Positions 1 to 32,647 of a stretch of 32,647 nt of DNA are shown here, in pieces (the first letter of the stretch is position 1; every line of letters begins with the position of its first letter). Under the pieces are notes generated by a model that was not told where the DNA came from, ran no database searches, and was given only the letters and a program-made list of their open reading frames with translations. The DNA is from Gammaproteobacteria bacterium (lineage in GTDB: Bacteria; Pseudomonadota; Gammaproteobacteria; Pseudomonadales; Azotimanducaceae). The translations under genes and the position numbers were made by a program. The stretch covers positions 1-32,647 of the forward strand of contig PBVL01000011.1 in assembly GCA_002728675.1 (NCBI GenBank), in the 5' to 3' direction.

Positions 1-60
1 CAATGCCCCATCAACACTCTGGGGATCAACATGAACAACCTACTGGCTTTACACAACTAG
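1..60 (+). CDS. Possible 3' end of a plus-strand gene (partial)
   Basis: One plus-strand frame is open from the window edge to a TAG at 58-60 and reads QCPINTLGINMNNLLALHN. The local sequence is richer in A+T than what follows. If real, it is the C-terminal tail of a gene lying mostly outside the window. Its stop would share the CTAG palindrome at 57-60 with the stop of the minus-strand HAD-UbiA gene. Nineteen codons are too few to assign a family, and an open frame of this length is easily chance. Confidence 0.2.
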   Translation, partial: QCPINTLGINMNNLLALHN

Positions 61-1067
61 AGCAGCAACCCCCCGGCCAGGAGCGCGAGTGCCGGCCGCA
101 ACGTCGCTGACAACCACCATGGCCAGCGCCGATGGGCGCCCGCAAGCGTCGTCGCGGCACCAAGCGCGAGCCCCACTGAGCCCGTCGCGACGCCCAGGCT
201 GAACGTGAGCACAGTGCCGGCGAGCGCCAGGCTCCCTCCTACGCCCAACAGCAGCCCGGGGTGGACCTCCGCATTGGCAATACCCGTCTCCCGCCTGAGC
301 GGATGGCGGCGGTCGACGTCGAGGTCACGAAAACCGCGCGCAATATTCCCGGCTGCAACCAGCATCAGCAAGCCGAAGCCCAGTGCCAGTGCCATCCCGA
401 CCCCCGCCCCACCCGACCACGCGGCCCAGGCCCCGACCAGGGCCAGCAGCAAGGACGGACCACCCAGCGATGCCCACCACCGCGCCGGCGCCCCGCGGCG
501 ATCGTCGATGAGCGTGAAGTCCCGCCCGGCGCGTGCGAGACGCGCGTCGATACCGGCCACGGGATTCACCACCCAGCAGGATTCCGCGCCGGCATAGACG
601 CGCATATCGACGGGTGCGTTGCCGGCGTAGGCAAAGGGACGCCCGGCCTGCCGCAATCTGATCGCTTCGAGCTTGGCATCCCCGATCCGGTTCACAGATG
701 CATCGCTCGCCAACACGGCGTCATATCCGCAGTGGTTCGCAACCGCCTCGACGATGCGTTCATGCGCACCCGATGCAAGGATCAGCTCCGGGCGCTCCGG
801 CCGTCCCAGAAGCTGCTGCACCCGCGCCATGAAAGGTCTGTTGTACGGCAGATTCGCCGCATCGACATCGACCCTGGCTACCAGTTCGTGCTTGACGCGC
901 GCGCGTCCGTGGCGCCACCACCCCAGCACCTGGATGAGCCCCAGTGGGTTTCCCAGGAGATACCGCGCCAGCGTCTCCGCGGACGTATCGCCGTGCACAA
1001 GCGTTCCGTCAAGATCGACGTAGAACGCGTCTGGCTCACTGTTCGACTCCACGCGTGGCCCTTGCAT
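57..1067 (-). CDS. HAD phosphatase fused to a short UbiA-like membrane domain
   Basis: This 336-residue protein has two parts. Residues 14-180 form a HAD hydrolase: motif I is DLDGT at 18-22, motif II lies around S99, a conserved K is at 132, and motif IV lies around G149-D154. Residues 203-336 hold about five hydrophobic segments. The loop at 247-256 (RDLDVDRRHP) resembles the first Asp-rich prenyl-diphosphate site of UbiA prenyltransferases. HAD-UbiA fusions of this kind are normally about 470-500 residues with a second Asp motif, which is absent here, so the membrane domain appears cut in half. The ATG at 1067 has a weak ribosome site. A GTG at 1052 follows AAGGG and may be the true start. 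It diverges from the DAHP synthase leader. The substrate is unknown, and it may be inactive as a transferase. Confidence 0.7.
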   Translation of the reverse strand: MQGPRVESNSEPDAFYVDLDGTLVHGDTSAETLARYLLGNPLGLIQVLGWWRHGRARVKHELVARVDVDAANLPYNRPFMARVQQLLGRPERPELILASGAHERIVEAVANHCGYDAVLASDASVNRIGDAKLEAIRLRQAGRPFAYAGNAPVDMRVYAGAESCWVVNPVAGIDARLARAGRDFTLIDDRRGAPARWWASLGGPSLLLALVGAWAAWSGGAGVGMALALGFGLLMLVAAGNIARGFRDLDVDRRHPLRRETGIANAEVHPGLLLGVGGSLALAGTVLTFSLGVATGSVGLALGAATTLAGAHRRWPWWLSATLRPALALLAGGLLL

Positions 1068-1089
1068 CGGTCCGGAAAGCTATTATGAT
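1062..1089 (+). promoter_or_regulatory. Possible divergent promoter region for the leader/DAHP synthase and the HAD-UbiA gene
   Basis: On the plus strand TTGCAT (1062-1067) is followed after 16 bases by TATGAT (1084-1089). On the minus strand the same bases read CATAAT (1087-1082), a good -10 for the HAD-UbiA gene. The two -10 elements overlap, so the two transcripts may compete. The -35 match is poor on both strands. A start near 1096 would leave almost no room before the leader ATG at 1100 and would exclude the ATG at 1085, so the plus-strand promoter is tentative. Confidence 0.35.
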
Positions 1090-1195
1090 AGCGCGCGTTA
1101 TGACGAAGCAGCGCCCCCAGATCACCGGAGACACGCCATTGCGTGGATCGGCTGCGTGGCAGGGTTATTTTTACTTCGACTGGCTTCGTCGCTGA
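1085..1195 (+). CDS. Aromatic-rich leader peptide of a transcription attenuator
   Basis: A 36-codon ORF lies just upstream of DAHP synthase and ends AWQGYFYFDWLRR-stop. Eight codons near the end (Trp, Gln, Gly, Tyr, Phe, Tyr, Phe, Asp) are followed by a further Trp, so six of ten consecutive residues (1156-1183) are aromatic. A strong intrinsic terminator follows 38 bases after the stop. This is the arrangement of ribosome-mediated attenuators such as trpL and pheL. Here the control codons cover all three aromatic amino acids, which matches a common-pathway enzyme rather than a single branch. The start could be ATG 1085, which has GGAAAG at 1074-1079, or ATG 1100 (31 codons, no clear ribosome site). 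The peptide itself probably has no other function. Confidence 0.75.
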   Translation: MIARVMTKQRPQITGDTPLRGSAAWQGYFYFDWLRR

Positions 1196-1205
1196 CTCAG
1201 TTAGA

Positions 1206-1246
1206 GAAGGCGGCACCGTCCGCCCTCAAGGAAACCCCGAAGGCGG
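1206..1246 (+). promoter_or_regulatory. Competing pairing elements of the attenuator
   Basis: The octamer GAAGGCGG occurs twice, at 1206-1213 and 1239-1246. The single CCGCC at 1220-1224 can pair with the GGCGG of either copy. Pairing with the first copy leaves the terminator intact. Pairing with the second copy opens the upper part of the terminator stem. This gives a simple two-state RNA switch. Which state follows from ribosome stalling is an inference that I could not settle by eye. Confidence 0.5.
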
Positions 1247-1267
1247 AAGCCATCGGGGTTTTTTTTT
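1233..1267 (+). terminator. Intrinsic terminator between the leader peptide and DAHP synthase
   Basis: AACCCCGA (1233-1240) pairs perfectly with TCGGGGTT (1253-1260). After one mismatch the stem continues with GGC/GCC (1242-1244 with 1249-1251), capped by a GGAA tetraloop. A run of nine T follows (1259-1267). It lies only 14 bases before the DAHP synthase ATG and downstream of the leader stop, so it must be read through for the gene to be expressed. That makes it the attenuator terminator and not the end of another gene. Confidence 0.85.
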
Positions 1268-1281
1268 GGAGCAGAAGAACA

Positions 1282-2385
1282 ATGATCGACAGCCGAGTGG
1301 ACGACCTCAACGTGTTAAGTGAACAAACGCTCATCAGCCCAGACCAACTGAAAGCCGCACACCCATTGTCAGACGCCGCCCTGCGCACCGTCTCCGAGGG
1401 TCGCTCGGCGATCAAGAACATTCTCCAGCGTACAGACCCGCGCTTGTTTCTCGTGGTTGGCCCCTGTTCCATCCACGATCCGGTTGCGGCCCTCGAATAT
1501 GCGACGCGTCTGAAAGGCCTGGCCGACGACGTTGCCGACAGCCTGTTCATCGTCATGCGTGTGTACTTCGAGAAGCCCAGGACGACCGTCGGCTGGAAAG
1601 GATTCATCAACGACCCAGGAATGAACGGCTCCTTCAACATCGAGGACGGGCTCGGACAGGGCCGCAAACTGTTGATGGAACTCTCCGAGATGGGCCTGCC
1701 AACTTCAACGGAAGCGCTGGACCCCGTCTCGCCACAGTATCTCCAGGACCTCATCACGTGGAGCGCGATCGGCGCGCGGACCACCGAGTCACAGACCCAC
1801 CGCGAAATGGCAAGCGGACTCTCCTCCGCAGTCGGCTTCAAGAACGGCACGGACGGCGGACTCGAGGTTGCCATCAACGCGCTCCAGTCGGTGTCCGCGC
1901 CCCATCGTTTCCTCGGGATCAACCACCAGGGACAGGTGTCGGTCATTCACACGCGCGGCAACGCCCATGCGCACATCGTGCTGCGTGGTGGCGGCGGCAA
2001 GACGAACTACGACTCAGTATCGGTATCCGTGTGCGAGCAGGAACTGCTCAAGAACGACATCACCCCGAACATCATGATCGACTGCAGTCACGCGAACTCG
2101 AACAAGGACCCCGCACTGCAGCCGCTTGTCATGCAAAACGTAGGACACCAGATCGCCGACGGCAACGGCTCAATCATTGGTCTGATGGTCGAAAGCAACC
2201 TCGGCTGGGGCAATCAGTCGATCCCGGAGGATCTGTCGCTACTGAAGCACGGGGTATCGGTCACCGACGCGTGTGTCGACTGGGAGACAACGGACGCGAT
2301 GATCCGGGAGCTTGCAGAAACGGTGGCGCCGCATCTTGGTGAGCGCAAGCCTCCCGTGCTCTCTGAGATGACCAAGTCCGCGTGA
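1282..2385 (+). CDS. aroF: 3-deoxy-7-phosphoheptulonate (DAHP) synthase, class I
   Basis: This enzyme condenses phosphoenolpyruvate and erythrose 4-phosphate, the first step of the shikimate pathway in the cytoplasm. It has 367 residues, close to the roughly 350 of E. coli AroF, AroG and AroH. Recognisable blocks include GPCSIHDP, EKPRTTVGWKG, ARTTESQTHREMASGLS and DCSHANSNKD, which supply substrate and metal ligands. The wording around TEALDPVSPQYL and GINHQGQ is nearer to the Tyr-type isozyme AroF, but feedback specificity cannot be read with certainty. I chose ATG 1282 because GGAG at 1268-1271 is well spaced. The longer in-frame opening from 1156 runs through the terminator. Expression is probably controlled by the upstream attenuator with Trp, Tyr and Phe codons. 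Confidence 0.95.
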   Translation: MIDSRVDDLNVLSEQTLISPDQLKAAHPLSDAALRTVSEGRSAIKNILQRTDPRLFLVVGPCSIHDPVAALEYATRLKGLADDVADSLFIVMRVYFEKPRTTVGWKGFINDPGMNGSFNIEDGLGQGRKLLMELSEMGLPTSTEALDPVSPQYLQDLITWSAIGARTTESQTHREMASGLSSAVGFKNGTDGGLEVAINALQSVSAPHRFLGINHQGQVSVIHTRGNAHAHIVLRGGGGKTNYDSVSVSVCEQELLKNDITPNIMIDCSHANSNKDPALQPLVMQNVGHQIADGNGSIIGLMVESNLGWGNQSIPEDLSLLKHGVSVTDACVDWETTDAMIRELAETVAPHLGERKPPVLSEMTKSA

Positions 2386-2434
2386 CCCGCCACCGCCGGC
2401 CGGGAACGATCGGCAGCCTGCGGACTTGCGTGGA

Positions 2435-3034
2435 TCAGAAGTAGGCGTTCTCGCGGTTGGAGTGATCCGTCACGTCGCGGACCGCTTTCAACTGCGGAAG
2501 CTGCTCGAGCAGTGTCTTCTCGACGCCGTCTTTCAGGGTCGTATCGACCATTCCGCAGCCCTGGCAGCCGCCGCCGAACTGGAGAATGGCGACATCCTCC
2601 TCGACGATCTCGACGAGCGATACCATCCCACCGTGCGCGGCCAGTGAAGGATTGACCTGGCTGTGCAGCACGTAGTTGATCCGGTCTTCCAGCGGGCTGT
2701 CGTCGGAGACCTTGGGCACCTTGGAGTTCGGCGCCTTGATGGTCAGCTGCCCTCCCATCCGGTCTTTCGCATAGTCCACAAGCGCCTCGTCCAGGAACGG
2801 CACACTGCGCGCCTCGATCCAGCCCGTGAATCCGGTGTACTCCACGCGAATGTCGTCATCCTGCTCTTCACCGGGACGACAATACGCAATGCACGTCTCG
2901 GCGGACGGCGTTCCGGGGTCGGTAATGAAGATCCGGATGCCGACGTTATCGTCTTCCTGTTTGGCCAGCAGTTCCTGCAGGTAACCCTGCGCCGACTCGG
3001 TGATATCGATCATCTTGGCGTCTGTCTCAGACAT
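2435..3034 (-). CDS. nfuA: Fe-S biogenesis protein NfuA
   Basis: NfuA is a carrier that receives a [4Fe-4S] cluster and passes it to client enzymes, chiefly under oxidative stress or iron shortage. The 199-residue product has the two expected domains. An N-terminal degenerate A-type domain occupies about residues 5-100. A C-terminal Nfu domain carries the cluster-binding C-x2-C in [12 protein letters not shown]. coli NfuA has 191 residues and a very similar C-terminal half. The start ATG at 3034 has GGGAG seven bases upstream, so I prefer it over an in-frame Met 32 codons earlier. It faces away from metH across about 150 bases. AcnB, at the far end of the window, belongs to a protein class known to depend on such carriers. 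Confidence 0.95.
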
Positions 3035-3187
3035 GGTAGCTCCCAACGAATCCCGACATTTTACGCGAGTCGGGGGCAATCCCAAACCGCTCGCATGAGG
3101 CGACCTCAAGACGATCACCGTGATTTTCAACCTCCCGCCTGTCAGAGACGCCTAAACTGGCCTTCAACGACAGTTGGCAAGCCCCTT

Positions 3188-6100
3188 ATGAACACTCTCG
3201 ATTCACTTCTCGCCCAACGCATCGCTGTGATGGACGGCGCGATGGGCACCATGATCCAGGCGCTTGGACTCGGCGAGGATGACTACCGCGGTGACCTCTT
3301 CCGGGATCATTCCCAGGACATCAAGGGTAACTCCGACATCCTGTCGCTGACCCAGCCTGACGCCATCCGGGATATTCACCTGGAGTACCTGCGCGCGGGC
3401 GCGGACATCGTGGAGACGAACACGTTCACCGCGAATCGTGTGTCCCAGTCCGACTACGGACTCGAAGATCGAGTGTACGACATCAACCTCGCGGCCGCTC
3501 GCGTGGCCCGGTCGGCGGTTGAGCAGATGCTGCGGGAATCGCCCGACCAGCCCAGATTCGTCGCGGGCGCAATCGGACCCACCACCCGTTCCGCCAGCAT
3601 CTCACCGGACGTGAACGACCCCGGCATGCGCAACGTCACGTTCGATGAACTGGTTGACGATTACGGGGAAGGCATTCGCGGACTGGTCGCCGGCGGCGTC
3701 GATGTCCTTCTGATCGAAACCATCTTCGACGTCCTGAACGCCAAGGCCGCGATCTTCGCCGCGCTGACAGCATTCGAGACGACCGGCCAGACGCTTCCGA
3801 TAATGATCTCCGGCACGATCACCGATGCCAGCGGTCGTCTCCTTTCCGGACAAACCACCGGTGCGTTCGTTGCGTCGATGAGTCATGCACGGCCCCTGTC
3901 CATCGGTTTCAACTGCGCGTTGGGCGCTGACGACCTGAGACCGTACGTCGAGGAAGTCGGCCAGCTGTCGAGCGCCTACGTCTCCGCGTACCCGAACCGC
4001 GGACTGCCGAACGAGTTTGGCGAGTACGACGAGACGGTCGGGGCCATGGCCGCGTCGATCGAAGACTACATGGCCAGTGGACTGGTCAACATTGTCGGCG
4101 GGTGCTGCGGAACGACACCGGAACACATCACCGCATTCCGTGAGATGACAAGGCAGCACGCGCCGCGCCAGCGCCCGACCCTCGCGCCCCGGTGCACACT
4201 CTCGGGCCTCGAACCCCTCACGATTGACGACAGTTCGCTGTTCGTGAACGTCGGCGAACGGACCAACATCACCGGGTCAGCGCGGTTCGCCCGGCTGATT
4301 CGCGATGAGAACTATGAGACCGCCCTCGAGGTGGCCCTGGGCCAGGTCAACAACGGCGCCCAGATCATCGACGTCAACATGGACGAAGGGATGCTCGACT
4401 CGCAGGCTGCCATGGTCCGCTTCCTCAACCTGATCTCAGCGGAGCCGGACATCTGCCGCGTGCCGGTCATGGTCGACTCCAGCAAGTGGGACGTCATCGA
4501 AGCCGGGTTGAAGTGCCTGCAGGGCAAGAGCATCGTCAACTCCATCAGTCTGAAGGGGGGCGAGGTCGAGTTCATCGAGCAGGCCGGGCTTTGCCGCAAA
4601 CACGGCGCCGCGGTCGTCGTCATGGCGTTCGACGAGTCCGGTCAGGCCGACACACTCCAACGCAAGACGGAAATCTGCAACCGGTCCTACGACATTCTCG
4701 TCAATCAGGTGGGCTTCCCGCCAGAGGACATCATCTTCGACCCGAACGTGTTTGCGGTCGCGACCGGGATCGAGGACCACAACAGCTACGCCGCGGACTT
4801 CATCGGAGCCTGTGAGCACATCCGGGGTTCGCTGCCACACGCGATGGTCTCGGGCGGAATCAGCAACGTGTCCTTCTCGTTCCGCGGCAACAATCAGGTC
4901 CGCGAGGCAATTCACGCGGTGTTTCTCTACCACGCGATTCGCGCCGGACTGACGATGGGAATCGTCAACGCGGGCCAACTCGCCATCTACGAGGAGATTC
5001 CCGGCGAACTGCGTGACGCGGTCGAGGACGTCGTACTGAACAGGCGCGAGGACGCAACCGAGCGTCTCCTCGAGCTAGCAACCCGCTACAACCTGAAGAA
5101 AGGGGAAACGAACGAAGCGGATCTCGCGTGGCGCGAGGGCCCGGTCGGCGAGCGCCTCGCGCACGCCCTAGTCAAGGGCATTACCACACACATCGTCGAG
5201 GATACCGAAGAGGCCCGGCTTGCGGCGGACCGGCCCATACAGGTCATTGAAGGTCCGCTCATGGATGGCATGAACGAGGTGGGGGAGTTGTTCGGCGCCG
5301 GGAAGATGTTTCTGCCTCAGGTCGTCAAGAGTGCACGGGTCATGAAGCAGGCAGTTGCGCACCTCGTCCCGTTCATCGAGGCCGAGAAGGATGCCGCCAG
5401 CCAGAGCAAAGGCAAGATCGTGATGGCGACCGTCAAGGGTGACGTGCACGACATTGGCAAGAACATTGTTGGCGTTGTGCTCCAATGCAACAACTACGAG
5501 GTCATCGACCTCGGCGTGATGGTCCCGGCGGAAAAGATCATCAACGCGGCCATCGAGGAAGATGCCGACATCATAGGGCTGTCAGGACTGATCACCCCCT
5601 CACTGGATGAGATGGTTCACGTTGCAAGCGAGATGCAGCGACGCGATGTCGCGAAGCCGTTGCTGATCGGCGGCGCAACGACATCCAAGGCCTATACGTC
5701 GGTCAAGGTTGCGCCCTGTTATGACAAGGACGCGACGGTCTATGTTCCGGACGCGTCAAAGGCGGTAGGGGTCGCGACGCGGCTGCTTTCGGCCGAGCAC
5801 AAGCCGGGCTTTTGCGCTGAAGTTGCCGCGGAATATGCGGCGCTGCGTGAGCGGAACGCCAACCGCGCCGCCCGGACGACAACTCTCGACTACGATGCTG
5901 CGGTTGCCAACCGGTTCGTCCCCGAGACGCAGGTCGAACGGAAACGCCCTTCGTTTCTCGGCATTCGCGAGTTCACGAATGTTTCGATTGAATCGCTGAC
6001 GCCTTTCATCGACTGGACGCCGTTTTTCGTCGCCTGGGATCTGGCAGGGAAATACCCGCGCATCCTCGACGACGACGTTGTCGGTGATGCGGCGCGCAGC

Positions 6101-6859
6101 CTGTTCGAGGACGCGCAGGCACTGCTGCGCCGGATCGAGGCGGAGCAACTGCTGCAGGCCAACGCGGTCATTGGGTTCTGGCCGGCCAATCAGGCAGGCG
6201 ACGACATCGTGCTCTATACGAGCGAAGCGCGGACTACGGAACTCAACCGTCTCCACCACCTCCGCCAACAGATGGACAAACCGTCCGGGGGAGTCAACCA
6301 CTGCCTGTCCGACTTTGTGGCGCCGTTCGAGGCGGGAGCCGACTACGTCGGCGGGTTTGTCGTCACGACCGGGATGGGCGCGGACGCGCTCGCGGACGCC
6401 TTCGAGGCAGAGCACGACGACTACAACGCAATCATGACCAAGGCGCTCGCGGACCGTCTCGCGGAAGCATTCGCCGAGTACATGCACGAGCAGGTACGCA
6501 AGGAGCTGTGGGGCTACAGCGCTGACGAAGATTTCAGCAATGCAGAGCTCATCCGTGAGTCGTACACCGGCATCCGTCCGGCGCCCGGCTACCCGGCATG
6601 TCCGGACCACACCGAAAAGCGAACACTGTTCGCGTTGCTGGACGCCACCGAACGCGCGGGCGTGGCCCTGACCGAATCGTGCGCAATGACGCCCGCGGCT
6701 TCGGTCAGCGGATTCTACTTCGCGCACCCGCAGGCGCGGTATTTTGGCCTCGGCAAGATTGGCCGCGATCAAGTCGAGTCGTACGCGACGCGCAAGGGCC
6801 AGTCAGTCGCCGAGACCGAACGCTGGCTCGGACCCAATCTGAACTACAGTCCGGGCTGA
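3188..6859 (+). CDS. metH: Cobalamin-dependent methionine synthase
   Basis: MetH transfers the methyl group of 5-methyltetrahydrofolate to homocysteine through enzyme-bound cobalamin. At 1223 residues it matches the 1227 of E. coli MetH, and all four modules are present in order. The homocysteine domain has zinc ligands C243, C306 and C307. The pterin domain begins near FVNVGERTN. The B12 domain has DVHDIGKN with the cobalt ligand H754. The reactivation domain has [12 protein letters not shown] starting at R1130, the SAM-binding motif. The start ATG 3188 aligns with the E. coli N terminus, although its ribosome site is weak. The reading frame runs far upstream to 2663, but that part is antisense to nfuA. 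I see no cobalamin or SAM riboswitch in the 153 bases upstream. Confidence 0.97.
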
Positions 6860-6904
6860 CACGGACGCAGCAACCGCGTCAGAGTCGTCTCACTCCGAGG
6901 CCGA

Positions 6905-7039
6905 CTACGACCCGTAGAACGAGATGGTCGTCAACACGATCAGAATGAGTGCAAAGGCGGCGATCGTATCGGCCCGCGTGTCCTGCTCTGCTTCCGTCAG
7001 CTCGCGGGTTTCCTCGCCTTCCTGTTCGTTCTCGCTCAT
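6905..7039 (-). CDS. Small single-pass membrane protein (hypothetical)
   Basis: A 44-codon ORF lies on the minus strand between metH and cysI. The first 24 residues are strongly charged and mostly acidic (MSENEQEGEETRELTEAEQD), and residues 25-41 are a hydrophobic stretch ending ISFYGS. This is the shape of a small inner-membrane protein with an acidic N-terminal tail. An in-frame ATG at 7057 would add six residues. A CATAAT -10-like element lies at 7078-7073. Neither start has a strong ribosome site. I do not recognise the family. The clean polarity pattern argues for a real gene, but its length keeps this uncertain. Confidence 0.5.
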   Translation of the reverse strand: MSENEQEGEETRELTEAEQDTRADTIAAFALILIVLTTISFYGS

Positions 7040-7093
7040 AGGTGCACGTTTCTGCATGGATTTGGCCTGTTGATTATGGCCTATTGCGGGACA

Positions 7094-7124
7094 CGGGGCT
7101 CAGGGCGGGCCCCGGCGTTTTTTT
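7094..7124 (+). terminator. Intrinsic terminator upstream of cysI
   Basis: CGGGGC (7094-7099) pairs with GCCCCG (7109-7114) across a nine-base loop, followed three bases later by seven T (7118-7124). It would stop plus-strand transcription arriving from metH before it enters cysI. Confidence 0.65.
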
Positions 7125-7125
7125 G

Positions 7126-7131
7126 CATAAT
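7126..7131 (+). promoter_or_regulatory. Possible -10 element for cysI
   Basis: CATAAT matches TATAAT at five of six positions and begins two bases after the T run of the preceding terminator. No convincing -35 is present at the right distance, because that position lies inside the GC-rich hairpin, so an activator-dependent promoter is possible. The leader to the cysI start would be about 140 bases. Confidence 0.3.
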
Positions 7132-7274
7132 AGCGCCCCCTGCGCCACGAACGGCGCTGGCTGGATCCTCGGGGCGAAAACCTGAAGGGCCCGCCAACAC
7201 GCAATACTCCCGGGCATTCATCGCGCTGGACGCGACTTGCCCGATTGCGTGCAACCTCGACAAGCGGACCGGGA

Positions 7275-8915
7275 ATGTACAAGTACGACGACTACGATCA
7301 GACGATCATTGATGAACGGGTGGCCCAATATCGCGACCAGACCGAGCGCTTCCTTGCCGGCGAGATTCCGGCCGACGAGTTTCAGCAACTGCGCCTGCGC
7401 AACGGGCTCTACGTGCAGCGTCTGGCACCCATGCTGCGTATCGCGGTGCCCTACGGCATGTTGTCGACAACCCAGCTGCGTACGCTCGCGCGCATCTCGC
7501 GCGACTACGACAAGGGGTATGTGCACTTCACCACGCGGCAGAACCTGCAACTCAACTGGCCTCTCCTAGAGGAGGTGCCAGACATTCTCGAAGAGCTTGC
7601 GCAAGTCGAGATGCACTGCATCCAGACGAGCGGCAGCTGCATCCGCAACATCACATCGGACCAATATGCTGGCGTCGCTGTGGACGAGATCGAGGACTCA
7701 CGCCCCTGGGCGGAAATCCTGCGACAGTGGTCGACCATGCACCCGGAGTTCAACTGGCTGCCGCGCAAGTTCAAGATCGCGGTGTCTGGGTCCGGCGGAG
7801 ATCGTGCCGCCATTCAGGTCCATGACATTGGCCTGCAGATCGTCAGGAAAGACGGGCAGCTCGGCTTTCAGGTTCTTGTGGGCGGTGGTCTGGGGCGCAC
7901 GCCCGTCATCGCCGCCAAGATTCGCGACTTTCTTCCGCAGGAGCACCTGCTGACCTATCTCGAGGCGATTCTGCGGGTCTACAACCGGCTGGGGCGGCGC
8001 GATAACAAGTACAAGGCACGGATCAAAATTCTCGTCCGGGCGCTCACGCCGGAGGTATTCGCTGAGAAAGTCGAAGCGGAGTGGGTCCATCTGAAGAACG
8101 GTCCCTCGACGCTGACCGAAGCGGAAATCGAACGCACCCGCGGCTTTTTCACACGGCCTGCCTACGAAACGGACCTGCCCGACGAGCCCTCGGTCGTGGC
8201 GTCCGACGGACAGTTCGAACGCTGGTTACGTCACAACGTGAAGCCCCATCAGCAGGCGGGTTACGCCATCGTCACCCTTGCGCTGAAACGAACCGGCGTC
8301 GCTCCGGGAGACGTGACTGACAAACAGATGGAGTTCGTCGCCGACCTTGCTGACCGCTTCAGCTTCGGCGAGATTCGCGTGACCCACGAACAGAACCTGA
8401 CACTTGCCGATGTCCGCAAGAGCGAACTTTACGATCTGTGGCAGGCCATCCGGGACAATCACCTGGCGAGCCCCAACCTCGGTCTGCTCACGGACATGAT
8501 CTGTTGTCCGGGCGGTGACTACTGCTCGCTTGCAAACGCGAAGTCCATCCCGGTCGCCGATGCCATTCAGCGACGGTTTGACGACTTCGACATGCTCGAA
8601 GACCTCGGCGCGCTCGACCTCAACATCTCGGGATGCATGAACGCCTGTGGTCACCACCACGTGGGCAACATCGGTGTCCTCGGGGTCGACAAGAAAGGTG
8701 AGGAGTACTACCAGGTCTCAATTGGCGGCTCTGGTCATGAAGACGCGTCTCTTGCGCAGATTCTGGGGCCATCATTCGCCCGTGAGGACGTCCCGAATGT
8801 CATCGAAACGCTGATCGACACCTACCGCAGCCGGCGAAACGACGGAGAGCGGTTCATCGACACCTATCGCCGGATTGGAATCAAGCCGTTCAAGGAGGCC
8901 GTGTACCCACAATGA
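7275..8915 (+). CDS. cysI: Assimilatory sulfite (nitrite/sulfite) reductase, siroheme protein
   Basis: This enzyme reduces sulfite to sulfide in cysteine synthesis using siroheme coupled to a [4Fe-4S] cluster. The 546-residue product carries the cluster ligands in the standard pattern: C411-x5-C417 in CCPGGDYC and C454-x3-C458 in GCMNACGHHH. The two ferredoxin-like half-domains are recognisable, with RQNLQLNW in the first. The type is the one found in Pseudomonas, where cysI is followed by a DUF934 gene. No flavoprotein subunit CysJ lies nearby, so the electron donor must come from elsewhere, perhaps ferredoxin or an unlinked reductase. ATG 7275 is preferred. A TTG ten codons upstream is in frame but starts in unconserved sequence. 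The stop overlaps the next start by four bases. Confidence 0.93.
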   Translation: MYKYDDYDQTIIDERVAQYRDQTERFLAGEIPADEFQQLRLRNGLYVQRLAPMLRIAVPYGMLSTTQLRTLARISRDYDKGYVHFTTRQNLQLNWPLLEEVPDILEELAQVEMHCIQTSGSCIRNITSDQYAGVAVDEIEDSRPWAEILRQWSTMHPEFNWLPRKFKIAVSGSGGDRAAIQVHDIGLQIVRKDGQLGFQVLVGGGLGRTPVIAAKIRDFLPQEHLLTYLEAILRVYNRLGRRDNKYKARIKILVRALTPEVFAEKVEAEWVHLKNGPSTLTEAEIERTRGFFTRPAYETDLPDEPSVVASDGQFERWLRHNVKPHQQAGYAIVTLALKRTGVAPGDVTDKQMEFVADLADRFSFGEIRVTHEQNLTLADVRKSELYDLWQAIRDNHLASPNLGLLTDMICCPGGDYCSLANAKSIPVADAIQRRFDDFDMLEDLGALDLNISGCMNACGHHHVGNIGVLGVDKKGEEYYQVSIGGSGHEDASLAQILGPSFAREDVPNVIETLIDTYRSRRNDGERFIDTYRRIGIKPFKEAVYPQ

Positions 8916-9391
8916 GCCGGATTATTCTTGACGGAGCCATCACCGAATCAACCTGGACAACAGTTGAAGCCGGGGCTGACCACAGTGCCGCGAACGTGCT
9001 GGTGACCATTGACGACTACGCCGCCGATCCCGGCCTGCAGGGTCGGAAGGACGCAGGCGTTTGGGTCGCGGCCGACGATGACATCGACAGGCTCCAGGCC
9101 CACGTCGGATCGCTCGAACTCATCGCGCTGCACTTCCCTGCGTTCACGGACGGCCGCGCCCTGTCCCACGCGACGACGTTGCGTATGCGCATGGGATACA
9201 CGGGCGAACTGCGCGCCATCGGCGACGTCCGCAGGGACCAGATCGAACATATGCTGCGCTGCGGCATCAACGCGTTCGAACTCCCCGAAGGCGCAGACGT
9301 CGATGCCGCGCTGGACGGACTCAAGGAGTTCTCGCACAGCTACCAGACCTCGACGAACACGCCCGAGCCTCTGTTCAGAAAGCGAAGCTAG
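8912..9391 (+). CDS. DUF934 protein associated with sulfite reduction
   Basis: This 159-residue cytoplasmic protein belongs to the DUF934 family, which sits next to cysI in many proteobacteria. It starts at an ATGA overlap with cysI, so the two are translationally coupled. The middle (LHFPAFTDGRALSHATTLR) and the following helix containing RRDQIEHMLRCGINAFE are the conserved part. The biochemical role is not established. Strict linkage to cysI suggests a helper in sulfite reduction, such as electron delivery or assembly. No cofactor-binding motif is visible. The end, NTPEPLFRKRS, is a common tail in the family as I remember it. Confidence 0.88.
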   Translation: MSRIILDGAITESTWTTVEAGADHSAANVLVTIDDYAADPGLQGRKDAGVWVAADDDIDRLQAHVGSLELIALHFPAFTDGRALSHATTLRMRMGYTGELRAIGDVRRDQIEHMLRCGINAFELPEGADVDAALDGLKEFSHSYQTSTNTPEPLFRKRS

Positions 9392-9526
9392 GTGTCATGT
9401 CCGGCGTGTTGACCGCACCCGCTTGACGCAACCAGTATTCTGAAGCGCGTCGGGCCTGCGCCGCACGTCGGCGCCTGGGTCCAGGGGACCGCTCCGCAAG
9501 AAGGCAGCCAGAGAGGACGCTCGACC

Positions 9527-10696
9527 ATGCACGGCGACCCGCTCGTATTCTCGTTTTTCCTGATTTTCTCGTCCGCGGCGGTGCTCGCGACACTCGCGCT
9601 TTATACGCGCCAACCGGTCATCGTCGCCTACGTGGCGATCGGGGTCATCCTTGGCCCGTCGGGTACCTCGCTCATCTCCGATCCCTCACTGATCAGCAGC
9701 ATCTCTCAGATCGGGATCATCTTCCTGTTGTTCCTGCTCGGCCTCGACATGCAGCCGGGCAAACTCGTCAACATGCTGAAGAGCGCCCTGCTGGTGGGCA
9801 TCGGCAGTTCCGCAGCGTTCTTCGCGCTAGGCTTTGGCGTCGCCTGGCTGTTTGGCTACGCGACAACCGAGAGCGCGCTGATCGGCATCGCAATGATGTT
9901 CTCGAGCACGATCATCGGCATCAAACTGCTCCCCACGACCGTCCTGCACCATCGACGCACGGGCGAACTCGTGGTGTCGCTGCTGCTCATCCAGGATCTC
10001 ATCGCCATCGTTGTATTGCTCGTACTCACGGGCGGCCTGCTCGATCTCTCCGAGGGCATGAAACTCGTCCGGGTGGTCCTCGCCCTGCCGCTCCTGATCC
10101 TGTTTGCCTGGGCGTTCGTGCGCTTCGTCCTGCTGCGTCTGCTCGAAAAGTTCGACGCGATCCACGAGTACATTTTCCTGGTGCCGATCGGCTGGTGTCT
10201 CGGGCTGGCGGAGATGGCCAACCTTGCCGGCCTGTCGCTCGAGATTGGCGCGTTCGTCGCGGGAGTCTCCATCGCGACAAGCCCCATCGCGATGTATATC
10301 GCGACCAATCTCAAGCCGCTCCGCGATTTCTTTCTGGTACTGTTCTTCTTTTCGCTCGGCGCCGGATTCAAGCTCGAACTACTGATCGATGTCATCGTCC
10401 CGGCAATCGTCCTCGCGGCTGTCGTGCTCGCGGCCAAACCCGCCATCTTCCGCCTGCTGCTGCAGGGCACACGGGAAACCCGTGAGATGGGCTGGGAGGT
10501 AGGCTTCAGGCTCGGTCAGATCAGCGAGTTCTCGCTGCTGATCGCCTTTATCGCAAGTGCGAACGGCATGATGGGAGACGACGCCTCACACCTCGTGCAG
10601 GCAACCGCCATCCTGACCTTCCTGGCGTCGTCCTATATCGTGGTCTTCCGCTACCCGTCGCCCATCGCCGTTTCCGACGCGCTGCGACGGGACTGA
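9527..10696 (+). CDS. CPA2-family monovalent cation/proton antiporter (KefB-type membrane domain)
   Basis: This 389-residue membrane protein has about twelve hydrophobic segments and the hallmarks of the CPA2 Na+(K+)/H+ exchanger family. These are a gating stretch at VAYVAIGVILGPSG, LLGLDM in the third segment, FSSTIIGIKLLP, and QDLIAIVVLLVL with its conserved Asp. It ends after the exchanger domain, so unlike KefB or KefC it has no C-terminal nucleotide-binding RCK domain. Gating by NAD or glutathione is therefore not expected from this chain alone. GAGAGGA lies nine bases before the ATG. Its stop lies ten bases from that of the convergent acuI. Which cation it moves cannot be told from sequence. 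Confidence 0.88.
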   Translation: MHGDPLVFSFFLIFSSAAVLATLALYTRQPVIVAYVAIGVILGPSGTSLISDPSLISSISQIGIIFLLFLLGLDMQPGKLVNMLKSALLVGIGSSAAFFALGFGVAWLFGYATTESALIGIAMMFSSTIIGIKLLPTTVLHHRRTGELVVSLLLIQDLIAIVVLLVLTGGLLDLSEGMKLVRVVLALPLLILFAWAFVRFVLLRLLEKFDAIHEYIFLVPIGWCLGLAEMANLAGLSLEIGAFVAGVSIATSPIAMYIATNLKPLRDFFLVLFFFSLGAGFKLELLIDVIVPAIVLAAVVLAAKPAIFRLLLQGTRETREMGWEVGFRLGQISEFSLLIAFIASANGMMGDDASHLVQATAILTFLASSYIVVFRYPSPIAVSDALRRD

Positions 10697-10706
10697 GACT
10701 GACGTC

Positions 10707-11699
10707 TCAGGAAGCGTGGCGGACGATTGTGCGGCCCGTCACCTGCCCACCCAAAATGGTGTCGACGGCGGCAGAGATGCCACCAAGATCGATTTCTGTA
10801 TCCATGACGCCAAGATTGTCCAGCTTCCAGTCGCTGGCCAGACGGCTCCACGTCGCGTTCTTTGCCTCGATCGGGAGTTCCACGGAGTCGATACCGAGCA
10901 CGTTCACGCCGCGGAGGATGAACGGGAACACTGCCCCCGTGAAGGTTGGTGATGCCACCAGGCCACAGATCGCGACGCTACCGCCGTACTTCAGGCGCTT
11001 GATGACATTGGTGAGAATCTCGCCGCCGACCGTGTCGACGCCATGAGCATAGTCCTCTTTGAGGAGCGGCCGCCGGTTCTCTTCCGACAACTCGTCCCGC
11101 GCTGCAACGACCGACGCGCCGAGGGTCTTGAGATATTCGGCCTTCTCCGCCTTTCCTGTGCTCGCGTGGACTTCGTACCCCGCCTTGGCCAGCAACGACA
11201 CCGCGACGGACCCAACACCACCGGTCGCGCCCGTGACGATGACGGGACCGTCTTCGGGTGACGCACCCATGCGTTCGAGCTTGCCGAGACAGAGCGCGGC
11301 AGTGAAGCCGGCCGTGCCCAGCACCATCGACTCGCGCAACGAGAGTCCCCCGGGCAGCGGGGACACCCAACCTGCCGGAACCCTGATGTACTCACCAAAA
11401 CCGCCCGCTGTATTCATACCGAGGTCGAATCCAATCACGATCACCTCGTCTCCCTCGGAGATCCCGGCGGCGTTGGACTCCGCCACGACGCCCGCGGCGT
11501 CGATGCCGGGAGTGTGCGGGTAGTCACGGGTCACGCCGGGCAGGCCTTTGGCTGACATCGCGTCCTTGTAATTGAGCGACGAGTACTGGACTTTAACCAG
11601 CACCTCGCCCGCCGGCAGGTCGTCGGTACTGCGGGTAATGACGCTGTGGCGCACGCCGTCATCGTCTTTTTCGACCCAAAACGCCTGGAAATCAGTCAT
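10707..11699 (-). CDS. acuI: Acrylyl-CoA reductase family protein (AcuI/YhdH)
   Basis: This is a zinc-free medium-chain dehydrogenase/reductase of the YhdH/AcuI group, which uses NADPH to reduce acrylyl-CoA to propionyl-CoA. The 330-residue protein has an N-terminal GroES-like part (SSLNYKDAMSAKGLPGVTR) and a Rossmann part with the nucleotide motif GATGGVGSVAVSLLAKAGY. Length and wording match the family closely. The gene starts at a TAATG overlap with the end of sohB, with AGAGG six bases upstream, so it is co-translated with it. In marine bacteria the enzyme detoxifies acrylate derived from DMSP. No DMSP lyase gene is seen here, so its role in this organism may be general removal of acrylyl-CoA. 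Confidence 0.9.
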   Translation of the reverse strand: MTDFQAFWVEKDDDGVRHSVITRSTDDLPAGEVLVKVQYSSLNYKDAMSAKGLPGVTRDYPHTPGIDAAGVVAESNAAGISEGDEVIVIGFDLGMNTAGGFGEYIRVPAGWVSPLPGGLSLRESMVLGTAGFTAALCLGKLERMGASPEDGPVIVTGATGGVGSVAVSLLAKAGYEVHASTGKAEKAEYLKTLGASVVAARDELSEENRRPLLKEDYAHGVDTVGGEILTNVIKRLKYGGSVAICGLVASPTFTGAVFPFILRGVNVLGIDSVELPIEAKNATWSRLASDWKLDNLGVMDTEIDLGGISAAVDTILGGQVTGRTIVRHAS

Positions 11700-12772
11700 T
11701 AGATACCTCTCTTCGAATTGCGCAGCAGCAGGCCGGGCCTGATATCAGCGAATCCAGTTAACCCTTTTACCCCGGTCTCGAGCTGATCCAGCAGCTTTTC
11801 GACACGCGTCTTATGTTCAATGAAACGTACCGCGTAGACGTCGTAGTCCGCACTCCGCGCCACGATGAATTCGTCACTCGTCTGAAGTTCGTCCACAAGG
11901 TGCCTCTCGAGCGCACGGGTGCCATACCAGGCTTCCCCCGTACTCACCTCGTCCACGTTGACGCTCGCGCGGTTGTCCGCGACAAAGTCTTTGAACAAGG
12001 TGTGCACGTCTTCGAGTTCCTCGATGAACTTCTCTCTGCCCGCTTCGGTGTTCTCCCCAAAGGTCGTCAGTGTCCGCTTGTATTCACCCGCCGTGAGGAC
12101 GTCTACCTCGACGTCGTTCTTCTTCAGCAGGTTGTGCACGTTCGCGACCTGCGCCGCGACGCCAATCGATCCGAGTACCGCAAACGGGGCCGCGATGATC
12201 CGGTCCGCGATGCAGGCCATCATGTAACCGCCGCTCGCGGCCACATTGTCGACTGCAACCGTCAGCGTCACAGCGCGATTCCTGATGCGACGCAGTTGCG
12301 ATGCGGCGAGCCCGTAGCTGTGGACGAGTCCCCCCGGGCTCTCGAGGCGAATCAGGACCTCGTCATTCCCCGAGGCCACTTCGAGCACCGCAGAGATCTC
12401 TTCACGCAGCCCGGTGACCGCACTCGCCTGAATGTCGCCGAGAAAGTCCAGAACGAACAGGCGGGGCCGCCGCTTCTCGTCGGAACTTCCGTTTTTTGCC
12501 TCGCGTTTCGCTGCTTTTGCCGACTCTTTGTCCGCCTTCTTTTTGGCCTTCTGCTCAGCCTTCAGTGCATCGCCCGTCAGAATGGCCTGTTTGAGTGTGT
12601 CCGAGGCATGCCGCAGACGATCGTTCAGATTGATCACCTCGAGGTGACCGCTCTCTTCCCTGCGGCCGCGCTGCTGCATTGAGGCGACGAGCGCGACCAC
12701 GACGACGATCGCCGCGACGATCGTCAGGGATTTGGCCAGGAAAAGGCCATATTCGTATAGAAACTCGAGCAT
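11699..12772 (-). CDS. sohB: Inner-membrane S49 peptidase SohB
   Basis: SohB is a serine peptidase of the signal-peptide-peptidase family, anchored in the inner membrane with its catalytic domain in the periplasm. The product has 357 residues against 349 in E. coli. Residues 9-30 form a membrane segment, followed by a basic, Lys/Ala-rich coiled stretch (about 65-100) and then the peptidase domain starting near LFVLDFLGDIQAS. The likely nucleophile Ser lies in AASGGYMMACIAD and the catalytic Lys in AGEYKRTLTTFGENT. GSIGVAAQ is also conserved. The ribosome site is weak. The gene is coupled to acuI downstream. A 176-base gap separates it from nudC, so it may have its own promoter there. Confidence 0.95.
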   Translation of the reverse strand: MLEFLYEYGLFLAKSLTIVAAIVVVVALVASMQQRGRREESGHLEVINLNDRLRHASDTLKQAILTGDALKAEQKAKKKADKESAKAAKREAKNGSSDEKRRPRLFVLDFLGDIQASAVTGLREEISAVLEVASGNDEVLIRLESPGGLVHSYGLAASQLRRIRNRAVTLTVAVDNVAASGGYMMACIADRIIAAPFAVLGSIGVAAQVANVHNLLKKNDVEVDVLTAGEYKRTLTTFGENTEAGREKFIEELEDVHTLFKDFVADNRASVNVDEVSTGEAWYGTRALERHLVDELQTSDEFIVARSADYDVYAVRFIEHKTRVEKLLDQLETGVKGLTGFADIRPGLLLRNSKRGI

Positions 12773-12948
12773 AAGCGAAGGAGCGGCGGGGCACGGCCAC
12801 GGCGCAGCAGTCTACCACAGCCCCTCTGTCTCCGGCCTGACTGCGCACCCGAAAGGAACGTCAAACAGTTGGCTACGCACAGTTCCTGAGCGAGGAGCGG
12901 GATCCTGAGATTCTCGCCCGATCAACTCACGCGAGCGCTGTCCGACTC

Positions 12949-13785
12949 CTAGATGACGCCCCGCTGTTCGAGGTACGTATCGATCAGCCAGCGGGAGATG
13001 GCAACGCTGCCCGGAATGCTCGGCAGGTCTCGAACGGGGAACCAGCGCGCGTCCGCGATCTCCTCTTCCTGCAGCACGATGTCACCGCCCGCATACTCCG
13101 CATGGAACCCGAGCATGAGCGAGTTCGGAAACGGCCAGGGCTGGCTACCGAGATAGCGGATGTTCTGTACCTCGACCCCAACTTCCTCCCGGACCTCACG
13201 GCGCAGCGTGTGTTCAATCGACTCTCCCGGCTCGACGAAGCCAGCCAGCGTGCTGTACATTCCCTCGGGAAAGCGTTGATTACGCGCCAGCAGAACCTCG
13301 TCTTCACGATGCACGAGCGTAATGATCGACGGCGAGAGCCTCGGGTAACAGGTATTCCTGCAGCGTGGGCAGACCATTGCGCGGTCTTTTTGGTGCACCT
13401 TCATCGCCTCGCCGCAGCGGCCGCAGAACCTATGCGTCCTCCCCCAGTCGATGACCTGTAGCGCGCGTCCAATCAGATCGAAGTCGTGATGCGGAAGATC
13501 GGCCCCCAGCGCGCGCAGATTCACGAACTCGCCCTGGAAGTCAGGCGCGACCTCGATTGCGAACCACCCGGCACCGGTGCGCTGCCCGAGGAAGTATTCG
13601 ATCGCCGATGTCGCGCCAAGCTCGCCACGTTCGGCCCCTGGCAACGGACACCAACAGCCTTCCTCATCCCGGCGATCGAGCACCTCGCTGCCCCGCACCA
13701 CAATGACACACTCTTCGGCATGCTCACCCGGGGAGTTGGGCGCGGGTTCGAACGTACGGTCAGGGGGTGGAAAAAATCGACTCAT
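12949..13785 (-). CDS. nudC: NAD(H) pyrophosphatase / RNA deNADding enzyme NudC
   Basis: NudC hydrolyses NADH to NMNH and AMP and removes NAD caps from RNA 5' ends. The 278-residue product has the family's three marks. A zinc ribbon has two C-x2-C pairs (RFCGRCGE and VCPRCRN). The Nudix box begins at GFVEPGES and runs through REVREEVGVEV. The diagnostic SQPWPFPNSLM follows. E. coli NudC has 257 residues, and the extra length is at the N terminus. I chose ATG 13785 (MSRFFPPPDRTF). An in-frame Met 21 codons upstream gives an unlikely extension. It lies 84 bases downstream of dnaQ on the same strand. Confidence 0.94.
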   Translation of the reverse strand: MSRFFPPPDRTFEPAPNSPGEHAEECVIVVRGSEVLDRRDEEGCWCPLPGAERGELGATSAIEYFLGQRTGAGWFAIEVAPDFQGEFVNLRALGADLPHHDFDLIGRALQVIDWGRTHRFCGRCGEAMKVHQKDRAMVCPRCRNTCYPRLSPSIITLVHREDEVLLARNQRFPEGMYSTLAGFVEPGESIEHTLRREVREEVGVEVQNIRYLGSQPWPFPNSLMLGFHAEYAGGDIVLQEEEIADARWFPVRDLPSIPGSVAISRWLIDTYLEQRGVI

Positions 13786-13869
13786 GGAGGTCTCTCGAAA
13801 ACAGGCCCGAACATTCTGCCATGGACCGCAAAACGCCGCCGGGGACACCTCGCCGCACCCCTACCGGAC

Positions 13870-14583
13870 TCAGCCGGACGTTGCCCTGCGCCAGACCGCG
13901 CCCGATTCACAGACGGCGTCCAGCGCGACGATGCGTGCTTCATGCGCCGCGAGTTCCTCTTCAGACGGCATGACGACCGGCAACCGGGCTCGGTTCGGGT
14001 CCAGTCGCATGATTTCACTCGCTGCTTCGTCCGCGCCGTCACTCTGATCCAGCAGCAGATCCACCTGCCCGCCGGTGAGGAGCAGATAGACGTCCGCGAG
14101 GATTTCCGCGTCCAGCAGCGCTCCGTGGAGTTCACGTTTGCTGCTGTCGACGTTGTACCGACGGCACAAGGCATCGAGTGAATTGCGCTGTCCGGGGTGC
14201 TTCTTGCGTGCGATCTGCAGTGAATCGACGACCGAACAATAATCCTGCAGAGTCCCGAGACTCTCGTCAGCGAGCGACATCTCGTGATTCAGGAAGTTCA
14301 CGTCGAACGCAGCATTGTGAATGATGAGTTCGGAGCCACGGACGAAATCCAGGAACTCCTTCAGCACATCGGCAAAGACAGGCTTGTTTTGCAGGAAGTG
14401 ATTGGTGATCCCGTGCACTTCGAGAGCGCCCTCTTCGACCTCCCGTTCCGGATTGACGTACTGGTGGTAGTGGCGGCGGGTCAGTTTCCGGTCGAGAATC
14501 TCGACGCCACCAAGCTCCAGAATCCGATGCCCCTGCTCGATCTCGAGCCCCGTCGTTTCCGTATCGAGTACAACCTGCCTCAC
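13870..14583 (-). CDS. dnaQ: DNA polymerase III epsilon subunit, proofreading exonuclease
   Basis: DnaQ is the 3'-5' exonuclease that corrects errors during chromosome replication. The 237-residue product has the DEDDh motifs in order: ExoI with D7 and E9 in LDTETTGLE, ExoII in [15 protein letters not shown], and ExoIII in [14 protein letters not shown]. The C-terminal part, after about residue 180, corresponds to the flexible polymerase-binding tail. The start is GTG at 14583, overlapping the rnhA stop as GTGA. Such coupling of rnhA and dnaQ on one strand differs from E. coli, where the two genes are divergent. The low-efficiency start may keep epsilon in step with polymerase. Confidence 0.95.
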
Positions 14584-15023
14584 GAGCCAGCCGCCTCGTC
14601 GGTGCCACGATTCGCCAACGCATCGACCATGTCGTTCTCCCGATGACCGCTGTGTCCTTTGACCCAGTGCCAGGCGACGTCCCGGGTTGCCACGAGCCTG
14701 TCCAGAGCGCGCCAGAGATCTTCGTTCTTGACGGGTTGTCTCGATGCTGTGCGCCAGCCGTTGCGTTTCCAGCGGGTAATCCAGTCGGTGATCCCCTGGC
14801 GGACATACTGTGAGTCGGTGGTCAGGGTCACTTCAGCGCCCGCGGGGATTGCTTCGAGCCCACGGATTGCGGCCGTCAGTTCCATGCGATTGTTGGTCGT
14901 ATCCGATTCACCCCCCCACAACGGTGTCTCGACGCCGCCTTTGCGAATCAGTGCGCCCCAGCCGCCCGGTCCGGGATTACCCCTGCAGGAACCGTCGGTG
15001 AATAGTTCGAAGCCCGTACTCAT
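14580..15023 (-). CDS. rnhA: Ribonuclease HI
   Basis: This enzyme cuts the RNA strand of RNA-DNA hybrids, clearing R-loops and primer remnants. At 147 residues it is a near-standard length, and the catalytic set keeps the E. coli numbering: D10 in [11 protein letters not shown]48 in MELTAA, D70 in TDSQYV, and D134 with H124 in [16 protein letters not shown]. The basic handle helix is present ([14 protein letters not shown]). The 5' end overlaps the upstream methyltransferase gene by 47 bases, and the 3' end overlaps dnaQ by four. The three genes therefore probably share one transcript. Confidence 0.96.
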
Positions 15024-15876
15024 CGGCGAATTCTACACCTGACACCGACGCGCGGCGAGTCACCCGGTCGGGCAGCCCTGAAGTGACCGCGCAGGCAATG
15101 TCAGGAGTCGCGTGGCTAAGGTGTTTGATCAGCCTGACCGAAGCCCGCGGGCGGACGACATGCAGGCTGCCGAGCGCCGTCCCCCCGGAGCGCCAGACCG
15201 GCTTGATGGGTGTCATCCCGGCCACCTGCTTGCGCGCGACGAGCACGTAGACCGCGCCGAACGGCCAGTTGATCCGTCGCGACAGCCCCTGCGAGTAGTC
15301 CGGGAGACGCTCCAGCCGCCGGAATGGCAGCACATGATGCGCAAACTCTGCGCGGTCGATTCGGAAATCCAGCAGGTTGAGCCAGTCCATCAGCCGCCCC
15401 ATGCGAATGAACGAACCGTTCCAGGGTGGCTGACTGCGCCAGCCAAGCGCGGCCCTTGCAAGCCCCCACGGCGACACCGGGTTGAAACCGACGATGATCA
15501 CGTGGCCGCCGGACAGCGTCACCCGCGACACCTCGCGAAGCACCGTCTGCGGCGCATCGCAGAAGTCGAGCATGTGGTGGAGCACGACAACATCGATGCT
15601 GTCATCGTCGAACGGCAACTGCGCGGGACTTGCGACCACGTTGCGGTCCCCGGGGGTCAGGCCCATGCAGACCTTGTGACTGATGGTGCTGTTGCCGTAG
15701 AGCGGATCTTCACTGACCGACAGTTGCAGCAGGTGATACCCGAACAATCCAGGCAGCAGCTGATCAAGGATTGCACGCCCGGATTCGAGCACCTGTCTGC
15801 CCGCGCCATCCGCGTACCATTGCCGGATGTCTGCCAGAGTGGCATTCTGCGTTCGTTCGGTTTCAGCGTGCACCAT
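14977..15876 (-). CDS. YafS-like SAM-dependent methyltransferase
   Basis: This 299-residue cytoplasmic protein is of the class I methyltransferase type found beside rnhA in many gammaproteobacteria (YafS in E. coli). The usual glycine-rich motif I is degenerate here, as in the family. The later motifs are clear: [19 protein letters not shown], then an [20 protein letters not shown] block, and VYVLVARK near residue 215. The last 60 or so residues are basic and extend past the E. coli protein, overlapping the start of rnhA. The substrate is unknown. It diverges from mltD with 65 bases between the two starts. Confidence 0.85.
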
Positions 15877-15941
15877 CTTCGCCGCGATCCGCAGACCCCG
15901 ACTTTTGCCTCCTCGAGAAGCGCTCTACCCGTTAATCCCTG

Positions 15942-17723
15942 ATGTCACTATTCAGCAACGCCGTCCATCGATACCGGTCGGGCGGACGCGTGTCCCCGAA
16001 ACCCCGTTCCAATCCCGGCCATCCACGTCCCGCACCGCGCCTGCGTCTTGTCATTATAGGCGCCCTTGGCCTTGCGTTAGAAGGCTGCGTGGCGCCCGAA
16101 CCGGTCCGTGATCCGGTGCCAGGCGCCGCAGCACCGGTGCAGATCGGGTCCGAACTCCGTGAGTCCGCAGGCCCCGCGGCACGCACGCAGCAAACCACCC
16201 TGCCGCCCGCCCCGGTCGAGCCCGATTCGCCAGTAGCAGCGAGCGAGCCCGATACCGTCGCGGCGGAACCCGCGCCGCCTCCGCACCCGGGTCTCTGGTC
16301 ACACGTCGCACGCGCTCTGTCACTCGAGCATGAGGCAGACCGCCAGCGCGTCCAGTCCGAGCTCCGTTGGTATCGGAAAAACCCCGACTACATCCAGCGT
16401 GTGACAACCCGCGCGGCCCCTTACCTCCCCTACATCGTTGCCGAGATCGATCGGCGCGGATTGCCCACCGAGCTTGCCCTGCTGCCGGTCATAGAGAGCG
16501 CATACGATCCCTTCGCCTACTCCCACAGTCGCGCCGCCGGGCTCTGGCAATTCGTCCCCGGAACCGCGCGCCGCTACGGCCTCAGAATCGACTGGTGGCA
16601 GGACGAACGTCGGGATGTGAAACGGGCGACGGACGCGGCGCTCACCCACCTTACCGACCTAGCGAAGATGTACAACGGCAGTTGGCTGCTCGCCCTTGCT
16701 GCCTACAACGCAGGGCCAGGCAACGTGAACAGGGCGCTCCGGCGCGCCAATGCGGCCCCTTCCGACGAGGTGTTCTGGAAGCTCCGACTGCCGCGCGAGA
16801 CTCTGACCTACGTTCCCCGACTCCTCGCTCTCAGCCACCACGTTGCAGCCGAGTACCGCGTACTGCCTGTGGTCGACTCGCCGAACCCGTGGATCGAGAT
16901 GACGTTCGACTCTCAGCTCGACCTGGCACTCGCCAGCGAGTTGTCAGATGTCGCGGTTGGAGAGCTCTACGCGCTCAACGCCGGGCTGAACAGATGGGCG
17001 ACCCCTCCTCAGGCACCTCATCGGCTGCTGCTGCCGACCGCGAGCGCCGAACGCTTCAGTGAGCGATTGGCCGAGGTCCCGCACGCGGAACGGGTTGCAT
17101 GGCAGCGCCACGTCATCCGATCCGGTGAAACCCTCGGCCTGCTTGCCAACCGCTACAAGACGACAGTCGGCTCCATTCAAAGCGCAAACCGGCTACGGGG
17201 CACTGTCATCAGGGCCGGCGATACGCTGATGATCCCGACGGCCCGACAGGCGGAAGATGTCCATCCTTACACGGCCCACGGACGCGCCGAAGCGCGGGAC
17301 GCCCGGCTGACCGACTCAATGGGTAAGCCCGCCGTGATGCATACGATTCAGCGCGGCGATACCTGGTGGGATCTGTCCCGCCTCTATGGAGTCGGCATGC
17401 GCGAACTGGCGCGATGGAACGGGCTCGGGACAACCGACCTGCTGCGCCCGGGTCAGTCCCTGAAGGTTTACAAGCGCCCGCGCCCGCAGGGTGCGGGACG
17501 CGCGACTACCCCAATCGTGTCAGGTGCCGCGCCGAGCGCCCCCGAACGGACCCGCCGGCTGTCCTATCGGGTGCGCAAAGGCGAATCTCTTTGGCTGATC
17601 GCCGACCGCTTCAACGTGAGCGTCAAGGACATCCGGGAATGGAATGCGCGCGCGAGCGGCAAGTACATTCAACCGGGTGACCGGCTGACCCTGTACGTCG
17701 ACGTGACTGCGACCGGCGAATAA
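15942..17723 (+). CDS. mltD: Membrane-bound lytic murein transglycosylase D with three LysM repeats
   Basis: MltD cleaves the glycan chains of peptidoglycan, leaving 1,6-anhydro ends, and acts at the periplasmic face of the outer membrane. Residues 35-49 form a lipoprotein-like signal ending ALEGC, although Glu at position -2 of the lipobox is unusual. The SLT domain lies at about 150-260, with the catalytic Glu in LPVIESAYDPFAYS, then GLWQFVPGTARRYGL and AAYNAGPGNVNRAL. Three LysM repeats follow, beginning at HVIRSGETLGLLA, HTIQRGDTWWDLS and YRVRKGESLWLIA. At 593 residues it is longer than the 452 of E. coli MltD, which has two LysM. The ATG lacks a ribosome site. A GTG at 15990 after GGGCGGA gives a shorter signal and may be the real start. 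Confidence 0.92.
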   Translation: MSLFSNAVHRYRSGGRVSPKPRSNPGHPRPAPRLRLVIIGALGLALEGCVAPEPVRDPVPGAAAPVQIGSELRESAGPAARTQQTTLPPAPVEPDSPVAASEPDTVAAEPAPPPHPGLWSHVARALSLEHEADRQRVQSELRWYRKNPDYIQRVTTRAAPYLPYIVAEIDRRGLPTELALLPVIESAYDPFAYSHSRAAGLWQFVPGTARRYGLRIDWWQDERRDVKRATDAALTHLTDLAKMYNGSWLLALAAYNAGPGNVNRALRRANAAPSDEVFWKLRLPRETLTYVPRLLALSHHVAAEYRVLPVVDSPNPWIEMTFDSQLDLALASELSDVAVGELYALNAGLNRWATPPQAPHRLLLPTASAERFSERLAEVPHAERVAWQRHVIRSGETLGLLANRYKTTVGSIQSANRLRGTVIRAGDTLMIPTARQAEDVHPYTAHGRAEARDARLTDSMGKPAVMHTIQRGDTWWDLSRLYGVGMRELARWNGLGTTDLLRPGQSLKVYKRPRPQGAGRATTPIVSGAAPSAPERTRRLSYRVRKGESLWLIADRFNVSVKDIREWNARASGKYIQPGDRLTLYVDVTATGE

Positions 17724-17736
17724 ACGACCCGCGAGG

Positions 17737-19611
17737 TCAATACCGTTCGACCTCGTACTCCGATTCGAGCTGGCTGCTGAATTCCGTGAAGTCGAGGTTG
17801 CCCTTGCGCGCTGCCAGAGCCCTCGAGATGCTGTCGAGCTGCTGATTGCTGCTTGCGTCCTGCGCAGCGTTGTCGACCTTCGTCACGCTGACGACGGCCG
17901 CGTCCCCGTTGGTCAACGAAACTGCCGAGACCGACTTGTCTCCCTCTGCGGGACGCGGCAGACGAAATGCCTCCTCGAGGATCTCCCGGTCCAGATCGAA
18001 CTTGTTGCGCGGAGTCTGTTCCGAACGGACCCACTCGAGACCGTACTTATCCGCAACAAATCGTGTCAGAGACCCGGACTCCAGCATTGCAACCAACTCA
18101 TCGGCCCGCTTTTTCGCCAGATCGCGGGCCTTGTCTGCCGCCAGATTTTCCCGAATTTGGGCGTCCACATCGTCGAGCGGGCGCGGCTCGCTCGGCTGGT
18201 GTGACACAACCCGGAGCACAACGTTGTGACTCGGCGTGACGGAAATCATGTCACTGTTGAAGCTGTTTTGGAGGACCTGGTCGCTGAAGGCCGCGTCGGC
18301 GACACCGGGTTCGGCGATGATGCCAGTAGGCGTTGTGCGGCCGACGTTGGCCTCCGTGCGGATCTCGAGGTCCAGCTCCGCGCCGATGTCTTCCAGCGGC
18401 ACATTTTCGAACGCCATCGTCGCAAGACGGTCAGACGCTTCCGCGAACAGGTCGCCAGCGCGCTGTTCGCGCAGGTCGGCTGCGACCTCCGCCCTGATGG
18501 CTTCGAAGTCGGGAATCGCGTCCGCCTCCATCCCCAGCAACTTGATCAGGTGGTAGCCGAAGACGGTCTTGACCGGTGCGGACACCTGATTGAGTTCGAG
18601 CGCGTACGCCGCCTCCTCGAACTCCTCGACGAATGTGCCCTTGCCTTGCATGCCGAGATCCCCGCCCGCTGCGGCTGAGCCGGGGTCCTGCGAGGTGTCG
18701 GTCGCAACTGCCGCGAAGTCTTCGCCGCCGGCGATCCGCTCAGCAATTCCGGTAATCGTCCCGAGCGCCTCTGCTTCAGTCACGTCGTCATTCGTTTCGA
18801 TCAGGATGTGCGCGAACTGGCGTCGCTCCGGCGTCGTGTAGCGTTCAAGCTCGCTGTCGTACGCCTCACGAATTTCATCTTCCGTCAGCTCCACACCATT
18901 CTCGAGATCCTGACTTCGCAGGTCGACGTATTCGAGCGTGACTGTCTCCTCCGTGGAGTAACCCGCGAGGTTGGCGTCGTACTCGCCGCGGACCTCATCC
19001 GCACTCACCGCGATCTCGCCCGCGAGGTCGGCGGCCGGCAAACGCAGGTGGGCAAGATCGCGGACCTGATCCGCAAGACTTACCGCGCGTCGCGCCTCGG
19101 GGCGCGTCAGAAACGCGGTCGCAGCGATGCCCTGGGTCATCTGTCGGATTTTCTCGTCCCGGCGCATTTCGTCCCGATAGGACAGGGGGGAAAATCCGGC
19201 GTTGCCAATCATCAGTCGAAACTGGTTGCTGTCGAACGCACCATCAACCTGAAATGCGGGCGTTTGCAGGATCACCTGGTCCACCGCCGAATCACCAAAA
19301 TGCAGATCCAGCTCATCACTCGCCGCAACCAGCAGCGTCCGCTGGATGAGATCCTGCAGTACGTCCGCGCGCAGCGTGTCCTCATCCACGGCCTGATTCC
19401 TGGCCATCAGCAGGCGGCGCCCCCGATCCACCGCAATCTGCATTTCATCAGTCGTCACGTCCACGCCACCAACCGTTGCCACCTTGGGCGTCGGTGCAAG
19501 GAAAGTCGTGATGGAGCCCATGCCAAAGAGCGCGAATACGATGATGATCAGACCGACGATCACTTTGGCAATGATGCCTTCGGATCCGTCCCGCAGCTTT
19601 TGAATTGCCAT
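17737..19611 (-). CDS. ppiD: Periplasmic folding chaperone PpiD (parvulin domain)
   Basis: PpiD is a membrane-anchored chaperone at the periplasmic exit of the Sec translocon. The 624-residue product fits E. coli PpiD (623). A basic N terminus is followed by one membrane segment (about residues 13-35), a SurA-type N domain, and a parvulin domain at about 260-345. That domain starts QFAHILIETND, with GGDLGMQGKGTFVEEFEEAAYAL in its second half. A second, degenerate region lies near the C terminus. I chose ATG 19611 because GAGGG lies eight bases upstream. Another in-frame ATG five codons earlier would place that site inside the gene. It follows hupB as in many gammaproteobacteria. Confidence 0.94.
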   Translation of the reverse strand: MAIQKLRDGSEGIIAKVIVGLIIIVFALFGMGSITTFLAPTPKVATVGGVDVTTDEMQIAVDRGRRLLMARNQAVDEDTLRADVLQDLIQRTLLVAASDELDLHFGDSAVDQVILQTPAFQVDGAFDSNQFRLMIGNAGFSPLSYRDEMRRDEKIRQMTQGIAATAFLTRPEARRAVSLADQVRDLAHLRLPAADLAGEIAVSADEVRGEYDANLAGYSTEETVTLEYVDLRSQDLENGVELTEDEIREAYDSELERYTTPERRQFAHILIETNDDVTEAEALGTITGIAERIAGGEDFAAVATDTSQDPGSAAAGGDLGMQGKGTFVEEFEEAAYALELNQVSAPVKTVFGYHLIKLLGMEADAIPDFEAIRAEVAADLREQRAGDLFAEASDRLATMAFENVPLEDIGAELDLEIRTEANVGRTTPTGIIAEPGVADAAFSDQVLQNSFNSDMISVTPSHNVVLRVVSHQPSEPRPLDDVDAQIRENLAADKARDLAKKRADELVAMLESGSLTRFVADKYGLEWVRSEQTPRNKFDLDREILEEAFRLPRPAEGDKSVSAVSLTNGDAAVVSVTKVDNAAQDASSNQQLDSISRALAARKGNLDFTEFSSQLESEYEVERY

Positions 19612-19701
19612 TGTCAAAACCCTCATCCCTGAATCAGACGCGTAGGACGCGTTTGCTCAGGAACAAACGAACTGTGTTGCTTGTGTACTGCTACAAACGA
19701 A

Positions 19702-19767
19702 AGTGGCGCGCCGCAGGGGCACGCCACTAATATCAGATTGTTTCCGACCCGCTGACGCAGAGCGTCA
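19702..19767. repeat. Two inverted repeats between hupB and ppiD
   Basis: TGACGC/GCGTCA (19753-19758 and 19762-19767, three-base loop) lies just after the hupB stop. AGTGGCG/CGCCACT (19702-19708 and 19722-19728) lies further along. Both would form hairpins in the minus-strand transcript. Neither is followed by a T run, so they are weak terminator candidates. They may instead protect the 3' end of hupB mRNA. Confidence 0.4.
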
Positions 19768-19790
19768 AATGACGATCGAACGATGGTGCG

Positions 19791-20063
19791 TTAGTTGACC
19801 GCGTCTTTAAGGGCCTTGCCTGCCTTGAACGCGGGCACTTTGGCGGCGTCGATTTTGATCTCTTCGCCAGTCTGCGGATTACGACCGGTACGGGCGGCAC
19901 GTTCGCGAACCGTGAACGTACCAAAACCAACCAGAACCACCGTTTCGCCCTCCTTCAGGGCACCCGTCACCGAGTCGATCATCGCATCCAGCGCACGTCC
20001 CGCGGACGCCTTTGTGATATCTGCAGACTCGGCAATACGCTCTATCAGTTCTTGCTTGTTCAA
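19791..20063 (-). CDS. hupB: DNA-binding protein HU-beta
   Basis: HU is an abundant nucleoid protein that bends DNA. The 90-residue product matches the family from end to end: [19 protein letters not shown] at the N terminus, the [21 protein letters not shown] arm containing the DNA-intercalating Pro, and [16 protein letters not shown] at the end. The start codon is TTG at 20063. No in-frame ATG or GTG gives the HU N terminus. GAGGGGG six bases upstream is a very strong ribosome site that would compensate. It lies between lon and ppiD, as in E. coli and Pseudomonas. Confidence 0.97.
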
Positions 20064-20166
20064 GTGGTACCCCCTCAGTGGAAAAGTTCGCCCATATCCT
20101 GGGCCTAAGTGGCTGGGCCCTCCGGGCTGTCCCGCGACCCGACGACCTGTCTATGACCGGTGTGGC

Positions 20167-20184
20167 GCGGTGTGCGGACACCGC
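20167..20184 (-). promoter_or_regulatory. Hairpin at the start of the hupB mRNA
   Basis: GCGGTGT (20173-20167 region) and ACACCGC pair perfectly over seven bases around a four-base loop. The hairpin begins about six bases after the hupB -10 element, so it would sit at the very 5' end of the transcript. Stems there often protect RNA from decay. The untranslated leader that follows is about 100 bases long. Confidence 0.5.
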
Positions 20185-20189
20185 AAAGT

Positions 20190-20219
20190 TTTATACCAAC
20201 GATGCAAAAACACTGTCAA
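20190..20219 (-). promoter_or_regulatory. Sigma-70 promoter of hupB
   Basis: On the minus strand a perfect TTGACA (20219-20214) is followed after 18 bases by TATAAA (20195-20190). This is the best promoter match in the window and suits an abundant protein. The 291-base interval from lon to hupB holds this promoter, the hairpin, a leader and, near the lon stop, a GGCTTCA/TGAAGCC inverted repeat (20292-20298 with 20318-20324) without a T run. Confidence 0.75.
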
Positions 20220-20354
20220 GGCAACGCCCGACTTGTGGATTCAAAGTGCAGAAAGCGGAGGCTCACGATCACTCCGGACCGCTCGGCAGGTGGCTTCAAG
20301 CACCCTTGAGGATTCACTGAAGCCGCCATGGCAATGCGGACAGGTCGGCGAATC

Positions 20355-22766
20355 TCAGTGGGCCGGAATGCGACGATCCCCATCGTCTTCTTTGCCGTCG
20401 CTTGCCGCCTTGTCCGCAGCCGGCTCTTCTTCTAGCGGCTCTGGCATACGCTGCAGCGCAACCTCGAGTACTTCGTCTATCCACTTCACGGGCTTGATGA
20501 CGAGGTCACCCTTGATATTGTCGGGTATCTCTTTCAGGTCCGGCTGATTCTCGTCAGGGATCAGTACCTCCTTGATGCCGCCACGATGTGCTGCCAGCAG
20601 TTTCTCCTTGAGGCCACCAATTCGCAACACCTGACCCCGCAGGGTAATCTCGCCGGTCATCGCCACATCCGAGCGTGCCGGGATGCCGGTCAACACGGAC
20701 ACCATCGCCGTGCACAGGGCAATCCCCGCAGAGGGCCCGTCTTTTGGCGTCGCGCCTTCGGGCATGTGGATGTGCAGATCGTATTTTTCGTGGAAGTCCT
20801 TGGCGATTCCGAGCACGGTAGCCCGACTGCGCACCACGGTTGTGGCCGCCTGAATCGACTCCTGCATGACATCACCCAGCGAGCCGGTACGGATGTGCGT
20901 GCCTTTGCCAGGGACAGCAACCGCTTCGATCGAGAGCAGTTCCCCTCCCACGTTCGTTACAGCGAGGCCGGTGACCTGACCAATCTGATCGCTTTCCTCA
21001 GCGGTGCCAAAGCTGAACTTGCGAACGCCGGAGTACTTCTCGAGGTCCTCCTCACCAACATCGATGTGCAGATTGCCGGCCTCTTCCGCCAGCGCATCCT
21101 CTTTCACCAGCTTGCGGCAGAGCTTGGCCACCTCTCGTTCCAGGCCACGCACACCGGCTTCCCTCGTATAGAAACGAATCAGCGAACGGATCGCATCTTC
21201 GCCAATCGTGAGTTCCTCGTCCTTCACCCCATTCTGGCGCATCTGCTTGGGCACGAGGTAACGCGAGGCGATATTGAGCTTCTCGTCTTCCGTGTAGCCG
21301 GGAATCCGGATGATCTCCATCCGGTCGAGCAACGGCGCGGGGATGTTCATGGAGTTGGACGTACAGATGAACATGACCTCTGACAGGTCGTACTCCACCT
21401 CGATGTAGTGATCGTTGAACGTGTTGTTCTGCTCCGGATCCAACACCTCGAGGAGCGCCGACGCCGGGTCGCCCCGATGGTCCTGTCCCATCTTGTCGAT
21501 TTCGTCCAGCAGGAACAGGGGGTTCTTCACGCCCGCCTTGCTGATCTTCTGAATGATCTTGCCGGACATGGAACCGATGTACGTCCTGCGGTGACCACGG
21601 ATCTCCGCTTCGTCGCGGACGCCGCCAAGAGCCATCCGCACGAACTTGCGATTGGTCGCACGCGCAATGGATTCTCCGAGCGAGGTCTTGCCGACGCCGG
21701 GCGGGCCGACCAGGCAAAGCACCGGGCCTTTCAGTTGTTTCACCCGCTTCTGTACCGCGAGGTACTCGAGAATCCGTTCCTTGACCTCTTCGAGGCCGTA
21801 ATGATCAGCCTCGAGCACTTTCTCGGCCGCGGTAATGTCGGTGCGAACGCGCGAGCGTTTCTTCCACGGGATGTTCAACATCCAGTCGATGTAACTGCGA
21901 ACAACCGTCGCCTCGGCAGACATCGGCGCCATCATCTTGAGCTTCGCAAGTTCGTTTGCCGTCTTGTCTTTGGCGTCCTTCGGCATGCCGGCCGATTCAA
22001 GCCGTTCCTGAAGCTCCTCCGCCTCGTTCGGGACGTCTTCCATGTCCCCGAGTTCTTTCTGAATGGCCTTCATCTGCTCATTCAGGTAGTACTCGCGCTG
22101 ACTCTTCTCCATCTGTTTCTTGACGCGGCCGCGAATCCGCTTCTCGACATTGAACAGATCGATCTCGGATTCGAGCAGCCGCATCATGTGTTCAATGCGG
22201 TCTCCGAGCGACACCATCTCGAGAATCTGTTGCTTCTCCTCGAGTTTGAGGCTCATCTGCGCTGCAATCGTGTCCACCAGGCGCGAAGGTTCGTTCACCG
22301 ATGACAGTGACGTCATGACCTCCGGCGGCACCTTCTTGCTGAGTTGGACATACTGATCGAACGACGACATCAGCGAGCGAACGAGCGCCTCGGACTCGTC
22401 CTCCGACAGCTGCTCTTCCTCGACCAGCGAGACGTCGGCGGTGAAAAAGTCGTTCGCGTCCTCCATGCGGGTGACTTCCGCACGGTAACCACCTTCGACA
22501 AGGATCTTGACCGTCTTGTCCGGCAGGCGGATCAACTGGAGGATCGTGGCAACAGTGCCGAACGCGAACAGGTCGTCAGGGGTCGGGCTCTCCTGCTCAG
22601 GGTCGCGTTTCGCGACCAGCAGGACCCGCTTGTCCTTGTCATGCTTCTGGGCGTAATCAAGCGCCCGAATCGACTTCTCCGTGCCGATGAACAGTGGTTG
22701 CACGCCGTGCGGATACACCACCATGTCACGCAAGGTCACGATGGGCACGTTCTCGAGAGTCGTCAT
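20355..22766 (-). CDS. lon: ATP-dependent protease Lon
   Basis: Lon unfolds and degrades misfolded and short-lived regulatory proteins in the cytoplasm as a hexamer. The 803-residue product has the N-terminal substrate domain (from [20 protein letters not shown]), a coiled region, the AAA+ module with Walker [10 protein letters not shown] and Walker [12 protein letters not shown], and the protease domain. Its catalytic dyad S679 (PKDGPSAG) and K722 (GGLKEKLLA) falls at exactly the E. coli positions. I chose ATG 22766. An in-frame Met 15 codons upstream precedes unconserved sequence. The last 20 residues form an acidic tail ([19 protein letters not shown]), longer than in E. coli. Two terminator-like hairpins separate it from clpX, so it probably has its own promoter. 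Confidence 0.97.
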
Positions 22767-22853
22767 ATGTTTTCCAGTCCCGGGGGTCTGTCTAATATTG
22801 GTTGATAACACGCAACTTTACTATTCGCGTGCATGCTTTCCGATGTGAGGCGC

Positions 22854-22871
22854 AAAACCGCCGATGGCGGT
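22854..22871 (-). terminator. Hairpin with T run between clpX and lon (second of two)
   Basis: On the minus strand ACCGCC-ATC-GGCGGT is followed by T residues (GGCGGTTTTGCG). The stem is six base pairs with a three-base loop. It lies about 45 bases beyond the first hairpin and probably acts as a back-up terminator of clpX. Confidence 0.5.
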
Positions 22872-22916
22872 CACAGCCCACCGTTGCAGTTCCAGAACGT
22901 CGCGTTCCACACACGG

Positions 22917-22937
22917 AAAAGGGGCCGAGAGGCCCCT
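22917..22937 (-). terminator. Intrinsic terminator after clpX (first of two)
   Basis: On the minus strand AGGGGCC pairs with GGCCCCT around a four-base loop and runs straight into TTTT. The seven-pair GC-rich stem lies 134 bases after the clpX stop. Confidence 0.65.
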
Positions 22938-23070
22938 GAGTCGTCAATGGCGGCGTCCTGAACGGGCGTCGCAATACAGTCGCATCAGACCGTGTCGCAC
23001 AAGCCAGCATGCAAGTCGCCGGATCGTTGACGCGCTGCAGCCGTCTGTCGCGACCCGCGGGTACGTCACC

Positions 23071-24345
<1,275 letters not shown>

Positions 24346-24422
24346 TTACAACCTCTTACAATTCTTTTTTGGACCGTGTTCCGGCGTGCCCCGACGGGCT
24401 CCCCGGAGGCCGGCTCTCAGCC

Positions 24423-24454
24423 ATTATATGGGATCGACTTCAAATTGGAACAAG
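24423..24454 (-). promoter_or_regulatory. Heat-shock (sigma-32-like) and overlapping sigma-70 promoter of clpX
   Basis: On the minus strand CTTGTTC (24454-24448) is followed after 14 bases by TCCCATAT (24433-24426). The sigma-32 consensus is CTTGAAA, 11-16 bases, CCCCATNT, so the match is five of seven and seven of eight, with a legal spacer. A perfect TATAAT -10 (24428-24423) overlaps it, so sigma-70 could also use the site. The start point would be about 70 bases before the clpX ATG. Confidence 0.6.
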
Positions 24455-24586
24455 CCCCGCAGTCTCGCGGGAGCAGGCAAATCCATCCATTCTGAACGCC
24501 GTATATGACTCCAGGTACGGCGGTGCCCCAGGGCCTGACGCGTCGTCTCACGCCGGGCCAAGGAACGGCCGTGGAGCTGATTTAGG

Positions 24587-25231
24587 TCAGGCCGCATTCT
24601 TCGGCGCAAGATCCTTGCGCGGCTCGATGACGGTATCGATCAGGCCATACTCAACGCTCTGCTCAGGGGTCATGAAGTTGTCCCGCTCGGTGTCCTCCGC
24701 AACCTTCTCGACCGACTGCCCGGTGTGCTCGGAGAGAATCTGATTCAGACGCCCTTTCAGGTAGATGATCTCTTTTGCCTGGATTTCAATGTCCGACGCC
24801 TGGCCCTGCGAACCACCGCTCGGCTGGTGAATCATGACCCGGGAGTTCGGCAGGCAGTGCCGCTTGCCTTTCGCGCCGCCAGCGAGCAGCAGCGCACCCA
24901 TGCTGGCCGCCTGGCCAACGCAGAGCGTGTTCACGTCACAGTTGATGTACTGCATCGTGTCGTAAATCGCGAGCCCGGACGTCACCGACCCGCCGGGCGA
25001 GTTGATGTACATCTGAATGTCCTTGTCTGCGTTGACAGACTCGGCAAACAGCAGCTGCGCGACCACGATGTTGGCCACATGATCGTCGATACCGCCGACG
25101 ACAAAGATGATGCGGTCCTGCAGCAGGCGCGAGTAAATGTCGTACGAGCGCTCGCCACGGGCAGTCTGCTCCAGAACCATGGGCACGTAGCCCAGGCCCT
25201 GCGGCGCCTGCCGAATGATGTCTTGTGCCAT
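24587..25231 (-). CDS. clpP: ClpP proteolytic subunit
   Basis: ClpP forms the double-ring serine protease that ClpX and ClpA load with substrates. The 214-residue product has the catalytic triad S110 ([11 protein letters not shown]), H135 ([10 protein letters not shown]) and D184 (TERDNFM), in line with E. coli. The handle helix and the oligomer interface ([21 protein letters not shown]) are intact. ATG 25231 has GGAGAG five bases upstream. An in-frame TTG eight codons earlier lies in unconserved sequence. It follows tig after 33 bases and is probably co-transcribed with it. Confidence 0.97.
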
Positions 25232-25247
25232 GTTTCTCTCCACGTTT

Positions 25248-25263
25248 GCAGGCAATTGCCTGC
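25248..25263. repeat. Perfect 16-bp palindrome between tig and clpP
   Basis: GCAGGCAATTGCCTGC is a perfect palindrome filling half of the 33-base gap between the tig stop and the clpP start. As RNA it could fold only with a tight loop. As DNA it has the form of a dimeric regulator site. No known operator matches it by eye. Confidence 0.55.
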
Positions 25264-25264
25264 C

Positions 25265-26692
25265 TCAATCCTCTTTCTGAGCGCCTTCGCCACCGTCGCC
25301 AGGGGCGCTGTCGCCCTCATCGACGGCCGGAGCGTCCTCATCTGCAGCCGCCGCATCTGCCTCGGCATCGTCCGCCTCGTCGATCGGCTCAGGCGCGGGC
25401 GGCTTCGTCGCCTCCTCGTAGGACATCGGTACGTCAACGACAGTTGCGGCCGCCATGACATGGTCGACAACCTGCTGTTCGAGCACCATGTTTTCGATCT
25501 GCGCCATCTGCTGTGCATTCTGATAGTAGAAGCTGACGATCGCTTCCGGGTTCTCGTAGGAGGAAGCCATGTCTTCCACGGTGCGCCGGACCTCTTCGTC
25601 GTCCACCGACAGTTCCGCCTGCTCGACGATCGCCTTCACGATGAGCCCGAGCGTGACACGTTTGGTCGCCTGCTGCTCGAACATCTCGGCTGGCAGCACA
25701 GACGGGTCGATCTGCTGATTGCCACCGAAGCGCTGCGCCATATCCGCACGCATATGATCAATCTCTCCGTTCACGAGCGCTTTGGGCACGACAACCTCCG
25801 TCGTCGACTCGAGGCCGTCCATGACCTGCTGCTTCACCCGGTTCTTGATCGCGCCATCCAGTTCTTTCTGCATGTTGCCACGGACTTCCTCACGGAATGC
25901 CGCTTCGCCGCCTTCGGTCACGCCGAATTCCTGGAAGAACGCGTCGTCGAGTTCCGGAAGCTTCGCCTCGGAGATCGAATTGACCTTGACCTCGAAGGTC
26001 GCCGGCTTACCTTTCAGGTCGTCGACGTGATAGGTGTCCGGAAACGTCAGCTCAAGACTCGGCGTGTCGCCCGCCGAACACCCCGTGAGCCCTTCCTCGA
26101 ATCCCGGGATCATGCTGCCGGAACCGATCTGGACATCGGCCCCTTCCGCGGTCCCGCCTTCGAACGCCTCACCGTCGATGACGCCGCGGAAATCGATGTT
26201 GACCCTATCGCCCTCAGCCGCCGCACGCTCGACGGGCTCGTACACAGTACGCTGCTCACGGAGACTCTGGATCATCTGTTCGAGATCCGCATCTTCGATC
26301 GAAGCGGTGGGCCTCTCGATGGTGATGCTGTCGAATCCACCCGGGGTCAGTTCGGGGAACACTTCGAAGCAGGCAGTGAATTCAAGGTCTGCCCCCGCGG
26401 CCAGGGTGACCTCTTCGATCGTCGGGGAACCGGCGGGTTCCACCGAATTTTCCTGCACTGCCGTCAGGAAACTCTCGTTCATGAGTTCGCCGCCTACCTC
26501 CTGCCGGATCCCCTCGCCAAAACGGCGGCGGATTTCCCGCATGGGGACCTTGCCCGGGCGGAAGCCGTTCAGACGAACCTGGGAGGCTGCCTCGCGGAGT
26601 TTTTCCTCGACACCCTGTTCCAGCCTTTCGGCGGGAACCACGATCCTAAGTTTGCGGTCGAGTCCTTCGAGCGTTTCAAGAGTTGCTTGCAT
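25265..26692 (-). CDS. tig: Trigger factor, ribosome-bound chaperone
   Basis: Trigger factor docks at the ribosome exit tunnel and shelters emerging chains. It also has prolyl isomerase activity. The ribosome-binding domain carries the signature GFRPGKVP near residue 45. The FKBP-type isomerase domain is at about 155-240 (GDRVNIDFRGVIDGEAFEGG and IGSGSMIPGFEEGLTG). The helical arm domain follows. At 475 residues it is about 40 longer than E. coli Tig (432). The extra length is an acidic, Ala-rich tail from about residue 430, with long runs of Asp, Glu, Ala and Pro. It lies 150 bases after tRNA-Leu and is followed by clpP. Confidence 0.96.
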   Translation of the reverse strand: MQATLETLEGLDRKLRIVVPAERLEQGVEEKLREAASQVRLNGFRPGKVPMREIRRRFGEGIRQEVGGELMNESFLTAVQENSVEPAGSPTIEEVTLAAGADLEFTACFEVFPELTPGGFDSITIERPTASIEDADLEQMIQSLREQRTVYEPVERAAAEGDRVNIDFRGVIDGEAFEGGTAEGADVQIGSGSMIPGFEEGLTGCSAGDTPSLELTFPDTYHVDDLKGKPATFEVKVNSISEAKLPELDDAFFQEFGVTEGGEAAFREEVRGNMQKELDGAIKNRVKQQVMDGLESTTEVVVPKALVNGEIDHMRADMAQRFGGNQQIDPSVLPAEMFEQQATKRVTLGLIVKAIVEQAELSVDDEEVRRTVEDMASSYENPEAIVSFYYQNAQQMAQIENMVLEQQVVDHVMAAATVVDVPMSYEEATKPPAPEPIDEADDAEADAAAADEDAPAVDEGDSAPGDGGEGAQKED

Positions 26693-26755
26693 GATGGGCG
26701 GTGTCTGGTTCGTTGTGTTTCGCGCCGCGGAGCGTTCACCACGGCGCAGGTCGTC

Positions 26756-26800
26756 GTTGTTGAGTGGTCAGTTGTTGAGTGGTCAGTTGTTGAATGGTCA
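26756..26800. repeat. Three tandem copies of a 15-bp repeat upstream of tig
   Basis: GTTGTTGAGTGGTCA occurs at 26756-26770 and 26771-26785, and with one change (GAATGG) at 26786-26800. The array lies between tRNA-Leu and the tig start, so it is in the tig leader or promoter region. Since 15 is a multiple of three and no gene covers it, copy number could vary without breaking a frame. It is not CRISPR-like, because there are no spacers. Confidence 0.9.
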
Positions 26801-26842
26801 ATCGTCCCGCAACACGCCGGCACACCGGCAGGATGCGGGCAA

Positions 26843-26927
26843 TGGTGCGAAAGGAGAGACTCGAACTCTCACATCTTTCGATACTAGAACCTAAATCTAG
26901 CGCGTCTACCAATTCCGCCACTTTCGC
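26843..26927 (-). tRNA. tRNA-Leu (anticodon UAG)
   Basis: The 85-base gene includes the encoded CCA (complement of 26843-26845). The acceptor arms GCGAAAG and CTTTCGC pair perfectly. The anticodon loop TTTAGGT sits on the stem CTAGA/TCTAG, giving TAG for CUN codons. The long variable arm typical of tRNA-Leu is present (TATCGAAAGATGT). It has its own promoter about 120 bases upstream and lies directly before tig. Confidence 0.97.
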
Positions 26928-27468
26928 ATGACCCTTCGCATCCGCATCGACTGCCCGATCCGTCCGGGCACCGCGAAAAGTCCATCTGGACGTCTGCGGC
27001 CCTTTTGAAATCAACAACTTACTGAGCAGAACACGGGTACCGAAAGGGCGCGAATTATAAGGAGATTCGGCAGGATCGACAAGCGTGTCCGTGAGATTCG
27101 GGACCGCGCACCGACCTGGCGCAGCGAAGCTGTCCACGTCACGCGTACCAGGCTGCCGGGCGACCTTGTGTGATGGAGGGGAACATTGGCAACCCTGCTC
27201 GGTTCAGCCCCCCATTTTCCTGTACGTTTATCCCGGTGTCGCGCTCGACCACTGCGTGGATGTGCCCGGGTTCGGGCGGCCACCTCTCCGGGGTGACCCG
27301 CCCGCCGTCGACGATGCCATCCGCCCGCAGAGCGGACCCTCTAAGGGAACCGGGAGTTCGCGATTCAAGATGCCGACGGGCACCTACCGGCGTTTGCTTC
27401 AGACCTGCCCTGACGGGAAGACGCCCAGCCGTTCAAGGCACAGGCGACTCGCGTCGATGAGGGGAAGT
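26928..27468. other. 541-bp gene-free spacer splitting the tRNA cluster
   Basis: Between tRNA-His and tRNA-Leu I find no convincing gene. Open frames here on both strands are Arg/Pro/Ser-rich with no known motif, and several run into the tRNA genes. The only clear content is the tRNA-Leu promoter at 27054-27082 and the roughly 120-base leader after it. The rest (27083-27468) shows only short GC-rich inverted repeats. An unannotated small RNA is possible but unsupported. Confidence 0.6.
27054..27082 (-). promoter_or_regulatory. Promoter of tRNA-Leu
   Basis: On the minus strand TTGTCG (27082-27077) is followed after exactly 17 bases by a perfect TATAAT (27059-27054). The bases after the -10 are TCGCGCCC, a GC-rich discriminator as found at stable-RNA promoters under stringent control. 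The start point would be about 120 bases before the tRNA. Confidence 0.8.
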
Positions 27469-27545
27469 TGGGGTGGACGACGGGGGTTGAACCCGCGACC
27501 ACTGGAATCACAATCCAGGGCTCTACCAACTGAGCTACGTCCACC
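27469..27545 (-). tRNA. tRNA-His (anticodon GUG)
   Basis: The 77-base gene includes the extra 5' G (-1) special to tRNA-His and an encoded CCCA end. Acceptor strands GTGGACG and CGTCCAC pair fully. The anticodon loop TTGTGAT on the stem CTGGA/TCCAG gives GTG. The T arm GCGGGTTCAACCCCCGT and the D arm AGCTCAGTTGGTAGAGC are standard. It lies 23 bases downstream of tRNA-Arg. Confidence 0.98.
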
Positions 27546-27568
27546 ATTGTTGCCTCGCCGGTCGCGAC

Positions 27569-27645
27569 TGGCGCGCCCGGCAGGACTTGAACCTGCAACC
27601 CTCGGCTTAGAAGGCCGATGCTCTATCCGGTTGAGCTACGGGCGC
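27569..27645 (-). tRNA. tRNA-Arg (anticodon UCU)
   Basis: The 77-base gene has paired acceptor strands GCGCCCG and CGGGCGC, discriminator G and encoded CCA. The anticodon loop CTTCTAA on the stem TCGGC/GCCGA gives TCT, which reads AGA/AGG. These codons are rare in a GC-rich genome such as this. It lies 45 bases downstream of tRNA-Pro. Confidence 0.97.
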
Positions 27646-27690
27646 ATGGCTGAGTTCGCCGTCCCGAACCGGAGTCCCGGACGCCGCAAG

Positions 27691-27767
27691 TGGTCGGGGT
27701 AGAGAGATTCGAACTCCCGACATCCTGCTCCCAAAGCAGGCGCGCTACCAGACTGCGCTATACCCCG
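27691..27767 (-). tRNA. tRNA-Pro (anticodon UGG)
   Basis: The 77-base gene has paired acceptor strands CGGGGTA and TACCCCG, discriminator A and encoded CCA. The anticodon loop TTTGGGA on the stem CTGC/GCAG gives TGG, which reads CCN codons. It is the first gene of the Pro-Arg-His group, about 60 bases after a strong promoter. Confidence 0.98.
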
Positions 27768-27832
27768 CCAACCTCGGATCGTCTGCCAGTCGGTCAGAGG
27801 ACCTGGCCCGACACACGCCCCGAAGGCCGCGG

Positions 27833-27861
27833 ATTTTACTGAGGGGTCCGGACACCGTCAA
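27833..27861 (-). promoter_or_regulatory. Promoter of the tRNA-Pro, tRNA-Arg, tRNA-His group
   Basis: On the minus strand TTGACG (27861-27856) is followed after exactly 17 bases by TAAAAT (27838-27833). Each hexamer matches consensus at five of six positions. The discriminator CCGCGGCC is pure G+C, the usual mark of stringent control. The promoter lies back to back with lpxH. Confidence 0.8.
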
Positions 27862-27952
27862 CGAATTGCGACGAGCGGCCACAAGGCGCCCGATCGCGCG
27901 CATGGTTAGAATCACCGCGCGAGCCAACCACCAGACATCCCCGGAGCGCCGA

Positions 27953-28672
27953 ATGCGCAGCCTCTTCATTTCCGATCTCCATCTCGATGCCGAACGCCCT
28001 CATGTGGTCGGGGCGTTCGAGCGCTATCTCGCGACCGAAGCACGGGAGGCAGACGCACTCTACGTGCTGGGCGACCTGTTCGAGGTCTGGTTGGGTGATG
28101 ACCACGCCACTCCATTCAACGACCGCGTGAAGCGCGCCCTCGCGGACGTCCCGTGTCGCAAGTACCTGATGCACGGCAATCGCGACTTCCTCATGGGTCC
28201 CGCGTTCTGCACGGACACGTCCATGGAACTGCTCGACGATCCGACCCCTGTCGACCTGGACGGCAACACGTGGCTGCTGCTCCACGGCGACACTTTGTGC
28301 ACCCGAGATACCGCATATCTCGCCGCGCGCGAGCAGTTGCGGAATCCCGCGTTCCAGGCAGATTTCCTGGGTCGCTCGCTCCCGGAACGAGCCGCTTTCG
28401 CAGCCTCGCTACGGGCCGAAAGCCAAGCGCACACGAGTTCAACGGAGATGGACATCATGGACGTGACACCCGAGGAGGTGACGCGGGTACTCGCGGAGTC
28501 CGGACTGACCCGCATGATCCATGGCCACACACACCGCCCGGCGGTCCACGACGTTGCGATGCCCGACGTTTCTGATGCAACCCGAATCGTGCTGGGCGAC
28601 TGGGACGCGACAGGCTGGGCGCTCGACGTTGTCGACGGTACGCCCACACTCGGGTCGTTCGCAATTACGTGA
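27953..28672 (+). CDS. lpxH: UDP-2,3-diacylglucosamine diphosphatase LpxH
   Basis: LpxH cleaves UDP-2,3-diacylglucosamine to lipid X, a middle step of lipid A synthesis at the inner membrane. The 239-residue product matches the E. coli length (240). All calcineurin-type metal motifs are present: FISDLHL (residues 5-11), GDLFEVWLGDD, MHGNRDFLMG, LLHGDTLCT and IHGHTHRP. ATG 27953 has GGAG eight bases upstream. An in-frame opening 29 codons earlier runs back toward the tRNA promoter. A TAGAAT element (27907-27912) may be the -10. Its 3' end overlaps the convergent miaE by eight bases. Confidence 0.96.
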   Translation: MRSLFISDLHLDAERPHVVGAFERYLATEAREADALYVLGDLFEVWLGDDHATPFNDRVKRALADVPCRKYLMHGNRDFLMGPAFCTDTSMELLDDPTPVDLDGNTWLLLHGDTLCTRDTAYLAAREQLRNPAFQADFLGRSLPERAAFAASLRAESQAHTSSTEMDIMDVTPEEVTRVLAESGLTRMIHGHTHRPAVHDVAMPDVSDATRIVLGDWDATGWALDVVDGTPTLGSFAIT

Positions 28673-29303
28673 CCGCAGCGTCCCGTTCCACCGGAGGACC
28701 GCTGTGGAACCCGAACGCGGCGTCGGGTTCGGTGATGAGTCTCGCGTCAATCTCCAGGAACGTCGCAATCCGCTCCTCGATATCGGTCCCTGCGGCGAGT
28801 TCATGCGCCAGCGCGAGGTACACCTCGAAGTGCCTCGCCTCGGACTCCGCCAGTCCCGCATAGAACCTCTGCAAATCGGAATCCAGCACGGGCAACAGAA
28901 CCTCGAAGCGCTCGCAACTGCGAGCCTCAACCACCGCGCCGACGATGAGCAGATCGATCAGACGCGCCGGTTCGTGCGTCCGAACCGCATCCCGGAGGCC
29001 ACCAGCGTAACGGGCCGCTGGCACGTTGGTGTAGTCGATCCCGCGCTCGCGCAGGACACCTGCGACCTGTTCGAAATGCCGTAATTCTTCCCTTGCGAGT
29101 CTGGAGAGCCGCATCAGCAGCCCGTGATGCGCGGTGTAACGGAACATGAGGTTGAGCGCGGTCCCGGCCGCCTTCTTTTCGCAGTTCGCGTGATCGATCA
29201 GCAATTCCGGAATCCGCGCACGCGCCGCCTCGACCCAGCTTGCGGGCGTTGCGGCGCGGAGAAACCTACTTGCTGCCGAGACCCGCGCGGAACCTGTCTC
29301 CAT
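28665..29303 (-). CDS. miaE: tRNA-(ms[2]io[6]A)-hydroxylase MiaE
   Basis: MiaE is a di-iron oxygenase that hydroxylates the isopentenyl group of ms2i6A37 in tRNAs reading UNN codons, using O2. The 212-residue product has a four-helix ferritin-like pattern. Iron ligands are visible in HANCEKKAAGTALNLM, in the REELRHFEQV E-x2-H pair, in VEARSCERFEVL, and in a second E-x2-H pair in ESEARHFEVY. ATG 29303 fits the family length. The frame opens 30 codons earlier in Arg/Gly-rich sequence that is unlikely to be coding. It diverges from acnB and overlaps the end of lpxH by eight bases. The miaA and miaB genes it depends on are not in this window. Confidence 0.93.
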   Translation of the reverse strand: METGSARVSAASRFLRAATPASWVEAARARIPELLIDHANCEKKAAGTALNLMFRYTAHHGLLMRLSRLAREELRHFEQVAGVLRERGIDYTNVPAARYAGGLRDAVRTHEPARLIDLLIVGAVVEARSCERFEVLLPVLDSDLQRFYAGLAESEARHFEVYLALAHELAAGTDIEERIATFLEIDARLITEPDAAFGFHSGPPVERDAAVT

Positions 29304-29304
29304 C

Positions 29305-29333
29305 TTAACTTTGCACCCCCCATCCGGTAGACT
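29305..29333 (+). promoter_or_regulatory. Possible acnB promoter
   Basis: TTAACT (29305-29310) is followed after 17 bases by TAGACT (29328-29333), each matching consensus at about four of six positions. A start near 29340 would give a leader of about 190 bases before the acnB GTG. It begins immediately beside the divergent miaE start. Confidence 0.4.
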
Positions 29334-29413
29334 TCGCCGTCCCGGGCGGTCCCGGCCAAACCGGCTGTAACCGTCCCGGAACGCGCGCTCCAACGCGCCT
29401 GCGCTCGCTCGGC

Positions 29414-29444
29414 AGTGCGACGCACTCCCCGCCGCAGTGGCGGG
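29414..29444 (+). promoter_or_regulatory. Two adjacent hairpins in the acnB leader
   Basis: AGTGCG-A-CGCACT (29414-29426) is followed one base later by CCCGCC-GCAGT-GGCGGG (29428-29444). The second is a solid six-pair stem with a five-base loop. No T run follows, so they are not terminators. They lie about 85 bases before the acnB start and could be an RNA control element. Confidence 0.45.
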
Positions 29445-29527
29445 CCGGAATCACGCCCGAGGTCACCCCAGAGCGCCAGTCGCGGGGGCCGGACCCGGGC
29501 CCCCTGAACAACGAAGAGGACTTTATT

Positions 29528-32104
29528 GTGCTTGAAGCCTACAGACAACACGTCGCCGAACGAGAAGCCGAGGGCGTCGTGCCCAAGCCACTATCGGCCG
29601 AACAGGTGACCGATCTGATTGAGCTGATCAAGCAGCCTCCCGCAGGCGAGGAAGACTTCATCCTCGATCTGCTGACCAATCGGGTACCTGCCGGTGTCGA
29701 CGACGCTGCCTACGTGAAAGCCGCATTCCTCAGCGCAGTCGCCCGCGGTGAAGCCACATCGCCCATCATCGATGCGGCACGCGCCACGGAACTGCTCGGA
29801 ACGATGCTGGGTGGCTACAACGTGGAATCCCTCGTTGCGCTCCTGGACGACGCCGCACTGGCTCCGGTCGCAGCGGCGGGGCTGTCGAAGACGCTGCTCA
29901 TGTTCGACGCATTCCACGACGTCGCGGCAAAGAAGGATGACAACGCGCATGCGATGGCGGTCCTGCAGTCGTGGGCAGACGCCGAGTGGTTCACAAGTCG
30001 GCCCGACGTACCGGAGGCCATCACCGTCACGGTCTTCAAGGTCGACGGCGAGACCAATACGGACGATCTTTCTCCCGCGGGCGACGCGTGGAGCCGGCCG
30101 GACATTCCCCTGCACGCCCAGGCCATGCTCATCAAGCGCATGGACACGCCACTCGAAACCGTCGCCGAACTCAAGCAGAAAGGACACCCGCTCGCCTATG
30201 TCGGGGACGTCGTCGGCACCGGTTCGTCACGGAAGTCAGCAACCAACTCGGTCTTGTGGCACATGGGGGACGACATCCCCTTCATTCCGAACAAGCGGGA
30301 TGGTGGCGTGTGCCTCGGCGGCAAGATCGCGCCCATATTCTTCAACACGATGGAAGATGCCGGCGCGCTGCCGATCGAATGTGACGTCAGCATGATGAAC
30401 ATGGGTGACGTGATCACGATCAGGCCCTACGAGGGTCGGATCCTGAATGAAGCCGGAGACACCATCAGCGAATTCTCGCTGTCGACCGACGTTCTGCTCG
30501 ACGAAGTTCGTGCCGGGGGGCGGATTCCGCTGATCATTGGCCGCGGCCTCACCGACAACGCGCGTACGGCGCTGGGCCTCGGGCCTTCCGACGTGTTCCG
30601 CCGCCCCATCGCGGAGTCGGACAGCGGCAAAGGGTTCACTCTTGCGCAGAAGATGGTTGGCAAGGCGTGCGGCGTCGCCGGCGTTCGGCCCAACACCTAC
30701 TGTGAGCCCATTATGACGACCGTTGGGTCGCAGGACACCACCGGTCCCATGACACGCGATGAGTTGAAGGAACTTGCCTGTCTCGGCTTCCAGGCGGATC
30801 TCGTCATGCAGTCGTTCTGCCATACGGCCGCCTATCCCAAGCCGGTCGACATCGAAACCCAGCATACCCTGCCGGATTTCATCCAGACCCGCGGCGGCGT
30901 TGCACTACGACCGGGCGACGGAATCATTCACTCCTGGCTGAACCGGATGCTGCTCCCGGACACCGTTGGCACCGGGGGCGATTCGCACACCCGCTTCCCG
31001 CTTGGCATCAGCTTTCCTGCGGGCTCCGGACTCGTTGCGTTCGGGGCCGCACTGGGTGCCATGCCGCTCAACATGCCCGAATCGGTTCTGGTGCGTTTCA
31101 GCGGTGACATTCAGCCCGGAATCACGTTGCGGGATCTCGTGAACGCCATCCCGTATGCGGCAATTCAGCGCGGGCTCCTGACGGTCGAGAAAGAAGGAAA
31201 GAAGAACGTCTTCTCCGGCCGGATTCTCGAGATCGAAGGCCTGCCCGACCTCAAGGTAGAACAGGCGTTCGAGATTTCCGATGCCTCTGCCGAGCGTTCC
31301 GCAGGCGGCTGCACCATCAAGCTCGGGAAGGAGCCGATCATCGAGTACATCTCATCGAACGTGACCCTGTTGAAGTGGATGATCAGCGAAGGTTACGGCG
31401 ATCCCAGGACGCTCGCGCGCCGGATCGCCAAGATGGAAGCCTGGCTCGAGGACCCCGTCCTCATGGAAGCCGATGCGGGCGCCGAGTATTTCGAGGTCAT
31501 CGAGATCGATCTCAACGAGATCAAGGAACCGCTGCTCGCGTGTCCCAACGATCCGGACGACGTCAAACCGCTGTCGGAGGTTGCGGGCGATAGAATAGAC
31601 GAAGTCTTCATCGGTTCGTGCATGACCAACATCGGCCACTTCCGCGCGGCCGCGCAGTTGCTCGAAAAGGTGAACTCAATCCCGACCCGCCTGTGGGTCT
31701 CACCACCGACGAAGATGGACGAACACCAGCTTCGCGAGGAAGGTGTCTACAACACGTTTGCACAGGCCGGAGCGCGTACCGAGATGCCAGGCTGCTCGCT
31801 CTGCATGGGCAATCAGGCACGTGTCGCAGCAAATTCCACCGTCGTCTCGACGTCAACCAGAAACTTCCCCAACCGGTTGGGGGACGGCGCCGATGTCTAT
31901 CTTGCATCAGCCGAACTCGCCGCGGTTGCGGCGGTACTAGGCCGGCTCCCGGAGGTCGACGAGTACCTCGAGCACATGAGCGAGATCAACACGCTGGGTG
32001 AAGAGATCTACCGGTACCTCAATTTCCATGAGATCGAGTCCTTCATGGAAGCTGCATCGGGGGCCACGATCCCAGCGGTGAACATTCAAGAAGTGTCGGC
32101 CTGA
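29528..32104 (+). CDS. acnB: Aconitate hydratase B
   Basis: AcnB interconverts citrate and isocitrate in the TCA cycle with a [4Fe-4S] cluster. Without the cluster it can bind mRNA. The 858-residue product matches E. coli AcnB (865) along its whole length, including the N-terminal HEAT-like domain ([20 protein letters not shown]). Cluster ligands are C698 ([10 protein letters not shown]), C756 and C759 ([12 protein letters not shown]). Other conserved blocks are [27 protein letters not shown] and [14 protein letters not shown]. The start is GTG at 29528 with AAGAGGA eight bases upstream, confirmed by the alignment of the N terminus with E. coli. It has a long GC-rich leader with hairpins. Confidence 0.98.
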
Positions 32105-32120
32105 TCAGGGCACGCGTGTG

Positions 32121-32139
32121 GGCCGGCCCGGTGCCGGCC
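32121..32139 (+). terminator. GC hairpin after acnB
   Basis: GGCCGG (32121-32126) pairs with CCGGCC (32134-32139) around a seven-base loop, 17 bases after the acnB stop. There is no T run, so it is at best a weak terminator or a 3'-end protecting stem. Confidence 0.35.
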
Positions 32140-32150
32140 ATCTCGCTCCG

Positions 32151-32563
32151 CTAACTCGCGATCGCACGCAATCTGAAAGCTTTCACGGCGTCAGCAAGCG
32201 CCGGGAACGCGTCTTCGCCCGCGTAATTCACGGCGATGTATGCTGAGGTCACAGCTGTGACCGGCGTCGCGAGATCGGGGCGAGCTTCTGCAACGCGCGA
32301 GGCAAAGTCGACCGGACCATCACCGGCCGCCCGCGTGATCCCCAGTCGCGCGAGTGCCTCTGACAGTAGGACAGACCCAAGACGCTCGCCAGGGCCTGGG
32401 CCAGCGTCATCTTGCCTATATCGGGCAGGTCTTCGATGAGCGAATGACCCCGCGTCAGCAGGTACGTCAGCGCCAGCCGTATGTGGTGCTCCTTGCCCAG
32501 CAGAAACCGCCCTACCTCGCCACGGCGTTTTCGGCTACCTCGGGCATTTCTCATCCTGCTCAT
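32151..32563 (-). pseudogene. Deletion relic: MoxR ATPase start joined to TgpA transglutaminase end
   Basis: Two gene remnants abut on the minus strand. From about 32520 to 32366 the frame reads [40 protein letters not shown] and VLGLSY, which is the N-terminal part of a MoxR AAA+ ATPase. Its Walker A, normally GVGKTT after DLP, is damaged to DIGKMT. From about 32360 to the TAG at 32151, in another frame, it reads [20 protein letters not shown], then [10 protein letters not shown] and ALADAVKAFR. This resembles the C-terminal DUF4129-like end of TgpA transglutaminases. The usual operon order is moxR, DUF58 gene, tgpA, so one internal deletion between the first and last genes, plus later decay, explains the relic. 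A functional product is unlikely. Confidence 0.75.
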
Positions 32564-32598
32564 GTCCGTCTTGCGCGTCTCCGTACTGTAGTGTAGCG

Positions 32599-32647
32599 CT
32601 AGATAGCGGCCTCCTTGGGAGCCTCTTCGGACGGGGCATCTGACCCA
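32599..32647 (-). CDS. Possible 3' end of a minus-strand gene entering from the window edge
   Basis: One minus-strand frame reads [15 protein letters not shown] and then TAG (32601-32599). An acidic, Ala/Pro-rich C-terminal tail is a common protein ending, and the position upstream of the moxR relic is reasonable. Only 15 codons are in the window, so this is a weak call. Nothing else is recognised between 32564 and 32647. Confidence 0.25.

Follow-up and report, generated by a model that had tools for sequence, protein, structure and literature searches.

In the textbook account, the DAHP synthases of Escherichia coli are controlled by the repressors TyrR and TrpR and through isozymes. The leaders of E. 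coli ilv and thr contain codons for several amino acids. E. coli trpL and pheL combine, like the element described here, control codons in a leader with a terminator that competes with an antiterminator; unlike it, each is devoted to one amino acid, and their Rfam models have no match here. The original prediction for this locus held that known attenuators usually sense a single amino acid, which is true of these two leaders but not of ilvL (MRTRILVLGKRVG), found before ilvBHC in Streptomyces lividans and described, in the passages on that leader, as having codons for several amino acids (PMC8079986). The his attenuator of E. coli and Salmonella differs from the present element in its His codons and its operon; its extra hairpin between leader and terminator, the role of which is discussed in PMC1183508, has a predicted counterpart here.

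Attenuation ahead of a DAHP synthase gene is itself in print. In the actinobacterium Corynebacterium glutamicum, the AroR leader, with F-Y-F, precedes aroF (Neshat et al. 2014), and the excerpts on this system report that transcription goes up when Phe is limiting, with no response to Tyr (PMC11802643, PMC4046766); codon content therefore need not equal sensing. This arrangement, as described there, resembles ours in having an aromatic-codon leader before a DAHP synthase gene, and differs from it in that the same excerpts mention no Trp codon. The element uORFC-13-1, located upstream of Acholeplasma aroF and predicted to be a Phe uORF, likewise consists of a predicted uORF and a terminator before DAHP synthase (PMC8632094); as outlined there, its 24 sequences come from Acholeplasma and environmental sources only and have Phe codon(s) and a ribosome-binding site, whereas the leaders described below belong to other bacteria, combine W, Y and F codons and mostly have no Shine–Dalgarno (SD) sequence. 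RNA-level control has been proposed for gammaproteobacterial DAHP synthase genes too, as here: conserved RNA motifs were predicted before aroF and aroH in Shewanella (PMC2659441, PMC8632094), and attenuation of E. coli aroF was proposed by Camakaris (1980), as cited in the same two papers. The passages concerned give no leader peptide, and we set these cases beside our locus by description. A comparison of actinobacteria states, in its relevant passage, that no conserved RNA structure was found before phenylalanine or tyrosine operons (PMC1262725). Among the literature matches listed (titles, beginnings of abstracts and passages, with most subscription journals outside the coverage), none announced a leader with W, Y and F codons before a DAHP synthase gene. 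This suggests that the mixed form is little described, as had been supposed, whereas the attenuator type as such is already known from AroR and uORFC-13-1.

The locus lies in a window of 32,647 nucleotides, the whole stretch of DNA that was analysed, which is one contig (C108) of a genome of the family Azotimanducaceae (4.66 Mb, 252 contigs; completeness 91.45, contamination 7.57). The features of the locus are the following.

1062–1067, + strand: possible −35 element TTGCAT, weak (by eye)
1084–1089, + strand: −10-like TATGAT, 10 nt before the leader ATG (sequence and comparison with relatives)
1100–1195, + strand: leader peptide ORF, 31 codons and TGA (ATG at 1100–1102, TGA at 1193–1195; sequence and relatives)
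1157–1177, + strand: control codons W1157, Q, G, Y1166, F1169, Y1172, F1175 (masked folding of the window RNA)
1188–1193, + strand: RNA segment B, GUCGCU, overlapping the end of the leader ORF
1209–1214, + strand: RNA segment C, GGCGGC, partner of B or D
1219–1224, + strand: RNA segment D, UCCGCC, partner of C or E
1232–1267, + strand: intrinsic terminator, stem AAACCCCGA (1232–1240) with UCGGGGUUU (1253–1261), nine-T tail at 1259–1267
1242–1247, + strand: RNA segment E, GGCGGA, in the terminator loop; D:E is the putative antiterminator
1282–2385, + strand: DAHP synthase, type I, AroF-like, 367 amino acids

The ORF at 1100–1195 translates into MTKQRPQITGDTPLRGSAAWQGYFYFDWLRR. The leader with W, Y and F codons, the terminator with its nine T residues and the 14 nt (1268–1281) that separate the end of the T-run from the DAHP synthase ATG at 1282, all of them noted in the original prediction, were confirmed in the sequence. 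A second W codon of the leader is located at 1181, and a ribosome waiting there would mask segment B. The gene at 1282 matched TIGR00034 (aroFGH) with 477.4 bits (cut-off 173.2), and the solved chains nearest to its product are named Tyr-sensitive DAHP synthase. The next gene on its 3′ side encodes NfuA (above the NCBIfam cut-off) and is convergent, on the opposite strand. At 57–1067 on the minus strand, upstream of the leader, lies a divergent gene with a HAD-like N-terminus and a UbiA-type prenyltransferase-like part, both below the NCBIfam cut-offs; its best NCBIfam match is UbiA family prenyltransferase. Since the upstream gene is divergent and the downstream gene convergent, the leader probably governs a single gene, that of DAHP synthase. 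Elsewhere in the window, four tRNA genes, Leu(tag), His(gtg), Arg(tct) and Pro(tgg), are clustered at 26843–27767 on the minus strand. In the window, Rfam reported four tRNAs only and no leader family. When 11 loci were compared with Rfam 15 at E values up to 1, no family reached its gathering score and neither Trp_leader nor Phe_leader was matched; the overlaps seen were at chance level (Rev39_5p_UTR at L004, 16.4 bits with a gathering score of 88; BSR1350 at L201, 26.2 bits with a gathering score of 216). Rfam-based annotation would therefore miss the element.

Our interpretation is that the element attenuates transcription of the DAHP synthase gene by a ribosome-mediated mechanism, in which competing hairpins form a chain of the his type; we put the probability of this reading at about 0.8. 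Of the original prediction, which as a whole is partly supported, the attenuator reading as such is well supported by the conserved aromatic leader, by compensatory changes in the competing hairpins and by a predicted fold that depends on the position of the ribosome. The pairings B:C and D:E are lettered as in the his attenuator. To judge from the spacing of the −10 element, RNA polymerase would start at the leader ATG or a few nucleotides before it, and a ribosome would translate the near-leaderless leader. A shortage of charged Trp-, Tyr- or Phe-tRNA would make the ribosome wait on the W/Y/F run with its leading edge short of B. The free B would then pair with C, D would be released to pair with E, E would be drawn out of the terminator loop and the polymerase would read into the gene. 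With all three kinds of tRNA charged, translation would proceed to the stop codon and the ribosome would cover B, C would capture D and the terminator would form. We infer that termination and read-through actually follow in this manner, and that each of Trp, Tyr and Phe is likely sensed by the leader.

To evaluate the aromatic leader against chance, we shuffled upstream regions. Among 5000 dinucleotide-shuffled versions of the 300 nt preceding the window gene, a 14-residue tail with at least six aromatics, W, Y and F included, occurred at a frequency of 0.0006. Of the 206 family genomes, 70 proved in a family-wide search to contain a close DAHP synthase (E up to 1e-140); the 71 close places and three weaker ones gave 74 upstream regions, 73 of them distinct. 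An aromatic-tailed leader was found in 64 of these 73, picked by the highest aromatic count and by eye, so that the comparison with shuffled sequences is the fairer number. With a fixed rule of at least five aromatics within a 14-residue tail, such a leader was present in 45 of 71 family regions (71 of the 74 places, leaving out L136, L124 and L169) versus 3.8% of shuffles; the combination of W, Y and F in a tail having four or more aromatics occurred in 47 of the 71 (6.1% of shuffles). The corresponding numbers for orthologue regions outside the family were 4 of 92 (1.3% of shuffles) and 3 of 92 (2.8%). The nine family regions in which no leader was found are L005, L134, L137, L139, L154, L167, L168, L173 and L169, the last of just 23 nt. 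Lack of conservation of the aromatic run among relatives, which the original prediction had named as speaking against it, was not what we found: the W/Y/F run is conserved in the family.

Within the last 18 residues of the 64 leaders, Y is present in all, W in 58 and F in 57, and 51 leaders contain all three. These counts bear on the possibility that the attenuator is effectively tuned to one aromatic, Phe or Tyr, with the remaining aromatic codons having a role just in timing. Such tuning would agree with the reported response of AroR to Phe and not to Tyr in spite of its F-Y-F (excerpts in PMC11802643), with the proximity of the window enzyme to Tyr-sensitive chains, and with the absence of W from 6 and of F from 7 of the 64 leaders, all of which have Y. 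It fits less well with the high frequencies of W and of the complete set, with the retention of W beside Y/F in diverged leaders (GWLGTRAYTTWYAYVS, WWAGYYFF, SGSWFGY), or with the predicted folding of the window RNA, in which every one of the five codons of the run, W1157 too, leaves B free. We regard tuning to a single aromatic as a tentative alternative, with the odds somewhat against it.

The aromatic residues are concentrated at the end of the peptide: their fraction was 0.425 (291/684) over the last 12 codons of 57 leaders, as against 0.080 (77/963) for the N-terminal portions of the 42 leaders with a mapped ATG. At aromatic codons, 115 of 251 non-synonymous differences were from aromatic to aromatic (117 similar pairs, which are not independent of each other). 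The commonest motif is W-x-G followed by three or four Y/F, and in this group the Gly, often together with a Leu, is conserved between W and Y. Diverged genera have the tails WWAGYYFF, GGYWFFTS, SGSWFGYRLR, WVRYFGRFTV and WLGTRAYTTWYAYVS. Across these genera, as read from the sequences, the peptide varies and the aromatic class stays. Conservation of the Gly and Leu exceeds what codon counting needs, and would be accounted for by a TnaC-like arrest, in which a conserved W-x-G-Y-Y-Y-F nascent peptide stalls the ribosome on a free metabolite. However, Y and F often interchange, and in related genera the motif gives way to very dissimilar aromatic strings, with the RNA segments retained. A nascent-peptide arrest is, accordingly, a very improbable explanation in our estimate.

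Two further observations concern single genomes of the family. The genome G164 has two DAHP synthase places, on contigs C15 and C22 (L136 and L130), with identical 150 nt upstream, which may reflect a recent duplication or an assembly duplicate. In L171 (G060, contig C36), the interval from the attenuator terminator to the DAHP synthase gene is longer than in relatives by about 140 nt; the extra stretch has palindromic ends by eye and looks like a small inserted element.

The start of the leader was compared among relatives as well. In 43 of 61 family leaders, TANNAT ends 6–10 nt before an in-frame ATG (0.9% in shuffles); the mode of the gap is 7 nt, with exactly 7 nt in 26 leaders and 10 nt in the window. 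This spacing places the 5′ end of the leader mRNA at about the ATG, and by it most leaders of the family look leaderless and that of the window near-leaderless. SD-like motifs were seen upstream of few of the leader ATGs listed. In the window, an alternative start is possible at TTG 1139, which has an SD-like GGAG (1127–1130). A cTTGCA lies in related leaders at a place like that of the weak −35 candidate (by eye), and a plain consensus promoter scan reported no promoter at the window leader. Leaderless leader peptides are in print for trpL of Sinorhizobium meliloti (PMC7298713) and for Streptomyces (PMC8079986); in the passages describing them the mRNA starts at the leader AUG, as it would here on the −10 spacing only, and they concern other groups and operons.

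We then considered the RNA segments downstream. Family orthologues mostly share the order aromatic run, stop codon, B, C, D and E. In most relatives B reads AUCGC(U/C) and directly follows the stop codon, and the commonest forms of the other segments are GGGCGGU for C, ACCGCC for D and AGGCGG for E. Alignment A1 was built from 52 of 62 distinct attenuator sequences; left out were L120 and L160 (N), L011 and L133 (B shifted or absent), L163, L165, L171 and L172 (other layout), and L146 and L147 (weak terminator). The leaders excluded for another layout or a weak terminator still scored 23–32 bits with the RNA model. Compensatory change was counted for C:D, D:E and the terminator; MAFFT fails to line B up between groups. 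For C:D together with the terminator, 92.8% of cells in the 52 leaders were paired and 70 cells were changed on both sides (97.2% paired for the terminator helix alone), with a covariation of 0.237 compared with 0.135 (sd 0.008) after shuffling and at most 0.120 when slid. For D:E, which excludes C:D, 86.4% were paired and 37 cells were changed on both sides, with a covariation of 0.202 compared with 0.095 after shuffling and at most 0.103 when slid; the significance of all these differences is overstated because the shuffles ignore kinship. Two of the five covariation measures for D:E were not above shuffles (both-sides-changed pairs, 4 vs 3.0; further pair types, 8 vs 8.6). Compensatory changes accompany the conservation of all three predicted helices, C:D, D:E and the terminator, of which C:D and D:E are mutually exclusive. 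In L011 the leader ORF runs through B, which is nevertheless retained as AUCGCC, in keeping with a role of B as a signal in the RNA. In the predicted fold of the window RNA, the leader start pairs with the leader end.

To evaluate the effect of ribosome position, we folded each leader up to just past E while masking the RNA as far as 12 nt downstream of the A-site codon's first base, a distance that represents the ribosome footprint. When the last aromatic codon occupied the A-site, the mean probabilities over the 52 leaders were 0.73 for B:C, 0.14 for C:D and 0.81 for D:E; with the stop codon in the A-site they were 0.05, 0.64 and 0.32, respectively. D:E was greater in the stalled state than at the stop in 48 of the 52. 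With B shuffled, the stalled B:C fell from 0.73 to 0.38 and D:E fell to 0.55; the real B exceeded the shuffled one for B:C in 44 leaders and for D:E in 45. In 49 of the 52, the final aromatic codon occupies the third, fourth or fifth position ahead of the stop, so that the front edge of the modelled ribosome comes to lie near the stop codon and does not reach B. Seven leaders were exceptions, with C:D remaining at 0.6 or more when stalled (L140, L141, L142, L016, L153, L010 and L143). In the model, then, ribosome position shifts the predicted fold from B:C and D:E (stalled) towards C:D (stop) for the majority of the 52 leaders.

The window's own copy behaved somewhat differently. With W1157, Y1166, F1169, Y1172 or F1175 in the A-site, B:C was 0.86–1.00 and D:E 0.99–1.00. 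With W1181 in the A-site B was masked, yet D:E was 0.89; from L1184 through the stop, D:E was 0.59–0.76 and C:D 0.24–0.41 (D:E 0.76 at the stop itself). D:E is thus favoured in the unfinished window RNA at every modelled position from W1157 to the stop (0.59–1.00), and the predicted switch is therefore weaker than in the relatives; the window copy may be leaky. It is only as full-length RNA that the window copy folds into C:D and the terminator. These features raise the question of whether the switch is a relic, decaying in the source genome through an extended ORF, a second W over B and a weak C:D while functional in relatives. The overlap of the window stop codon with B, the position of W1181 over B and the persistence of D:E from L1184 to the stop are in line with such decay. 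On the other hand, all segments and the terminator are intact in the window, the ORF of L011 likewise runs through B, and the window copy reaches 61.6 bits with the RNA model (E 1.3e-13; the window is among the 52 leaders behind the model). Decay of the window copy thus appears unlikely to us.

The window copy is also the only strong match of the model in its genome, the next ones having 22.5 bits (at the same place, on the reverse strand) and 18.6 bits (150 of 1896 first-look candidates scored). That this sole strong match precedes DAHP synthase argues, under the same limit of 150 scored candidates, against a constitutive terminator that stands behind a chance ORF, as do the rarity of the aromatic tail in shuffles, its conservation across genera and the mutually exclusive helices with compensatory changes. 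Terminators are common, and a plain consensus scan of the + strand did not contain this one, points that would suit a constitutive terminator; we nonetheless consider it the least credible of the alternatives, at a few chances in a hundred or so. The chance ORF as such is ruled out by the shuffles and the conservation.

We also searched for protein regulators and for similar leaders at other aromatic genes. The TyrR-type HTH model (TIGR04381, printed as HTH_TypR, which we take to be the TyrR HTH) matched in none of the 206 family genomes, and TrpR (TIGR01321) was not found in the source genome, the one genome searched for it (91% complete); E. coli controls were matched by both. In the source genome, no aromatic leader was found before trpE or before the second aroFGH-type DAHP synthase (L002), and pheA directly follows a gyrA-like ORF (by eye). 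A third match to PF00793 in this genome (L003) was set aside; it reads as KdsA and is flanked by CTP-synthase-like and enolase-like ORFs (by eye).

Finally, we looked outside the family. At E values up to 0.01, the RNA model matched none of 92 orthologue loci outside the family (Pseudomonas, Halomonas and others); among 98 orthologue loci from the order and from named genomes there were six matches, all of them family members. At E values up to 1e-4 the model matched at least 72 of 390 order genomes and at least 24 of 369 class genomes, numbers that include family members and many terminator-like matches. Inspection of 23 such loci revealed five in other families of the same order, in which an aromatic-tailed ORF with a terminator precedes an NCBIfam-confirmed DAHP synthase (L189, L191 and L195 in f39, L201 in f7 and L209 in f43). 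L192 proved to belong to the family itself, as a paralogue whose leader (SYWFNDR) is weak, and the remaining inspected loci had no pairing of an aromatic-tailed ORF with DAHP synthase. At L216 (G815, 1501–1603, reverse strand) an ORF tail ...LWVGYLYALT is followed by a terminator, and the ORF behind was not recognised as DAHP synthase.

Of the class-level DAHP synthases, 90 among the matches listed were fetched, and 85 upstream regions were readable (5 were short). Most of the regions read have no mixed aromatic leader. Such a leader with a T-run was seen by eye in 4 of the 85, all of an F-Y-F-W type with a terminator: FFAFYFWFS (L266), FFYFWFS (L267), FYFWYYF (L272) and FYRWYYF (L277). L267 alone of these four matches the RNA model, weakly (22.1 bits, sense strand, at the leader). 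By eye, all four have −10-like boxes near the leader start. Weaker candidates are L244 and L295, and L255, L286 and L307 have aromatic-rich ORF tails with no T-run just behind. The tail in L286 (G715, contig C40), MRPTYFSYYRYYRYTYFM, contains nine aromatics, and its stop lies 184 nt before DAHP synthase.

In these bacteria, whose genomes gave no match to the TyrR-type HTH model, a single short RNA seems capable of integrating the supply of all three end products. As a candidate OR-gate sensor that is naturally varied in dozens of genomes, it would be useful for relating the number and kind of control codons to sensitivity. We see a slightly less than even chance of a wider picture, in which entry into the shikimate pathway in this family without TyrR would be set mainly by one leaderless leader, functioning as an OR gate that responds to uncharged Trp-, Tyr- and Phe-tRNA, and in which mixed leaders before DAHP synthase, recurring in several other families of the order and class, would represent a widespread, as yet unnamed type of control that takes the place of aromatic repressors.
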